The position numbers were made by a program, and so were the translations under genes. Positions 1 through 64,000 of a DNA stretch of 64,000 nucleotides are shown here, one piece after another; within the stretch, counting starts at the first letter, position 1; every line of letters begins with the position of its first letter. The notes below the pieces were generated by a model. The model was not told where the DNA came from. It made no database searches and was given only the letters and a program-made list of their open reading frames with translations. The stretch comes from Winslowiella toletana (lineage in GTDB: Bacteria > Pseudomonadota > Gammaproteobacteria > Enterobacterales > Enterobacteriaceae). The stretch covers positions 4,774,001 to 4,838,000 of the forward strand of contig NZ_JAGGMQ010000001.1 of the NCBI RefSeq assembly GCF_017875465.1, in the 5' to 3' direction.

Positions 1-218
1 TCAGCGTCGGGTGTTGCGGTATGGCGGGAACTTACGGCCATGAGAGCAAAAACCTTGAAAATTCGCTGGGAATTTATGCGCTGTCATGGCATCAGGCGTT
101 GCAGAAATTACCGCGTCAGCGCTGTCTGGCCACCGGTTACTCCTGTCGCAGCCAGGTGAAACGTATTGAGGGCAATGGCATGCGTCATCCACTACAGGCT
201 CTGCTGGAGATGGTGTAA
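1..218 (+). CDS. ydiJ: 3' end of YdiJ-type FAD-linked oxidase (partial)
   Basis: Only the C-terminal roughly 72 codons are in the window, read in frame from base 3 to the TAA at 216-218. The stretch GCCGMAGTYGHE with its paired cysteines is the kind of CCG motif found in the C-terminal iron-sulfur part of YdiJ and GlpC-like dehydrogenases. E. coli YdiJ is a large FAD and iron-sulfur D-2-hydroxyacid dehydrogenase and lies directly before menI, exactly as here, where the next start codon follows without a gap. The name rests on this short tail and on synteny; the catalytic domains are outside the window. Confidence 0.75.
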   Translation, partial: SVGCCGMAGTYGHESKNLENSLGIYALSWHQALQKLPRQRCLATGYSCRSQVKRIEGNGMRHPLQALLEMV

Positions 219-641
219 ATGGCAATCTGGAAACGTGAAACCACGCTGTTGCAGCTTAATCAGCGCAGCGCTGGCTGTATGGTCGAACATCTTGGCATTC
301 GCTTTACGGCGTTAACCGATGACAGCCTCGCTGCGATGATGCCGGTTGATCATCGCACCACACAGCCGTTTGGCCTGCTGCATGGCGGCGCTTCGGCGGC
401 GCTGGCGGAAACGCTGGGTTCAATGGCGGGTTATCTCTGTACCACCGGGGATGACTATATTGTCGGGCTGGAGATCAATGCCAACCACATTCGTTCGGCG
501 CGTGAAGGCGAAGTGCGTGGCGTCTGTCGGCCGCTGCATCTTGGCCGGTCGCATCAGGTGTGGCAGATTGAGATTTTCGACCAGCAAGACCAGCTGTGCT
601 GCATTTCACGCTTAACCACGTCGGTGATGCAACGGCAATAA
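219..641 (+). CDS. menI: 1,4-dihydroxy-2-naphthoyl-CoA hydrolase MenI (YdiI)
   Basis: A 140-residue hotdog-fold thioesterase. It carries the family signature [11 protein letters not shown] near residues 46-56 and the second conserved block [15 protein letters not shown], both very close to E. coli YdiI, which releases 1,4-dihydroxy-2-naphthoate from its CoA ester in menaquinone synthesis. The start codon comes immediately after the YdiJ stop, so the two are probably cotranscribed and translationally coupled. The length is about four residues more than the E. coli protein, and the C-terminal end QRQ is variable. Cytoplasmic; nothing odd. Confidence 0.92.
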
Positions 642-649
642 TCTTGCGC

Positions 650-671
650 ACGGGCGGCGCTCGTCGCCCGT
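650..671. terminator. GC-rich hairpin between convergent genes
   Basis: ACGGGCG pairs with CGCCCGT around an 8-base loop. It sits between the convergent menI and the 673-1077 gene. It lacks a clear T-tract and resembles the GC-rich intergenic repeats seen elsewhere in the window, so it may be repeat, terminator, or both. Confidence 0.4.
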
Positions 672-672
672 A

Positions 673-1077
673 TTACATATTCCACGACGCGTGCTTCACA
701 AACTCATTCTGCAATACCGTGGCTTTGTCCCACTCTCCGCTAATCGCCAGCTGATGGCACAGTTGGGTAAGTGAGTGACGCGCCAGCTGCCAGGCTTGCA
801 TACGGAACAGACGTTCACGCTCGCTATTTACCATCTCGGAAACCAGGCGATGATGCAGTTTTCCCAGCGCATGCAGATAGCTCTGGTCGTCGCCGTTGAT
901 CTGGCACAATTCGGCCATATCTAAACAGGTGTCGCTGAATTTGCGTAGCTGATCGAGTGAGCAGTCCGGACGGTTGAGCTTAGCCTGCGCCATATAGAAA
1001 TCGACGGTGATATCGCGCATCGAAAACTTGTACTCATCAATTTTGTACTGCAGCCAGGCACTCATCGAGACATTCAT
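673..1077 (-). CDS. Unrecognised 134-aa protein under a strong Fur box
   Basis: No family is recognised. The product (start MNVSMSAWL) looks soluble and helical, with no signal peptide or membrane segment, rich in Leu, Gln, His and Arg; two short Cys sites (TCLDMAELC) occur near residue 55. An upstream in-frame ATG at 1089 would add four residues, but the GGATGG just before 1077 fits the later start better. An almost perfect Fur box and a TATAAT hexamer lie directly upstream, so iron-repressed expression is expected. It is convergent with menI and divergent from the suf operon, itself an iron-stress system. A small regulator or adaptor of iron metabolism is a guess only. Confidence 0.7.
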   Translation of the reverse strand: MNVSMSAWLQYKIDEYKFSMRDITVDFYMAQAKLNRPDCSLDQLRKFSDTCLDMAELCQINGDDQSYLHALGKLHHRLVSEMVNSERERLFRMQAWQLARHSLTQLCHQLAISGEWDKATVLQNEFVKHASWNM

Positions 1078-1093
1078 GCAACCATCCAATCAC

Positions 1094-1120
1094 GTTAATG
1101 ATAATCATTATCATATTATA
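1094..1120 (-). promoter_or_regulatory. Fur box and -10 element of the 673-1077 gene
   Basis: Bases 1094-1112 match the 19-base Fur consensus GATAATGATAATCATTATC at 18 positions. A perfect TATAAT on the minus strand lies at 1115-1120, so Fur binding would cover the expected transcription start. No clear -35 hexamer is visible. Confidence 0.8.
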
Positions 1121-1400
1121 ATCAGCACGATCTTCAAGATATTCCAGAAACTTATTTACCGATAAATGCTGCCTGTTAATTAAATTGATATAATCGATAC
1201 CTGACGCCCGATAAACGGGTAAAATAACTATTATTCATCTTCGTTACTTTGTGTTAACGAATGAGTTGTTGTTTTTTAACAGATTATTACTTCAGTTTTG
1301 CAGTATGAGGCGCAGAGCGCAATCCTCAGTACAGGGTCTATCCTTAGTAAAACAGGTACGAAAAAGACCATTTCAGCTATATCCCTGCAAAACAAGAGGT

Positions 1401-1420
1401 TGAAGCATTAATCATTATCA
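1401..1420 (+). promoter_or_regulatory. Candidate Fur half-box upstream of sufA
   Basis: AATCATTATC at 1410-1419 matches the right half of the Fur consensus; the left half is poor. It lies 55 bases before the sufA start. E. coli sufA is repressed by Fur and activated by OxyR, IHF and apo-IscR in this interval. The rest of the 1121-1400 gap is AT-rich and shows no other gene. Confidence 0.5.
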
Positions 1421-1474
1421 CTAACATAGGGATATTAGCCCTCATGGGCTATCGCATCGCGAGGTACTTTTTTT

Positions 1475-1849
1475 ATGCAATCTGCAAATCCTGCATCATT
1501 CTCTCCTGACGACTTTGTCTGGAAGGGACTTAAGCTCACCGACAGCGCGGCGCAGCAAATTATTGCGCTTTCCGCCAGCGATCCACACGTTAAGGGATTA
1601 AAGCTCGGCGTGAAGCAGTCTGGCTGCGCGGGTTTTGGTTATGTGATGGAACTGGTGAAAGAACCCGCTGAAGACGATCTTCAGTTCACCCATCAGGGAG
1701 CCAGCTTGTTTGTCCCGCTTCAGGCGATGCCGTTTGTCGACGGCACCGAAGTCGACTTCGTCCGCGAAGGCCTGAATCAGATTTTCAAATTTAATAACCC
1801 CAAAGCTCAACACGCCTGCGGCTGTGGTGAGAGCTTTGGCGTAGAGTAA
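1475..1849 (+). CDS. sufA: Iron-sulfur carrier protein SufA
   Basis: A-type iron-sulfur carrier of 124 residues and first gene of the SUF operon. The three ligand cysteines are present: Cys51 in SGCAGFGY and Cys115/Cys117 in ACGCGESFG near the C terminus, the usual C-x(n)-C-x-C pattern. SufA receives clusters from the SufBCD scaffold and passes them to apoproteins such as aconitase and ferredoxin. The start is the ATG followed by QSANPASFS; a short N-terminal extension precedes the A-type domain as in E. coli SufA. The sufB start follows eight bases after its stop, supporting a single transcript. Confidence 0.95.
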
Positions 1850-1857
1850 CTAACGTT

Positions 1858-3351
1858 ATGTCGCGACATACTGAAGCATCTGACGATGTACAAATCTGGG
1901 AAGGCAGCCATCAGAACTACAAAGAGGGCTTCTTTACCAATCTGGAAACCGATGAACTGGCGCACGGCCTCAGCGAAGAGGTGGTCCGCGCGATTTCCGC
2001 TAAACGCAATGAACCTGAGTGGATGCTGGAATTCCGTCTGAAAGCCTATGAAGCCTGGCTGAAGATGGAAGAGCCACACTGGCTGAAGGCTAATTACAAA
2101 TCGCTTGATTATCAGGATTACAGCTACTACTCCGCGCCATCCTGCGGCAACTGCGACGACAGCTGCGCCTCTGAACCCGGCGCGACCCAGGCGTCCGGCG
2201 CTGAGCCAGCCAACTATCTGACGCAGGAAGTGGAAGAGGCGTTTAAACAGCTGGGTGTGCCGGTGCGTGAAGGTCAGGAAGTGGCGGTCGATGCTATTTT
2301 TGACTCTGTATCCGTTTCCACCACTTACCGTCATAAGCTGGCGGAGCAGGGGATTATTTTCTGCTCATTCAGCGAAGCGATTCATGACCATCCGGAGCTG
2401 GTGCAGAAGTATCTCGGCACCGTGGTGCCTGCCAACGATAACTTCTTTGCGGCGCTTAACTCCGCAGTGGCTTCGGACGGCACCTTCGTCTATATCCCGA
2501 AAGGGGTGCGCTGCCCGATGGAGCTGTCGACCTATTTCCGTATTAATGCGGCGAAGACCGGTCAGTTCGAACGCACCATCCTGGTTGCCGATGAAGACAG
2601 TTATGTCAGCTATATCGAAGGTTGTTCGGCGCCGGTGCGTGACACTTACCAGCTGCATGCGGCGGTAGTGGAAGTGATTATCCATAAAAATGCCGAAGTG
2701 AAATACTCAACGGTGCAGAACTGGTTCGCCGGCGGTGAAGCCGAAGGCGGTATTCTGAACTTCGTCACCAAACGCGCGCTGTGCGAAGGCGATGGCAGTA
2801 AAATGTCCTGGACCCAGTCAGAAACCGGTTCCGCCATTACCTGGAAATATCCGAGTGTGATCCTGCGTGGCGACAACTCGATCGGCGAGTTCTTCTCGGT
2901 GGCGCTGACCGCGGGTCATCAGCAGGCCGATACCGGCACCAAGATGATCCATATTGGTAAAAACACCAAGTCGACGATTATCTCTAAAGGGATTTCCGCC
3001 GGTAAAAGTGAGAACACTTACCGTGGTCTGGTGAAAATTATGCCGACCGCCACCAACGCCCGTAACTTCACCCAGTGTGACTCCATGCTGATTGGTGCTG
3101 ACTGTGGCGCGCATACCTTCCCGTATGTTGAAGTGCGTAACAACACTGCCCAGCTGGAACATGAGGCGACGACCTCGCGTATCGGTGAAGATCAACTGTT
3201 CTATTGTGTGCAGCGCGGTATCAGTGAAGATGACGCCATCTCGATGATTGTGAATGGCTTCTGTAAAGACGTCTTCTCCGAACTGCCGCTGGAATTTGCT
3301 GTTGAAGCGCAAAAACTGCTGGCCATCAGTCTGGAACATAGCGTGGGTTAA
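1858..3351 (+). CDS. sufB: Fe-S cluster scaffold subunit SufB
   Basis: At 497 residues it matches the family length (E. coli 495). SufB is the scaffold subunit of the SufBC2D complex on which sulfur from SufS/SufE and iron are assembled. The core carries the conserved [19 protein letters not shown] segment, whose first Cys corresponds to the essential E. coli Cys405. An internal Cys-rich patch, CGNCDDSC around residue 99, is typical of enterobacterial SufB. It lies within the operon between sufA and sufC with a 51-base gap to sufC. No sign of damage. Confidence 0.96.
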
Positions 3352-3402
3352 ACCCGCGTCGCGATAAGAACCGTTGCCGGAAGGCAATGTGAAGGAAATT
3401 CT

Positions 3403-4149
3403 ATGTTAAGTATCAAAAATTTACAGGTAAGTATTGAAGATAAGCCGATTTTGCGCGGTCTGGATTTAGAGGTTAAACCCGGCGAAGTCCACGCAATTAT
3501 GGGCCCGAATGGCTCAGGTAAGAGCACGCTTTCCGCGACCCTGGCCGGACGCGAAGAGTATGAAGTGGTTGGCGGTGAAGTAAGCTTTAAAGGCAAAGAC
3601 CTGCTGGAACTGGCGCCGGAAGAGCGCGCGGGTGAAGGTATCTTTATGGCGTTCCAGTATCCGGTTGAGATCCCGGGCGTCAGTAACCAGTTCTTCCTGC
3701 AGACGTCGGTCAACTCGGTGCGTAAATACCGCGGTCAGGACGCGCTGGATCGTTTCGATTTCCAGGACTTTATCGAAGATAAAATTCACCTGCTGAAAAT
3801 GCCGGAAGATTTGCTGACCCGTTCAGTCAACGTCGGCTTCTCCGGCGGTGAGAAAAAACGTAACGATATTCTGCAGATGGCAGCCCTGGAGCCAGAACTG
3901 TGTATTCTTGATGAGACCGACTCCGGTCTGGATATCGATGCGCTGAAAATTGTCGCCAACGGGGTTAACACTCTGCGCGATGGCAAACGCTCATTTATTA
4001 TCGTTACCCACTATCAGCGTATCCTTGATTATATTAAGCCGGATTTCGTTCACGTGCTGTATCAGGGCAAAATCGTTAAATCCGGCGACTTTAGCCTGGT
4101 TAAACAGTTGGAGGAGCAGGGCTATGGCTGGCTTACCGACGAAGAGTGA
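3403..4149 (+). CDS. sufC: Fe-S assembly ATPase SufC
   Basis: A 248-residue ABC-type ATPase that drives conformational change in the SufBC2D scaffold; it is cytoplasmic and not a transporter. Walker A GPNGSGKST is at residues 34-42, the signature motif FSGGE at 146-150 and Walker B CILDE at 167-171, followed by the D-loop SGLD. A ribosome-binding AAGGAA precedes the ATG. Its 3' end overlaps the sufD start by 26 bases, a typical coupling arrangement of this operon. Confidence 0.96.
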   Translation: MLSIKNLQVSIEDKPILRGLDLEVKPGEVHAIMGPNGSGKSTLSATLAGREEYEVVGGEVSFKGKDLLELAPEERAGEGIFMAFQYPVEIPGVSNQFFLQTSVNSVRKYRGQDALDRFDFQDFIEDKIHLLKMPEDLLTRSVNVGFSGGEKKRNDILQMAALEPELCILDETDSGLDIDALKIVANGVNTLRDGKRSFIIVTHYQRILDYIKPDFVHVLYQGKIVKSGDFSLVKQLEEQGYGWLTDEE

Positions 4150-5410
4150 AAACGCGCTGCAACAGTGGCATCACCTGTTTGAGTCGCGCGGTGAAAACCG
4201 TTCGCTACAGGCGCAACAACACTGGCAGCAGCTGCTGCGTTTAGGCTTACCGACGCGCAAGCAGGAAAACTGGAAATATACGCCGCTGGAAACGCTGTTT
4301 GGCGAAAGCTTTGTGCTGCCAAAAAATGGCGATGTCAGCGCTGACGCTCTGGCGCAGCTGACGCTAAATCTGGATGCGGTGCGCCTGGTGTATATCGATG
4401 GCAAGTTCAGTGCTGAATTTAGCGACAGCAGCTTTGACCTGTTTGATATTCAAATCTCCCGTGCTGCCGACCGTCGCGCTTTTGACGCGCCAGTCCAGCC
4501 GGAAGTGTTTCTGCACCTGACCGAAAGTCTGGCGGAAGAGGCCACGACCGTGCATCTGGCGCGCGGCAAAGTGGCGCCACGGCCGTTGTATCTGCTGCAT
4601 ATCAGCAGCGGCAGCGGCGCTGCGCAGATGAACACTTCACACTATCGTCATCATCTTCAGCTGGAAGATGGCGCCGCAGCTGAAGTGATTGAACACTATG
4701 TCAGCCTGAATGACGCGGTGCATTTCACCGGCGCGCGCATGACGATGGCGCTTGGCAACAATGCCCAGCTGAATCACACCAAACTGGCGTTTGAGAATGT
4801 TGGCAGTTACCACTTTGCCCATAACGACATTACGCTGCTGCGCGATTGCCGGGTTAACAGCCAGAGCTTCCTGCTGGGCGCGGGTCTGACGCGTCATAAC
4901 ACCAGTTCACAACTGAATGGTGAAAACAGCAACCTGGTGATCAACAGCCTGATTCTGCCGGTCGATAAAGACGTGTCCGACACCCGTACTTATCTTGAGC
5001 ACAATAAAGGTCATTGCCAGAGCCGTCAGCTGCATAAAACCATCGTGCGCGATCGCGCGCGCGCCGTGTTTAACGGCATGATTAAAGTGGCGAAGCATGC
5101 GCTGAAAACTGACGGACAGATGACCAACAATAACCTGTTGCTGGGTCGTCTGGCGGAAGTAGATACCAAACCGCAGCTGGAAATCTATGCCGATGACGTT
5201 AAATGCAGCCATGGCGCCACCATTGGTCGTATTGACGATGAACAGATGTTCTATCTGCGTTCGCGCGGGATTGATAAAGAGTCCGCAGAGCGCATGATTA
5301 TCTACGCTTTTGCCGCAGAGCTGACGGAAGCGATCACTGATGAAACGCTGAAAGAGGTGGTGTTGCACCGTATCTCCCGGCGTTTCCCGGAGGCAACGAA
5401 TGAATTTTGA
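4124..5410 (+). CDS. sufD: Fe-S assembly protein SufD
   Basis: Paralogue of SufB and third member of the SufBC2D scaffold, needed for iron acquisition by the complex. The frame is open from 3950, but the true start is the ATG at 4124, giving [15 protein letters not shown], which matches the E. coli N terminus; a GGAGGAG lies about eight bases before it, inside sufC. That yields 428 residues against 423 in E. coli. The C-terminal part contains [18 protein letters not shown], a SufB/SufD hallmark with the functionally important His. The stop overlaps the sufS start. Confidence 0.95.
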
Positions 5411-6623
5411 TCTTGCGCGCGTCAGAGCGGACTTCCCGATTCTGTCGCGCGAGGTCAACGGCCAGCCGTTGGCCTATCTCGACAGTGCCGCCAGCGCGCA
5501 AAAACCGTTAGCGGTAATTAACGCAGAAAGCCATTTCTATCAGCATGGCTACGCCGCAGTGCATCGCGGTATTCACACCCTGAGTGCTGAAGCCACCACG
5601 GCGATGGAGAATGTGCGCAATCAGGCGGCGCGTTTTCTTAATGCCGCTTCGCCGGAAGAGATTGTGTTTGTTAAAGGCACAACCGAAGGCATTAACCTGG
5701 TGGCCAGCAGCTGGGGCGGCAGTCAGCTGCAGGCGGGTGATAACATTATTATCACCCAGATGGAGCACCACGCTAATATCGTGCCATGGCAGATGGTGGC
5801 GAAACGTGTGGGCGCGGAAATTCGCGTACTGCCGCTGACGCCGCAGGGTGAGCTGGATGTGGCGCAGCTGCCGTCATTAATTGACAGCCGGACGCGCATC
5901 CTCGCAGTGACCCAGGTTTCTAACGTACTTGGCTCCATTAACCCGGTCAAAGCGCTGGTTGCTGTGGCGAAAGCCGCCGGGGTGGTGACGCTGATTGACG
6001 GCGCGCAGGCGGTGATGCATGAGCAGGTCGATGTGCAGGATATCGACTGTGATTTCTACGTGTTCTCCGGCCATAAGATCTACGGCCCGACCGGGATTGG
6101 CGTGCTGTATGGCCGCAAAGCGCTGCTGGATCAGATGCCACCATGGGAAGGCGGCGGTTCAATGATCGCCACCGTCAGCCTGACGGAAGGCACCAGCTTT
6201 GCCGCTGCGCCATGGCGCTTTGAAGCGGGTACGCCAAACACCGGTGGCATTATCGGTCTGGGCGCCGCGCTGGCCTATGTCGCTGCGCTGGGACTGGATA
6301 ATATCCAGCAGCGCGAGCAGATGCTGATGCGTTATGCGCTGGATAAACTGGCATCGGTTCCCGATCTGATTATCTACGGACCGCAGCAGCGGGCCGGGGT
6401 GATTGCCTTTAATCTCGGTCGTCATCACGCTTATGACGTCGGTAGCTTCCTTGACCAGTATGGCATTGCGATCCGCACCGGCCATCACTGCGCTATGCCA
6501 CTGATGAATTATTACCAGGTACCGGCGATGTGTCGCGCTTCCTTTGCCATGTATAATAGCGAAGAAGAGGCTGACCGGCTGGTTGCGGGTCTGCTACGTA
6601 TTCATCGTTTGCTGGGCGGCTGA
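5400..6623 (+). CDS. sufS: Cysteine desulfurase SufS
   Basis: A PLP enzyme of 407 residues, class II cysteine desulfurase, supplying persulfide sulfur to SufE and then SufB. The PLP lysine is Lys226 in FSGHKIYGP and the catalytic Cys364 lies in [10 protein letters not shown]; both have the same numbering as E. coli SufS. It also has selenocysteine lyase activity in E. coli. Its ATG lies inside the last codons of sufD (11-base overlap). The sufE start follows 28 bases downstream. Confidence 0.96.
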
Positions 6624-6651
6624 TGCCACCCAGCAGGCAAGGGAGGAACTG

Positions 6652-7068
6652 ATGGCGACATTGCCAGACAAAGATAAGCTGGTGCGCAATTTCAATCGCT
6701 GCGCCAACTGGGAAGAGAAGTATCTGTACGTGATTGAATTAGGCGCGGTTCTGCCAGAATTGTCCGATTCATTGCATCAGCCCGAGAACACCATTTCCGG
6801 CTGTCAGAGCCAGGTGTGGATTGTGATGGATCAGGCCAGCGATGGTAAAATCCAGTTACAGGGCGACAGCGATGCGGCGATTGTTAAAGGACTGATTGCT
6901 ATTGTCTTTATCCTGTATCAGCAGATGACCGCGCGTGAGATTGTTGAATTTGATGTGCGACCGTGGTTTGAACAACTTGCCCTGACCCAGCACCTCACTC
7001 CGTCCCGTTCACAGGGGCTGGAAGCGATGATCCGCGCCATTCGTCTCAAAGCACAGACGCTCGTCTGA
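6652..7068 (+). CDS. sufE: Sulfur acceptor protein SufE
   Basis: Sulfur-transfer partner of SufS, 138 residues, the same as E. coli. The acceptor Cys51 is in [10 protein letters not shown]. The frame opens earlier (6544, inside sufS), but the start chosen is the ATG at 6652, preceded by GGGAGGAA seven bases upstream and giving [14 protein letters not shown] as in the family. Last gene of the sufABCDSE operon; a weak hairpin follows. Confidence 0.95.
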
Positions 7069-7084
7069 GCTACACTTTCTCGTT

Positions 7085-7112
7085 GAACACCTCGTTTCGC
7101 TAAGCGGGGTGT
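7085..7112 (+). terminator. Hairpin after sufE
   Basis: ACACCTCG pairs with CGGGGTGT (including one G-T pair) around a 10-base loop, followed by a weak pyrimidine stretch. It lies between sufE and ldtE and could end the SUF transcript; the T-tract is poor. Confidence 0.4.
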
Positions 7113-7139
7113 CCTTCATTGATAACGAGAGAGTTGCGC

Positions 7140-8180
7140 ATGAAACCTGTGTTACACCTTGCCGGATTTTTCCTTCTTAGCCTGCTTGCCGGGACGCGCA
7201 CTGCCAGTGCGACAGACTACCCTTTACCTGCCGAAAACAGTCGCCTGATTGGCGAAAACAGCACCTATATTGTGCCGGGTGATAACCGTTCGCTGGAACA
7301 GATCGCTGCCGGGTATAAAATTGGCCTGCTGGGCATGCTGGAAGCCAATCCGGGTACCGATCCCTGGCTGCCGAAAGCCAACAGCCAGCTGACTATCCCC
7401 ACCCAGATGCTGCTGCCGGATACTAAACGTGAAGGCATTGTGGTTAACCTCGCCGAATTACGTCTCTATTACTACCCGAAAGGCGAGAACAGAGTCGTGG
7501 TCTATCCGATTGGTATCGGCCAGCAGGGCATTATGACGCCGCTGGTAGTCACCAGTGTTGGCCAGAAAGTGCCCGATCCCAGCTGGACGCCGACCGCTAA
7601 TATCCGCAAGCGCTATGCGCAGGATGGCGTGACGCTGCCGGCGGTGGTGCCTGCCGGGCCGGATAACCCGATGGGGCTGTATGCGCTGCGTCTGGCGTAC
7701 GGGAAAGGCCAGTATCTGATCCATGGCACCAACGCCAACTTCGGCATCGGTATGCGCGTCAGCTCCGGCTGTATCCGTTTACGTCCGGACGATATTGAAG
7801 CGTTATTTAATGCGGTGCCAAAAGGGACGCGGGTGCAGATAATTAATCAGCCGGTGAAGTACGCCATTGAGCCAGACGGCAAGCGCTATATTGAGGTGCA
7901 TCAGCCGTTGTCGCACCACGAGAGTGATGACCCGCAGACCATGAAGCTGCCGCTAAGCAAAGCGGCGCAGACGTTTATCAACAGCAGGCACAGTGACAGC
8001 GCGCTGATTAAACAGACTCTGGCGCGCCGCTCCGGGATGCCGGTGCTGGTAAATCGTGGTGAAGCGGTGGATGAAAACACGCCACTGCCAGCGATTATCC
8101 AGCAGCAGACGCATTCTGAGCCATCAGGCAGTCAGCCCGCCACCATCTCACAGGCAACTGGCGAACGACCGGCAGAATAG
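7140..8180 (+). CDS. ldtE: L,D-transpeptidase LdtE (YnhG)
   Basis: Exported cell-wall enzyme forming 3-3 crosslinks between diaminopimelate residues in peptidoglycan. The ATG at 7140 (MKPVLHLAGFF) gives a 346-residue product with a signal peptide ending near ASA, and has a GAGAGAG site upstream; the frame opens seven codons earlier. A LysM-like segment follows the signal peptide, then the YkuD catalytic domain with the motif from HGT to SSGCIR, which contains the nucleophile Cys. E. coli ynhG lies between sufE and lpp as here. The Ser/Pro/Gln-rich C-terminal tail is variable and likely disordered. Confidence 0.92.
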   Translation: MKPVLHLAGFFLLSLLAGTRTASATDYPLPAENSRLIGENSTYIVPGDNRSLEQIAAGYKIGLLGMLEANPGTDPWLPKANSQLTIPTQMLLPDTKREGIVVNLAELRLYYYPKGENRVVVYPIGIGQQGIMTPLVVTSVGQKVPDPSWTPTANIRKRYAQDGVTLPAVVPAGPDNPMGLYALRLAYGKGQYLIHGTNANFGIGMRVSSGCIRLRPDDIEALFNAVPKGTRVQIINQPVKYAIEPDGKRYIEVHQPLSHHESDDPQTMKLPLSKAAQTFINSRHSDSALIKQTLARRSGMPVLVNRGEAVDENTPLPAIIQQQTHSEPSGSQPATISQATGERPAE

Positions 8181-8213
8181 CGCTGAGAGAGCAGAGGGTA
8201 AGATATTCGTAAC

Positions 8214-8233
8214 GGGCGGTGAGAACGCCGCCC
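8214..8233. repeat. GC-rich palindromic intergenic repeat (single copy)
   Basis: GGGCGGTGAGAACGCCGCCC, a near-palindrome of the same family as the paired elements at 16189 and 23125. It lies in the gap between the convergent ldtE and lpp. Confidence 0.7.
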
Positions 8234-8281
8234 TTGCTGATAACGGATACATGAGAGGCATAAAAGAGCTAAAAAACAGAC

Positions 8282-8313
8282 AAAAAAATGGCGCACAATG
8301 TGCGCCATTTTTA
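8282..8313 (-). terminator. Rho-independent terminator of lpp
   Basis: AAAATGGCGCAC and GTGCGCCATTTT form a 12-bp stem with a three-base loop, with A/T runs on both flanks. It lies 15 bases after the lpp stop and can work in both directions, also shielding ldtE. Confidence 0.93.
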
Positions 8314-8327
8314 ATACCAGAACGCGC

Positions 8328-8567
<240 letters not shown>

Positions 8568-8590
8568 TTATACCCTCTAGATTGAGTTAA

Positions 8591-8640
8591 TCTCCATGTA
8601 GCGTTACAAGTATTACACAAAGTATTTTCTAATGAGAATA
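8591..8640 (-). promoter_or_regulatory. lpp promoter and 5' leader start
   Basis: The minus strand reads TGTAATACTTGTAACGCTAC, the same as the E. coli lpp promoter core, with -10 TAATACT at 8609-8615 and the expected transcription start G at 8602. The leader ends with GAGGGTATAAATAATG, a strong ribosome site. The surrounding 8565-8820 gap is very AT-rich, as expected for an UP-element region, and has no gene. Confidence 0.8.
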
Positions 8641-8819
8641 ATTTTTTGATGAGAACGTGCCTAAAGTTGATCGTTCGCTCAAAGAAGCATCTGTCTGGCG
8701 AAAAAAAACAAAAAATTAAAAGAAAACAGAAAGTTTTAATCGGATTAATCTTTGTTATTTCCGAATTTGAATAGTTATTTTCGATTGGAAATTTCTTAGA
8801 AACTGTTTACTGAAGTTGT

Positions 8820-8847
8820 AAAAAAAGCGCCTTAAAGGCGCTTTTTG
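8820..8847 (-). terminator. Rho-independent terminator of pykF
   Basis: AAAAAAGCGCC TTAAA GGCGCTTTTT forms a short strong stem with a T-tract on the minus strand, about 20 bases after the pykF stop. Confidence 0.92.
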
Positions 8848-8868
8848 TCTGCGAAGGGTAATCTTTAA

Positions 8869-10281
8869 TTACAGAACGTGAACTGACGCGGTATTAGTAG
8901 TGCCACTTGGCACTAATGCACCGGATACCATCACTACCACTTCGCCTTTCAGCGCATAGCCACTTTCCAGCGCCGCTTCTTTACCAATACGGTAGAAATC
9001 GTCGGTTGAGGCGATCTCTTTCACGATATGGGTAACGATACCTTTGCTCAGCAGCAGCTGGCGCGCGGTCTGTTCATTGGTGGTCAGCGCCAGGATGGTG
9101 GCGTTCGGGAAGTACTTACGGATCGACTTGGCTGATTTACCGCCTTCGGTGGCGACTACAATCAGCGGCGACTCCAGTTTTTCCGCAGTTTCTACCGCAC
9201 CGCGGCACACCGCTTCGGTGATGCGCATTTTGCGGCTGTCGTGCTGCGAGTCAATACGGCTCTTCATCACGCGGTCGGTACGCTCACAGATGGTCGCCAT
9301 AATGGTGACCGACTCCAGCGGGTATTTACCCTTCGCACTTTCGCCTGACAGCATCACCGCATCGGTGCCGTCGAGGATGGCATTAGCCACGTCGCCAGCT
9401 TCCGCACGGGTAGGGCGTGGGTTTTTGATCATTGAATCGAGCATCTGGGTGGCGGTGATCACCACTTTACGTGCGCGGTTACATTTTTTGATCATCATCT
9501 TCTGGGCGAAGATCACTTCTTCCACCGGAATTTCCACGCCGAGATCACCACGCGCCACCATAATGCCGTCAGAGGCATCCAGGATTTCGTCGAAGTTATT
9601 CAGGCCTTCCTGGTTCTCGATCTTGGAGATGATCTGAATATGCTCGCCGCCGTGCTGCTTCAGGTGCTCACGGATTTCCAGTACATCGGAACGTTTACGG
9701 ATAAACGAGGCGGCAACGAAGTCAACGCCTTGCTCGCAACCGAAAATCAGGTCGCGTTTATCTTTTTCCGCCAGCGCGGGCAGCTGGATGGAGACGCCTG
9801 GCAGGTTAACGCCTTTGTTTTCACCAAGGTCACCGTTGTTCAGCACTTTACATACCACGCTGTTTTCGGTGACTTCAGTCACTTCCATGCCGATCAGGCC
9901 GTCATCAACCAGAACGGTATTGCCGATTTTCAGGTCCGCTGCAAAGCCAGGGTAAGTGACTGCCACACGCTCGGTGTTGCCGATCACCGACTGGTCGGTG
10001 GTAAAGGTAAAGGTCTGACCCGCTTTCAGAGAGGCATCAACGCCGCCTTCCAGCTTCATAGTACGGATTTCCGGGCCTTTGGTGTCGAGCAGAACTGCCG
10101 CCTGATGGCCGGTTTTGCTCATTACATTGCGCAGGTTAACGATGCGCTGACCGTGTTCGGCATAATCACCATGGGAGAAGTTAAGGCGCATTACGTTCAT
10201 ACCTGCGTCAAGCAGGTTGGTCAGCATTTCTTCCGATTCGGTTTTTGGACCGATAGTACATACGATCTTGGTCTTTTTCAT
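8869..10281 (-). CDS. pykF: Pyruvate kinase I (fructose-1,6-bisphosphate activated)
   Basis: Converts phosphoenolpyruvate and ADP to pyruvate and ATP, the last glycolytic step. The start at 10281 gives [20 protein letters not shown] and 470 residues, identical in length to E. coli PykF; the frame is open 20 codons further upstream, but those codons lie in the leader. The family motif for active-site Lys and metal binding ([16 protein letters not shown]) and the GDLGVEIP loop are present. The C-terminal domain carries the allosteric site. The position between lpp and a Cra-like operator is as in E. coli. Confidence 0.97.
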
Positions 10282-10492
10282 GAGCAAGTTATCTATAAGT
10301 TGTGATGGATGATAAAGGATTGATTTCGATGGCGTGGCCACCGAAGGAGAAATTTGTGCCTGGTAACAAGCGATCTGCGATACAGAGTAAGAATAGGTGA
10401 CAGATATAAAGCGTGCAGAGGAAGTTGTGCGGATGGTTTAGCTGGCCCGCCGGGCTGTGTTGCGCAAACTGTGATCGTTGTAAGTATCGACA

Positions 10493-10517
10493 GGTCAATT
10501 GGCTGAAACCATTCAAG
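10493..10517 (-). promoter_or_regulatory. Cra (FruR) operator and -35 of pykF
   Basis: GCTGAAACCATTCAAG at 10502-10517 is close to the Cra consensus GCTGAAWCGWTTCAGC. Directly next to it on the minus strand is TTGACC (10493-10498), a good -35. Cra represses pykF in E. coli, and this layout fits repression by covering the -35. The -10 is not clear. The rest of the 10282-10711 gap shows nothing else certain. Confidence 0.6.
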
Positions 10518-10711
10518 TGAAACAACGGATGGTATTATAGTCGCTAAGTGTGCGAAAACCAATTAAAAAGCGGTGTAACAACCTCGCCAGGATCAAGAAA
10601 AAGTGAAGTTGCGCAAGCGTAAGGCAAATTTCACGCCGTCAGATTTTTACCAGGAAAAAGCTGAAAATGCCAGCGAAGCAGCTCTGCATGAGCCGCCTGC
10701 GCCAGCCGGGT

Positions 10712-11644
10712 TTACCCTTTGCTCTCAGATGGCAGTGCATCATCAAGGAATCTTACGGCGTTACGTAACGCCTGGTCTGCTTCAGGAAGCAGCCCGGCAA
10801 ATAAATGCCAGACGTGGAACATGCCAGGCCATACCTCAAGGGAGGTTCTTACGCGGTTTTCTGCAAGATGAGAGGCCAGCTGCATCGCACCACTCAACAT
10901 CACTTCATTTTCACCGATTTGGATCAGCACCGGCGCAAGACCGCGAACATCGGCAAAAACCGGTGAGGCATCGGGATGCGTTGGCAACTCCCCGGCGAGG
11001 AAGGTAGCTGCCAGCTGGTTGAGAAACTCAGTGCTGCACAAAGGGTCAATACCATCTCTGACTCGCGCCGAGTCGCCGCTATGGGTCAGATCTGCCCACG
11101 GCGAAATAGCCACGGCGGCGGCAGGAAGCGGCAGATGAAAATCTCTCGCTTTGCGCATAATGGTTATCACCATCGCCCCGCCTGCTGAATCCCCGGAAAT
11201 GGCCAGCGCGCGCGGATCAATGCCGCTATCCAGCAATGAACGATAAGCGGTGAAGGTATCTTCAATCGGGGTCGGGAAAGGGTGTTCCGGCGCCTGGCGG
11301 TAGTCAGGCACATAAACCCGGGCACCAAGCAGTCTGGCGTAGTTCCCGGCCAGGCCCTGATACGCTTTTACACCGCCGTGAACATAACCGCCGCCATGGA
11401 TATAAAAAAGTACACGGCCATCGATAAGGTTATCCGGCGTCACCACCATTGTCGCTACACCACCCAGATCAACCCTGGTAAAGGCCACGCCCTCCGTCGC
11501 GGGAAAAAGACGGTCAAGCCCGTCAACATAATCCGCGCGCGCCGCGGACCAGCTTTGGTCGCTTTGACCATTTATTTTCTCTACAACTGGCATGGCAGCC
11601 GCTATCCAGCCATTCAACGCGTTTTGCGCATTAACAGGTAACAT
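10712..11644 (-). CDS. Alpha/beta hydrolase, hormone-sensitive lipase (HSL) type esterase
   Basis: A 310-residue carboxylester hydrolase with the HSL family marks: oxyanion-hole HGGG at residues 83-86 and nucleophile Ser153 in GDSAGG. The acid (in IGENEVML) and the catalytic His (in GMFHVWH) follow in the right order. No signal peptide, so probably cytoplasmic, acting on short-chain or small acylated compounds; the substrate is not evident. It is transcribed divergently from the LysR gene at 11717 with 72 bases between, so control by that regulator is likely. Not part of the E. coli gene order here. Confidence 0.85.
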   Translation of the reverse strand: MLPVNAQNALNGWIAAAMPVVEKINGQSDQSWSAARADYVDGLDRLFPATEGVAFTRVDLGGVATMVVTPDNLIDGRVLFYIHGGGYVHGGVKAYQGLAGNYARLLGARVYVPDYRQAPEHPFPTPIEDTFTAYRSLLDSGIDPRALAISGDSAGGAMVITIMRKARDFHLPLPAAAVAISPWADLTHSGDSARVRDGIDPLCSTEFLNQLAATFLAGELPTHPDASPVFADVRGLAPVLIQIGENEVMLSGAMQLASHLAENRVRTSLEVWPGMFHVWHLFAGLLPEADQALRNAVRFLDDALPSESKG

Positions 11645-11716
11645 TTAACTTCTCTCCCGGTGAATTATTTTCTACGCTGATAATGTAATCCAACAATTCG
11701 GGAAAGGGTTTCTACA

Positions 11717-12661
11717 ATGAGCAGCCATAAATTCCTCACCGGGCATCACCTTAGCGGCGGGATTGAACTCAATACCATGCGCACCTTTGTGGCGATTGCT
11801 GAAACCGGCAGCATTGTTGCCGCTGGTAAAGCGCTGGGGTTAACGCGTTCTGCGGCGGGAAAGTCGCTGGCGCGGCTGGAGGCGCATCTGGCTACGCGGT
11901 TACTCCATCGCACCACGCGAAGTGTGTCACTGACCGCTGATGGGCAATACTTTTACGAACGATGCATCCAGATACTGACTGATATTCACGAGGCTGAAAG
12001 CAGCATCAGGCAGGATAATCCCCAACCGAAAGGCACTTTACGTCTGACGGTCACTTCGGCTTTTGGCCGGATAGCGATTCTGCCGCTACTCAATGATTTT
12101 CTTGAAAAATGGCCCGATCTGGATGTCGAAATCAGTTTTACCGACAGGCTTGTCGATCTGGTCGAAGAAGGATTTGATCTCGGTATCAGAATGGGGGATA
12201 TGCCTGACGATTCGATGATGGTGGCACGGCCGATTACCCGCTACCGTCCCTGGATTTACGCCTCTCCGGCTTATTTGCAGAACCATGGGATGCCGGAAAA
12301 TATTGCTGAACTGGGCGCACATCAGCGGCTGATCTATGGGCTTCAGGCTGGTTCTGGTATATGGCGACTGGCTAACGATGACGGCGTTGAGGTTTCAATT
12401 AGCGGAAATCGCCGCCTGCGCTTTGATAGTGGCGAAGCGATCAAAGATGCCGCTGTTGAAGGGATGGGTATTGCGCTAATGCCCTCTTTTCTGGCTGCTG
12501 ATGATCTGCATAACCATCGTCTGGTAAAATTATTTCCGCACTATGCAGGGAAACAGATCCCCATCAATGCCATTTATCCCAACCGGAAACATCTGGCGGC
12601 TAAAATCCGGCAATTTATCGATATGCTGGTGATAAACTTTCAGGCCGCTGATTCTGCATAA
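11717..12661 (+). CDS. LysR-family transcriptional regulator
   Basis: 314 residues with an N-terminal winged helix-turn-helix (MRTFVAIAETGSIVAAGKALGLTRSA region, residues about 21-70) and a periplasmic-binding-protein-like effector domain. It begins at the ATG at 11717; a later ATG at the HTH (11777) is possible, but homologues often carry a short extension. Divergent from the HSL esterase, which is its probable target. The ligand is unknown. Confidence 0.85.
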   Translation: MSSHKFLTGHHLSGGIELNTMRTFVAIAETGSIVAAGKALGLTRSAAGKSLARLEAHLATRLLHRTTRSVSLTADGQYFYERCIQILTDIHEAESSIRQDNPQPKGTLRLTVTSAFGRIAILPLLNDFLEKWPDLDVEISFTDRLVDLVEEGFDLGIRMGDMPDDSMMVARPITRYRPWIYASPAYLQNHGMPENIAELGAHQRLIYGLQAGSGIWRLANDDGVEVSISGNRRLRFDSGEAIKDAAVEGMGIALMPSFLAADDLHNHRLVKLFPHYAGKQIPINAIYPNRKHLAAKIRQFIDMLVINFQAADSA

Positions 12662-12738
12662 TGCCGATCGGAAACAATTGACGGCGTGGTGATGAAAAGG
12701 CAGTTTTCTTATCCCAGGCAGAACCGAAAGAGATGTTT

Positions 12739-13569
12739 ATGTATAACCGCGATACGATTTTTCACTCCCACAGCTGCGGCGACTACCGCATCCAGCTGTG
12801 CTGGCCGGATGAACCTGCACCGGAAAATGGCTGGCCGGTGATCTTTCTGCTGGATGGCGCCAGCTATTTTCCGATTGCCGAATATCTGCTGCGCACGCTG
12901 GCCCATCCGCGCTGTTGCCTGCTGCCGGGCGTGGTGGTAGCGATTGATTACCCGGACAGCAGCCGGCGGGAAAAAGATTATCGTCCGGCGGTGGCGCAGC
13001 TGGTCGCGGAAGCCAGTCCGCATGGCGGCTTTTATCCGCCGGGGATGGCAGGACAGTCGGCCGCGTTTCTCGACTTTATTCAGCATCAGCTTAAACCCTG
13101 GCTCAGCAGTCAGTTGTCGATCGATAACCGTAATACTGCGCTATTTGGTCACTCCTATGGCGGGCTCTTCACCCTGAATACCTTGTTTACCGCCAGCGAC
13201 AGCTTTCGCCACTACTATGCCTCCAGTCCGTCAGTATGGTGGAACGATGGCTATCTCAGTGCCATGGCCGCGCGCTTTGCCCTACGCTCGGATATCGCGG
13301 AGCAGAAGGTGCTGTTGCTGTCGGTGGGGGAGTATGAGCAGTCGCTGCAACGTTTTGAACTCAGCCTGGATGCCGCAACACGTGCAACGCTGGTGCAGCA
13401 TCGTCGGCAGCGGCGGATGGTTGATGGCATTCGCGAACTGGCGTGGCAGTTACAGGCGGGACAACAACAAAATGTGCGGACGGAATTTGTGCTTTATGCG
13501 GATCAGTCTCATCAGTCAGTGCCGATGCTGGCGCTGCAAAAAGCGATGATGCATCATTTTCAACGTTAA
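12739..13569 (+). CDS. Putative esterase, enterochelin-esterase-like alpha/beta hydrolase
   Basis: 276 residues with an esterase-D/Fes/IroE type fold: a long N-terminal strand region, FLLDGASYF, and the nucleophile Ser139 in GHSYGG. The acid is probably in SVGEYEQ and a His in DQSHQSVP near the C terminus. It lacks a signal peptide, so a cytoplasmic siderophore-ester or acyl-ester hydrolase is plausible; no siderophore genes are nearby. The ATG at 12739 has GAAAGAG at a proper distance, whereas the ATG at 12733 is too close to it. It ends 33 bases before the tRNA-Val pair on the other strand. Confidence 0.75.
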   Translation: MYNRDTIFHSHSCGDYRIQLCWPDEPAPENGWPVIFLLDGASYFPIAEYLLRTLAHPRCCLLPGVVVAIDYPDSSRREKDYRPAVAQLVAEASPHGGFYPPGMAGQSAAFLDFIQHQLKPWLSSQLSIDNRNTALFGHSYGGLFTLNTLFTASDSFRHYYASSPSVWWNDGYLSAMAARFALRSDIAEQKVLLLSVGEYEQSLQRFELSLDAATRATLVQHRRQRRMVDGIRELAWQLQAGQQQNVRTEFVLYADQSHQSVPMLALQKAMMHHFQR

Positions 13570-13602
13570 GGGGTGATACAGAAACAGAGGGGAAAAAAGG
13601 AG

Positions 13603-13679
13603 TGGTGCGTTCTAGAGGACTCGAACCTCCGACCCCCACCATGTCAAGGTGGTGCTCTAACCAACTGAGCTAAGAACGC
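13603..13679 (-). tRNA. valW: tRNA-Val(GAC), second of a tandem pair
   Basis: 77 bases on the minus strand with encoded CCA. Acceptor stem GCGTTCT/AGAACGC closes, and the anticodon stem CCACC-TTGACAT-GGTGG gives anticodon GAC for valine (GUC/GUU codons). The T arm GTTCGAGTC is normal. E. coli has valV-valW, two tRNA-Val(GAC) genes, beside mdtK in the same place; which copy is V or W here is by order only. Confidence 0.95.
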
Positions 13680-13696
13680 TTTGCTGCAACGATATC

Positions 13697-13773
13697 TGGT
13701 GCGTCCGAGTGGACTCGAACCACCGACCCCCACCATGTCAAGGTGGTGCTCTAACCAACTGAGCTACGGACGC
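13697..13773 (-). tRNA. valV: tRNA-Val(GAC), first of a tandem pair
   Basis: 77 bases with CCA on the minus strand, acceptor GCGTCCG/CGGACGC and anticodon GAC in TTGACAT. It differs from its neighbour mainly in the acceptor stem and at a few T-stem bases, with an identical D arm and anticodon arm. Seventeen bases separate the two, so they are one transcript. Confidence 0.96.
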
Positions 13774-13903
13774 ATCATTTCGCTATCGTGTTGACAACGG
13801 GGACGAATATTAACGGCAGTGTCCCCGCCTGGCAAGTGGAAACATCTATTTTTGTTATCGACTGCTGCGCAACTGTGCAATCAGCGTTTTTTTTACACGT
13901 TAA

Positions 13904-13919
13904 GGGCGTAAAAACGCCC
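13904..13919 (-). terminator. Small hairpin after mdtK
   Basis: GGGCGT AAAA ACGCCC lies just after the mdtK stop. The stem is good but there is no proper T-tract on the minus strand. Confidence 0.4.
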
Positions 13920-13924
13920 GGAAA

Positions 13925-15298
13925 TTAACGCGCTGCGCGCGCCAGGATCACTTCTGCCGGCAAGCGTTGCAAACGACGCATGCGCCAGATCATCATCACC
14001 GCTGACGAGGTGAGACCGATAATAAAGCCGCACCAGAAACCGGCGGGACCGAGCGCCGGCACCACCAGATTCGTCATCGCCAGCACATAGCCGCTCGGCA
14101 ATCCCAGCACCCAGTAGGCGATAAAGGTGATATAGAAGATCGAGCGGGTGTCTTTATAGCCACGTAAAATACCGCTGCCAATGACCTGAATCGAATCGGA
14201 GAACTGGTAAATCGCCGCCAGCAGCATCAGCTGCGCCGCAAGGGTCACCACTTCCGGATTGTCGTTATACAGCAGCGCAATCTGCTCGCGGAAAATCACC
14301 GTAAAGGTAGCGGTCGCCGCCGCCATCGCCACGCCAACGCCCTGAGCGGTCCAGGCAGCGACGCGCGCGCCTTCCGCCGAACCCTGTCCGAGACTGAAAC
14401 CGACGCGAATGGTGGCTGCCACGCCTAAAGAGAGCGGCAACACAAACATCAGTGAGCTGAAGTTCAGCGCAATCTGGTGACCTGCCACTTTGACAATACC
14501 CAGCGGTGAGACCAGCAGGGCGACGACGGCAAACAGCGTCACTTCAAAGAACAGCGCCAGCGCCACCGGCATCCCGAGGCCGGTTAAGCGTCGTAGCGCC
14601 GCCCAGTCCGGGGCGTCAAAGCGGCGGCTTAAACGGATATCTCGCAGCGAAGGTGCGCGGCTGCTCCACGCTTTCATCAGGATAAACATCACCCAGTACA
14701 CCGAAGCGGTGGCGACGCCACAGCCGATGCCGCCCAGCGCCGGCATGCCGAAATGTCCATAGATAAAGATATAGTTAACCGGAATATTAACCAGCAGACC
14801 AATAAAGCCCAGCACCATACCGGGTTTGGTCTTTGACAGCCCTTCACACTGGCAACGCAGCACCTGGAAAAACAGGTAGCCGGGCGCCCCCCACAGCAGA
14901 GCATGCAGATAGCCGACGGCAATCCGCGCCATTTCCGGATCAATATCTTTCATTGCTGAAATCATAAATCCGGCGTTATACAACACCAGCATAATCAGGA
15001 TGGAGACAAATCCCGCCAGCCAGTATGCCTGGCGCACCTGATGTCCAATGCGGTCGCGTCGCCCGGAGCCGTTTAGCTGCGCCACAACCGGGGTTAACGC
15101 CAGGATAAGGCCGTGACCAAACAGTATGGTCGGCATCCAGACAGAAGTACCGACGGCGACGGCGGCCATATCCGTGGCGCTAACGGCACCGGCCATAATG
15201 GTATCGACAAAACCCATGGAGGTTTGCGCAACTTGCGCAAGGATCACCGGGATTGCGAGGGCTAATAATTGACGCGCTTCAGTCAAATACTTCTGCAC
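13925..15298 (-). CDS. mdtK: MATE-family multidrug/Na+ antiporter MdtK (NorM, YdhE)
   Basis: Inner-membrane multidrug exporter of 457 residues with twelve predicted hydrophobic segments arranged as two MATE repeats. The sequence tracks E. coli MdtK throughout, for example [20 protein letters not shown] at the start and [19 protein letters not shown] late. It exports cationic drugs and fluoroquinolones in exchange for Na+ or H+. It is divergent from ribE and next to the tRNA-Val pair, the E. coli layout. Confidence 0.95.
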
Positions 15299-15531
15299 AC
15301 AAACACCTTGTCCGTTTTATTAAGGGTGAACGAATTTAACGCCCTGATGAGCGCTAAAATAGAGATCAGAATATTAAGCCGCGTAGTGTAACGGGGGGAG
15401 CGGATTAAGCCAATCATCTGACCAGACAATCGCTCTTTATGTTATACAGTTAGCACAGCTTGCTGTCGGCTTTTATCCGTGCGGCATTGCAGTTGTGTTA
15501 AGATTGTCAAAAAACAGACTGAGGCTTAAGC

Positions 15532-16182
15532 ATGTTTACCGGAATTGTGCAGGGCACCGCTGAGGTGCTGTCGATTGAAGAAAAAACCAATTTCCGCACC
15601 CATATCGTTAAATTACCGCCGGAGATGTTGCCGGGGCTGGAATTAGGCGCGTCGGTGTCGCACAACGGTTGCTGCCTGACGGTGACCCATGTTGAAGGCG
15701 ACCAGGTCAGCTTTGATTTGGTGAAAGAGACCTTGCGCGTGACCAACCTCGGTGAATTACAGACCGGTGATCGCGTAAATGTTGAACGTGCGGCAAAATT
15801 CAGCGATGAGATCGGTGGGCATTTAATGTCCGGCCATATTATGACCACCGCTGAAATCTGTAAGATCATTAATTCCGAAAATAACCGCGAAATCTGGTTT
15901 AAACCCCAGGATACAGAACTGATGAAGTTTATTTTGCGCAAAGGTTATATCGGTATTGATGGTATTAGTCTGACGGTGGGTGAGGTCAGCAAAAGCAAAT
16001 TCTGCGTGCATCTGATCCCTGAAACGTTGATGCGTACCACGCTTGGCAGCAAAAAACTGGGGCAACGGGTCAATATTGAAATCGACCCGCAAACCCAGGC
16101 GATAGTGGAAACGGTTGAGCGGGTACTGGCTCAGCGCGAAGCGGCGCTACTGGCAACCGCGGCAGAGCATTTACAGCCATAA
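15532..16182 (+). CDS. ribE: Riboflavin synthase, alpha subunit
   Basis: 216 residues made of two tandem lumazine-binding domains, each beginning with an [12 protein letters not shown] or equivalent segment ([17 protein letters not shown]). It dismutates two 6,7-dimethyl-8-ribityllumazine molecules to riboflavin and the pyrimidinedione; in E. coli the gene is also called ribC. The catalytic N-terminal MFTGIVQ is intact. The 233-base gap to mdtK holds both promoters but no FMN riboswitch that I can recognise. Confidence 0.96.
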
Positions 16183-16188
16183 GGCATT

Positions 16189-16292
16189 GGGCGGCGAGAA
16201 CGCCGCCTCTACAAAAAATGCTGAACCCTGTAGGGGCGGCGTTCTCGCCGCCCGTGTCAATGATTCGCGCGACGGCGTTACCGCCGCCCGTT
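16189..16292. repeat. Paired GC-rich palindromic repeat (BIME-like) plus extra half
   Basis: Two inverted copies of a 24-base unit, GGGCGGCGAGAACGCCGCC(T/C)CTAC, flank a loop of about 17 bases (16189 and 16230 on), with one mismatch between arms. A third, degenerate copy GACGGCGTTACCGCCGCCCG follows at about 16270. It lies between the convergent ribE and cfa and may end both transcripts. Confidence 0.85.
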
Positions 16293-16294
16293 AA

Positions 16295-17443
16295 TCAGTG
16301 CGGTACTCTTAAGCCACCTTCCACACCATGGCTAAATACCACCTGCCATAGCTGAATATCGCGCGCGCGAAAAGCGCCGGCGCAGGCATTCAGATAGTAG
16401 CTAAACATCCGTTTAAAGCGCTCACCATAGTGTCCGGCCAATTGCGGCCAGCCCTCAATAAAACGCTGATGCCATGCCATCAGGGTAGTATCGTAATCCG
16501 CGCCAAAATTATGCCAGTCTTCCATCACAAACCAGGGTTCACTGGCCACGCTGATATGGCGTGCCGAAGGCAGACAGCCATTGGGGAAAATATATTTATT
16601 AATCCAGGGATCAAGATTCATATCGGTTTTCAGCGCGCCAATAGTGTGCAGCAGGAAAATGCCCTCGGGCTTTAAGTTATGGTTGGCAACGGCAAAATAG
16701 GTGGCGTAATTTTTCGGCCCGACATGCTCAAACATCCCGACGGAAACAATGCGGTCAAACTGCTGGTTCAGATCGCGATAATCCTGTAGCAGAATGGTGA
16801 CATCCAGACCCGCGCAGCGCTGTTGCGCCAGTTTCTGTTGTTCGGCCGAGATGGTTACGCCGACCACGCTGACGCCATAGTGGCGCGCGGCAAACTCCGC
16901 CAGACCGCCCCAGCCGCAGCCGATATCCAGCAGCGACATGCCCGGTTGCAGCTGGAGCTTATCGCAGATCATCTTCAGCTTAGCGTGCTGCGCTTCTTCA
17001 AGGGTCGTGGCGTCTTTCCAGTATCCGCAGGAGTACTGCATATGCGAGTCGAGCATTAATGAGAACAGATCGTTACCCAGATCGTAATGCTCTTTACCGA
17101 CAATCCACGCACGTTTTTTGGACTGCAGATTGGTCAGGCGCGCCGCGGCGATGCGCAACGTATCTTTGAAGTGGTGGGGGAGTTGCTGGTCGAGTTTATG
17201 CTTTAACACCCGATGAAAAAACATATCGAGGCGTTCACACTCCCACCAGCCGTCCATATAGCTTTCACCCAGTCCCAGCGAACCTTCCTGCAATACGCGA
17301 CGAAAGAATTCGGGGTTTTTAACCTGAATATCCCATGGATGTGAACCGTTCACTGCAATACCGGCGGTTTGCAGCATCTCGTGAACGATCCGATACCAGT
17401 GGTTTTCTTCCAAGCTCACTTCTTCTATACACGATGAACTCAT
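16295..17443 (-). CDS. cfa: Cyclopropane-fatty-acyl-phospholipid synthase
   Basis: SAM-dependent methylene transfer to unsaturated acyl chains of membrane phospholipids, 382 residues as in E. coli. The SAM-binding motif LLDIGCGWGG and the catalytic region FEHVGPKNY are present, and the N terminus MSSSCIEEVS matches. It acts at the inner face of the membrane, mainly as cells enter stationary phase. E. coli cfa has a sigma-S promoter and a long leader bound by small RNAs; the 371-base upstream gap here is compatible, but I cannot mark those sites. Confidence 0.96.
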   Translation of the reverse strand: MSSSCIEEVSLEENHWYRIVHEMLQTAGIAVNGSHPWDIQVKNPEFFRRVLQEGSLGLGESYMDGWWECERLDMFFHRVLKHKLDQQLPHHFKDTLRIAAARLTNLQSKKRAWIVGKEHYDLGNDLFSLMLDSHMQYSCGYWKDATTLEEAQHAKLKMICDKLQLQPGMSLLDIGCGWGGLAEFAARHYGVSVVGVTISAEQQKLAQQRCAGLDVTILLQDYRDLNQQFDRIVSVGMFEHVGPKNYATYFAVANHNLKPEGIFLLHTIGALKTDMNLDPWINKYIFPNGCLPSARHISVASEPWFVMEDWHNFGADYDTTLMAWHQRFIEGWPQLAGHYGERFKRMFSYYLNACAGAFRARDIQLWQVVFSHGVEGGLRVPH

Positions 17444-17814
17444 AGCTTCTCCATCACCTGCTGTGATTAGAACCTGAGAAATAGGATAGCCAATTTCTGC
17501 AGGATTGTGAGAGAACTCACGGATGATCCGTGCGCCTGATATCCGACGTTAAACAGAGGATTGAAATTGAACGAAAAATATCTGTTTTCACTGAGACCAC
17601 AACCCGGCCGTTATAAACAGCTCCGGTATCGATGCTGAAATATCAATAAATTCAGATAGGGTCCTGCAGAGATGCGTCGCGAATGCCACGCCGAAAAACA
17701 CCACGACAACCCTGTCAGGTCTGACTAAAAAGTGTTGATTTATTGTTATAAAATATTGCCTTAGATGAGTATATGCTCACGGCAGGCAATATTCAATATA
17801 ATATTGTTAGCATG
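17444..17814. other. Intergenic region upstream of cfa
   Basis: No gene is seen. It should contain the cfa promoters and leader, and the 3' end of the ydhC transcript. Two inverted repeats lie near the ydhC end: AATATTGCC...GGCAATATT (about 17752-17792) and a perfect 14-base palindrome GTTAGCATGCTAAC (17806-17819) that overlaps the ydhC stop codon. Neither has a clear T-tract. Confidence 0.5.
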
Positions 17815-19008
17815 CTAACCAAATGATTTTACTGCCGAACCGGCTTTTACTGCTTTACGTTGAAATTGTAGTGCATATCCTGCCAAAGCAATAATTATGG
17901 TAAGCAGCATAATGGCGGTGGTGGTCAGCAGCACATTGGCGATCAGGGTTGATACCGCCATGCTGGCGCAGAAGCAGAGTCCCAGCTGCAACATATTCTG
18001 TAATGCCGCCGCTTTGCCGGTGGCATGCGGGAACGGCAGCAGCGCGTTGGCCACCACGATGGGATAGATAGCGCCATTCGCCATTGCCATACCGCAAAAC
18101 GGGATCAGTAATGCAGTTAATGTCACCTGATCTGAAAGTGCGACGGCAAAAATGGCGCTGATGCTGACGCCATATCCCAGCAGCAGCCACGGCAACAGAG
18201 TCTTGCCATCCATACGTTGCAGCAGCGCGCGGCAGCCAAAGCCGCCAGTTAAAAATGCCAGCGTCTGCGGCAGATAACTCAGACCGATATCGCCGGGCGT
18301 CAGGCCCAAATCCGCCAGAATAAACGGCGAACCGGTAAGCCAGGCAAAAAAGCTGGCGGAACAGGCGGCATAGATCAGCACATTACCGCTGTAAATTCGC
18401 GATTTTAGCAATGACAAAAAGCTGACCGGCGCTTGATTGTCAGAGGCGGAGCGGTTGGTCGCCGGCTTAAGGCGCAGGGTCGGAATCAGCAGCGCCAGCG
18501 CAATCAGCAGAAGAGCGACAAAGATCGCACGCCAGCTAAAATGGTTTAGCAGCCAGGCGCCCAGCAGTGGCGCCAGCGCCGGGGAGAGCGCCACCAGCGG
18601 CATAATGGTGGCGAACACCCGGTTGGCCTGCGCGCCGCTGTAACGATCGACCACCAGCGCCTGCCAGCTTACCGCCGCTGAACAGACACCGACCGCCTGA
18701 ATAAAGCGCAATACCAGTAGCATGGTGGCATCCTGTACCGCCAGCATCCCGGCACAGCCAAGTGCAAACAGACTCAGGCCAATCACCAGCACTGGCTTAC
18801 GACCAATACGGTCGGACAACGGCCCCCAGATCAGCTGCGCACAGGCAAAACCGGCGAGAAAGATACTCAGACTGGCGCTGATTGCGCCGGGATGGGTATG
18901 CAAATCCTGTTGCATCGCGCCAAAGGCAGGCAGGTACATATCGGTAGCAAGAAAACCCAGCATGCTTAACAGCGCCAGGTAAACAATAAATCCTTTTGAT
19001 TTGATCAT
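17815..19008 (-). CDS. ydhC: MFS transporter YdhC (Bcr/CflA-type)
   Basis: 397 residues with twelve hydrophobic segments of the DHA1 drug:H+ antiporter family, including the loop-2/3 motif [13 protein letters not shown]. The sequence follows E. coli YdhC closely. It is divergent from the LysR gene ydhB, which in E. coli (AdnB) has been tied to ydhC expression and adenosine-related response, so a nucleoside or purine exporter is possible. The substrate is not visible from sequence. Downstream lies cfa in the same direction, but with a long gap. Confidence 0.9.
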
Positions 19009-19124
19009 CAGATAACTCTTTTTCTTATGCAGGTGATTTTAACGCGCTGAGTGTAATCGGGTGCATGCCAGCTTGTGAAACGCTAATATTTGCGTATTGC
19101 ATTCAAAAAATTTGCAGGCAACTT

Positions 19125-20036
19125 ATGTGGTCAGAACATTCTCTGGAAGTGGTTGATGCCGTTGCACGCAGCGGGAGCTTTAGCGCCGCCGCCAGCGAGC
19201 TGCATCGCGTGCCGTCGGCGATAAGTTATACCGTGCGGCAACTGGAACAGTGGCTGGCGGTTCCGCTGTTTGAACGGCGGCATCGTGATGTGGTGCTCAC
19301 AGATGCGGGCAAAGTGTTTATCCAGGAGGGGCGCGCTGTTATCAAAAAAATGCTTGCCACCCGGCGCCAGTGTCAGCAAGTGGCTAATGGCTGGCGCGGG
19401 CAACTGAGCATCGCCGTCGATTCGATTGTGAAACCGCAGCGCACGCGCCAGCTGGTGCTGGATTTCTATCGCCACTTTCCCGATATGGAGCTGCTGGTTT
19501 CCCATGAAGTGTTTAACGGCGTCTGGGATGCGCTGGTGGACGGGCGGGTGGATATGGCGATTGGCGCCACCCAGGCGATTCCGGTCGGCGGACGCTTTGG
19601 TTTTCGCGATATGGGCGCGCTTAACTGGCGCTGTGTGGTCAGTGCAACACATCCGCTGGCGCAACAGCAGGGGGTGATTGATGAAGAGAGTATTCGCCAG
19701 TGGCCGTCGCTGGTGCTGGAAGATACCTCGCGCAGCCTGACCAGGCGTATTACCTGGACGCTGGATAACCAGCGGCGACTGGTGGCGCCGGACTGGGACA
19801 GCGCGTTTGATTGTCTGCTGGCCGGGCTGTGTGTTGGCATGGTGCCGGGGCATTTTGCCGCGCCGCTGATCGCCAGTGGCGAACTGGTGACCCTGACGCT
19901 ACCTGCCGCTTTCCCTGACAGCCCATGTTGTGTCAGCTGGGCGCAACAGAGCGCATCACCGGCGCTGAACTGGTTACTGGAGTACCTGGGCGATCCGGAG
20001 ACGATGAATGAAGAGTGGTTGCGCGAGGGAGATTAA
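19125..20036 (+). CDS. ydhB: LysR-family regulator YdhB (AdnB)
   Basis: 303 residues beginning MWSEHSLEVVDAVARSGSF as in E. coli; the frame is open 20 codons earlier but those precede the conserved N terminus. The winged HTH spans residues 1-60 (AASELHRVPSAISYTVRQLE), followed by the effector-binding domain with the conserved EVFNGVWDALVDGRVDMAIGA. It is probably the activator of the divergent ydhC. It converges with purR, with 28 bases between stops. Confidence 0.9.
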   Translation: MWSEHSLEVVDAVARSGSFSAAASELHRVPSAISYTVRQLEQWLAVPLFERRHRDVVLTDAGKVFIQEGRAVIKKMLATRRQCQQVANGWRGQLSIAVDSIVKPQRTRQLVLDFYRHFPDMELLVSHEVFNGVWDALVDGRVDMAIGATQAIPVGGRFGFRDMGALNWRCVVSATHPLAQQQGVIDEESIRQWPSLVLEDTSRSLTRRITWTLDNQRRLVAPDWDSAFDCLLAGLCVGMVPGHFAAPLIASGELVTLTLPAAFPDSPCCVSWAQQSASPALNWLLEYLGDPETMNEEWLREGD

Positions 20037-20064
20037 CCGGCCACTGCGGTGGCCGGCTGGCAGC

Positions 20065-21090
20065 TTAGCGGCGATAGTCGCGGAACGGACCATCAGCCAC
20101 TGAACGCCGTTCGATCAACGACGGATGGACTTCGATAGTCTGGGGATCTTCACGTTTGCTGGTAATACGGTCCAGCAACATATCGAAGGCGGTTTCGCCG
20201 AGGCGCTCTTTCGGCTGATGTACGGTGGTCAGCGCTGGCGTGAAATAGCGCGCGTTGCGCACATTGTCATAGCCGATCACCGAAATATCCTGCGGCACGC
20301 GCAAGCCCATCTCGTCAGCGGCGCAAATCGCCCCCATCGCCATAATATCGCCGCCGCAGAAGACGGCGGTAGGACGCTGTTTCTGCGACAGAATTTGCTG
20401 CATCGCGCGGTAGCCGGATTCGGGTTCAAAATCCCCCTGTACGATCCACTCATCACGCAGCTGGATATTGGCTTCATTCAGCGCCTTAAGGAAACCCGCA
20501 TGGCGTCCGCCACCGGTGTTGCGCTCCAGCTGGCCGGGAATCGCGCCAATATCGCGATGGCCGCGATCGATCAGATAGCGTCCCACCATGTAACCGCCTT
20601 CAAAGGCGTTATCCAGCACAGTATCGGTGAAATCGCCGCGCGATTCGCCCCAGTCCATCACCACCATCGGGATATTGCGATTCTCTTCCAGCATGGTCAG
20701 CAGTTCGTCCGGGTACTCCGAGCACATCACCAGCAGGCCGTCGACGCGCTTCTGCGCCATCATCGACAGATAAGCCTGCTGCTTTTGCAGATCGTTATGG
20801 GCGTTACCCAGAATCAGCGTATAGCCTTTGGCAAAGCAGCGCGTTTCGATGGCTTCAATAATTTCAGCAAAATAAGCTGCTTCACTGGAGGTCGCCAGCA
20901 AACCAATCGACTTGGTATGGTTAACCTTCAGACTGCGCGCAACGGCGCTGGGCGAATAGTGTAACTCTTTGATGGCGGCCCAAACCGCTTCACGCGTATC
21001 TTCCGCGACAAAGCGTGTTTTATTGATGACATGCGAAACGGTGGTGGTTGAAACACCGGCGCGTTTCGCCACATCTTTAATTGTTGCCAT
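20065..21090 (-). CDS. purR: Purine repressor PurR
   Basis: LacI-family repressor of 341 residues, the E. coli length. The N-terminal HTH reads [21 protein letters not shown] with a hinge helix (AVARSLKVN) near residue 50, and the ligand domain binds hypoxanthine or guanine as corepressor. It represses purine synthesis and related genes. A PurR operator lies upstream of its own start, consistent with autoregulation known in E. coli. Confidence 0.96.
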
Positions 21091-21135
21091 TAAACTGGTA
21101 CTCCTGCGCTTATCTCAACGCATTGATAAATATCA

Positions 21136-21151
21136 TGTTAAACGTTTGCGT
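21136..21151 (-). promoter_or_regulatory. PurR operator upstream of purR
   Basis: On the minus strand ACGCAAACGTTTAACA matches the PurR consensus ACGCAAACGTTTTCGT over its first twelve bases. It lies 46 bases before the purR ATG, where it would cover the promoter. The rest of the 21091-21374 gap shows only promoter-like AT-rich sequence. Confidence 0.8.
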
Positions 21152-21374
21152 CAGCCACGCGTTTTTCAGCCGACGATCGGTTTCTTTGTTGCATTCTGAG
21201 TGACGTCGGGAAGGGGAATGACGTCAGGAAACACGGCAAGTAACGCGGTGTTGCAGTTGTTGCGCAACGGAAAAGCAGAATTCTAGCAAGGCTGTGACAA
21301 GAAAACGAGATTTTTACCCGTAACTATGGGAAAATCTATACCGCTATTAATCCCAGGGTCTTTAAGGAGTAGAT

Positions 21375-21464
21375 GTGGATACTAATCTTAAGTTGTCTCT
21401 GATGACCACTGTCGGTTCATTATTAATGATTATCGCTTTTAGCTTTGTCGCCGTGATGAACTGA
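21375..21464 (+). CDS. ynhF: Small membrane protein YnhF (29 aa, GTG start)
   Basis: A tiny gene starting at GTG, with AAGGAG five bases before it; product VDTNLKLSLMTTVGSLLM and eleven more residues, ending VAVMN (V read as Met). Length (29), position between purR and mepH, and layout (short polar head DTNLK then one hydrophobic helix) all match E. coli YnhF, an inner-membrane small protein of unknown role. The ATG one base earlier opens a frame that stops after nine codons, which makes the GTG reading the credible one. A terminator follows. Confidence 0.8.
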   Translation: MDTNLKLSLMTTVGSLLMIIAFSFVAVMN

Positions 21465-21481
21465 CGCTGTTTCTGCAGCGA

Positions 21482-21523
21482 TAAAAAAACGCCTGATGCA
21501 TTACTGTATCAGGCGTTTTTTGT
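21482..21523. terminator. Bidirectional terminator between ynhF and mepH
   Basis: AAAAAACGCCTGATGCA pairs with TGTATCAGGCGTTTTTT, a long stem with A and T tracts on each side. It serves both convergent genes. Confidence 0.93.
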
Positions 21524-21539
21524 TGCGCAAACCGGTGGT

Positions 21540-22331
21540 TTAACGAATGGTTTTTGGCGTCATCATTCGACGGGCGCCGACATAGTGGCGCTGCCAGTAC
21601 TCTTCGCTTAATGCGCTTATCTGAATATCTTTGCCGGTGCGTGGCGACTGGATAAATTTGCCATTGCCGAGATAAACGCCAACATGGTCGGCTGCGCCGC
21701 GATTGTTGATACGAAAGAACACCAGATCGCCTTTTTCCAGCGAATCGCGTTTAATTTGTGCGGCGTCATTCAGGTGATACATCTCGTTGGCGGTGCGCGG
21801 GATCTTGAACTTCACCAGATCTTTATAGGCGTACCACACCAGACCACTGCAGTCGAAACCGGTACGCGGTGAAGTGCCACCCCACTGATAAGGTTTACCC
21901 AGCTGTCCCATCAGTTTGTTCATCGCGGTTTCACGCGCTTTCTGATAACGCACCCGATGCTCTTTGCTCATTTTTAACGGACCGCTGTTGGCGCTGATGC
22001 TGGCGAGCGCCTCAGCATTTTTACCACGGCGCTGATGACCATAGTGTCTGGTCAGTTTCTTCTTTGCGCTAAGGGGCATCTTAGTTGCGGCAGTATGCTG
22101 GGTGGCTTCACGAGGGGCTTTTTTATTTGCTGTTGTTTTTTCTACGCTGGTCTGGCGGTTTTTTTTTGTCGGGGTTCTCAGCTGGCGTTTTTTACGGCGT
22201 TCATCACTTCGTGCACTCTTTTTTTCCACCTTTTGCTGATTTGCATTCACAGGTGCCTGTGGCGATGCGTGCGCCATATTTAAAAACAACTGTGCAAAAG
22301 CCAGCATAAAGAGTGTGATGAGTAAACGCAT
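21540..22331 (-). CDS. mepH: Murein DD-endopeptidase MepH (YdhO), NlpC/P60
   Basis: Exported peptidoglycan hydrolase of 263 residues that cuts 4-3 crosslinks so the wall can expand. The signal peptide ends near MAHA (residue 22). Then follows a long Lys/Arg-rich linker (about 35-125) and the NlpC/P60 domain with catalytic Cys161 in GFDCSGLVWY and His216 in AADHVGVYLGNG. The linker is highly basic and of low complexity. E. coli has ydhO here, but followed by sodB and ydhP, which are not present. Confidence 0.92.
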   Translation of the reverse strand: MRLLITLFMLAFAQLFLNMAHASPQAPVNANQQKVEKKSARSDERRKKRQLRTPTKKNRQTSVEKTTANKKAPREATQHTAATKMPLSAKKKLTRHYGHQRRGKNAEALASISANSGPLKMSKEHRVRYQKARETAMNKLMGQLGKPYQWGGTSPRTGFDCSGLVWYAYKDLVKFKIPRTANEMYHLNDAAQIKRDSLEKGDLVFFRINNRGAADHVGVYLGNGKFIQSPRTGKDIQISALSEEYWQRHYVGARRMMTPKTIR

Positions 22332-22762
22332 TATCCGTTTCTGGTTAGGCTCTCACGTAGCAGAGAGGACCGCATAGACAATCCCACGGCTGCCCGACGC
22401 ATAATGTCAAAGCATAGTAGGGGTTTGAAGCGACAACTGGCGCCCAAAGAAACAGGGCCAGGCAATTCTAATCTAACTTTTTCCGAAAAGGTAAGGTCTT
22501 TTTCAATTAATCAGTTTATAAAGGTGATTAGTGGCTGAAATGAGCCAGATCAGTCGCTTATCTCACCAATATTGTTGCTATTTATTAATCTGTTAACCAT
22601 GTGTAATGATAAGAGACGGTTATTTAGCCACGACTTTTGGCAAAATGGGCCTTACACCTGCGTCTCTGTATAAAATGTCGTTTTCAGTCGGCAGACAGAA
22701 TCGTTACAATGAAACGTCGCTACAATAAATAGACACGAAGTAACGCATTAAGGAAGGCAAAA
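22332..22762. other. Divergent promoter region mepH-grxD
   Basis: 431 bases with no coding frame that looks real. It is AT-rich in the middle and holds the promoters of mepH (left) and grxD (right); AAGGAAGG just before the grxD ATG is its ribosome site. In E. coli sodB lies in this interval but is absent. No riboswitch or known RNA recognised. Confidence 0.5.
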
Positions 22763-23095
22763 ATGAGTACTGTTGAAAAAATTCAGCGCCAGATCGCAGA
22801 AAACCCGATCCTGCTGTATATGAAAGGTTCACCGAAGCTGCCAAGCTGCGGCTTCTCTGCTCAGACCGTTCAGGCGCTTTCTGCTTGCGGCGAGCGTTTT
22901 GCATATGTTGATATTCTGCAAAATCCGGATATTCGTGCTGAACTGCCGAAATATGCTAACTGGCCAACTTTCCCACAGCTGTGGGTCGATGGCGAGCTGG
23001 TTGGCGGTTGTGATATCGTGATTGAAATGTACCAGCGCGGCGAACTGCAGACGCTGATCAAAGAGACAGCCGAGAAATTTAAAGAAGCTGAATAA
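22763..23095 (+). CDS. grxD: Monothiol glutaredoxin GrxD
   Basis: 110 residues with the CGFS active site at 29-32 and the flanking MKGSPKLPSCGFSAQ, WPTFPQLWVDGELVGGCDI motifs of class II glutaredoxins. It binds a [2Fe-2S] cluster as a dimer or with BolA and takes part in cluster delivery and iron sensing, so it is functionally linked to the suf operon. Slightly shorter than E. coli (115), missing the acidic C-terminal tail. A strong AAGGAAGG precedes the start. Confidence 0.96.
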   Translation: MSTVEKIQRQIAENPILLYMKGSPKLPSCGFSAQTVQALSACGERFAYVDILQNPDIRAELPKYANWPTFPQLWVDGELVGGCDIVIEMYQRGELQTLIKETAEKFKEAE

Positions 23096-23124
23096 CCGTT
23101 GATGTAAACCATCAGTGCGAGTGC

Positions 23125-23183
23125 GGGCGGCGAAAACGCCGCCCCTACGCAGATCTCATGTAGGGGCGGCGTTTTCGCCGCCC
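23125..23183. repeat. Perfect paired palindromic repeat (BIME-like)
   Basis: A 24-base unit (GGGCGGCGAAAACGCCGCCC then CTAC) and its exact reverse complement surround an 11-base loop. Each arm is itself palindromic. It sits between the convergent grxD and rnt and ends in a T-tract toward the right (CCCTTTTTATT), so it may act as a terminator. Same family as the element at 16189. Confidence 0.88.
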
Positions 23184-23186
23184 TTT

Positions 23187-23867
23187 TTATTCTGCGTTTT
23201 CCGCGTTGTCACCCTCGGCGCTATCCTCTGCCGCTGGTGGCAGTGGCCAGCCACCGAGGCGTTTCCAGCGATTCACCAGCTCGCAGAACAGGTCGGCGGT
23301 TTGTTCTGTGTCGTACAGCGCGGAGTGCGCCTGAGTGCTGTCAAATGGCAGGCCAGCCGCTTTACAGGCTTTCGCCAGCACCGTCTGTCCGACCACCAGG
23401 CCACTGAGAGCGGCAGTATCGAACGTGACAAACGGATGAAACGGATTGCGCTTCAGACCGGCGCGTTCAGCGGCGGCGCTCATAAAATTCAGGTCGAAGG
23501 TGGCATTATGCGCCACCATAATCGCCCGGTTACAACCCTGGTCTTTAATCCCCTTACGCACCAGCTTAAAAATGGCGTGCAGTGCATCGTATTCACTGAT
23601 GGCGCCGCGCAGTGGGTTATGCGGATCGATACCATTAAACGCCAGCGCTTCCGGCTGGAGAATTGCCCCTTCGAACGGCTCAACATGGAAATGCAAGGTT
23701 TCGTCTTTTTGCAACCAGCCGTTCTCATCCATTTTTAAGGTTACCGCGGCAATTTCCAGTAACGCATCCGTTTTCGCATTGAAACCGGCGGTTTCAACAT
23801 CAATTACTACCGGGTAAAAACCGCGAAAACGGTCGCTAAGGGCATTCAATTCTTTCGATTCAGGCAT
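23187..23867 (-). CDS. rnt: Ribonuclease T
   Basis: DEDDh 3'-5' exoribonuclease of 226 residues acting in tRNA end turnover and stable RNA maturation. The first metal motif VIDVETAGF holds Asp23 and Glu25; the later motifs [10 protein letters not shown] and [10 protein letters not shown] carry the other Asp residues and the catalytic His. The C-terminal acidic tail ([13 protein letters not shown]) is about ten residues longer than in E. coli. In E. coli it is followed by lhr; here no lhr is found, and gloA lies upstream. Confidence 0.95.
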
Positions 23868-23971
23868 CGGGATCTCGTTGACGGAAAAATGCAGCGCGTA
23901 TTATGGCAAATTTCAGAAAGGCTTGCAGCAGGGGAAGCGAGGAGAAGGGGGCCGCAAAGCCCCCGTCGGCA

Positions 23972-24379
23972 TCAGTTGCCGAGGCCGTGACCGGCGTGTT
24001 TATTTTCGATCAGCTCAATTTTATAACCATCGGGATCTTCGACAAAGGCGATAATGGTGCTGCCGCCTTTTACCGGACCCGCTTCACGCGTCACATTGCC
24101 GCCATCATTGCGGATGCGATCGCAGGTGGCTGCCACGTCATCGACGCCCAGTGCGATATGGCCATAAGCGTTACCGAGATCGTAGCTGTCGACGCCCCAG
24201 TTGTAAGTCAGCTCAATCACCGCGCCTTCACTCTCTTCGGTATAACCGACAAAGGCGAGGTTGTATTTGTATTCGGTGTTCTCACTGGTGCGCAGCAGGC
24301 GCATGCCCAGTACTTTGGTGTAGAAGTCGATGGAGCGTTGCAGATCGCCGACACGCAGCATGGTATGAAGTAAGCGCAT
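23972..24379 (-). CDS. gloA: Lactoylglutathione lyase (glyoxalase I)
   Basis: Converts the methylglyoxal-glutathione hemithioacetal to S-lactoylglutathione. 135 residues, with all metal ligands at E. coli positions: His5, Glu56, His74 and Glu122 (nickel enzyme). It lies downstream of nemA and nemR in the same direction; in E. coli gloA is part of the NemR-controlled transcript for electrophile detoxification. Confidence 0.96.
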
Positions 24380-24502
24380 AAATATCCTCTTAACGCGAGT
24401 ATTGCCATCGATTCAGCGATGACTGAAAAATCCTGCTAAGTATAGCGACGATTAACCGGCTTGTTAACGAATTGCCGCAACATAAGGGTTGCGGCATCAC
24501 GC

Positions 24503-25600
24503 TTACAACGTTGGGTAATCGGTATAACCCTCGGCGCTGCCGCCGTAGAAGCTTTCTGGTTTTGGTTCATTCAGTGGCGCCTGTTTATGCAGACGCGCCA
24601 CCAGATCCGGGTTGGCGATATACACGCGACCAAAGGCCACTGCATCAATCAGACCTTTTTCAATCAGCTCTTCGCCTTTCTCCGCGGTATAGGCGCCAGC
24701 GCCAACAATGACGCCCGGATAAACGGCGCGGATGGCCTGACGGAATGACTCTGCATACGGCTTGCCGCCCGCCCAGTCTGGCTCGGAAATATGCAGATAG
24801 GCCAGATTACGTTTCGCCAGCTCAGCAATATAGTACAGCGCAGCGGCTTCCTGATCTTCGCCGTTATCAAGGCCGTTAAACGGACCAAGCGGCGAAATAC
24901 GAATGCCAATGCGGTCTGCGCTCCAGCCGTCAATCGCTGCGTCCACCACTTCCAGCGCAAAGCGGGTGCGATTTTCAACGCTGCCGCCGTACTCATCGGT
25001 ACGCTGGTTAGAAGCCGGAGAGAGGAACTGATGAATCAGGTAGCCGTGAGCGGAGTGCAGCTCCAGCAGGTCGAAATCAGCGGCTTTGGCATTTACGGCG
25101 GACTGGCGGAAATCTTCGACAATTTGCGCGATCTCAGCGGTTTCCAGCGCACGTGGCGTGGAAGTCTCTTCACGGATCGCACGGCCCTGATCGTCACGCA
25201 GTGAGGTACGGGTCTGGGCGGAGATGGCGGACGGTGCGACCGGCGCCTGCTGGCCTGGTTGCAGGCTGGTATGGGAAATGCGGCCGGTATGCCACAGCTG
25301 CACGGCGCTATGGCCGTTTTCGGCATGAATGCCGGCATTAATCGCTTTCCACGCGGCAATCTGTTCTGCGGTGTGCAGACCGGGCGCACCGGCATAGCCT
25401 TTAGCCTGGAAAGAGATTTGCGTCGCTTCGGTGATAATCAGACCGGCACTGGCGCGCTGGCGATAGTACTCGCCCATTAATGGGGTGGGGATATCGCCCG
25501 GTTCAATGCTGCGCAGGCGCGTTAACGGCGCCATAAAAATGCGGTTTGGTACGGTGATGGCACCCACTTTCAGGGGGGTAAACAGTCTGGTAATTTGCAT
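24503..25600 (-). CDS. nemA: N-ethylmaleimide reductase NemA (Old Yellow Enzyme)
   Basis: FMN-dependent ene-reductase of 365 residues, a TIM barrel acting on N-ethylmaleimide, nitrate esters and other electrophilic alkenes. The family pattern [21 protein letters not shown] (substrate and FMN binding) appears near residue 185, and the start [28 protein letters not shown] is typical. It sits between gloA and nemR in one direction, forming the nemRA-gloA unit. Confidence 0.95.
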
Positions 25601-25614
25601 AAATAATCCTGTAT

Positions 25615-25632
25615 TAGACCGGTCGACTAGTA
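25615..25632 (-). promoter_or_regulatory. Degenerate NemR-like site before nemA
   Basis: TAGACCGGTCGACTAG contains one intact TAGACC half and the palindrome GACCGGTC, but its second half does not match the nemR-proximal operator. It could be a secondary operator. Confidence 0.35.
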
Positions 25633-25643
25633 AGGGTGTTTTT

Positions 25644-26240
25644 TTAATTGGCTGCGGGCAGCATACGTGTAATTGCCGCGTAAGCCCAGCTTAATGGCGT
25701 CACGTCACGCCGGATTTTGCATTGCAGGCTGGCGCCGAGCCACAGCATGTAACAGGTTTCCGCGCTGATCTGCGCGTCAGTGTCCAGCCGGACCTCGCCT
25801 TGTTCCACCGCATGTTGCAGGGTGGCGGCGAGGGCCGCGATAATTGCCTGCGAACCCCTTTCGAGCGCAATCCGCATCGGTTCCGAAAGATCGCAGACTT
25901 CCGCCGAAAGTTTCACTGACAGACAGGCGGCAAACGCGCCGTCATGACGAAAATTTTCGTAAGCTGTGTGGTAGTAATCAAGCACGCGCTGACGGGGATG
26001 TTGCGGGTCAGCCGCCAGAAAACTGCTCACCTGATGGTGATAATGGGCAAAATAACGCTCCAGCATCGCCACACCAAAAGCTTCTTTCGAGCGGAAGTAG
26101 TGATAAAACGACCCTTTCGGCACCTCTGCGACCGACAGCAGCTCACTGAGCCCCATGCCGGTAAAGCCGCGTTGCAGGCACAGCTGCTCACCAGTGGCGA
26201 GCAGATGTTCACATGTGTCGTGTCGGGTCGTTTTGTTCAT
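25644..26240 (-). CDS. nemR: Electrophile-sensing repressor NemR (TetR family)
   Basis: 198 residues starting [21 protein letters not shown]; the frame opens seven codons earlier but that part overlaps the operator. N-terminal TetR HTH ([21 protein letters not shown]), C-terminal sensing domain. Cys106, the redox switch of E. coli NemR that responds to bleach and electrophiles, is conserved in [10 protein letters not shown], and so is Cys116. Represses nemRA-gloA. In E. coli it is 199 residues. Confidence 0.94.
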
Positions 26241-26253
26241 CACCACAGGGTAA

Positions 26254-26269
26254 TAGACCAATCGGTCTA
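26254..26269 (-). promoter_or_regulatory. NemR operator
   Basis: Perfect inverted repeat TAGACC-AATC-GGTCTA, 14 bases before the nemR start. This is the form of NemR box known from the E. coli nemR promoter. Confidence 0.85.
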
Positions 26270-26283
26270 ATGCAACCCGTTGC

Positions 26284-27915
26284 CTACGCCTGGCACACTT
26301 TTAGTATATCGAGCGCAGGCTGATATTCGCTGGTCTGGATATTCATCATGCCGAGCAGGGTATGGAAAATATTGTCCTGCGACACCGCATCGCTGGCGGC
26401 ATGTTGCTGTAAGCACTGCTGATTAATGCCAAAGGTGTGTGCATAATCCGGCGACATCCACAGCAGAAACGGAATATGAGTCTGCTGGCTTGGGGCAAAC
26501 ACATACGGCGTGCCATGCAGGTACATGCCGTGTTCACCCAGTGACTCTCCATGGTCCGAGAGATAGATTAGCGCCACATTATATTTGTCGCTGTAAGACT
26601 TCAGCAGATTAATGGTGTCACTGAGCATCGAGTCGGTATACAGCAGGCTGTTATCATAGGTGTTAATTAATGCCTGATGATCGCAGTCCTGAATCTGGTT
26701 ACTGTCGCAAGTCGGGGTAAATTTGCGCATCGCTGGCGGGTAACGCAGATAGTAAGCCGGGCCGTGGCTGCCCATCTGATGCAGGACAATGACCGAGTCA
26801 TCTTTAATGCTGTCAATATAGTTATTCAGGCGATGCAGCAGCGCACCATCCAGACAGTAGCCATCGCGGCACTGATCGGGCAGCGTCCATCGGGTCATAT
26901 CAGTATGCGGCACGCGGTCACAGGCTCCTTTGCAACCGCCATCGTTTTCACGCCACAGCACATTCACGCCTGCATGCGCCATAACATCCATCAGACCTTC
27001 CTGGTGACGGGCGAGGCTGGCGTCATAATCGACGCGCGGCATATTGGAAAACATGCAGGGTACCGAGATAGCTGTTTCGGTGCCGCAGGAGCTGGCATGC
27101 GGATAATAAATCACCTGCTGCTGTTTCAGTTGCGGATTGGTTTCCCGGGCATAGCCGCCCAGCGAGAAGTTCTCGGCGCGTGCGGTTTCACCCAGGACAA
27201 ACACTACCAGCGTTTTTTTCCTGCTGGCGCTGATCAGCGGGCCTTTTCTGGCGTCCAGCCCGATCCGCACCAGTGACTGATCGCCAGCGAACCAGCGGTC
27301 ATGAATATAGTGGCCGCTGCCGCTGATAATATTGGCTGGCGTTATCATCTTTACCAGACCTTTATTATTGCGGATCACCGAAGCGTAATCCTTATAAAAC
27401 AGCGCCGCGACCAGCAAAATCACCAGCAATGCGCCAGTACTGCTCACCGCGCGTAGCGCCAGACCAAACCACCAGGGGCGATGGCGGGTAATGCGCACCA
27501 TACACAGCAGCAGCGCCGGCAGCACCCCCATCAGGGTCATCCAGGTCAGATAGCGGGTATTAAACAACGCCAGCGCTTCCTGCGCGTCGGTTTCAAACAC
27601 GTTTTGCACCATATTGGTGTCAATAACGGTGCCAAAACTAAACATAAAATAATTGGCAGCGGCGCTGGCCAGGATCAGCAGTATCAGCAGCGGTTTGCGG
27701 ATCCATGGCAATGCCAGCAGATTAAAAATCAGCGTAAACGCGCAGATCAGGACAACGGGCAGGGTAGCGGCAAACAGATAGTCGCGCAGGGAGATAAAAG
27801 GAATGATTTCCCAGACACGAATAATAAACAGGGCATTCAGTATCAGAGCAAACCAGAGCGCTGCAACCAGGTTAAACGTAAATTCATTGCAGTGTAACTT
27901 TCTTACTAGTTTCAT
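26284..27915 (-). CDS. eptA: Lipid A phosphoethanolamine transferase (EptA family)
   Basis: 543 residues: five N-terminal membrane segments (to about 180) and a periplasmic sulfatase-fold domain. Marks of the family are the nucleophile Thr in SCGTETAISVPCMFS, the zinc-site LSDHGESLGEHGMYLHG and cysteine pairs such as GGCKGACDRVPH. It adds phosphoethanolamine to lipid A, giving polymyxin and cationic-peptide resistance. The ATG at 27915 (MKLVRKLH) has CCGGAAAA upstream; the ATG at 27936 has no good site. Unlike E. coli, no basRS genes follow; PmrA-like repeats lie upstream. Confidence 0.9.
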   Translation of the reverse strand: MKLVRKLHCNEFTFNLVAALWFALILNALFIIRVWEIIPFISLRDYLFAATLPVVLICAFTLIFNLLALPWIRKPLLILLILASAAANYFMFSFGTVIDTNMVQNVFETDAQEALALFNTRYLTWMTLMGVLPALLLCMVRITRHRPWWFGLALRAVSSTGALLVILLVAALFYKDYASVIRNNKGLVKMITPANIISGSGHYIHDRWFAGDQSLVRIGLDARKGPLISASRKKTLVVFVLGETARAENFSLGGYARETNPQLKQQQVIYYPHASSCGTETAISVPCMFSNMPRVDYDASLARHQEGLMDVMAHAGVNVLWRENDGGCKGACDRVPHTDMTRWTLPDQCRDGYCLDGALLHRLNNYIDSIKDDSVIVLHQMGSHGPAYYLRYPPAMRKFTPTCDSNQIQDCDHQALINTYDNSLLYTDSMLSDTINLLKSYSDKYNVALIYLSDHGESLGEHGMYLHGTPYVFAPSQQTHIPFLLWMSPDYAHTFGINQQCLQQHAASDAVSQDNIFHTLLGMMNIQTSEYQPALDILKVCQA

Positions 27916-27963
27916 ATTTTCCGGTAAAAATAACATTCATTACCAGAAGCATAGGCGTAAAAG

Positions 27964-27991
27964 CTTAGCGCTACCTTAACAGAAGCTAAAC
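27964..27991 (-). promoter_or_regulatory. PmrA/BasR-type tandem repeat upstream of eptA
   Basis: CTTAGC-N5-CTTAAC-N5-CTAAAC gives three 6-base half-sites at 11-base spacing. The PmrA box is YTTAAK-N5-YTTAAK; the matches are 4 to 5 of 6 each. The position, about 50 bases before the start, suits an activator site. Confidence 0.5.
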
Positions 27992-27997
27992 ATTTGA

Positions 27998-28017
27998 TGG
28001 CCCGCACAGGGCGGGCA
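27998..28017 (-). terminator. Hairpin after the 28025 oxidoreductase gene
   Basis: GCCCGC-ACAG-GGCGGGC forms a six-base GC stem a few bases past the stop. T-tract is weak. Confidence 0.5.
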
Positions 28018-28024
28018 TAGTAGT

Positions 28025-28669
28025 TTAGTAACCAACCGTAAACTGCTTTTGCAAATGTTGTGGCGACTCGATTTCATCCAGAATCGCTACCGCTAAATCC
28101 GCGACGCTAATTGATGCCGGATGGTCGCCGGACATCAGCAGTTCAGTGCTGCCGACACGGAACTGTGCGGTGCGCTCGCCGGGTTGCAGCAGCGCGGCGG
28201 GTGACAGATAGGTCCAGTCGAGATCGGCGGCGCTGCTTTGCAGTTTATTACGCAGCTCGCGCGCGCCAAGTGCGCCGGGTTTAATCTCTGCCGGGAAAGC
28301 ATCGGTATCCACCAGTTCGACACCCGGCGCCACCTGCAGGCTGCCCGCACCGCCGACCACCAGCAGACGTTTAACCGCCGCAGCTCTGACCGCGTCGAGT
28401 ATATGCGCGCTGCCAGCGGTGAATTTCTGATACAGGTCGCTTTCTGCCCAGCCCGGGTTAAATGCGCTTATCACCGCGTCCTGCCCCTGCAACACACTAC
28501 TTAGCCACTCAGTGTTATAAATATCGCCAGTCGCCAGCGTCAGGTTGTCATGCTGTGGCAGATTCTTGCCGGATCGTGAGACGGCAGTGACCTGATGGCC
28601 GCGCGCCAGCGCTTCTTTTACCACGTCCGGACCGACAAAACCTGTTGCGCCAATAACGGTAATTTTCAT
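28025..28669 (-). CDS. NAD(P)-dependent oxidoreductase, atypical SDR (NmrA/YwnB-like)
   Basis: 214 residues with a Rossmann nucleotide motif GATGFVGPDVV at the N terminus and the NmrA-like segment GAGSLQVAPG near residue 108. This family includes flavin/NADPH reductases and redox-sensing proteins; no substrate can be given. The ATG at 28669 has AAGGTG at a good distance; a GTG three codons earlier overlaps that site and is less likely. It is divergent from a LysR gene, with about 110 bases between, a common pairing for stress-induced reductases. Confidence 0.8.
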   Translation of the reverse strand: MKITVIGATGFVGPDVVKEALARGHQVTAVSRSGKNLPQHDNLTLATGDIYNTEWLSSVLQGQDAVISAFNPGWAESDLYQKFTAGSAHILDAVRAAAVKRLLVVGGAGSLQVAPGVELVDTDAFPAEIKPGALGARELRNKLQSSAADLDWTYLSPAALLQPGERTAQFRVGSTELLMSGDHPASISVADLAVAILDEIESPQHLQKQFTVGY

Positions 28670-28778
28670 TATGTTCACCTTATTTACGATTGTGATACTC
28701 AGTAATTACACTTTAATACTTAACAATAGTGGCGATAAGTGCCATATTTCCACTTTCACAATGAAGTTATACTTACGA

Positions 28779-29708
28779 ATGATGGAAAACCTTAATCGCA
28801 TGGCGGTGTTTGCCACCGTGGTCAGTGAAGGCTCTCTGGCCGCCGCCGGACGTCGGCTGGGCATTTCGGCATCGGCGGTCAGCCAGCATTTACGTCAGCT
28901 GGAGACGGCGGTCGGGGTACCACTGCTGCACCGTTCTACCCGCAAGCTAACCCTGACTGATGCTGGTGCAGCATTCTTCCCCGGTTGCGAAGCGATGCTT
29001 GGCAGCGCCCGTGAGGCGGAACAGCGGCTGGCGGAGATGCGTGATACCCTCAGCGGTGAGCTGCGAATCTCTTCCACCGTCGGCATCGGCGGGAAACCGC
29101 TGTGCGAAGCGCTGACGCCATTACTGCAACAACATCCCGGCCTGCAGTTACGGATTATCGCCACCGATCAGGTGCTGGATATGATTGAACACCGTATCGA
29201 TATTGCGCTGCGGGTGAATCGCCAGCTCAACGACACCACCATTATTGCCCATCAGTTAGTAGCGTGGCCGCTGGTGGTTTGCGCATCACCACGCTATCTT
29301 TCGCTGCATGGCGTGCCGGAAACGCCCGAAGATCTGATTGCTCATCGCTGGATCACTGGTATGCCTGCCAGCGGTGTTAACGCACGCAATATAGAACTTC
29401 ATCATAGTCATTATCCTGCGGTACGTCTGCGTATCGCCGAAGGGCAGGTGATAAGCGACAGTATGTCGGTGATCCGCGACTTTACCCTTGCCGGACAGGG
29501 CATTTCGCTGCAACCGCTCTATGAGATTCAGGATAAATTGCGGAGTGGCGAACTGATGCTGTTACTGCCGGAGTGGCGTCCGGCATCGCTGAGACTAACG
29601 GCGCTAACCCTCGAGCGGGTGCTGCCGGAGAAAACCCGTCAGGCGCTCCAGGTATTGCGTGACTATTTCCAGCGAATTGACGCCGCAACACTTGCGGAAC
29701 GCGGCTAA
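28779..29708 (+). CDS. LysR-family transcriptional regulator
   Basis: 309 residues starting MMENLNRMAVFATVVSEG. Winged HTH in residues 8-65 (AAAGRRLGISASAVSQHLRQLE) and a PBP-like effector domain of the CrgA/DhcR-like group often controlling quinone or aldehyde responses. Open frame extends upstream, but the added residues are not LysR-like. Probable regulator of the divergent NmrA-like oxidoreductase. Ends 41 bases before ydhL. Confidence 0.83.
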   Translation: MMENLNRMAVFATVVSEGSLAAAGRRLGISASAVSQHLRQLETAVGVPLLHRSTRKLTLTDAGAAFFPGCEAMLGSAREAEQRLAEMRDTLSGELRISSTVGIGGKPLCEALTPLLQQHPGLQLRIIATDQVLDMIEHRIDIALRVNRQLNDTTIIAHQLVAWPLVVCASPRYLSLHGVPETPEDLIAHRWITGMPASGVNARNIELHHSHYPAVRLRIAEGQVISDSMSVIRDFTLAGQGISLQPLYEIQDKLRSGELMLLLPEWRPASLRLTALTLERVLPEKTRQALQVLRDYFQRIDAATLAERG

Positions 29709-29749
29709 GCGATCTTCAATAGAGTCTGCGCTGTTATTCAGGAGTTCAG

Positions 29750-29989
29750 GTGGCCGAGCAACTCGAGTTTTTCCCGGTTCCCAGCCCATGCCGGAGTATA
29801 TGCCAGTCAGATGAGCGCGGTTACTGCCGTGGCTGTATGCGTAGCCGTGACGAGCGTTTTAACTGGATGAAGTTCAGTGATGCACAAAAACGCGAGGTGC
29901 TGCGTCTGTGCCGTCAGCGTTTCCTGCGTCTGCAGCGCGGCGGAAAAAATGATTTGCCGGACGAACCCGAACAGCCGTCATTGTTTTAG
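29750..29989 (+). CDS. ydhL: DUF1289 protein YdhL
   Basis: 79 residues with a GTG start preceded by AGGAG. The N-terminal Cys cluster CRSICQSDERGYCRGCMRSRDE suggests a small metal (zinc or iron-sulfur) site. The sequence MAEQLEFFPV to EQPSLF at the end matches E. coli YdhL. Function unknown in all species. It is followed by ydhF 75 bases downstream in the same direction. Confidence 0.9.
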   Translation: MAEQLEFFPVPSPCRSICQSDERGYCRGCMRSRDERFNWMKFSDAQKREVLRLCRQRFLRLQRGGKNDLPDEPEQPSLF

Positions 29990-30064
29990 CGCCGGTTTTT
30001 TCTCTGCTGACCGGTATATACTGATGCGCAATTCCGTTTCAGTTAACTACGCAGGGAGAACAGC

Positions 30065-30961
30065 ATGCTACAACGTCTGCAGATTGCACCACAGGGGCCG
30101 GAATTTTCACGTCTGGTGATGGGTTACTGGCGCCTGATGGACTGGGGAATGACGCCGCAGCAGCGCGTGACTTTTATTGAACAGCATCTAGAGCTGGGGA
30201 TCACCACCACTGACCACGCCGATATCTATGGCGACTACCAGTGTGAAGCCGCCTTCGGTGAAGCGCTGCGACTGGTGCCGTCTCTGCGGCAGAAGCTGGA
30301 GCTGGTGACCAAATGCGGTATCGCCACTACCGCGAATCCTGACCATAAAATCGGTCATTACATTACCGAAAGCCGGCATATTCTGCACAGTGCAGAAAAC
30401 TCACTGCGTTATTTCAACACTGATTATCTTGATCTGCTGCTGATCCATCGTCCCGATCCGCTAATGGATGCCGATGAGATCGCCGAAGCCTTTATCGCGC
30501 TGCATCAGAGCGGCAAAGTGCGCCATTTTGGCGTATCAAACTTTACTCCGGCGCAGTTCTCGCTGCTGCAATCCCGTCTGCCATTTACCCTTGCTACTAA
30601 TCAGCTGGAGATTTCGCCGCTGCATCAGCCGTTACTGCTTGATGGTTCGCTGGACCAGTGTCAGCAGCTGCGGATTAAACCGATGGCGTGGTCCTGCCTC
30701 GGTGGCGGCGAACTGTTTACCGCCGCGCAATATCAGCCGTTGCGTGATGAACTGACAGCGGTCATGGATGAAACCGCGGCGGATAATATCTTGCAGGTGG
30801 TCTATGCCTGGGTGATGCGTCTGCCGTCACAACCTTTGCCGATTATCGGTTCGGGGAAAATTGACCGGGTGCGCGCGGCAGTGCGGGCAACGGAAATTAC
30901 GCTTACCCGCCAGCAGTGGTTCCGTATTCGCAAAGCCGCGCTTGGTTACGATGTGCCGTAA
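30065..30961 (+). CDS. ydhF: Aldo/keto reductase YdhF
   Basis: 298 residues of the AKR superfamily, (beta/alpha)8 barrel using NADPH. The conserved TTDHADIYGDYQCE contains the Asp and the catalytic Tyr; a Lys in LVTKCGI and His in LLIHRPDPL complete the tetrad. C-terminal IIGSGKIDRV binds the cofactor phosphate. The substrate is unknown. Neighbouring sodC and ydhL reproduce the E. coli cluster. Confidence 0.93.
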   Translation: MLQRLQIAPQGPEFSRLVMGYWRLMDWGMTPQQRVTFIEQHLELGITTTDHADIYGDYQCEAAFGEALRLVPSLRQKLELVTKCGIATTANPDHKIGHYITESRHILHSAENSLRYFNTDYLDLLLIHRPDPLMDADEIAEAFIALHQSGKVRHFGVSNFTPAQFSLLQSRLPFTLATNQLEISPLHQPLLLDGSLDQCQQLRIKPMAWSCLGGGELFTAAQYQPLRDELTAVMDETAADNILQVVYAWVMRLPSQPLPIIGSGKIDRVRAAVRATEITLTRQQWFRIRKAALGYDVP

Positions 30962-31049
30962 AGAAACGCAAATCGTCACCTTTTATTGTCTGTAATGCGA
31001 AAAAGCGACCAGACTTAGTGGGTCTGGAAAACAACGCAAAGGAGTTACG

Positions 31050-31571
31050 ATGAAAGGTTACGGTTTAGCAGCACTGACGCTGCTGGCATGCGGTTTTGCG
31101 CAGGCCGCCAGCGAACAGGTTGAACTGCACGAAGCGACTAAGCAGGGGACTGGCCCGTCCATCGGTCAGGTAACGATCAGTGAAACGCCGTGGGGACTGG
31201 AATTTACGCCGAATCTGCACGGGCTGCCGCCAGGCATACACGGTTTCCATGTGCATGCCAAAGGCAGTTGTGACGCCGCCACCACTGACGGTAAAACAGT
31301 AGCCGCTGGCGCAGCGGGCGGACATCTTGATCCATCCCATAGCGGCAAACATCTCGGGCCTTATCAGAACGGCCATTTAGGCGACTTACCGGCGCTGTTT
31401 GTCACTACCGATGGCAAAGCAACTTATCCGCTACTGGCGCCACGGATAAAAAAACTGTCTGAGATTTCCGGCAAGGCGTTGATGGTGCATGTCGGTGGTG
31501 ATAACCATGCCGATATGCCAAAACCGCTCGGTGGCGGCGGTGACCGCTTTGCCTGCGGTGTGATTAAGTAA
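31050..31571 (+). CDS. sodC: Cu/Zn superoxide dismutase (periplasmic)
   Basis: 173 residues with a signal peptide cut after AQA (about residue 19). Copper and zinc ligands are in FHVHAKGSCD, GGHLDPSHSGKHLGPYQNGHLGD and MVHVGGDNHAD; the disulfide Cys residues are in GSCD and ACGVIK. Protects periplasmic targets from superoxide, including host-derived bursts. It is preceded by ydhF. Confidence 0.95.
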   Translation: MKGYGLAALTLLACGFAQAASEQVELHEATKQGTGPSIGQVTISETPWGLEFTPNLHGLPPGIHGFHVHAKGSCDAATTDGKTVAAGAAGGHLDPSHSGKHLGPYQNGHLGDLPALFVTTDGKATYPLLAPRIKKLSEISGKALMVHVGGDNHADMPKPLGGGGDRFACGVIK

Positions 31572-31573
31572 TC

Positions 31574-31601
31574 AACAGGCGCTGGCCAGCCAGCGCCTGT
31601 T
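31574..31601 (+). terminator. Perfect hairpin after sodC
   Basis: AACAGGCGCTGG-CCAG-CCAGCGCCTGTT, a 12-bp perfect stem three bases after the sodC stop. No T-tract follows, so termination may be partial or the hairpin may only stabilise the end. Confidence 0.6.
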
Positions 31602-31802
31602 AACCCATTCATTCTCTCCGCTTCCTGCCAGACCGCCACGCCTGATATTGCTGCGCCGAAAAAAAGTGTGGCAGCATACCCTCTGCTGGCTGCAATAATG
31701 CGTGCTTACTCGAAATTTATACACTCTTTCGCGTGTCTGTTAGCTCAGAATTTGTATTTTGTCCTGTAAACTCGCAGAATAGTCTAGAATCAGGCTTGAT
31801 AG

Positions 31803-31814
31803 CTAGCAAGCTAA
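31803..31814 (+). promoter_or_regulatory. SlyA operator at slyA
   Basis: CTAGCAAGCTAA differs by one base from the SlyA consensus TTAGCAAGCTAA and lies 16 bases before the slyA start. This would allow autoregulation as in Salmonella. Confidence 0.75.
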
Positions 31815-31829
31815 TTATAAGGAGATGAA

Positions 31830-32267
31830 ATGGATACGCCACTAGGAACGGACCTGGCACGATTGGTGCGCATATGGCGCGCTTTGATTGATCAACGGCT
31901 TAAGCCATTAGAGCTGACGCAGACCCATTGGGTCACGCTGCATAATATTCATCAGTTGCCGCCGGAGCAGTCGCAAATTCAGCTGGCGAAGGCAATTGGT
32001 ATTGAGCAACCCTCGCTGGTCAGAACGCTGGATCAGCTTGAGGAGAAAGGGCTAATCACCCGCTGTACCTGTGTCAACGATCGTCGTGCCAAACGCATTA
32101 AACTGACGAAAGAAGCGGAACCGATTATCAGTGAGGTGGAGCATGTTATTGACGCCACTCGCGATGATATTCTGGCCGGTATTTCAGGTCAGGAGATCGA
32201 TCAACTGGTCACGCTGATTGCGCGACTGGAGAAGAATATTCTCGAACTGCATCACAAAGCAGAATAA
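31830..32267 (+). CDS. slyA: MarR-family regulator SlyA
   Basis: 145 residues, winged HTH of the MarR group, with conserved [38 protein letters not shown]. SlyA counters H-NS silencing of acquired genes and, in plant pathogens of this order, controls virulence traits. An ATG five bases before (31825) stops after six codons, so 31830 ([13 protein letters not shown]) is the start, with AAGGAG upstream. Convergent with slyB. Confidence 0.95.
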
Positions 32268-32280
32268 CCGGTAAATCTGA

Positions 32281-32310
32281 AAACCGGCGTGTTCGACGCC
32301 GGTTTTTTTT
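32281..32310 (+). terminator. Terminator of slyA
   Basis: AAACCGGCGT-GTTC-GACGCCGGTTTTTTTT: nine to ten-bp stem and eight T. It may also serve the convergent slyB. Confidence 0.93.
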
Positions 32311-32318
32311 CGTGCAGA

Positions 32319-32786
32319 TTAACGTGGGGAGACGGTAACCTGACTGCCGTTGGAAGCCAAAGTGACACGCTGGCCCACAGCATAACGACTGGCGGCCTGT
32401 TTCTGCACCACCATGATAGTATTGCCATCATCCTTACGGATTTCCAGCTCCACACCATCGGCCTTATTCACCGCGCCCTGTACGCCCTGACCCGCCACGC
32501 CACCGAGCACCGCGCCACCAGCCGTGGCCAGACTGCGTCCGCTGCCGCCGCCAATGGTGTTACCGAGGAAGCCGCCAAGCACCGCGCCACCGATGGCGCC
32601 AATCACGTTGTTCTCATCGCCACCCTGAATTTTCACCGGGCGCACGGAAACCAGCGTACCGTAAGTCACATTTTGTACCTGTTTGGCTTCAGACGCGCTA
32701 TATACGTCACCGGAAAGGGTATCCGTATTGGTACATCCAGCCAGCGTCATCCCGGCTAATGCCACGATAAATAAACGCTTGATCAT
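32319..32786 (-). CDS. slyB: Outer membrane lipoprotein SlyB
   Basis: 155 residues with lipobox LAGC (Cys18) and a glycine-zipper region (GAIGGAVLGGFLGNTIGGG, about residues 63-100), typical of the Rickettsia 17-kDa antigen family. SlyB is PhoPQ-regulated in E. coli and supports outer membrane integrity under stress. It is next to slyA, as in E. coli. Confidence 0.95.
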   Translation of the reverse strand: MIKRLFIVALAGMTLAGCTNTDTLSGDVYSASEAKQVQNVTYGTLVSVRPVKIQGGDENNVIGAIGGAVLGGFLGNTIGGGSGRSLATAGGAVLGGVAGQGVQGAVNKADGVELEIRKDDGNTIMVVQKQAASRYAVGQRVTLASNGSQVTVSPR

Positions 32787-33071
32787 TGTGGAGCTCCTTA
32801 TTACTCAGTTGCTGCGCAAAAGCGGCAGCGATAGACAACCATAGTATATGGCACAAGTCCGGCCTGATGCGGATTTTAGTCGAAAAAGGCGACGCGCGCA
32901 GCATACCGGAGGGCGAGTAAACAAAAAAGCAATGACAATGGCGCGCGTCAGGATTATGACGAAAAAGCGTTACTCGCTTCAAAAAACAACAATTAATCAT
33001 AGAATTACAGCGGCGTTTTTGCCAGGCTGCATTATATGCCCGCGAATGTGGCGCGAAACTAAGGCAATAAA

Positions 33072-34193
33072 ATGAAATCAGGACGTTATATCGGTGTGAT
33101 GTCCGGCACCAGCCTCGATGGTGTTGATGTCGTGCTGGCGGCTATTGACCAGCGTATGGTCGCGCAACAGGCAAGCTATACCCATCCGATTCCGGCCGAT
33201 CTGCGTCAGCAGGTGCTGGCGATCTGCCAGGGGCAAACTCTTACCCTGTCACAGCTGGGTCAGCTGGATACCCGGCTGGGCCGCCTGTTTGCCGAAGCGG
33301 TGCTGGCCCTGATGCAACAGCAGGGGCTGGAAGCATCTGATGTCACCGCCATTGGCTGCCATGGTCAGACCGTCTGGCACGAACCGCTGGGCGATGCGCC
33401 AAATACCCTGCAGATTGGTGATAATAATCAGATCGCTGCCGCCACCGGGATCACCGTGGTGGGCGATTTCCGTCGTCGTGATATGGCGCTGGGGGGGCAG
33501 GGTGCGCCGCTGGTGCCGGCATTCCATCAGGCCCTGCTGATGCACGCTACCGAACGACGGATGGTGCTGAATATTGGCGGTATCGCTAACCTTTCGCTGC
33601 TGATCCCCGATATGCCGGTGCGTGGCTACGATACCGGCCCTGGCAATATGCTGATGGATGCGTGGATCTGGCGTCAGCGCGGCAAGGGCTACGATAAGGA
33701 TGGCGCCTGGGGCAGCAGCGGCAAAGTGGTGTTGCCGCTGTTGCAGTCGATGCTCGCTGATCCCTGGTTTGCGCGTCCGGCGCCGAAAAGCACCGGCCGT
33801 GAATATTTCAATCTCAGCTGGGTTGAGAAGCAGTTGCAGGCGTTTCCGGCGCTGGCGCCACAGGATGTGCAGGCGACGCTGGTGGAGCTTAGCGCCACCA
33901 CCATCGCCGAACAGGTGCTGCTGAGTGGCGGCTGCGATCGTCTGATGGTGTGCGGCGGCGGCAGCCGCAATCCGCTGCTGATGGCGCGGATCGCCGCACT
34001 GCTGGCAGGCACTGAGGTGATCACCACCGATCAGCTGGGGATCAGCGGCGACGATATGGAAGGACTGGCGTTTGCCTGGCTGGCGTATCGCACTTTATCG
34101 GGGCAGCCGGGCAATCTGCCCTCGGTCACCGGCGCCAGTGAGGCCTCGGTATTAGGGGCAATTTATCCCGCCAATCGCCGCGCATCACACTAA
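33072..34193 (+). CDS. anmK: Anhydro-N-acetylmuramic acid kinase
   Basis: 373 residues of the ASKHA fold. [13 protein letters not shown] near the N terminus is the phosphate-binding and catalytic loop, and the [12 protein letters not shown] segment binds ATP. It phosphorylates 1,6-anhydro-MurNAc during peptidoglycan recycling, giving MurNAc-6-phosphate. mliC follows at 13 bases, so the two are cotranscribed. Confidence 0.95.
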
Positions 34194-34206
34194 CGAGGAG
34201 TTACCG

Positions 34207-34527
34207 ATGAAAAAGTGCCTGATCATCGCCACTGCATTATCCACCTTATCGGGCTGCGGCCTGTTATCACAGCCACAGGGCGATCAGATTCAAACGCTGC
34301 ACTACCGCTGTGGCACTCTGCCGCTGACCGTTAAGCTGAATAACAGCCAGCAGCAGGTGAGCCTGATTATGGACGGCACGCCATTAACCCTGAAGCAGCA
34401 ACCCGCCGCCTCCGGCACGCGTTACAGTGACGGTAACTATGTGTTCTGGTCAAAGGGCGAGGGCGCCTTTATCGAACGCAACGACAAAATTATCGTCGAT
34501 GATTGTCAGCTGCAATCGGGCAGTTAA
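34207..34527 (+). CDS. mliC: C-type lysozyme inhibitor lipoprotein MliC (YdhA)
   Basis: 106 residues with lipobox LSGC (Cys17) and an MliC beta-barrel domain (residues about 30-100), including YSDGNYVFWSKGEGAF that supplies the conserved Ser and Lys that enter the lysozyme active site. Anchored to the outer membrane and protects peptidoglycan from host lysozyme. Preceded by a GAGGAG ribosome site just after anmK. Confidence 0.92.
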   Translation: MKKCLIIATALSTLSGCGLLSQPQGDQIQTLHYRCGTLPLTVKLNNSQQQVSLIMDGTPLTLKQQPAASGTRYSDGNYVFWSKGEGAFIERNDKIIVDDCQLQSGS

Positions 34528-34595
34528 CTCGTTGAAGTTCATCAGGGTGAAGCGCACAATGGCTTTACCCTTTTTTATTGCCAGAAACCTTTTCT

Positions 34596-35252
34596 ATGAC
34601 CGATAGCGATAACCTGCAACAGATTGCCCATCTGCGTCGTGAATATACGCGTGGTGGTTTGCGCCGTAAGGATCTGCCAGAGCAACCACTGGATCTGTTT
34701 GAACACTGGCTGCGTCAGGCCTGTGACGCGCAATTGCCCGATCCGACCGCGATGAGCGTGGCCACCGTCGACCAGCACGGCCAGCCTTATCAGCGTATCG
34801 TGCTGCTGAAACACTATGATCAGCAGGGCATGGTGTTTTACACCAACCTCGGCAGCCGCAAAGCGCAGCAGCTGGAACATAATCCGCGTATCAGCCTGCT
34901 GTTTCCGTGGCATATGCTGGAGCGCCAGGTGATGGTGCTGGGCAGCGTGGAGAAACTGTCACCGCTGGAAGTGCTGAAATATTTCCACAGTCGCCCGCGC
35001 GACAGCCAGATTGGCGCCTGGGTCTCGCAACAGTCGAGCCGTATTTCAGCGCGCGGCGTACTGGAGAGCAAATTCCTCGAACTGAAACAGAAGTTTTTGC
35101 AGGGTGAGATCCCACTGCCGAGTTTCTGGGGCGGATTCCGCATCAAAATTGATTCGATGGAGTTCTGGCAGGGGGGCGAACACCGCCTGCACGATCGCTT
35201 CTTCTATCAGCGTGACGGTGAAGGCTGGAAAATCGACCGACTGGCGCCGTAA
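34596..35252 (+). CDS. pdxH: Pyridoxine/pyridoxamine 5'-phosphate oxidase
   Basis: FMN enzyme making pyridoxal 5'-phosphate. The ATG at 34596 ([18 protein letters not shown]) gives 218 residues, the same as E. coli; a frame six codons longer has no conserved residues. FMN-binding [10 protein letters not shown] and C-terminal [14 protein letters not shown] are present. PLP made here serves SufS among others. tyrS and pdxY follow in the E. coli order. Confidence 0.96.
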
Positions 35253-35375
35253 ATTGCTGAAATACGCTGGCACTGAGCGCCGCCGCGCTTTATTCTATAA
35301 CGCATATTTTTCTTCCGCGTGCAGCGGAAAGCTGTGTACCAGCTTAGGTGCAGTCGTTTTTACATGGAGTCTTTG

Positions 35376-36647
35376 ATGGCCAGCAGTAACCTGATTAAAC
35401 AATTGCAAGAGCGGGGCCTTGTCGCCCAGGTAACGGATGAGGACGCGTTAGCAGCACGACTGGCGCAAGGGCCAATCGCACTCTATTGCGGCTTCGATCC
35501 GACCGCCGATAGCTTGCATTTGGGGCATCTGGTGCCGTTGCTTTGCCTGAAACGCTTTCAGGACGCCGGACACAAGCCTGTGGCGCTGGTCGGTGGCGCA
35601 ACCGGGCTAATTGGCGACCCAAGCTTCAAAGCAGCTGAACGCAAACTGAACACCACTGATACGGTTAATGAATGGGTCGAAAAGATTCGCCAGCAGGTTG
35701 CGCCTTTCCTCGACTTTGACCGCGGTGACAACAGCGCGATTGCCGCCAATAACTATGACTGGTTTGGCGGCATGGGCGTGCTGACCTTCCTGCGTGATAT
35801 CGGTAAGCATTTCTCGGTTAATCAGATGATTAACAAAGAAGCGGTGAAGCAGCGCCTGAATCGCGACGATCAGGGCATCTCCTTTACCGAGTTCTCCTAC
35901 AACCTGCTGCAGGGTTATGACTTTGCCTGTCTGAATGAGCGTCACAATGTGGTGCTGCAGATTGGTGGTTCCGACCAGTGGGGCAATATTACCTCCGGTA
36001 TCGATCTCACCCGTCGTCTGCATCAGAACCAGGTGTTTGGTCTGACCGTGCCGCTAATCACCAAAGCGGATGGCACCAAATTCGGTAAAACCGAAGGCGG
36101 GGCGGTCTGGCTGGATGCGAAAAAGACCAGCCCGTACAAGTTCTACCAGTTCTGGATTAACACCGCTGATGCTGATGTCTATCGCTTCCTGAAATTCTTC
36201 ACCTTTATGAGCATTGAAGAGATCAATGCGCTGGAAGCGGAAGATAAGACCAGCGGTAAAGCGCCACGCGCGCAGTATGTGCTGGCGGATCTGGTAACGC
36301 GTCTGGTACACGGTGAAGAGGGTCTGGCGGCGGCTAAACGTATTACGCAGAGCCTGTTCTCCGGCGCAATGAGTGAGATGACCGAAGCGGACTTCGAACA
36401 GCTGGCGCAGGATGGTATGCCAACCGTCACCCTGGCGGCGGAAGACGATCTGCAACAGGCGCTGGTCAATGCGGAGCTGGTGCCGTCTCGCGGTCAGGCA
36501 CGCACGATGATTGCTTCCAATGCGGTCACCGTCAACGGTGAAAAGCAGGCGGATGCCGAATACCGTTTCAGTGACAGCGACAAACTGTTTGGCCGTTTTA
36601 CCCTGTTACGCCGTGGCAAAAAGCATTACTGCCTGGTGTGCTGGTAA
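35376..36647 (+). CDS. tyrS: Tyrosyl-tRNA synthetase
   Basis: Class I synthetase of 423 residues. HIGH-type HLGH is in [11 protein letters not shown] and the KMSKS-type loop in TKFGKTEGG; a C-terminal S4-like RNA-binding domain contains [19 protein letters not shown]. The ATG at 35376 ([15 protein letters not shown]) fits E. coli TyrS; the frame is open 19 codons earlier without conservation. Essential, cytoplasmic. Confidence 0.97.
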
Positions 36648-36656
36648 GACTTAATC

Positions 36657-36741
36657 ATTCCCGGGGCGGGGGATATCCTCCCTCGCCCTGAAGCCGGACA
36701 CTCCGGCATTTAACTGGCAAGGCTGTGCAGGTCCCCCGATA
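36657..36741 (+). other. Structured GC-rich leader between tyrS and pdxY
   Basis: Two inverted repeats: an imperfect one, GGGCGGGGGA/TCCTCCCTCGCCC (36664-36689), and GCCGGA-CAC-TCCGGC (36693-36707). No T-tract follows either. Could be a tyrS end or a leader structure of pdxY. Confidence 0.35.
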
Positions 36742-37602
36742 ATGAAAAATATCCTTTCTATCCAGTCGCATGTGGTGTTCGGACATGCTGGCAATAGCGC
36801 GTCTGAATTTCCTATGCGGCGTATGGGCGCAAACGTTTGGCCTCTGAATACCGTGCAGTTTTCCAACCATACGCAGTATGGTCACTGGACCGGCGCGGTG
36901 ATGCCGGCATCCCATCTGACCGATATTGTGAAAGGCATTGCGGATATCGATCGGCTGAAAACCTGTGATGCGGTGCTGAGCGGCTATCTTGGCTCTGGTG
37001 AACAGGGCGAGCATATTCTGCAAATCGTCAACCAGGTGAAAGCGGCCAATCCTGATGCCTGGTATTTTTGCGATCCGGTGATGGGCCATCCGGAAAAGGG
37101 CTGTATCGTGGCGCCGGGCGTGGCGGAGTTCCACTGTAAATACGCGTTGCCTGCCAGCGATATAATTGCGCCGAACCTGCTGGAACTGGAAATGCTGAGC
37201 GGCAAAAGCGTGGCCAGCGTGGAAGAGGCAGTATCTGCAGCGCGCGAACTGATTGCCGTCGGCCCGAAAGTGGTGCTGGTGAAGCATCTGGCACGTGCCG
37301 GTTATCGCAGTGATCGCTTTGAGATGCTGCTCATCACCGCTGATGAAGCGTTCCATATCAGCCGTCCGCTGGTGGATTTTGGCGTGCGTCAGCCGGTAGG
37401 CGTGGGTGATCTGACCAGCGGTCTGCTGCTGGTCGATCTGCTGCATAAGATGCCACTGCAACAGGCGCTGGAGCATGTTACCGCCGCCGTGTATGAAGTG
37501 ATGATTAAAACCCATGAAATGGGTGAGTATGAGTTACAGCTGGTCGCGGCGCAGGAGGGGATTGCTCATCCTCAGCAGCACTTTGCGGCAGTGAAGCTGT
37601 AA
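36742..37602 (+). CDS. pdxY: Pyridoxal kinase PdxY
   Basis: 286 residues of the ribokinase fold, salvage kinase for pyridoxal. Conserved [13 protein letters not shown] near the N terminus, the SGYLGSGEQ block and the ATP/anion hole [11 protein letters not shown] with catalytic Asp. Ribosome site is weak (AGGT 10 bases upstream). Last gene of the syntenic block before the accessory region. Confidence 0.95.
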
Positions 37603-37611
37603 AACGCTTGC

Positions 37612-37632
37612 GGGGCTGGCGCCGCCAGCCCC
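37612..37632. terminator. Hairpin between pdxY and the chaperone gene
   Basis: GGGGCTGGC-GCC-GCCAGCCCC, a perfect 9-bp GC stem between two convergent genes. T-tract absent. Confidence 0.55.
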
Positions 37633-37638
37633 CTGATC

Positions 37639-38049
37639 TCAGGCCATCTCACGCTGACTGGCCGCTGACACCACGCCAACCAGACGATTCGCTTTATCCA
37701 CCAGACGATCAAACAGGGCGATTAGCGCTGGTGTGTCAAGCTGCACAAAACGTTCCCGACTCCAGAGTATCAGCGTGCGGTTTTCGCCGAGCACCGCCAG
37801 CGAGATGGCTGGCGTCGGCTGTTCGACACTGTTTTCCGCCAGTAACCGCCAGGGAAGCGATTCATCCATCTGTGCCGGTAAAGCGCCGAGGCTGGCGACC
37901 ATCAGCAGTTCCTGACTCTCCAGCGGCGTAAACTGGATTTGCAGGTGGGCAAAGTCGACCTTAATCGCCTGACCAGCGCCAATCGCTGGCGCTGTGACGT
38001 TAAGGTGGCGTAACAGTGGCTGCATCAGCCGCGCAAAAGTGCTGCTCAT
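37639..38049 (-). CDS. Putative type III secretion chaperone, CesT/Tir family
   Basis: 136 residues, small, acidic and without signal peptide: MSSTFARLMQPLLRHLNV at the start, a beta region IQFTPLESQELLMVASLG and PWRLLAENSV, then ALFDRLVDKANRLVG as last helix. This helix-strand-helix order and the LLxxN pattern are those of class I effector chaperones. The frame is open further upstream, but that part overlaps the effector gene; GGGGAG lies seven bases before 38049, and an ATG one codon earlier is also possible. Its start overlaps or abuts the effector stop (38054), so the two are an operon. Weak similarity only; family call from pattern. Confidence 0.7.
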   Translation of the reverse strand: MSSTFARLMQPLLRHLNVTAPAIGAGQAIKVDFAHLQIQFTPLESQELLMVASLGALPAQMDESLPWRLLAENSVEQPTPAISLAVLGENRTLILWSRERFVQLDTPALIALFDRLVDKANRLVGVVSAASQREMA

Positions 38050-38053
38050 CATT

Positions 38054-38920
38054 CTACTCCCCATCAGTGTTACGCAGATGCTGGCGCGCCAGCTGGGTGC
38101 CGTACGCCTGGCGCTCATACTCTTCGCGGTTGGCGACATTTTCATGCACCTCCTGCGAATTATCGCGGTTCTGGTAGCGTACGTCGAGATTAACCATGCC
38201 GTGGTTGCGTTCAAATAAGCGCACGCGGGATGGATCGGCCAGCGCCTGCTCATAACCCGGCGTCTGCTTACGCTGGTTAATATGCGCGATTCGCTCCTCA
38301 CTAAGTGGTGTGATTTCACCCATTTGATCGAGTTCCATCTTCGGTGGCATACCTGGCATATGGATATCCAGCGGCCTGCTGGTATCTGGTTGAAATTGCG
38401 CGTTATTCATCAGATGCGCGCGGGCGAAGACTGGCCAGGCGTCGACGACCACCGCTTCGCCAGGCATACGCAGGTCGCCAATAACATTAAACTGATGATC
38501 CGGGTTATTTGCCGCCGCATAAGTTGCTATCGGGCGATCCAGCTCCATCGCGGAAAGATATGCCATCGTCAGCGCCGAGTTTTCACCGCAATTGCCGGTT
38601 TGCGCGGCGAGAGCGGATTTCACAATTGCCTGATTATCGCCGCGAAAGTCGGCATCGCGCACATGCCTGGCGGCCACTTCACGCTGATAGTTCTGGCCTC
38701 TGGTCAGCATAAACGCGCTTTTGCCGTTGCCAGGCCCGAAGCTGAGATGCTCTTTAGTGATATCAAGGACGCTTTGCGCAGTCTGCAATTCTGACATCAG
38801 GCTGGCCGACACCTCGACGGTTTCGCCGCGATGATTGCCAGGCATTGCCTGCCAGAGCTTAACGGTTTGCTGGTCGCTGCTTTTTAACAGATGCGGTGCG
38901 GCGGGAATGGCTGGGAACAT
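38054..38920 (-). CDS. Candidate type III effector with Cys-His-Asp triad
   Basis: 288 residues with no signal peptide or membrane segment. Candidate catalytic residues are Cys111 in TGNCGENSA, His142 in PDHQFNVIGDL and Asp160 in VVVDAWP, the order and spacing of papain-like/transglutaminase folds used by effectors such as the HopX (AvrPphE) group. A polar, Ser/Gln-rich N terminus (about 1-50) could serve as secretion signal and chaperone site. CGGAGAAA precedes the start. It is followed by a CesT-like chaperone and preceded by a hrp-box-like promoter, the usual arrangement of an effector-chaperone pair. The exact family and host target are unknown; no secretion apparatus is in the window. 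Confidence 0.6.
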   Translation of the reverse strand: MFPAIPAAPHLLKSSDQQTVKLWQAMPGNHRGETVEVSASLMSELQTAQSVLDITKEHLSFGPGNGKSAFMLTRGQNYQREVAARHVRDADFRGDNQAIVKSALAAQTGNCGENSALTMAYLSAMELDRPIATYAAANNPDHQFNVIGDLRMPGEAVVVDAWPVFARAHLMNNAQFQPDTSRPLDIHMPGMPPKMELDQMGEITPLSEERIAHINQRKQTPGYEQALADPSRVRLFERNHGMVNLDVRYQNRDNSQEVHENVANREEYERQAYGTQLARQHLRNTDGE

Positions 38921-38949
38921 TAATTTCTCCGTTGAACGCTTTAGTCAGC

Positions 38950-38977
38950 TATGTGCAGAGAGCGGGAGAAAAGTTCC
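38950..38977 (-). promoter_or_regulatory. Hrp-box-like (HrpL sigma factor) promoter of the effector gene
   Basis: Minus strand GGAACT-N15-GCACATA. The hrp box consensus is GGAACC-N15/16-CCACNNA; one base differs in each block and the spacer is correct. It ends 30 bases before the effector ATG, leaving room for a normal leader. Confidence 0.5.
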
Positions 38978-39078
38978 TTATTGAGGGCAAAACTGGCAAA
39001 GGCGGCAAGCTTGCGTGATTAATTGCGTCCTGATATGCTGTTGCTTGTGGCGCAACAGGGATCAGGGAGTGCAATGGA

Positions 39079-39357
39079 ATGATTAAAAATTTCAAACACA
39101 AAGGGCTGCGACTCTTTTTTGCAAAAGGAATAACCAGCGGCATCAATCCCCGACACGCAGATAAACTCCGCCAGCGTTTGGCAGTGATTAATCAGGCTGA
39201 AGCCGTGGGAGAAATAAATCTTCCTGGATATCGTCTTCATCCTCTGACAGGTGAGCGACAAGGATTATGGTCGGTAACGGTTTCCGGCAACTGGCGTGTG
39301 ACATTCGAATTTATCGATGGTGATGCGTATATCGTTAATTATGAGGACTATCACTGA
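39079..39357 (+). CDS. higB: HigB-type toxin (RelE superfamily)
   Basis: 92 residues of the plasmid-maintenance killer family: [45 protein letters not shown] and C-terminal NYEDYH with the conserved His. Such toxins are ribosome-dependent mRNA endonucleases. The toxin gene comes first and its TGA overlaps the antitoxin ATG by one base, typical of higBA. Confidence 0.9.
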
Positions 39358-39659
39358 TGAAAATGTTTAATCCCCCACACCCGGGTGAAATTATTGCTGG
39401 CTCTCTGGAAGAGTTGGGACTGGGAATCCGTGATCTTGCCCGGGCACTGGCCGTGGCGCCTTCCACTGCTCAACGCCTGGTAGCCGGTAAAGCCGCAGTT
39501 ACGCCTGAGATGGCGGTTAAACTGGCGACAGTACTGGGCAGCAGCCCTGAAATGTGGATGAGACTGCAGGAAGCCTGGAGTCTGGATAAAGCGGTAAAAA
39601 CGGTTGATACCACGAAGCTCACGCCGCTATTTACGGTTGTCTCTATTTCCCAGGCATAA
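39357..39659 (+). CDS. higA: HigA-type antitoxin (XRE helix-turn-helix)
   Basis: 100 residues: N-terminal [37 protein letters not shown] is the family's HTH, then a dimer helix with [13 protein letters not shown]. It neutralises HigB and should repress the operon. The first ATG (MKM) overlaps the toxin stop; the second ATG, two codons in, gives the more usual MFNPPHPGE. Confidence 0.9.
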
Positions 39660-39677
39660 CGCCTGGCGTATGGTTCA

Positions 39678-39696
39678 GGGCGGCGTATCGCCGCCC
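39678..39696. repeat. GC-rich palindromic repeat / hairpin
   Basis: GGGCGGCG-TAT-CGCCGCCC between higA and the convergent aminopeptidase gene; same core as the other GGGCGGCG repeats and likely to form a terminator-like hairpin. Confidence 0.7.
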
Positions 39697-39704
39697 CAAA
39701 TAAT

Positions 39705-40490
39705 TCAGATCGCCGGGTAATCACCGGTGCCTTCCGGCCATGGCGTCAGCAGATCGAAACCTGTCGCGGTCACCGCAATGGTGTGTTCCCATTGCGCGGA
39801 GAGGGAGCGATCTTTTGTCACCACCGTCCAGCCGTCGGAAAGCACGCTGGTTGCCGCTTTGCCGACATTAATCATCGGTTCGATAGTAAAAATCATCCCC
39901 GCTTCCAGCACTCTGCCAGTGCCCGCTTCGCCGTAATGCAGCACCTGAGGGGCGGTATGATAGATCTCACCGACGCCATGGCCACAATATTCACGCACCA
40001 CGGAAAAACCCGCCCCTTCCGCCAGTTGCTGAATGGCGGCGCCGATATCACCCAATGTGGCGCCCGGACGCACTACTTTAATTCCGGCCACCATCGCCTG
40101 ATAAGTGATATCTGTCAGGCGACGCGCCCGTACCGAAGGTTCACCAACAAAGTACATTCGGCTGGTATCGCCATACCAGCCATCTTTGATGATCGCCACA
40201 TCGATATTAACGATATCGCCTTTTTTCAGTTTTTTATCCGAGGGGATGCCATGGCAAACCACATGATTAACTGAGGTACAGACGGTGCGCGTATAGCCTT
40301 CATAGCCAATATTCGCCGGAATTACCTTCAGTTCATTGACCAGATAGTCATGACAGATGCGGTCAAGGGCATCGGTAGTGACGCCAGGCTGTACAAAAGG
40401 CGTAATCATTTCCAGCACTTTAGCTGCCGCATGACCGGCTGCGCGGGCGAGTTCAATCTCCGCCGCAGAGTGAATTTTTATCGATTTCAA
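39705..40490 (-). CDS. Second type I methionine aminopeptidase
   Basis: 261 residues, fully equipped: metal ligands Asp97, Asp108, His171, Glu204 and Glu235 are at the same positions as in E. coli Map, with His178 as well. Its N terminus (MKSIKIHSAAEIELARAAGH) diverges from housekeeping Map, so it is probably a paralogue; the housekeeping copy is expected beside rpsB-tsf elsewhere. The start is TTG, whose TTGA overlaps the stop of the ParD-like gene, and the next Met is 27 codons in. Role unknown; expression would be coupled to the upstream gene. Confidence 0.88.
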   Translation of the reverse strand: MKSIKIHSAAEIELARAAGHAAAKVLEMITPFVQPGVTTDALDRICHDYLVNELKVIPANIGYEGYTRTVCTSVNHVVCHGIPSDKKLKKGDIVNIDVAIIKDGWYGDTSRMYFVGEPSVRARRLTDITYQAMVAGIKVVRPGATLGDIGAAIQQLAEGAGFSVVREYCGHGVGEIYHTAPQVLHYGEAGTGRVLEAGMIFTIEPMINVGKAATSVLSDGWTVVTKDRSLSAQWEHTIAVTATGFDLLTPWPEGTGDYPAI

Positions 40491-40726
40491 CAGGTTGCCT
40501 CAGCTTCTGCGGGTGCGTTGAGGATAGTGGCGATATCCACGCCACCCTGCATTTCGGCTTTCACCAGCGCACGCGCCAGCTGATGATGGGTAAGCTGCGG
40601 ATAAAGCTCGGCCAGCATGCCGATTTTCAGCCAGTGCTCGGCCTGCGAATTAATCGAGCGGCTCATGGCATTGCTGGTGATGCGCAGATTTTCATGCATC
40701 AGATCGGAGATTTTAACGATTCCCAT
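40487..40726 (-). CDS. ParD-like antitoxin-family protein
   Basis: 79 residues starting MGIVKISDLMHENLR, then a helix-rich region (ITSNAMSRSINSQAEHWLKIGMLAEL) of ribbon-helix-helix ParD-like type, and a tail that ends EAEATC. It is directly followed by the aminopeptidase gene with overlapping stop and start. The frame is open upstream (40783) but without conserved residues. No ParE toxin is nearby; pairing with a map paralogue occurs in other enterobacteria. Confidence 0.8.
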   Translation of the reverse strand: MGIVKISDLMHENLRITSNAMSRSINSQAEHWLKIGMLAELYPQLTHHQLARALVKAEMQGGVDIATILNAPAEAEATC

Positions 40727-40827
40727 ATTGCACCTATACGAAACATATATAAAACGTATATTGGCATAAGCGGGCAGGGTCATGCAATTCTCTGTAGCAA
40801 ATTGCCTGATATATCAACCGGGCCGGG

Positions 40828-42015
40828 TTATGGCGCACACTCCTGTTCCTCCGCCATTCTGACCAGCATGCGATGCCCGATATCGTTATCCCAGTTAAAA
40901 CTGTTCTGCAACACCACAATGGCGGTTTTATGTTTAACGTCCATGCCGATATAGCTGGAGTAGCCGCCAATAAAACCGGACTGATAAAAAATGGTCTGTC
41001 CGCTAACCCGATTACTAAGCCACGCCAGCGCGGAAGAGTCGTGATCAGGTTGCCGGAAACGCACATGGGTGGCGTCGGCAAAAGCGCGATCCAGCCGGGC
41101 ATCACCACTGCCATACAGATGGGCATCAAGATAGCTCAGCAGATCGTTTGCGCTGGACCACAGTGATGCCGCGCCAACCATATAACCGGAGAAATGCCAG
41201 TCCGGCACCTGCTCGCCGCGCCGCATAAACTTCGGCTGATCGCCGGCATGACCATGTGCGCGTTGCAGGTAGCCGGGCAGTTTTTCTGGCTGATAGCCAG
41301 TGTGATTCAGTCGCAACGGCGCAATAATCTGCTGGCTGGCAATCTGCTGTGGCGTCTGCTGTGTATACTGGCTAATCACGTAGTCGAGGATGGCATAGCC
41401 GAGGTTGGAGTAGATTACTGACTGCTGCTGCGGCCTGACGAAGTCGTGCAGATAGTTGAGAAACTCACCGTCATCAAGATCGTCGTAAAACGGCGCGCCA
41501 TTAAACAGGTAACGCGTCAGGTTGCCGAACATATGCAGAGTGGTCATCTGACGTGGCAGGCCGGAGGTGTGGGTGGCCAGCTGCAGCAGGGTAATCTGCT
41601 GTGCGTCCTCACTCAGTTGCAGCCGATCGCCGAGTAATTCCCCCAGCGTATCGTCCCAGTGCAGCCTGCCATCCTGAACCAGCAACGCTGCGCTTTCGGC
41701 AGTAAAACCCTTAGTCAATGAGCCAATGGCAAACAGCGTATCGCCAGTCACTGGGGTGCGGCGATCGCGATCGGTAAAGCCATAACGGTAAATATGGCGC
41801 TGCTGGTCGGCGGTTAATAGCGCCACCACCAGGCCGGGCGTACGCTGTTGATCGATCAGTGGCTGCGCCAGTGCATCAATCTGTTGCTGTAGCGGAATAT
41901 TACAGCTGGCCAGCAGACTGGCCTGCCGCGAGCTATCAATAGTGTTACTGGAGAGCGACGCACAGCCGCTGGCCAGCAGGCAGCAAAACAGAATATAAAA
42001 ATTGGGTTTACGCAT
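40828..42015 (-). CDS. Lipoprotein serine hydrolase, class C beta-lactamase/PBP4* fold
   Basis: 395 residues: lipobox ASGC (Cys18), so it is lipid-anchored in the envelope. Ser99-x-x-Lys102 in GSLTKGF and Tyr202-Ser-Asn204 in IYSNLGYA are the first two catalytic motifs; the region GFIGGYSSYIG near 358 probably replaces KTG. This superfamily includes AmpC, AmpH-like peptidases, and esterases. A wall D,D-peptidase or esterase is more likely than a resistance enzyme. No ampR-like neighbour. Confidence 0.82.
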   Translation of the reverse strand: MRKPNFYILFCCLLASGCASLSSNTIDSSRQASLLASCNIPLQQQIDALAQPLIDQQRTPGLVVALLTADQQRHIYRYGFTDRDRRTPVTGDTLFAIGSLTKGFTAESAALLVQDGRLHWDDTLGELLGDRLQLSEDAQQITLLQLATHTSGLPRQMTTLHMFGNLTRYLFNGAPFYDDLDDGEFLNYLHDFVRPQQQSVIYSNLGYAILDYVISQYTQQTPQQIASQQIIAPLRLNHTGYQPEKLPGYLQRAHGHAGDQPKFMRRGEQVPDWHFSGYMVGAASLWSSANDLLSYLDAHLYGSGDARLDRAFADATHVRFRQPDHDSSALAWLSNRVSGQTIFYQSGFIGGYSSYIGMDVKHKTAIVVLQNSFNWDNDIGHRMLVRMAEEQECAP

Positions 42016-42239
42016 GATATCAGGATTTATACCGGTAATTTCCAGCGCCGCGCGATAGTTAACGTGATAGCGAAAATTTCAGCCGATTTCCTGCTGCGGA
42101 TTTTCTTTAATACCAACAATTTAACGGATTGTATTGCCAAAAAGAGCAATAAAAATAACAGGTTATTAGCGGCGCATTTTATACTGCGTCAGCGGAGGGG
42201 GCAAGAGAAGGATAGTTTCTGCATCATCATTCACTGAAT

Positions 42240-42267
42240 GCCGGGCGACGCGAAATGCCGCCCGGCG
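42240..42267 (-). terminator. Hairpin after the acyltransferase gene
   Basis: GCCGGGCG and CGCCCGGC with a short interruption form a GC-rich stem a few bases past the 42271 stop. The 42016-42239 stretch before it is AT-rich with no gene. Confidence 0.55.
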
Positions 42268-42270
42268 TGC

Positions 42271-43989
42271 TTAGTTTGCGTTCTGCTGGTGAACGGCGAT
42301 ATAGCGTTGATAACGTGTCGCTTTCAGCTGGGTCAAATCCACCAGCACCAGGCCGTCAATACAGTGGTTAAAATCGGGATCGCTGCCGAAATCGATAAAC
42401 TGTACGCCGCCCGGCTCACAGAGTTCAGAATACTGTTTATACAGCGGTGGGATCGCGGTGCCGAGATTATTCAGCATGCGTTTTAAGCGTTTTAAATCTT
42501 CCTGGTAGTTATCGCCGGTAAACTGCGCCAGTACCGCAGGCAGGGAAGCCGGGTAGGGACGGCGTGAAGTTGCCAGCGGCAGGTTTGGCGCAAAGTAGAG
42601 TCGGTAGAATGCCACCAGCAGATCGCGCGCCGCCAGCGGCAGTCCACCCGAGATCGACACCGGGCCAAACAGATAACGGTACTGCGGATATTTCGCCAGA
42701 TAAGCGCCAATGCCCATCCACAGATAATCGAGTCCACGCTTGCCCCAGTACGCAGGCTGGATAAAACTGCGTCCCAGTTCAATACCCTGCATCAGTACAG
42801 CGTTCATCTGATTATCATAGTGGAACAGGCTCTGGCTGTAGATGCCATCAACGCCTTTGCGCGCCAGCTGCCCGGCGGTAGGCAGAAAACGGTAAGCGCC
42901 AACCACCTCCAGCGCTTCCTGATCCCACAGGATCAGATGGTAATAGTCGTCATCGTAATCATCGAGATCGCGACGTTTGCCGCTGCCTTCGCCTACGGCA
43001 CGAAAGGCGATCTCACGCAGTCGTCCCAGTTCGCGCAGAATCGGCACATAGTCTTCGCCGTTGCGCCGGTAAAGATAGATGATTTTGCCGTCAGGCAGTT
43101 TCCCCAGCACTTCACACTCTGCCAGCGCCCGCTTCAGCACCGCGCGATCTTCGGCGCGGGCAATCGCCGGTTCAGTCTGAAACAGCGCGGATTTCTCCTG
43201 ACCGAGACGATAAAGATGGCGCCGGAAACGCGCCGCCAGCTCTTTTGCTGGCGTCCGGCCGTCGTGCCAGCTGGCATAAGGAATACGTGCGCCAATTTTA
43301 AGCTTCAGTCGCTCGCCGCGATGCTTAAACATTTCACGCACCAGCAGCAGCATTGAGAGTGGCTGATAAAGCATTGAGGTGAGATAGAACAGGCCGCTGT
43401 TGTGCCCGCTGACGTGGACTGGCACCACTGGCGCACGAAAACGGGCGGCGAGGCGCAGAAAGCCGTGGCTCCATTTACCATCTTTGACGCCCTTGCTGCC
43501 GAAGCGCGACACTTCGCCTGCCGGAAAGAAAATCAGCACGCCCTGATTTTCCAGCTGATCCTGCATCTGCGTCACCTGCTGACGGCTGGTGCGGTTGCCC
43601 ATATTGTCAACCGGCACCATCAGGCTGCGCAGTGATGTCAGGCAGTTTAACAGACGGTTGGTAACGATTTTAACATCGCGCCGCACCTGAGAGACTGCAT
43701 GCAGCAGCGCCAGGCCATCGAGGGTGCCCAGCGGATGGTTAGCGACAATCACCACCGGTCCGAGACTGGGGATCTGCTCCAGGTCGCGTTCACTGAGCTC
43801 ACAACTGATATCGAGATATTCCAGCACCTGTTCCACCATATCCAGTCCCTTCAGATGGCGGTGCTGCTGGTTAAACTGCTGAAACTCCTTTTCGCGCAGC
43901 AGTAGTCGCAGAATATTTTTCTGCCAGCCCGGGGTATTTCGCTGAGGATAAAGGTCGTCGAGTACAGTTTCGATAGTAAACACAGGCAT
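42271..43989 (-). CDS. olsF: Two-domain acyltransferase, OlsF-like ornithine lipid synthase candidate
   Basis: 572 residues. N-terminal PlsC-type O-acyltransferase domain (about 60-270): NHPLGTLDG at 84-92 is the catalytic His-Asp motif and FFPAGE at 154-159 the substrate-binding motif. C-terminal OlsB/hemolysin-like N-acyltransferase domain (about 300-530): ILRELGRLREIAFRAVGEGSG, GAYRFLPT, FGPVSISG. The same fusion in Serratia OlsF makes ornithine lipids from ornithine by itself; these phosphorus-free lipids replace phospholipids under phosphate limitation. The substrate assignment is by family; a different N-acyl amino acid is possible. No Pho box identified. Confidence 0.72.
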   Translation of the reverse strand: MPVFTIETVLDDLYPQRNTPGWQKNILRLLLREKEFQQFNQQHRHLKGLDMVEQVLEYLDISCELSERDLEQIPSLGPVVIVANHPLGTLDGLALLHAVSQVRRDVKIVTNRLLNCLTSLRSLMVPVDNMGNRTSRQQVTQMQDQLENQGVLIFFPAGEVSRFGSKGVKDGKWSHGFLRLAARFRAPVVPVHVSGHNSGLFYLTSMLYQPLSMLLLVREMFKHRGERLKLKIGARIPYASWHDGRTPAKELAARFRRHLYRLGQEKSALFQTEPAIARAEDRAVLKRALAECEVLGKLPDGKIIYLYRRNGEDYVPILRELGRLREIAFRAVGEGSGKRRDLDDYDDDYYHLILWDQEALEVVGAYRFLPTAGQLARKGVDGIYSQSLFHYDNQMNAVLMQGIELGRSFIQPAYWGKRGLDYLWMGIGAYLAKYPQYRYLFGPVSISGGLPLAARDLLVAFYRLYFAPNLPLATSRRPYPASLPAVLAQFTGDNYQEDLKRLKRMLNNLGTAIPPLYKQYSELCEPGGVQFIDFGSDPDFNHCIDGLVLVDLTQLKATRYQRYIAVHQQNAN

Positions 43990-44475
43990 CTCTCCGGCGG
44001 TTTTAACGCGACACTAAAGAGACAGAATGACGGTTTGATTACCGGCAGATGACAAAATGGGGAATGATCCGAAACGGGGGAGAGTAAAAACAGGTATCTG
44101 GCAGGATGAGAACATCAATTTATCGCAGGCGATTAATAATGCAATTTGTAACGTGATAACCTAAATAAAATCACTTTCAATACTCAACGTATAAACTAAT
44201 TGGTCGCTTAATTTTTTTATATTCATAGGTGATTAATTTATTATGTTTGAATGATTTCTGTGTGGTTATATAATTGGCTGTTGTTGTGTACCGGTCACTA
44301 TTTACAAAAAAATATATTGTGTTTGGTCACGGCTGCTGATAGATTTTTTATATTCTTAATGTATTTTTTGCTGTTGTAATGGATATCGTAAGCCATAATA
44401 AGTGTTACTTGTTCGTGTAACCGATATTTTATAAATTAATCTAGTGAAGACTATTTTTCATGGAGGATAAATTAT
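43990..44475. other. AT-rich region upstream of the microcin gene
   Basis: 486 bases of much lower GC than the neighbours, with no credible gene. It separates the olsF-like gene from the microcin operon and should contain the microcin promoter; GGAGG at 44462-44466 is its ribosome site. The drop in GC suggests acquisition of the 44.1-45.8 kb segment. Confidence 0.6.
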
Positions 44476-44835
44476 ATGTCATCGACTTCTATTCGTGAGT
44501 TAACAACTGATGAAGTCTCGGCCGTTTCTGGTGGCGGGGCGAATACATCTCATGACATTAGTATTGGTTCCCACCATGGCGCTGCTGCACTTAATGGTGG
44601 CGGTGGGGCACCGCATAGCTGTAATAACTCTGCAGGTGCTGGCGCTATTATTGGGGCCCTGGCTGGTCTACCGATGGGCGCTGGAGGGGTTATTGCAGGT
44701 GCAGTCGCAGGTGCCGCACAGGCATCTTTGTCCTGCCCAAGTAATAGCCCGTACAGCAGTAATAGTGGCAATCATAGTGGTTCGCTTGGTGGCGATGCTG
44801 ACAGCAATAGTGTCAATGGTCAGTGTCATCCGTGA
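44476..44835 (+). CDS. Class II microcin precursor with double-glycine leader
   Basis: 119 residues. Leader of 20 residues (MSSTSIRELTTDEVSAVSGG) fits the RELTxxEVxxVSGG pattern recognised by peptidase-containing ABC exporters. Mature part of 99 residues is rich in Gly, Ala, Ser and Asn, with a hydrophobic Gly/Ala stretch (AGAIIGALAGLPMGAG, 55-70) as in channel-forming microcins, a Ser-rich tail, and Cys49, Cys87 and Cys117. Length and architecture recall MccPDI and colicin V. The target and activity are unknown; the sequence is not one I recognise as named. A putative immunity gene and CvaA-type gene follow. Confidence 0.75.
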   Translation: MSSTSIRELTTDEVSAVSGGGANTSHDISIGSHHGAAALNGGGGAPHSCNNSAGAGAIIGALAGLPMGAGGVIAGAVAGAAQASLSCPSNSPYSSNSGNHSGSLGGDADSNSVNGQCHP

Positions 44836-44906
44836 CAGGAAAATAATAAAAGGTAGTATATTGCTGCCTTTTATTAAGAATATGTTCGATATAGTGAGAG
44901 GGACGT

Positions 44907-45197
44907 ATGAATAAAATAGCAAATAAAACGTTTTGGTACCGGGGGGGATTTAAAAGCAGAGAGTTCTGGGGGCAGATGTGTTGGATAATGATGAGTGGGG
45001 TGCTAATTAACTTCTCTTCACTTAAGCTGGTTCAACCCGACACACAGTACCTGGATGTTGTTTTGCTGTTTTTTATCGTGATGGGTGTTAAGTATTCTAT
45101 TTTATGCCTGTTCAGATTTATTGATTGGTATCATTCACCTCTCACTGATATGCGGCACTGCCGGAAAAATGATGCTGTACAGAAAAGAGGCAATTGA
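44907..45197 (+). CDS. Putative microcin immunity protein, two membrane segments
   Basis: 96 residues. Two hydrophobic segments at about 24-42 (MCWIMMSGVLINF) and 48-68 (LDVVLLFFIVMGV) with a basic N terminus and polar, basic tail. GAGAGGGA precedes the ATG. Short membrane proteins between precursor and export genes are the usual immunity proteins of class II microcins. No similarity to a named one is recognised. Its end overlaps the adaptor gene by 26 bases, showing one operon. Confidence 0.6.
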   Translation: MNKIANKTFWYRGGFKSREFWGQMCWIMMSGVLINFSSLKLVQPDTQYLDVVLLFFIVMGVKYSILCLFRFIDWYHSPLTDMRHCRKNDAVQKRGN

Positions 45198-46452
45198 ACA
45201 CCGAAAAAATATCTGGTCAGGAAAGGCTCTACTGCTCTCAGGCGTGCCTGTGTCTTATATGACCATTTTTACGGTTATCTTCTTTACCTGCTTTCTCTGC
45301 CTGCTTATTTTCGGCTCCTATACCCGCAGGATCAATGTTAGCGGAGAAATAGTTTCCTCGCCACGTGCCATCAATGTGTTGTCAGCACAGCAGGGCTTTG
45401 TTGTCCGGCAGATGGTAAGTGCTGGCGAAAACGTAGAAAAAGGTCAGCCGATCTATCAAATTGACGTTAGCAGAACCACCAGCTCGGGCGTAGTGAGTAA
45501 AAGAATAAGTGAGAGTATTCAACAGCAGATCAGCACGCTCAATGAAATCGCTAAAAAGATAAGGGAAAACAAAAAAATCACTCTTGATACCCTTAATCGC
45601 CAGAAAAGCCATTATGAAAATGCGCTGCAACACTCCTCTGCTATTTTGACTAAAGCGGAAGAGGGATTGCGTATAATGAAGGCGAATATGGACAACTATC
45701 ATAATTATCAGGTGCAGGGATTAATAAACAAGGATCAGTTGGCCAACCAGACTGCATTATATTATCAACAGCAAAATGAACTGCTTAATCTTCATAGCCA
45801 GAACCAACAAAATGCACTGCAAATAGTTTCGCTTCAGAGCAATATTCAGACCCAGGCGGTAGATTTTGATAATCAGTTGCATCAGCTGGAGATACAGAAA
45901 AGTTCGCTGCGCGGGCAACTCACCACTGCCGATGCAGAGAGCGAGCTGATTATTACCGCGCCGGTGGCGGGGAGAGTGGATTCGCTGAGCGTCACTACCG
46001 GACAGATGGTGGCCGTTGGCGACAGTCTGCTGCAAATTATCCCGGGCGACACCACCCGCTATTCTCTGATTCTGTGGGTGCCTGACACCGCAGCGCCTTA
46101 TCTTGCCACCGGAGACGGCATTAATATTCGCTATGATGCATTTCCCGCGGAAAAATTTGGCCAATATTCAGGACAAATCATTGCGGTTGGGCGCACGCCT
46201 GCCTCGCTACAGGAAATGGCGACTTACCCGAGTGCACCTGCCAGAAGCGCTGATAATCCACAAACCTGGTATAAAGTGGTGGTGAGTCCTGACAAAGATC
46301 GATTTTATTACAAAGATCACTGGGTTGACGCTGAGAATGGCATGAAGGCCACCAGTACGCTTTTTCTTGAGGAGCGCAAGTTGTATCAGTGGGTGCTTTC
46401 ACCCCTTTATGACCTGCGCAACAGCGCCGGGGGGCTGGCCAGTGGCAAATGA
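45172..46452 (+). CDS. CvaA/MchE-type membrane fusion protein for microcin export
   Basis: 426 residues of the HlyD family. Starts MLYRKEAIEHRKNIWSGKALLL at 45172; the open frame to 45085 lies inside the immunity gene. One membrane segment (about 28-55), a periplasmic coiled coil (about 115-290, GLINKDQLANQTALYYQQQN) and a beta-barrel/lipoyl region (VAGRVDSLSVTTGQMVAVGDSLLQIIPG). It is strikingly like CvaA of the colicin V system, and would link an inner-membrane ABC exporter to TolC. The expected CvaB partner does not follow; only a small remnant does. Confidence 0.92.
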   Translation: MLYRKEAIEHRKNIWSGKALLLSGVPVSYMTIFTVIFFTCFLCLLIFGSYTRRINVSGEIVSSPRAINVLSAQQGFVVRQMVSAGENVEKGQPIYQIDVSRTTSSGVVSKRISESIQQQISTLNEIAKKIRENKKITLDTLNRQKSHYENALQHSSAILTKAEEGLRIMKANMDNYHNYQVQGLINKDQLANQTALYYQQQNELLNLHSQNQQNALQIVSLQSNIQTQAVDFDNQLHQLEIQKSSLRGQLTTADAESELIITAPVAGRVDSLSVTTGQMVAVGDSLLQIIPGDTTRYSLILWVPDTAAPYLATGDGINIRYDAFPAEKFGQYSGQIIAVGRTPASLQEMATYPSAPARSADNPQTWYKVVVSPDKDRFYYKDHWVDAENGMKATSTLFLEERKLYQWVLSPLYDLRNSAGGLASGK

Positions 46453-46517
46453 TACCTTTGACTGGTATTGCCTCGGTTGATCGTGTGATCACTCTGACGC
46501 AAGGCGACAAGGCGTAA
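46449..46517 (+). pseudogene. Remnant of a CvaB-type ABC exporter gene (deletion scar)
   Basis: A 22-codon frame starts with an ATGA overlap with the adaptor stop, where cvaB starts in related operons, and ends IASVDRVITLTQGDKA. The IASVDRVITLTQGD part is like the C-terminal end of ABC exporters after the H-loop (IxxxDRVIxLxxG). Over 2 kb encoding the peptidase, membrane and ATP-binding domains would therefore be missing. The match is short, so this is an inference. Confidence 0.6.
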
Positions 46518-46518
46518 T

Positions 46519-47421
46519 TTAATTTATCTCTCGCTGCAACCGCGCCTGCAAGTCGCTGGCAAAGCGTCTGACCCGTGGCGAAAGGTTGTTCTCCTCTTTA
46601 AACAACATCCATGCGCGATAGGTATCCATCCGCCAGCCGGGCAGCAGGCGCGTTAATTTACCGCTGTTTAACGCGTCCTGAGTCATATAATCCGGCAGAT
46701 AGGCGATACCGGTGCCCGCCAGCGCAGAGCTCATCAGCGCGACGCTATTATTGGCGCGAAAGCGGCTGCGCACCTCAATATCCAGCTTCTGCTTATCTTT
46801 GCGAAACGGTAATGAAATGGTATGGGCCGGGCCGCGGAACAGAATATAGTCATAGCGCGGCAGATCTTCCGGTTTCTCAATTTTAGCATACTGGCGCATA
46901 TATTCCGGCGTGGCGTACAGGCCCCAGGTAATATCAACCAGCGGCTTTACCAGCGCATGTTCCGGGGCGTCCCGACCAATGACAATCGCCATATCGTAGT
47001 GATCGTCCTGCATATTTACCGGCCGGTCGGTTAAATCGAGATCGACGCTGACATGAATATTACCGGCAATAAAATTATTCAGCACCGGTACAATACACTG
47101 GCAGCCGAAGGTCACCGGCGCCGCAAGTTGCAGGTTGCCCATCGGCTCTTCATGGAAGTTGCGGATAAAGCGCTCGGCACTTTTCACTTCATTGAGGATG
47201 CGCTGGCAGTACTGATAATAGCTCTGGCCCAGCTCAGTCACCTCAATGGTACGGGTGGTGCGTTTCAGCAGTTGCGCGCCAAGACGCACTTCCAGCTGCG
47301 CAATTTCACGGCTGACAGAAGATTTCGACAGCTGCAACGCGCGCGCGGCTTCGGTAAAACTCAGGGTTTCCACCACGCGGGCAAATGCCACCATTGAGGC
47401 CAGATTTTCAATGTTGCTCAT
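46519..47421 (-). CDS. LysR-family transcriptional regulator
   Basis: 300 residues starting MSNIENLASMVAFARVVE; the frame is open 27 codons earlier but those carry no LysR pattern. HTH region TEAARALQLSKSSVSREIAQLE (about 25-47), effector domain with GNLQLAAPVTFG. It belongs to the common LTTR group with no evident target here: neighbours are the microcin remnant (convergent) and a Sua5-like gene (same direction, terminator between). Its stop is two bases past the exporter scar. Confidence 0.83.
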   Translation of the reverse strand: MSNIENLASMVAFARVVETLSFTEAARALQLSKSSVSREIAQLEVRLGAQLLKRTTRTIEVTELGQSYYQYCQRILNEVKSAERFIRNFHEEPMGNLQLAAPVTFGCQCIVPVLNNFIAGNIHVSVDLDLTDRPVNMQDDHYDMAIVIGRDAPEHALVKPLVDITWGLYATPEYMRQYAKIEKPEDLPRYDYILFRGPAHTISLPFRKDKQKLDIEVRSRFRANNSVALMSSALAGTGIAYLPDYMTQDALNSGKLTRLLPGWRMDTYRAWMLFKEENNLSPRVRRFASDLQARLQREIN

Positions 47422-47478
47422 TTTATACCCTGCGGCTTTTTTGCTGGAGAAGGGGGCATAATCTAGCACATAAATACA

Positions 47479-47516
47479 AAAAGGTCTGAGTCCTGTGAAC
47501 ACAGAACTCAGACCTT
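47479..47516 (-). terminator. Long-stem terminator of the Sua5-like gene
   Basis: AAGGTCTGAGTCCTGTG and CACAGAACTCAGACCTT form a 17-bp stem with one mismatch and a two-base loop, followed on the minus strand by TTTTT. Unusually long stem. Confidence 0.88.
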
Positions 47517-47556
47517 ACGCGGTATTAACTCAGAGGGGTAAAACGTGTCTCAGGGA

Positions 47557-48336
47557 TTAATAGTAATCGCCGTGGCGGTAATCCCAGGTGGTGAAGATAT
47601 CAGACATCATCGACATAATTTTATCGACATCCAGACCTTTACGGATCAGCACCGGGCAAGGGGTCACTTTACGTTCGCCTTTCTGCTCTGGCACCAGTTT
47701 ACCGTTGGCATCAACCATCGAAACCATCACACCCTGCTCGTAACGGGTTTTATTGGTATCGTTTGGCTGGATAGATTTCACATAGTCATTCGCGCCAATA
47801 ATCAGGTCGGCACGCTCTTCGATACGATCGCCAATCCCTTCAACCAGGCCGCGGTTGCCTTTGCCTGACGGGTTAGCGGAGCTGGCGAAGGAGAATTTGC
47901 CATGGTTTTCCCACAGCTCTTTCGCCAGAATCTCACCCGGCTTACCGAATTTGATCACGAAGCAGCTGGTCTGACGGCCATCCATCATCAGCTCTTTGGA
48001 ACCGTCATCAGGAATACGCGCCAGGGCTTCTTCTTTCCACGGCAGGATGCAACCCAGCAGCACGTCAGCGTCCCAGTGCTGCTGATACAACTGCTCGATT
48101 TCCGGGTTCAGCTGGGCCAGTTCTTTCAGCTGTTCCAGTGAGCCACACAGCACAACGCCAGGTTTGTTACGGTTACGCTGTTTGGCTTCAAACTTGCGCT
48201 CCAGACCGGCTTTGTCAGAGGTCATAATGATGTAGCCCACTTTCGTCGGGCAGACAATCATCCCGCCGTCTTTCGCCAGAATTTCAATTGCTTCCGGCTG
48301 CAAGCCACCATTCCACTCTACTTTTGCGTTGCTCAT
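47557..48336 (-). CDS. Sua5/YciO/YrdC-domain protein
   Basis: 259 residues with the threonylcarbamoyl-AMP synthase fold: GMIVCPTKVGYIIMTS, KQRNRNKPGVVL and SFASSANPSGKGNRG correspond to the nucleotide and threonine pocket motifs (KRxxxxP and SANxSG). The family makes L-threonylcarbamoyl adenylate for t6A tRNA modification, but the housekeeping gene is tsaC beside aroE; this longer copy has a C-terminal tail rich in Met/Asp/Tyr (SMMSDIFTTWDYRHGDYY), so its role is open. Own strong terminator. Confidence 0.8.
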   Translation of the reverse strand: MSNAKVEWNGGLQPEAIEILAKDGGMIVCPTKVGYIIMTSDKAGLERKFEAKQRNRNKPGVVLCGSLEQLKELAQLNPEIEQLYQQHWDADVLLGCILPWKEEALARIPDDGSKELMMDGRQTSCFVIKFGKPGEILAKELWENHGKFSFASSANPSGKGNRGLVEGIGDRIEERADLIIGANDYVKSIQPNDTNKTRYEQGVMVSMVDANGKLVPEQKGERKVTPCPVLIRKGLDVDKIMSMMSDIFTTWDYRHGDYY

Positions 48337-48579
48337 AGGGACACCTTTTACTCAGATTCAGATTACATCAGCTTTTCAGCTGTATCGGGTATAAGTCAAT
48401 CCTACCTCGCTTTCGCTGAACGGCAAGCGCTGCGCAGCAAAAGCGGGGATTGTTTCATATTGGCAACAATGGTGATGAAAATTACAGGGAATGAGGGGGT
48501 TGGCGCTGTGAGAGGCAGCGCCTGAGACTGGCGAAGCTTGACGCAGAAAAAATCGACAGCGGAGGAGAAAATGATCTGC

Positions 48580-49185
48580 TTAAACCAGCCCCTCTGCTTT
48601 TAACGCCGCAATCACCGCGGGACGTTCCGCTACGCGCGCAGCCCAGCTATTCAGCGCATCCAGACCGCTAAGATTGAGTTTCAGCGCCACGGCCCAGCGG
48701 GTAATATTGTAGAGATAAGCGTCGGCGACGCTAAAACGCAGGCCCATCAGCCACTGTTTCTCCTCCAGCTCGTCATTAACATACGCAAATCTTTGTTCCA
48801 GCGCGGCGCGTAGCGTCGCTTTATATGCGTCCGGCACGGCGGAGTCAAAGAGTGGGTAAAAACTTTTATGCAGCTCGGTGGCGATATAGTTAAGCCATTC
48901 GATGGTGTGGTAGCGCGTCAGGCTTCCGGCCGGGGCCAGCAACTGGCGATCGGCTTTCAGGTCGGCAAGATACTGAATAATCGCCACTCCCTCGGTCAGT
49001 ACGCTGCCGTCATCCAGCTCCAGCGCCGGAACCTTGCCTTTGGCATTAATCTGGCGGTAATCGTCACCTTGCTCGGTGGTTTTGCGGGCGAGATCGACCT
49101 TTACCGCGGTGAAATCGAGGCCGCATTCATGCAACACAATATGTGGTGAGAGAGAACAGGCGCCGGGGTGATAAAACAGTTTCAT
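48580..49185 (-). CDS. gstA: Glutathione S-transferase GstA
   Basis: 201 residues, beta-class GST. Thioredoxin-like domain [18 protein letters not shown] with Cys10 and the cis-Pro motif [19 protein letters not shown], then a helical C-terminal domain ([17 protein letters not shown]). Conjugates glutathione to electrophiles; E. coli GstA also has peroxidase activity. In E. coli gstA lies between pdxY and dtpA; here about 10 kb of accessory genes separate it from pdxY. Confidence 0.94.
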
Positions 49186-49294
49186 CAGTTGCTCCTTGGG
49201 CTGTGCGCAGAGGGATCTGATTAGCTTAGTGCCGGAAGTAAAAATTGTCAGTGAAGCTGGCCGTTACGCGGCGATTTTTCTCCGTCTGCGGCGC

Positions 49295-49325
49295 AAAAAA
49301 AAAAGCCGCCTGATAAACAGGCGGC
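49295..49325 (-). terminator. Terminator of dtpA
   Basis: GCCGCCTG-ATAAA-CAGGCGGC stem followed on the minus strand by ten T. Confidence 0.93.
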
Positions 49326-49346
49326 TGCACAGGTTCAGGCAGGCGA

Positions 49347-50849
49347 TTAGTTTGTCGCGTTGGCCTGTTGTAGTTCAGCGGCGTCGTCACCCTGCGTCAT
49401 ACGATTAAGCAGCGGGGCGGTTAACATCATCAGGATGGCAATCACCCCGGTGGCGATGCCAATTTTCAGGAACACATCACCATAGACGTGCAGCGATTGC
49501 AGCGGATCGGTAACGTTTTCTGGCACTGCCATCAGATTGGCGATTTTACCGGCGATAATCGCCGCGCCAGCGGTGGTCAGGAACCATGCACCCATAATAA
49601 AGCCCATCAGACGCTGCGGAACCAGCTGCGCCACCATCGCCAGACCCAGACCGGAGATCATCAGCTCACCAATACTCTGCAACGCATAGCTGAGGATCAG
49701 CCAGTTAAGCGACACGATACCGAGATCGCTGGCGAATTTGGTTCCCAGCGGCAGCACCAGGAAGGCGCCGGAGCAGAGCACCATGCCGATGGCAAATTTA
49801 TGCGGCATTGGCAGGCGGTCGCCCATTTTATTGTACAGCGCAGCCAGAATCGGGCTGCCGATCATAATCCAGAACGGATTCAGCGCCTGGAACTGCTCCG
49901 GCTGGAAGGTAATCCCCAGCATGCTGTGCTCAACGTTACGGATGGCAAAGAAGTTCAGCGAGGTTGGCATCTGGCTGTACAACACAAAGAACACCACCGC
50001 TTCCAGCATCAGCATAAAGGCGACAATCATTTTGCGGCGCGCGGCGCCCTGCATGGCAAAGGCTTCTTTACCAAACAACAGCACGATGCCAACCACGATA
50101 CAGCCAAGGGCGATACGGGCAATCTGCTGGTTATGCAGCAGCCAGGTAGCGGCAGTGATCACCAGCACAATGCCGACGAGGGTCATCAGCAGTTTGCCAA
50201 TATTTACCGGCGCGAAGTCAGGTTTAGAACCGTAGTTTTTCACCCAGCGACGACAGATCAGGAAGTTAACCAGCGTAATCAGCATGCCGACAAACGACAG
50301 GGAAAACGCCACGCTCCAGCCATATTTCGCCGCCAGCCAGGGTGTGGCCATAATCGAGAACAGGGAGCCGATATTGATCGCCATGTAATACATGGTGAAA
50401 GCGCCATCAAGACGCGGATCGTCTTTTTCATAGCAGGTGGAGAGCAGTGAAGAGGGGTTGGCTTTAAACAGGCCGTTACCGACGGCGATGGTCGCCATAC
50501 CGATATACACCATGCTCTGATCGTGACCAGACCACGCCACCAGACCATAACCGGTCGCCAGCACCAGAATTCCCAGCACGATTACGCGCTTGGTACCCAG
50601 CACTTTATCACCCAGCCAGCCACCCACAGCGACCAGACCATAGACCAGCGCGCTGAATGAGGAGAACAGAGTGATGGAATCAGATTCAGTCATCCCCAGC
50701 ATTTTAACCAGGTACACCGCCATAATGGCTTGCAGACCGTAGTAACCAAAACGTTCCCACAGTTCGATGGTAAAGATCAGATAGAACGATTTGGGTTGTT
50801 TGAACGCATTGAGGCTAACCTCATCAGTGTGTTTGTTTGCAGTAGACAC
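49347..50849 (-). CDS. dtpA: Dipeptide/tripeptide permease DtpA (TppB)
   Basis: Proton-coupled peptide importer of the POT/PTR family. A GTG start at 50849 (V read as Met, [18 protein letters not shown]) with AGAGGT seven bases upstream gives 500 residues, equal to E. coli DtpA; the frame runs 30 codons further without conservation. The ExxERFxYY motif is in [11 protein letters not shown] near residue 30, with 14 hydrophobic segments. E. coli dtpA needs OmpR for induction. Confidence 0.95.
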
Positions 50850-51325
50850 TTGTACCTCTGGATAGATGCCAATTTCGCATCGGGAATTAAGCACGCGTAA
50901 TAGCGCGAATCTATTCGGTGCGTTGTTATAAGATGGCAAAAACGGCGGTTAATTTCGCTGATCCGGCGGCATCAGGCAAGCCTTTTTTCATTCTCTGCAA
51001 AATCGGACAGTAGCGACGTTAAATAAGCGCAACAATGATGTTAAATGGTGTTAAATATTGATTTGTATTTATATGGCGAAATAATACACCACCACCCTGC
51101 GCAGGTTTTAGCCAAAAGAGGGTAAAGTTGCCATGGTCGTTAAACGCCGCGCAAAGCTGGTTTAAAATTTAATTTAACAGATTAAAATTCTGTTAATAGG
51201 CTGGCTGCTGATTTTATATGCGGGTTGCGCTTTTTTTAGCTTAAAAAGCGCGGTGTCGCGGATTGTATGTGAGCAGGATCACGAAACGGAATATTATTTC
51301 AGAACAAAAAAAAAGTTATCACCGC
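50850..51325. other. Intergenic region upstream of dtpA
   Basis: 476 bases, AT-rich, with repeated GTTAAAT-type stretches (51037-51056) suited to OmpR or nucleoid proteins but not assignable. No gene seen. It also lies downstream of the 51326 gene. Confidence 0.4.
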
Positions 51326-51667
51326 TTATTTTGCCTGTTGTTGCGCCGACAGTAATTGCTGGCAGGTAGCATCATTATCGCCTGCGCGCTGTTGCGCTGC
51401 CGGGGTGAGCTGCATCCAGCGGGCGACCACTTTTTTGCCAAGCGCCGGAATAAAAACAACCTTTTTCAGCGCATAATCGGAATTACCGCCTTCAATCACC
51501 TTTTGCATATCATCAAGAAAGCGCGAACGGTTATCGTGGCTGATACTGCAAAATACCGCGACGTAATAAGACTCATCTTGCTGGCTGTAATGCGGGGTCA
51601 GCCACCAGCCAGCAAGGGCGGCCACGGCCAGCACGGGAAAAAGTAATCGTAGTTTAGGAAATGTCAT
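51326..51667 (-). CDS. Unrecognised small exported/anchored protein
   Basis: 113 residues with one N-terminal hydrophobic segment (LLFPVLAVAALAGWWL, residues 8-23) that may be a signal anchor. The rest is soluble: YYVAVFCSISHDNRSRFLDDMQKVIEGG then ARWMQLTPAAQQRAGDNDATCQQLL, with two Cys (40 and 103) that could form a disulfide in the periplasm. No family recognised. It is downstream of the diguanylate cyclase in the same direction, 87 bases apart, so it may be cotranscribed. Confidence 0.65.
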   Translation of the reverse strand: MTFPKLRLLFPVLAVAALAGWWLTPHYSQQDESYYVAVFCSISHDNRSRFLDDMQKVIEGGNSDYALKKVVFIPALGKKVVARWMQLTPAAQQRAGDNDATCQQLLSAQQQAK

Positions 51668-51754
51668 CGAAGAGAAAACCGTTATTAAAGCAGTAGCAGG
51701 GGCGCTACGGTAACAGGATTTGCCTGAGGGTTCGAGCCGGACGTCTGCCGCTGG

Positions 51755-53332
51755 TTAGTCGTTAATCACCGGCAGCCATGGCGTGCTTAGCGCGGATACC
51801 CGGTTACGGCCATTACGTTTAGCGGCATACAGCGCGCGGTCCGCGCCCTCTTTGATCCGGCGCACATCGCCCGGATTACCGCTGGCGGTGAGGGTAAAGC
51901 ATCCGGCGCTCAGCGTAACCACATGCTCCGGACGGTCGCTGCTTTGATGGGATATTGCAGTTTCCCGCACCACATCCACCGCACGCTGTGCGATCACCCG
52001 AGCTTCCTGCAAGGTGGTATCGTGCAGCACAATAGCAAACTCCTCACCACCATAGCGGGCAATCAGATCCGCCTGACGATGCGGCATGGCGCGTAGTATT
52101 TCTCCCACCCGCTTCAGGCAGTTGTCGCCTGCCACATGACCATAGGTGTCGTTGTAGCGTTTGAAGTAGTCGATATCCATCATAATCAGCGATACCGGCT
52201 GACCATTGCTGGCGGATCGCTGCAAACTTTGCTCCAGCACCGTATCAAACTGCCGTCGGTTGGCCACCCCGGTCAGGCCGTCAACCAGCGCCAGCGCCTG
52301 CAACGCATGGTTAACGGAAGTCAGCTCATCACGCAGATGCGCCAGCTCACTCTGATTTTTAATATTGGTGCGCACCTGACGTAACACCGAGCCGCCCATA
52401 AACAGGATACTGATCAGTAAGGCGGCGTTCAGCGCCATATCCTGTAGCCGCTCCTTTAGCCACTGATCGATCAGCGTCGCGCGGTCATAACCCGCCGCCA
52501 CCACCAGCGGATAGCGCTGTGAGCGGGCGAAACCGAAGATCCTGGGCTGACCATCCAGCACCGAACTCCACTCGCCGCTGCCGCGATCCGATTTGATCAG
52601 CATCTGGCGGAACAACGGGCTTTCCGCCAGGCTCATACCGATATAGCTGTCGGGCATCGGGCGGGCATACAACACGCTGCTGTCGGCCAGCATCAGCACC
52701 AGCACATCCTTGCTGCCCATTTCGTAGTAACTGTAATACTGGCGGAAATAGTCCACGCGAATGGTCGCCAGCAGCACGCCGGCAAATGCGCCTGCGGCGT
52801 CATTCATCCGCAAGGATACCGGGATCACCAGGTCGCCAGTACTGCGGCTACGAATCACCGGGCCGATATGGATGCCGGTGTGGCGATTGTTGCGGTGAAA
52901 ATGGATATATTCGCGGTCGGCATTGTTAGCGCCCACTGGTTCACGATCCACCGAACGGGCTACCCATTTGCCTGACGCGTTAAAATAGAACAGGCCATGC
53001 AGCTGCGGCAGACGGCTGCGCAGTTCACGCATGGTGTTGCTCAGCGCACTGGCATCAAGGCTTGTAAGGTTACCGGCCTGGATATCGCGCTGAATATCTC
53101 TGAGGGTAATTTCGGTTTGCAGCACGGTATCTTCCGCCTGACGCGCCTGCGAGAGTGACAGATTGACCGCGGTCTGTTCCGCATCGCCAACGGTGCGCTG
53201 CCAGGATTCCTTCAGTGACCAGAGATTGATAATTACCACCGCCACAAATAACAGACAAACAAATACCGTAATGCTGCGCCCGAGTGAAGAGTTCAGAAGC
53301 AGTGAAGCGGACAGGCGGTTACTGAACCTCAT
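51755..53332 (-). CDS. Membrane diguanylate cyclase with periplasmic sensor (dCache-GGDEF)
   Basis: 525 residues. First membrane segment at about 15-38, a periplasmic double-Cache domain to about 290 (GKWVARSVDREPVGANNADREY), second membrane segment, coiled linker and a GGDEF domain. The active site reads GGEEF (428-432), a functional variant, and an I-site RQAD lies five residues before it, so product inhibition by c-di-GMP is expected. The ATG at 53332 has AGGA nine bases upstream; starts at 53356 and a GTG at 53371 have no site. Ligand unknown. Confidence 0.88.
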   Translation of the reverse strand: MRFSNRLSASLLLNSSLGRSITVFVCLLFVAVVIINLWSLKESWQRTVGDAEQTAVNLSLSQARQAEDTVLQTEITLRDIQRDIQAGNLTSLDASALSNTMRELRSRLPQLHGLFYFNASGKWVARSVDREPVGANNADREYIHFHRNNRHTGIHIGPVIRSRSTGDLVIPVSLRMNDAAGAFAGVLLATIRVDYFRQYYSYYEMGSKDVLVLMLADSSVLYARPMPDSYIGMSLAESPLFRQMLIKSDRGSGEWSSVLDGQPRIFGFARSQRYPLVVAAGYDRATLIDQWLKERLQDMALNAALLISILFMGGSVLRQVRTNIKNQSELAHLRDELTSVNHALQALALVDGLTGVANRRQFDTVLEQSLQRSASNGQPVSLIMMDIDYFKRYNDTYGHVAGDNCLKRVGEILRAMPHRQADLIARYGGEEFAIVLHDTTLQEARVIAQRAVDVVRETAISHQSSDRPEHVVTLSAGCFTLTASGNPGDVRRIKEGADRALYAAKRNGRNRVSALSTPWLPVIND

Positions 53333-53375
53333 TAAGTCATTCCTGATAAAAGCCATAACTAAGTAAAGCACAAAA

Positions 53376-53405
53376 GAAAAAGGGAGCCTGTAAGGCTCCC
53401 TTTTT
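53376..53405 (-). terminator. Terminator of betT
   Basis: AAAAAGGGAGCC-TGTAA-GGCTCCCTTTTT: 7-bp GC stem extended by A-T pairs with T-tract on the minus strand, 15 bases past the betT stop. Confidence 0.93.
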
Positions 53406-53419
53406 AACGACGGATACGA

Positions 53420-55435
53420 TTAACGAATCAGATGCAGGAACTGCAGATGGCGTTCATAGTGGTCGAGGATATCATTGATGATCTGCTCCTCGGTATACCC
53501 CACCAGATCGTACTCCTGGCTGCCTTCCCACAGATGTACTTCCGCGCGGTAGTAACGGCTGGCGGTATGGCTGAGATTGCCGCCGCTGCGCATAAAGGAT
53601 GGCGTACTGTAGCCACTCATCTGCACACCGTAGTGGAAGGGCGCTTCGTCACCGTGGGAAACGCGGATGCCGAGGGTAAAGTCCTGCGGCGACAGATCGC
53701 TTTCCACCAGCAGACCTTTCTCCTCCAGCACCTCTGAGACCTTGCTGAGCGCCGGACGCACGGTCTCATCCATAAAGCGATACACCATATCGCGTGAAGG
53801 ATAAGAGATGGCGCGGTTCAGACGACGACGCCAGCTGCTGGTATGGCCGGGACGATGGCGGTCCAGCAGTAACGGCGAGGCAATCGCCACTGAACGGCTG
53901 CGATCTTTCTGCTTCTCATGGTGCAGTGCGCGGTACATGGCAATCACAAACAGCACCAGCACCAGCGAAAACGGTAACGCACTCAGCACCACGGCGGTTT
54001 GCAGCGAGGTGTAATCACCGGCAAACAACAGTGACAGCGTCAGCACACAGACCGATACCGCCCAGAAAATGCGTAACCAGTTAGGCGCATCCTGAGCGGC
54101 GGTATCACCAACGCAGGAGAGATTAGCCACCACCAGCGCACCGGAGTCAGCGGAAGTGACAAAGAAGATAAAGCAGATTACCACCGCCAGCACAATCACT
54201 GGCGTCGCCAGCGGGTAGGTGGCCAGCATATGGTAGACCGCCATCGCCGGATCGCTTAACGCCACATCGCCGAGCTTATCCATACCTTTCTGATACAACG
54301 CCAGCGCGCTGTTACCAAACACCGACAGCCAGGCAAGGGTAAAGCCCATCGGGATCAGCAGGACGCCGATCACGAATTCACGCAGGGTACGGCCACGGGA
54401 GATACGGGCGATAAACATACCGACAAAGGGTGACCAGGCAATCCACCACGCCCAGTAGAATACCGTCCAGTTGCCGAGCCAGGTGTCTTTATTGCCGTCG
54501 CTGTAAGCATAGAGATCAAAGGTTTTACGCGGCAGGCTGACAAAGTAGTCGCCAAAGTTCTGCACCAGCGTGTTCAGCAGATGGCCGGTGGGACCGGCAA
54601 ACAGCACAAAAGCGAACATCAGCACTGCCAGCAGCATATTCACTTCTGACATGCGGCGAATACCCTTATCAACACCACTGACTGCCGACAGGGTGGCCGC
54701 CCCCATCACAATCATAATCAGGATCACCTGCATGGTATGGCTCTGCGCAATACCGGTCAGGAAGCTGATGCCGGAGTTAATCTGCATCACCCCGATGCCT
54801 AGGCTGGTGGCCAGACCGAACAGGGTGCCGACAATACCGAACACATCCACCGCGTGGCCAATCGGACCGTTAATCCGGTCGCCAATCAGCGGGTAGAAAG
54901 CCGAACGCAGCGCCAGCGGCAGATTGTGGCGATAGGCAAAGTAGGCGAGGGACATCGCCACCAGCGTATAGATCCCCCAGCCGTGCAAGCCCCAGTGCAG
55001 CATGGTTAATACCATGCCGTCACGGGCGGCCTGCGCCGAACCGGCAACACCATCGGGTGGCTGCAGCAGGTGATCGAGCGGCTCTGAAGCGCCAAAGAAC
55101 AGCAACTCGGAACCGATGCCGGCGGAAAATAGCATCGCTGCCCAGGTGCCATAACTGAAGTCCGGTGTCGAGTGGTCCGGCCCCAGTTTGATATCGCCGT
55201 AGCGTGAGAAAGCGACAAACAGAACAAAGCCGAGGTAGAAAGAGACCACCAGCATATAGTACCAGCCGAAGGTTGCCGATGCCCAGGATTGAGCGCGCGA
55301 CAGTAACGAACTGGCCTGTTCGGGGAAAAGCAGGACACCACCTGAAAACAGTATCACTACCAGCGCGGCGCTAAAGAACACCGCTTTATTGAGTTTAACC
55401 GGCTGAAGTAACAGCCGATCCTGAGTTCCCAGCAT
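53420..55435 (-). CDS. betT: Choline transporter BetT (BCCT family)
   Basis: 671 residues: twelve membrane segments with the BCCT signature around WTVFYWAWWIAWSPFVGMFIA (Trp-rich substrate box) and a long cytoplasmic C-terminal tail (from about 510) that senses osmotic strain in E. coli BetT. High-affinity, proton-driven choline uptake for glycine betaine synthesis. Divergent from betIBA, with a BetI operator in the 161-base gap. Confidence 0.95.
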   Translation of the reverse strand: MLGTQDRLLLQPVKLNKAVFFSAALVVILFSGGVLLFPEQASSLLSRAQSWASATFGWYYMLVVSFYLGFVLFVAFSRYGDIKLGPDHSTPDFSYGTWAAMLFSAGIGSELLFFGASEPLDHLLQPPDGVAGSAQAARDGMVLTMLHWGLHGWGIYTLVAMSLAYFAYRHNLPLALRSAFYPLIGDRINGPIGHAVDVFGIVGTLFGLATSLGIGVMQINSGISFLTGIAQSHTMQVILIMIVMGAATLSAVSGVDKGIRRMSEVNMLLAVLMFAFVLFAGPTGHLLNTLVQNFGDYFVSLPRKTFDLYAYSDGNKDTWLGNWTVFYWAWWIAWSPFVGMFIARISRGRTLREFVIGVLLIPMGFTLAWLSVFGNSALALYQKGMDKLGDVALSDPAMAVYHMLATYPLATPVIVLAVVICFIFFVTSADSGALVVANLSCVGDTAAQDAPNWLRIFWAVSVCVLTLSLLFAGDYTSLQTAVVLSALPFSLVLVLFVIAMYRALHHEKQKDRSRSVAIASPLLLDRHRPGHTSSWRRRLNRAISYPSRDMVYRFMDETVRPALSKVSEVLEEKGLLVESDLSPQDFTLGIRVSHGDEAPFHYGVQMSGYSTPSFMRSGGNLSHTASRYYRAEVHLWEGSQEYDLVGYTEEQIINDILDHYERHLQFLHLIR

Positions 55436-55533
55436 TGAAAATCCTCATCAAAAAATAGCGAAGTTTGGTTGCGTTTATCCTTACAAAGAGCATGGAATTG
55501 TTATCCAGTTGTTACCAAGTCTAGTTTTTATTG

Positions 55534-55547
55534 ATTGAACGTTCAAT
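55534..55547. promoter_or_regulatory. BetI operator between betT and betI
   Basis: ATTGAACGTTCAAT, a perfect 14-base palindrome in the divergent gap. The E. coli BetI site has the same GAACGTTCAA-like core and choline relieves repression there. Confidence 0.8.
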
Positions 55548-55596
55548 ATAAAAAAGTTATTATCTCTCTCATTCAATAGTCGGAACCGATGAAACG

Positions 55597-56193
55597 ATGC
55601 CAAAAGTTGGAATGAAAGCCATCCGTCAGGCGCAGCTGATTAACGCAACATTGACGGTTATCGATCGGGTAGGGCTGGCGGACGCCAGCATTGCGCTGAT
55701 TGCGAAAGAAGCCGGTGTGTCGACCGGGATTGTCAGCCACTACTTTGGTGACAAAAACGGGTTGCTGGATGCCTGTATGCGCCAGATCCTGACGGACCTT
55801 TATCTGGCCGTTGAGCGACATCGGGTACGGGCTGCAGATAATCCGCAGGCGCAAATCCGCGCGATTATTGACGGTAACTTCGATTTAACTCAGGTGGCGG
55901 CACCAGTACTGAAAACCTGGCTGGTGTTCTGGACCAACAGTCTGCATCAGAAAAATTTGCAGCGTTTGCAGCGGGTTAATGATCGCCGACTGCACTCCAA
56001 TATTACTGCGCAGTTTGCCCGCGAATTACCGCGTGAGCAGGCGCGCCAGGCCGGTAGCAGTATCGCCGCCTTGATTGATGGCTTGTGGCTGCGCATGACG
56101 CTGGCGCCACAGCCAATGGCTCACGGCTTAGAAGATGCTCGTGAGCTGTGTTATCAGAATCTCGCGCTCTGGCTGAACAGGCCGGAACGCTAA
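55597..56193 (+). CDS. betI: Choline-responsive repressor BetI (TetR family)
   Basis: 198 residues. HTH region [26 protein letters not shown] (about 31-56) is nearly that of other BetI; the C-terminal domain binds choline. Represses betT and betIBA until choline is present. betB follows 22 bases downstream with a GGAGGAG site. Confidence 0.95.
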
Positions 56194-56215
56194 ACCCCTT
56201 ATCAGAGGAGGAGTC

Positions 56216-57682
56216 ATGGCAGAACTCAATCGCCGTGGTTTATATATCAATGGCCGCGAACAGCAGGGCCAGGGTGAGGTTTTCACCAGCATTAATCCGG
56301 CCAATGGCGAAGTGATTGCGGAAATTACCGCCGCCAGCCAGCAGGATATCGACAGCGCCGTGGCTTCTGCACTCGCCGGTCAGCGCATCTGGCGCAGTTA
56401 CACGCCGGTTGAGCGTAGCCGCGTGCTGTTAAAAGCAGTGGCGCTGTTGCGTGAACGCAATCAGCAACTGGCTGAGCTGGAAACTGCCGATACCGGTAAG
56501 CCGATCAGCGAAACCGAAGCGGTGGATATTGTTACCGGCGCTGATGTGCTGGAGTACTACGCCGGTCTGGCGGTGGCGGTGCAGGGTGAGTCGATCCCGC
56601 TGCGCGATACCGCGCTGGTGTACACCCGCCGCGAGCCGCTGGGCGTCTGCGCCGGAATTGGCGCCTGGAACTACCCGATTCAGATCGCGCTATGGAAAAG
56701 CGCCCCGGCGCTGGCGACCGGCAATGCGATGATCTTTAAGCCAAGTGAAGTGACGCCGTTAAGCGCACTGGAACTGGCGAAAATTTACAGCGAAGCCGGT
56801 CTGCCGGATGGCGTATTTAATGTGGTACAGGGTGCGGGCGCAGTGGGCAAAGCTCTTAGCCAGCATCCGGATATTGCCAAAGTCTCCTTCACTGGTCAGG
56901 TGGAAACCGGTAAACGCGTGGTGGCCGATGCCGCGTTGTCGAATCTGAAAGAAGTGACGATGGAACTGGGTGGCAAGTCGCCACTGATCGTCTTTGAGGA
57001 TGCCGATCTTGAGCGCGCGGTAGATGCCGCGATGATGGCTAATTTCTACAGCAGCGGCCAGGTATGTACGAACGGCACGCGGGTATTTGTCCACCGCTCG
57101 CTGAAAGCCAGTTTCGAACAGCGTCTGTTACAGAAGCTGGCCAATATCAAAACCGGCGATCCGCGCGATCCAACGGTGAACTTCGGGCCGCTGGTCAGTG
57201 AGCAACACTGCCAGAAAGTGGTCTCTTACCTTGAACTGGGTCAGCAGGAGGGGGCGCGTCTGCTGGCGGGTGGTCACCGCATCACTGAAGGGCCGCTGGC
57301 GCAAGGCTGCTACGTCGAGCCGACGGTATTTACCGACTGTCAGGATGAGATGCGCATTGTGCGTGAAGAGATCTTCGGACCGGTGATGAGCATCCTGGTG
57401 TTTGATGATGAGCAGGAAGTGATTACCCGCGCCAATAACACTGAACTGGGTCTGGCCGCGGGCTTGTTTACCCGTTCGCTGGACCGCGCGCACCGCGTAA
57501 TCCATCAGCTGGAAGCCGGTATCTGCTGGATCAACAGCTGGGGTGAGTCACCCGCGCCGATGCCGGTTGGCGGCTATAAGCAGTCAGGTCTGGGTCGTGA
57601 AAACGGTGTTGAGACGCTGAAGCACTACACGCGCACTAAATCGATTCTGATTGAGATGGGCGAGTATCCCACTGCGTTTTAA
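56216..57682 (+). CDS. betB: Betaine aldehyde dehydrogenase
   Basis: NAD+-dependent oxidation of betaine aldehyde to glycine betaine; 488 residues of the ALDH family. Catalytic Glu in MELGGKSPL (about 252) and Cys in [13 protein letters not shown] (about 286) are present, with cofactor motif [11 protein letters not shown]. Central gene of betIBA, followed 66 bases later by betA. Confidence 0.96.
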
Positions 57683-57748
57683 GTGATGAAGTAAGGTTTA
57701 CTGGCCGGCAGCGTCTGCTGTCGGCACTGGTTTTTAGCTGGAGGTTTA

Positions 57749-59395
57749 ATGCAGAAATTTGACTATATCATTATTGGCGCCGGTTCCGCTGGCAATGTGC
57801 TGGCGACCCGCTTAACTGAGGATGCTGACGTATCGGTACTTTTACTGGAAGCAGGTGGTCGCGATCATCGCCTTGATTTCCGTACCCAGATGCCAGCCGC
57901 TTTAGCTTATCCGCTACAGGGTAAACGTTATAACTGGGCGTTTGAAACCGATCCCGAGCCGCATATGGATAATCGCCGTATGGAGTGTGGCCGTGGCAAA
58001 GGGCTGGGCGGCTCTTCGCTGATTAACGGCATGTGTTATATTCGCGGCAATGCGATGGATTATGATAACTGGGCAGCGAAAACCGGTTTCGCTAACTGGT
58101 CATATCTTAACTGCCTGCCTTACTTCCGTCGGGCGGAAAAGCGTGATATCGGCGAGAACGACTATCATGGCGCTGAAGGCTATCTGAGCGTCACCACGCC
58201 TGCCAGCGATAACAATCCGCTGTACCGCGCGTTTATCGACGCCGCGACCGAGGCGGGTCACCATGAAACCGACGATCTGAACGGTTATCGTCAGGACGGC
58301 TTTGGTCCGATGGATCGTACCGTGACCGCTGATGGTCGTCGTTCCAGCACCGCGCGCGGTTATCTGGATGTGGCGCGTCAGCGCAGCAATCTGACAATTA
58401 TCACCCATGCGCAGACCGACCGTATTCTGTTTGACGGTAAAACCGCCACTGGCGTGAAGTGGCTGGTGAAAGGCCAGCCGCAGCAGGCTGAAGCCACGCG
58501 TGAAGTGCTGCTGTGCGCCGGTGCGATTGCATCACCGCAAATCCTGCAACGCTCTGGCGTCGGCCCGGAAGAGTGGCTGCGCGAGCAGGATATTGATGTG
58601 GTGCATGCGCTGCCTGGCGTGGGGCGCAATCTGCAGGACCACCTCGAAGTCTATATGCAGTTCCGCTGCAAACAGCCGATCAGCCTCTATCCTTCGCTGA
58701 AGTGGTGGAATCAACCGGCGATCGGCGCTGAATGGTTGTTTAAAGGCACAGGTGTTGGCGCCAGTAACCAGTTTGAAGCCGGTGGCTTTATTCGCAGTGA
58801 TGACCAGCCAGACTGGCCGGATCTGCAATACCACTTCCTGCCGGTGGCGATTAACTACAACGGCAGCAGCCCGGTCAAAGAGCATGGTTTCCAGGCGCAC
58901 GTCGGGCCAATGCGTTCAATGAGTCGTGGCCGCATTAAGCTGAAGTCGACCGATCCTTATGCTGCGCCCTCGATCTTCTTTAACTATATGTCCGAGGAGC
59001 GTGACTGGCAGGAGTTTCGTAATGCGGTGCGTCTGACGCGCGAAATTATGCGTCAGCCAGCGCTGGCTCCATATTGCGGCGCAGAAATCCAGCCCGGTGT
59101 CGCGGTACAGAGCGACGAACAGATTGATGCGTTTATTCGTGAACACGCTGAGACCGCCTATCATCCATGTGGCAGCTGCGCGATGGGCAGTGACGAAATG
59201 GCGGTAGTGGATGAAGCCGGGCGCGTACACGGTATGCAGCAGCTGCGGGTGGTCGATGCCTCGATTATGCCGCAGATTGTTACCGGCAACCTGAATGCGC
59301 CGACGGTGATGATTGCCGAGAAGATCGCGGACGCCATTCGCGGCAAAGCCGCATTAGCCCGCTCGACCGCCGACTATTACCAGATAGCCGGATAA
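57749..59395 (+). CDS. betA: Choline dehydrogenase (oxygen-dependent, membrane-associated)
   Basis: FAD enzyme of the GMC family, 548 residues, oxidising choline to betaine aldehyde. N-terminal FAD motif [18 protein letters not shown] signature [15 protein letters not shown] (about 85-99), and active-site His in [12 protein letters not shown] near 472. GGAGG precedes the ATG. Completes the bet locus in the order betT / betIBA known from E. coli. Confidence 0.96.
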
Positions 59396-59441
59396 TCGCT
59401 ACACGGACGGTAACTCTGGCCTGCATCCCGGGCCAGAGTAA

Positions 59442-61451
59442 TCAGTTGAATAATTTATTCAGATGACAGGCCAGGCTGACAATAAGAAAATCGTCTGGAT
59501 GATTGAGGTTTAAACCGATCATATTTTCAATTTTTCTGATGCGCTGATAGAGCGTATTAACATGGATATTCAGCGCCGCGGCGCTATTAATTGTCGAGCA
59601 GCGATGATAAATATAACTGCTTAAAGTTATTAACAGGATTGCGTTTTTTTCTCCCTCCGCCATTAACGGCGCCAGAATATCCGCCACAAAACGTTTAAGC
59701 TCCTCCGGTTTATGATGAATAAACAGTCTTTCGATACCGGTTTCATGGAAAAATAATACTCCCTCTTTCTTACGTGTCTTCAGTACTTCCAGCGCGGTGC
59801 TGGCCTGCTGCCAGGCAAGTCTGAACTCATGGCGTTTAACTATTTCACTGATCCCCGCTTTACTGATTGCCGTTAGCGATAATTCCCTGGATATTCTGTC
59901 GGTAAATTCTTTTAATTTAACGCTGTGCAGATCGGAAATATAGACTGTGATGCTGGCACTGTCGGCATAGCTGAATACGTTGCGGCGTGAAAACAGCGTA
60001 TTTAATTTATTGAGAGTGGCTAATGAAGTGACATCCTGGTTGACGGAGTCTTCCGCTTCCAGCCTGATGCAGATAATCCAGTTTTGCAGTACAAAGCCGT
60101 ATCGGGAAAAAGTCTGCTCGGTTTCACTGGTTATGCCACGGGAAAAAAGCTGTTCGATTAGCGCAGATTTTCTTTTATGTTCCAGCATCAGACTGCTGGC
60201 TTTGCGCATAATCTCCATCACGATAAAGTCACCCAGACGCGACAGAATCAGGCGAGTCGCGTCGCTAATCGTGTCGCTATGCAGAATAAAAAAGCCAACC
60301 GCAAGCGCATCATGTTTCAGCGGCTGGATAAAATAATCGCCGTCGGTGAAACCGCTCTCCGCTGCAAAACGGCTGGTCAGATCGTCCCAGCGATAAGGAA
60401 AATTCACGGTGGCGGCATGACGATTGCCGAGGATATCAATATAACCTGCTTTCAGGTTTACCCGCTCACAGATAGCAACAATAAATGCAGTTAAGTTATT
60501 GACTCTGGTGGATAAACTGACCATTTCATTATGGAATTCCACGCTTCCTTTCAGCACCGCGTTTTGCCGCTCCAGCTGCTGGCGCAGCGCATCAACCTCA
60601 TTCAGGCTGGATATTTTTTCGTCATGAATTTTGGCGTTGCGCCATGCCAGCGCCACCTGTGACGCAAAGGTCTCCAGCAGGGAAACCGCCAGTGAGTTAA
60701 AAATAGAGTGGCGGCTAAATGACAGCAGCGTCAGGGTGCCATAACAGATCTGTTTATCCTGCACCGGCACACAAACCAGTGAACTGGCAATTGGGTTATT
60801 TTCCATTACCGAAGCGCGCAGCGCGGACTGATGCGTCACTGAACCAATAATCGCTTCACGGGAATTGAGCGTGACCGATTGCCGGCTGGCAAATACCTGG
60901 CCGGATAGTGACTCCTGAGGGGATACCGCATAATCATAATAATTATCTTTAAAGCCGGAAAGGGCGATGGGGATCAGCAGATTTTTTTCCTCATCGTAAA
61001 TACGAAAGATCACTGCATCGCTGAATGGAATGGTTTTTAATGCGCCATCGACTACATGTTGTGTAATACGCTTATGGGATAAACCGGAAGCCAGATGCCA
61101 GGTATTATCGCTGATGCTGCGAAACATCTTTTTTTGCTGCTGTAATATTTCGGAGAACAGATAAATTTTAATCTCATTTAATAAACCATTTAGCTGATTA
61201 TCTGCACAGCCATGTTTATCACACGTGATGGTAATTATGATTGAGTCGATATACAGACAGATGGCTTCAATAACCAGATTTCCGCCATTAAAAGAGTGGG
61301 TGAGAATAAAGTTTTCATTTAACTCATCCATCTGCTGCTGATTACCCTGAATCAGATCGTCAAAGCGGTTATCCGAAGTGGCGACAGAGAAAATCGCTGA
61401 CGGAAAATATTTACCGATCACTTTTCCCAGCGCAATAGTATAATCCTGCAT
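59442..61451 (-). CDS. PucR/CdaR-type transcriptional regulator with GAF domain
   Basis: 669 residues: a long N-terminal region with a GAF-like domain (about 140-270, SSLVCVPVQDKQICYGTLTLLSF), a coiled segment (SLNEVDALRQQLERQNAVLKG), and a C-terminal PucR-type helix-turn-helix (INSAAALNIHVNTLYQRIRKIENMIG, about 620-650). Members usually activate catabolic genes in response to the substrate. It is divergent from the MFS/amidohydrolase operon, 133 bases to the transporter start, so those are the likely targets. Ligand not known. Confidence 0.82.
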   Translation of the reverse strand: MQDYTIALGKVIGKYFPSAIFSVATSDNRFDDLIQGNQQQMDELNENFILTHSFNGGNLVIEAICLYIDSIIITITCDKHGCADNQLNGLLNEIKIYLFSEILQQQKKMFRSISDNTWHLASGLSHKRITQHVVDGALKTIPFSDAVIFRIYDEEKNLLIPIALSGFKDNYYDYAVSPQESLSGQVFASRQSVTLNSREAIIGSVTHQSALRASVMENNPIASSLVCVPVQDKQICYGTLTLLSFSRHSIFNSLAVSLLETFASQVALAWRNAKIHDEKISSLNEVDALRQQLERQNAVLKGSVEFHNEMVSLSTRVNNLTAFIVAICERVNLKAGYIDILGNRHAATVNFPYRWDDLTSRFAAESGFTDGDYFIQPLKHDALAVGFFILHSDTISDATRLILSRLGDFIVMEIMRKASSLMLEHKRKSALIEQLFSRGITSETEQTFSRYGFVLQNWIICIRLEAEDSVNQDVTSLATLNKLNTLFSRRNVFSYADSASITVYISDLHSVKLKEFTDRISRELSLTAISKAGISEIVKRHEFRLAWQQASTALEVLKTRKKEGVLFFHETGIERLFIHHKPEELKRFVADILAPLMAEGEKNAILLITLSSYIYHRCSTINSAAALNIHVNTLYQRIRKIENMIGLNLNHPDDFLIVSLACHLNKLFN

Positions 61452-61584
61452 TTTATCGTCCCGTATAAAGCCACATATAATTTATTTAATCAGTGTGTGA
61501 ATCTACATAGATATGTATCACTTTTTTTGCAAATGTAGCAAGGCAGTTATTGATTTAATGGCGACCCTCCCTGAGGAAGTATCT

Positions 61585-62844
61585 ATGAGTGACGTGAAGA
61601 CGAGTAACAGAAACAAACTGATTATCTTCATTTTGTTTTTATGTTGGGTAGTGGGATTTATCGATAAAACAGCAATAAATATTGCCATCATTCCCATCAG
61701 TAACGATTTTGGCCTGGCCAGTGACCAGACCGGCATGATTATCAGCGGTTTTTTCCTCGCCTATTCCTTAACCCAGTTGATTGGCGGCTATCTGGTCGAC
61801 CGGCTCGGCAGTAAAACTATCCTTACCGGCGCGGTAGGACTGTGGTCTGTGGCGACCGCCTGCACCGGTATGGCGGGCGGAGTGGTCAGTCTGGTGGTTT
61901 CCCGCTTCTTTGTCGGTATGGGCGAAGCGGTGTTTCCTTCCGGCAGTTCGGTGGTGATTGCACAGAAATTCGAACGGTCAAAAATGGCGCGGGCGAAGGC
62001 CTTTCTGCAATCCGGCGCTTCGGTGGGCTTTGCGGTTGGCTCGATTGTGGTGTCGGCGCTGATCGCGTTCTATAACTGGCGCATTATGTTTTTTGTGCTC
62101 GGCCTTGCGGGTGTGGCGCTGGCGCTGCTGTTATGGCTGGTGTTGCGTGAGCAGCCGGTCAGCCAGTCACAGCAGGTGGAGATCAGCGCGGCTGAACAGG
62201 CGCGCAAAGGGTCAGAGAAGAAACGCCTGATGGAGATTATCACCCGACCGCTGACCTGGCAGGTTGCCGCCTGCTACTTCTTTACCAATATTGTGTTCTG
62301 GGGACTGCAATCCTGGCTGCCTTCATACTGGGTTAAAGTGAAAGGCATGAGCATGGTGTCGATGGGCGCCTGGTCGGTACTGCCGCCGACGCTGGGCTTT
62401 ATCTCCTTCCTGACCTGTGGCTGGCTGCTGGACCGGTTCTTTAATGGCCGCGAAAAGTACCTGATTGCTATCGGCGCAGCGGTATCGGCACTGTTTATCT
62501 GGCTGATGTTTAATGCCTCCTCTATCCCGCTGGCCTTCACCTGGCTGTCGCTGTCGAACATTTTCCTCAATGCCATCAGCATCAGCGTGTTTGTCACCAT
62601 TATCAAACAGTTCCCGAAAGACTCAGTCGGCACTGCCACCGGCCTGATTAACTCGGTGGCGCAGATCGGTTCATTTCTGTCGCCGCTGGTGATCGGCTAC
62701 ATCCTGAAATTAACCGACCAGAACTATTCGTCAGCTTTTTTGATGATTATCGCCTGCGCCATCATCACCTGCCTGATTTCCCTGTCCATTAAACATCAGA
62801 ACGCCCCGGTCGACGCAGAGCTGACTGCCGGCCCTGCACGCTAA
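61585..62844 (+). CDS. MFS transporter, anion:cation symporter (ACS) type
   Basis: 419 residues, 12 membrane segments; IDKTAINIAIIPISNDFGL and GYLVDRLGSKTIL motif between segments 2 and 3, and a central cytoplasmic loop (about 195-225). The ATG at 61585 (MSDVKTSNRNKL) has GAGGAAG six bases upstream; the frame opens 24 codons earlier with no conserved residues. ACS members import organic anions such as hexuronates, phthalate or amino-acid conjugates. The M20 gene starts 12 bases on, so it presumably brings in the amide that enzyme hydrolyses. Confidence 0.87.
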   Translation: MSDVKTSNRNKLIIFILFLCWVVGFIDKTAINIAIIPISNDFGLASDQTGMIISGFFLAYSLTQLIGGYLVDRLGSKTILTGAVGLWSVATACTGMAGGVVSLVVSRFFVGMGEAVFPSGSSVVIAQKFERSKMARAKAFLQSGASVGFAVGSIVVSALIAFYNWRIMFFVLGLAGVALALLLWLVLREQPVSQSQQVEISAAEQARKGSEKKRLMEIITRPLTWQVAACYFFTNIVFWGLQSWLPSYWVKVKGMSMVSMGAWSVLPPTLGFISFLTCGWLLDRFFNGREKYLIAIGAAVSALFIWLMFNASSIPLAFTWLSLSNIFLNAISISVFVTIIKQFPKDSVGTATGLINSVAQIGSFLSPLVIGYILKLTDQNYSSAFLMIIACAIITCLISLSIKHQNAPVDAELTAGPAR

Positions 62845-62856
62845 AGAGAGAAACAG

Positions 62857-64000
62857 ATGAACTACTTAGACATTATTAAGCACACCCTGGAAAAAGAGCG
62901 CGCGCGCATTGTGGCGGTAAGCGATCAAATCTGGGAATTTGCCGAAGTGCGCTACGAAGAAGAGCAATCCGCAGCGCTGATGGCGCAGACGCTGGAAGAC
63001 GCCGGTTTTGCCGTGACGCGTAATGCCGGTGATATCAGTACCGCGTTTGTCGCCAGCTTTGGTGAAGGGCAGCCGGTGATTGCCATTCTCGGTGAGTATG
63101 ATGCGCTGCCGTCACTGAGTCAGGAAGCGAATCGCGACTGCTATGCGCCGGTGGTGAAAGCAGGGCATGGACATGGTTGCGGGCATAATCTGCTGGGTTC
63201 CGGCGCGCTGGCGGCGGCGCTGGCGGCCAAAGCCTGCATCGAAACCCTCGGACTGGGCGGCACGATTAAATACTACGGTTGTCCGGCCGAAGAAGGCGGC
63301 GGGGGTAAAGCCTATATGGCGCGCGCCGGTCTGTTTGACGGTATTGATGCCGCTTTTACCTGGCATCCATGGGATGAAAATCTGGCCTATAACGCGCGCA
63401 TGCTGGCCACCAACCAGGTGAAGTATTCGTTTAAAGGCAAAAGCACCCATGCCGCTTTTAGCCCGCATCTCGGACGCAGTGCGCTGGATGGGGTTGAGCT
63501 GATGAATGTCGGCGCTAATTTCCTGCGTGAACATATTATTCCCGAAGCGCGCCTGCACTATGCGATTACTAACGCCGGTGGCAGAGCGCCAAATGTGGTG
63601 CAGTCCGACGCGGAGGTGCTGTATAAAATCCGTTCGCCAAAAATGCAGCAGGTACGCGAAATCACTGAACGCGTCCATGATATTGCCCAGGGAGCGGCGC
63701 TGATGAGCGGCACCGCAGTCAGTATCGAGTTTGATGCCGCCTCGGCTGATCTGATCCCGAACGTGACCCTTGCCAGCATGCTGGACGAAGAGCTGGCGAA
63801 AGTCGGCGCGCTGACCTTTACTGCAGAAGAGAAAGCTTTTGCCCGCGCCATTCAGCAGACGTTCTCGGATGAAGAGAAAAGACTGCTGGCGAAACGCGGC
63901 GATGTGCTGGCGGAACAACTGACGCCGCTGCGCAAAGAGCCTGACTTTCTGAATGGTTCCACCGATGTGGGTGATGTCAGCTGGCTGGTGCCGGTTGGTC
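62857..64000 (+). CDS. M20-family amidohydrolase, AbgB-like (partial, runs off the window)
   Basis: 381 codons are present with no stop, beginning MNYLDIIKHTLEKERAR at an ATG preceded by AGAGAGAAA. Metal-binding motifs of M20D peptidases are visible: GEYDALP near 82, HGHGCGHN near 105, EEGGGG near 147 and FKGKSTHAAFSP near 192. Closest in look to AbgB and related aminobenzoyl-glutamate or aminoacyl amide hydrolases. AbgB works with AbgA in E. coli; an AbgA partner may lie beyond the window. Substrate not known. Confidence 0.85.
   Translation, partial: MNYLDIIKHTLEKERARIVAVSDQIWEFAEVRYEEEQSAALMAQTLEDAGFAVTRNAGDISTAFVASFGEGQPVIAILGEYDALPSLSQEANRDCYAPVVKAGHGHGCGHNLLGSGALAAALAAKACIETLGLGGTIKYYGCPAEEGGGGKAYMARAGLFDGIDAAFTWHPWDENLAYNARMLATNQVKYSFKGKSTHAAFSPHLGRSALDGVELMNVGANFLREHIIPEARLHYAITNAGGRAPNVVQSDAEVLYKIRSPKMQQVREITERVHDIAQGAALMSGTAVSIEFDAASADLIPNVTLASMLDEELAKVGALTFTAEEKAFARAIQQTFSDEEKRLLAKRGDVLAEQLTPLRKEPDFLNGSTDVGDVSWLVPVG

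Follow-up and report, generated by a model that had tools for sequence, protein, structure and literature searches.

In class II microcin systems, a C39 peptidase ABC exporter cuts off the leader of the precursor and exports the peptide together with a periplasmic adaptor and TolC. The locus at positions 44476-46517 of the stretch of DNA analysed here (64,000 nucleotides, hereafter the window) raises the question of what such a system can still do once its exporter gene is gone: it carries, all on the plus strand, a precursor, a small membrane protein, an adaptor and about 70 bases of cvaB scar. Our answer is that the exporter was very probably excised and secretion probably lost with it, leaving immunity as the part that could still act.

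Components of the locus

The microcin operon lies between a 572-aa gene and a LysR-type gene, both on the minus strand (Table 1), in a genome of two contigs (5.3 Mb, completeness 100%). The double-glycine precursor, two-TM candidate immunity protein and CvaA-like adaptor named in a preliminary description of this DNA are all in place, as judged from open reading frames, hydropathy and the HlyD_3 domain. On inspection of the reading frames, the 641 codons of these three genes are all open, with no stop or frameshift. Scans for promoters and terminators gave no more matches than in shuffled sequence.

Set against a complete class II microcin operon, the locus supplies the double-glycine precursor and the CvaA-type adaptor (MFP), while the C39 peptidase ABC exporter (CvaB/PCAT) is represented by a two-ended scar only. 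TolC is encoded in the genome (TIGR01844, 442 bits, cut-off 225), so that the ABC part is what is missing.

Table 1. Features of the microcin locus and its flanks, in window coordinates.
Feature	Position	Strand	Basis or remark
Flanking 572-aa gene	42271..43989	-	Conserved flank; 5' part and upstream DNA common to G031 and G023
Class II microcin-like precursor, 119 aa, double-glycine leader MSSTSIRELTTDEVSAVSGG	44476..44835	+	Open reading frame
Candidate immunity protein, 96 aa, two hydrophobic segments, F-[RK]-x-x-D-W-Y motif	44907..45197	+	Pairing in relatives
CvaA-type periplasmic adaptor, 426 aa, intact	45172..46452	+	Pfam HlyD_3, 9.9e-15, over its cut-off; TIGR01843 5.8e-31, below its cut-off
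5' scar of cvaB, 8 codons (M-A-N-D-T-F-D-W) from a putative GTG start	46442..46465	+	E. oleae comparison
22-codon ATG frame, out-of-frame chimera, probably not a gene	46449..46517	+	Frame comparison with E. oleae
Deletion junction, one base between two matching stretches; frame shifts	46466..46466	+	Match positions
3' scar of cvaB, last 16 codons IASVDRVITLTQGDKA and stop	46467..46517	+	E. oleae comparison
Flanking LysR-type regulator	46519..47502	-	Named from translation; DNA common to G031 and G023

Two ends of an exporter gene

The closest guide to the missing gene is Erwinia oleae, whose adaptor is 69% identical to that of the window and whose exporter frame encodes 702 aa. This frame most likely starts at a GTG seven bases upstream of an ATGA and overlaps the adaptor gene by 11 bases. 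In the window, a GTG at 46442 occupies the same position relative to the adaptor stop, again with an 11-base overlap, and positions 46448-46465 (NDTFDW) correspond to residues 3-8 of E. oleae CvaB. Positions 46467-46502 (IASVDRVITLTQ) correspond to residues 689-700 of the 702. The surviving ends match residues 3-8 and 689-700 in different frames: the gene has lost about 680 codons (2.04 kb), and its remains are fused out of frame. The earlier estimate that more than 2 kb of cvaB had been lost thus agrees with this comparison, as does the likeness that had been noticed between the end of the 22-codon frame and an exporter C terminus: the last 16 codons of that frame are in frame and contain the match to residues 689-700.

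The start of the gene has to be revised. The preliminary description took the ATGA overlap as the start of cvaB; E. oleae shares the ATGA, yet its exporter is read in a different frame, likely from the upstream GTG. The first codons of the 22-codon ATG frame are accordingly cvaB 5' DNA read in the wrong frame, and only its last 16 codons are read as in cvaB.

The 76-base scar was aligned with both termini of E. oleae CvaB. It scores 40 with the C-terminal 30 residues, a value reached by 0 of 20,000 single-base shuffles, and 32 with the N-terminal 15 (5 of 20,000 shuffles). Across the 64 kb (11,624 stretches, both strands), the C-terminal score is also reached at two other places, near 62.6 kb in an MFS transporter-like gene and near 9.0 kb in a pyruvate kinase-like gene, and the N-terminal score at one other place. 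Because the scores recur elsewhere in the window, neither is sufficient by itself; the argument is carried by the two ends being adjacent and standing where an exporter would be expected. Direct repeats at the junction, which the preliminary description had suggested looking for, are lacking at lengths of at least 8 bases in 46350-46560, and by eye the junction aligns with relatives with at most one ambiguous base. The state of the remaining genes and of the scar, taken up below, suggests that the deletion is fairly recent.

An exporter is expected beside this adaptor

The exporter comparison draws on relatives from other species, the species of the window being represented by one genome. An exporter frame stands beside the adaptor in 19 of 19 relative loci, one of them interrupted by a stop (L036, Erwinia sp. 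ErVv1). These relatives carry full exporter frames at the position in question, and the scar peptide matches the exporter C termini found there (IASADRVITLVGE, IASADRIITLNKQP and others); at the level of other species, neither outcome that the preliminary description had named as refuting was seen. The motif [ST]-A-x-R is found in 18 of 18 aligned exporters; the window scar has Val for that Ala.

More broadly, we asked for a C39 domain on the same strand within 800 bp downstream of the adaptor. Such a domain accompanies 84 of 85 adaptors, at distances of 53 to 330 bp, and the window is the sole exception. The 85 comprise 60 places found at E<=1e-70 in 44 of 217 genomes, one of the 60 being that of the window, and 25 further places in the genus; weaker adaptor matches (among them those of 30% identity or less and a 122-residue piece in G034) and two rows from G062, a genome of another family, were excluded. 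The adaptor homologues that adjoin C39 domains are 35-69% identical to that of the window. Beside six of these 84 adaptors stands a short exporter frame, of 234 to 588 codons; of the two inspected, that of G035 has a stop and that of G030 a frame change.

The precursor

The leader of the window precursor ends in VSGG. Its identity is 41% to a precursor in G028 and 37% to one in G035, and both Bacteriocin_IIc (Pfam) and the NCBIfam bacteriocin models match it only below their cut-offs. A search of 5.8 billion proteins gave no match at E<=0.01 among 515 candidates, a list in which the window's own protein is likewise missing. Plasmids searched with the precursor and the immunity protein yielded nothing; at the nucleotide level, plasmids and E. 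coli genomes contained 60-80% matches only, and none of the records covered 80% of the query. Elsewhere in its own genome, no second precursor copy appears at E below 0.3.

The mature precursor of the window ends in NGQCHP, and the adaptor-adjacent precursors of four relative loci (L034, L035, L036 and L040) end in NGQCHW. The mature N termini of some relatives (NANSNYEG) presumably resemble those of microcins PDI and S.

The immunity candidate and its relatives

The 19-residue hydropathy peaks of the small membrane protein begin at residues 24 and 51. Its candidate role in immunity is assigned from sequence: adjacency to the precursor, a pair of hydrophobic segments, and relatives that stand beside related precursors in two further genomes. 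Among the same 5.8 billion proteins, it finds the identical protein only (a single sequence, on 3 contigs).

Searched against 37 genomes, it has matches in 13 at E<=0.1, the window's own included. Related small proteins ending in F-[RK]-x-x-D-W-Y occur in four other Erwinia genomes: G031 (7.1e-15), G027 (7.1e-4), G028 (0.0012) and G035 (0.036), E-values that are weak except in G031. They were accepted as related on the shared motif together with a related precursor alongside in two. Of two hits in G003, one was rejected for want of the DWY motif and the other was left out of the comparison, together with a further weak hit in G028 and those in G016, G019, G020, G009, G018, G017 and G033.

On contig C16 of G035 (L116:4622-5148 and just upstream), an open immunity gene directly follows a related precursor, the one with 37% identity, which has an in-frame stop inside its leader. 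In G028 (L115:4555-5150) the immunity relative follows the precursor with 41% identity; the G028 genome gave no C39 match and, at E<=1e-20, no CvaA-type adaptor. Beside the immunity relatives of G027 (contig C101) and G031 no precursor was seen, and the genome of G031 has no C39 match; the G031 protein has a single hydropathy peak above threshold. In all four loci, flanks of about 5 kb or more on each side contain neither a CvaB-type exporter nor an adaptor. Two matches to CvaB in locus L118 cover the ATPase part alone and were dismissed as other ABC genes.

The same chromosomal site in other genomes

The immunity-like gene of G031 (L072:2499-2936) is bordered by the same pair of flanks as the operon of the window. 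The flanking DNA of the two genomes is 90-93% identical, whereas the immunity proteins are 43% identical, and they are therefore different alleles at one site and not one gene retained, which counts against reading them as a sign of selection for immunity. In G023, 114 bp separate the same flanks, an empty site. The site between the 572-aa and LysR-type genes may be an exchange point for microcin cassettes.

Probable excision of the exporter and the state of the remaining genes

We propose that this is a chromosomal class II microcin operon that once comprised a precursor, an immunity gene, a CvaA-type adaptor and a CvaB-type exporter. A deletion of about 2.04 kb, presumably one event, has taken the exporter and fused 8 codons of its start to 16 codons of its end out of frame. 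The precursor may still be made; lacking the peptidase-exporter, it would be neither cleaved nor exported, so that killing would be lost. The immunity protein could still protect the cell against microcins of the same type and, because a membrane immunity protein needs no exporter, immunity is the part that selection could keep. Within this scheme, loss of secretion is likely and the precursor of the locus is probably not exportable, while it is roughly as likely as not that immunity is under active selection.

The most serious alternative accepts the same deletion and regards the whole locus, immunity included, as neutral debris on its way to being lost. We give this plain decay real weight, though we lean against it. 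On the window branch, the adaptor has accumulated 100 non-synonymous and 92 synonymous changes, against counts of 43 and 71 for the E. oleae branch (Fisher p 0.018; three-way parsimony with G056 as outgroup), an excess that hints at relaxed constraint on the window adaptor in a count that is weak because synonymous sites are probably saturated. The Val in the scar, at an Ala kept in 18 of 18 exporters, and the 114 bp that are all G023 has between the same flanks point in the same direction. Against decay stand the 641 codons without stop or frameshift and the adaptor itself, which in an alignment of 20 adaptors shows no departure at columns invariant in the other 19, as do five others of the 20. 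Taken together, the open frames and the conserved adaptor columns mean that decay has hardly begun or that something still constrains the locus.

The only other C39 exporter in the genome

Excision of the exporter would leave secretion intact if another exporter took over, and the preliminary description had raised the possibility of a peptidase-containing exporter elsewhere. One does exist, as part of a different RiPP system. The genome has one C39 match, in an XyeA/XyeB triceptide operon at about 3.067-3.074 Mb (G000:C1; L032:7883-13606) with an XyeA precursor (TIGR04495, 2.8e-25), an XyeB maturase (TIGR04496, 2.3e-238), an adaptor and the C39 exporter. By reading of the sequence, and with no family match, the operon also encodes a retropepsin-like protein. 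The XyeA and XyeB families were both found at the 3.07 Mb operon, and neither matches the microcin genes of the window. Another full-length but distant CvaB match (24%; C1:830625-832685) adjoins a TolC-family gene and has no C39 family match.

Could the microcin be processed and secreted by the triceptide C39 exporter, working with its own adaptor or with the retained CvaA-type adaptor? The parts are at hand: the genome has one intact C39 exporter and TolC, the microcin and triceptide leaders both end in VSGG, and the retained adaptor is intact at otherwise invariant columns. The triceptide exporter, however, shares only 39% identity with E. oleae CvaB, even though it heads the genome matches listed. 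In the exporter tree its branch is very long, and the tree program cautions that such branches can be placed wrongly. The adaptors of the triceptide operon and of the window are about 23% identical, and the triceptide operon has a precursor and a maturase of its own. We therefore regard such borrowed export as unlikely and do not treat it as the default. Slightly more doubtful still is a rewired microcin, in which the precursor, perhaps with the retained adaptor, uses the triceptide exporter and the deletion was tolerated for that reason; if true, one exporter would serve two unrelated antibacterial peptides.

An assembly or sequencing error that dropped an exporter actually present is very improbable. 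With one genome of the species, the deletion could be strain-specific or, less likely, such an error, and the two-contig assembly with 100% completeness, the lack of a junction repeat on which an assembler could collapse 2 kb and the lack of a close exporter copy among the genome matches listed all argue against the latter. Harder yet to credit is that the 22 codons encode a genuine small protein at a place that never had an exporter. The frame has no internal stop and overlaps the stop of the adaptor gene, but the two ends of an exporter can be recognised there in two different frames, and a C39 domain adjoins 84 of 85 adaptors.

Relation to known systems

The arrangement of the locus is that of the microcin V system (cvaC, cvi, cvaA, cvaB and TolC) and other class II operons. 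The window shares with them the precursor, the immunity candidate and the adaptor, with TolC elsewhere in the genome, and, in the place where the exporter would be expected, it keeps the remains of a C39 peptidase ABC exporter. It differs from microcin V in that the exporter is deleted and in that the precursor and immunity protein are without close relative in the protein collection searched, the precursor having no match there and the immunity protein matching only itself. The triceptide operons come into the comparison in that one of them holds the genome's only other C39 exporter and adaptor found, and they differ from the microcin locus in precursor, in their radical SAM maturase and in the distant branch of their exporter.

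Incomplete microcin loci have been described. E. coli isolate 0143I is reported to carry variant cvaC and cvi without cvaA or cvaB, a combination that its authors suggest is nonfunctional (PMC6723558). Like that isolate, the window lacks a complete export gene set beside its microcin and immunity genes; there, both export genes are absent and no scar is described, whereas the window keeps an intact adaptor and a scar that shows the event. Orphan bacteriocin immunity genes, according to another study, occur on 243 E. coli plasmids, 53 of them for microcin immunity, and whether they arise by toxin loss or by immunity gain is stated there to be unknown, with gain favoured for plasmids (PMC12546727). 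The window resembles those plasmids in having immunity without a working weapon, and differs from them in being chromosomal, in a genome assigned to Erwinia by inference, and in keeping precursor and adaptor. Its immunity candidate is not an orphan in the sense of lacking a cognate toxin gene; the precursor gene is still present and open. Our literature searches found no paper joining microcin, orphan immunity and exporter, and none joining triceptide, XyeB and Erwinia.

The loss of an exporter is a known kind of event, here clear and unusually legible, at one of the 85 adaptors counted. It is possible that the window locus is an intermediate of the toxin-loss route, and it would then catch a plausible first step in the loss of a weapon, with the exporter gone and toxin, shield and adaptor still open. 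The order of loss is testable because the Erwinia immunity relatives look like further stages: a precursor with an interrupted leader, a precursor in a genome where no C39 exporter was found, and immunity alone. The locus also bears on genome mining. A third study reports one microcin candidate without a local adaptor gene and uses a filter for export genes anywhere in the genome (PMC13174018); mining that asked for no more than this would score the window locus as complete.

Other disrupted microcin loci were noted among the relatives. The stop in L036 (G035:C7) and the frame change in L121 (G030) mark broken microcin exporters that may be real or sequencing errors. Finally, a fragment of a CvaA-type adaptor at L122:4591-4914 (G034) is interrupted by a stop and has no CvaB-type exporter beside it, apparently a decayed microcin locus.
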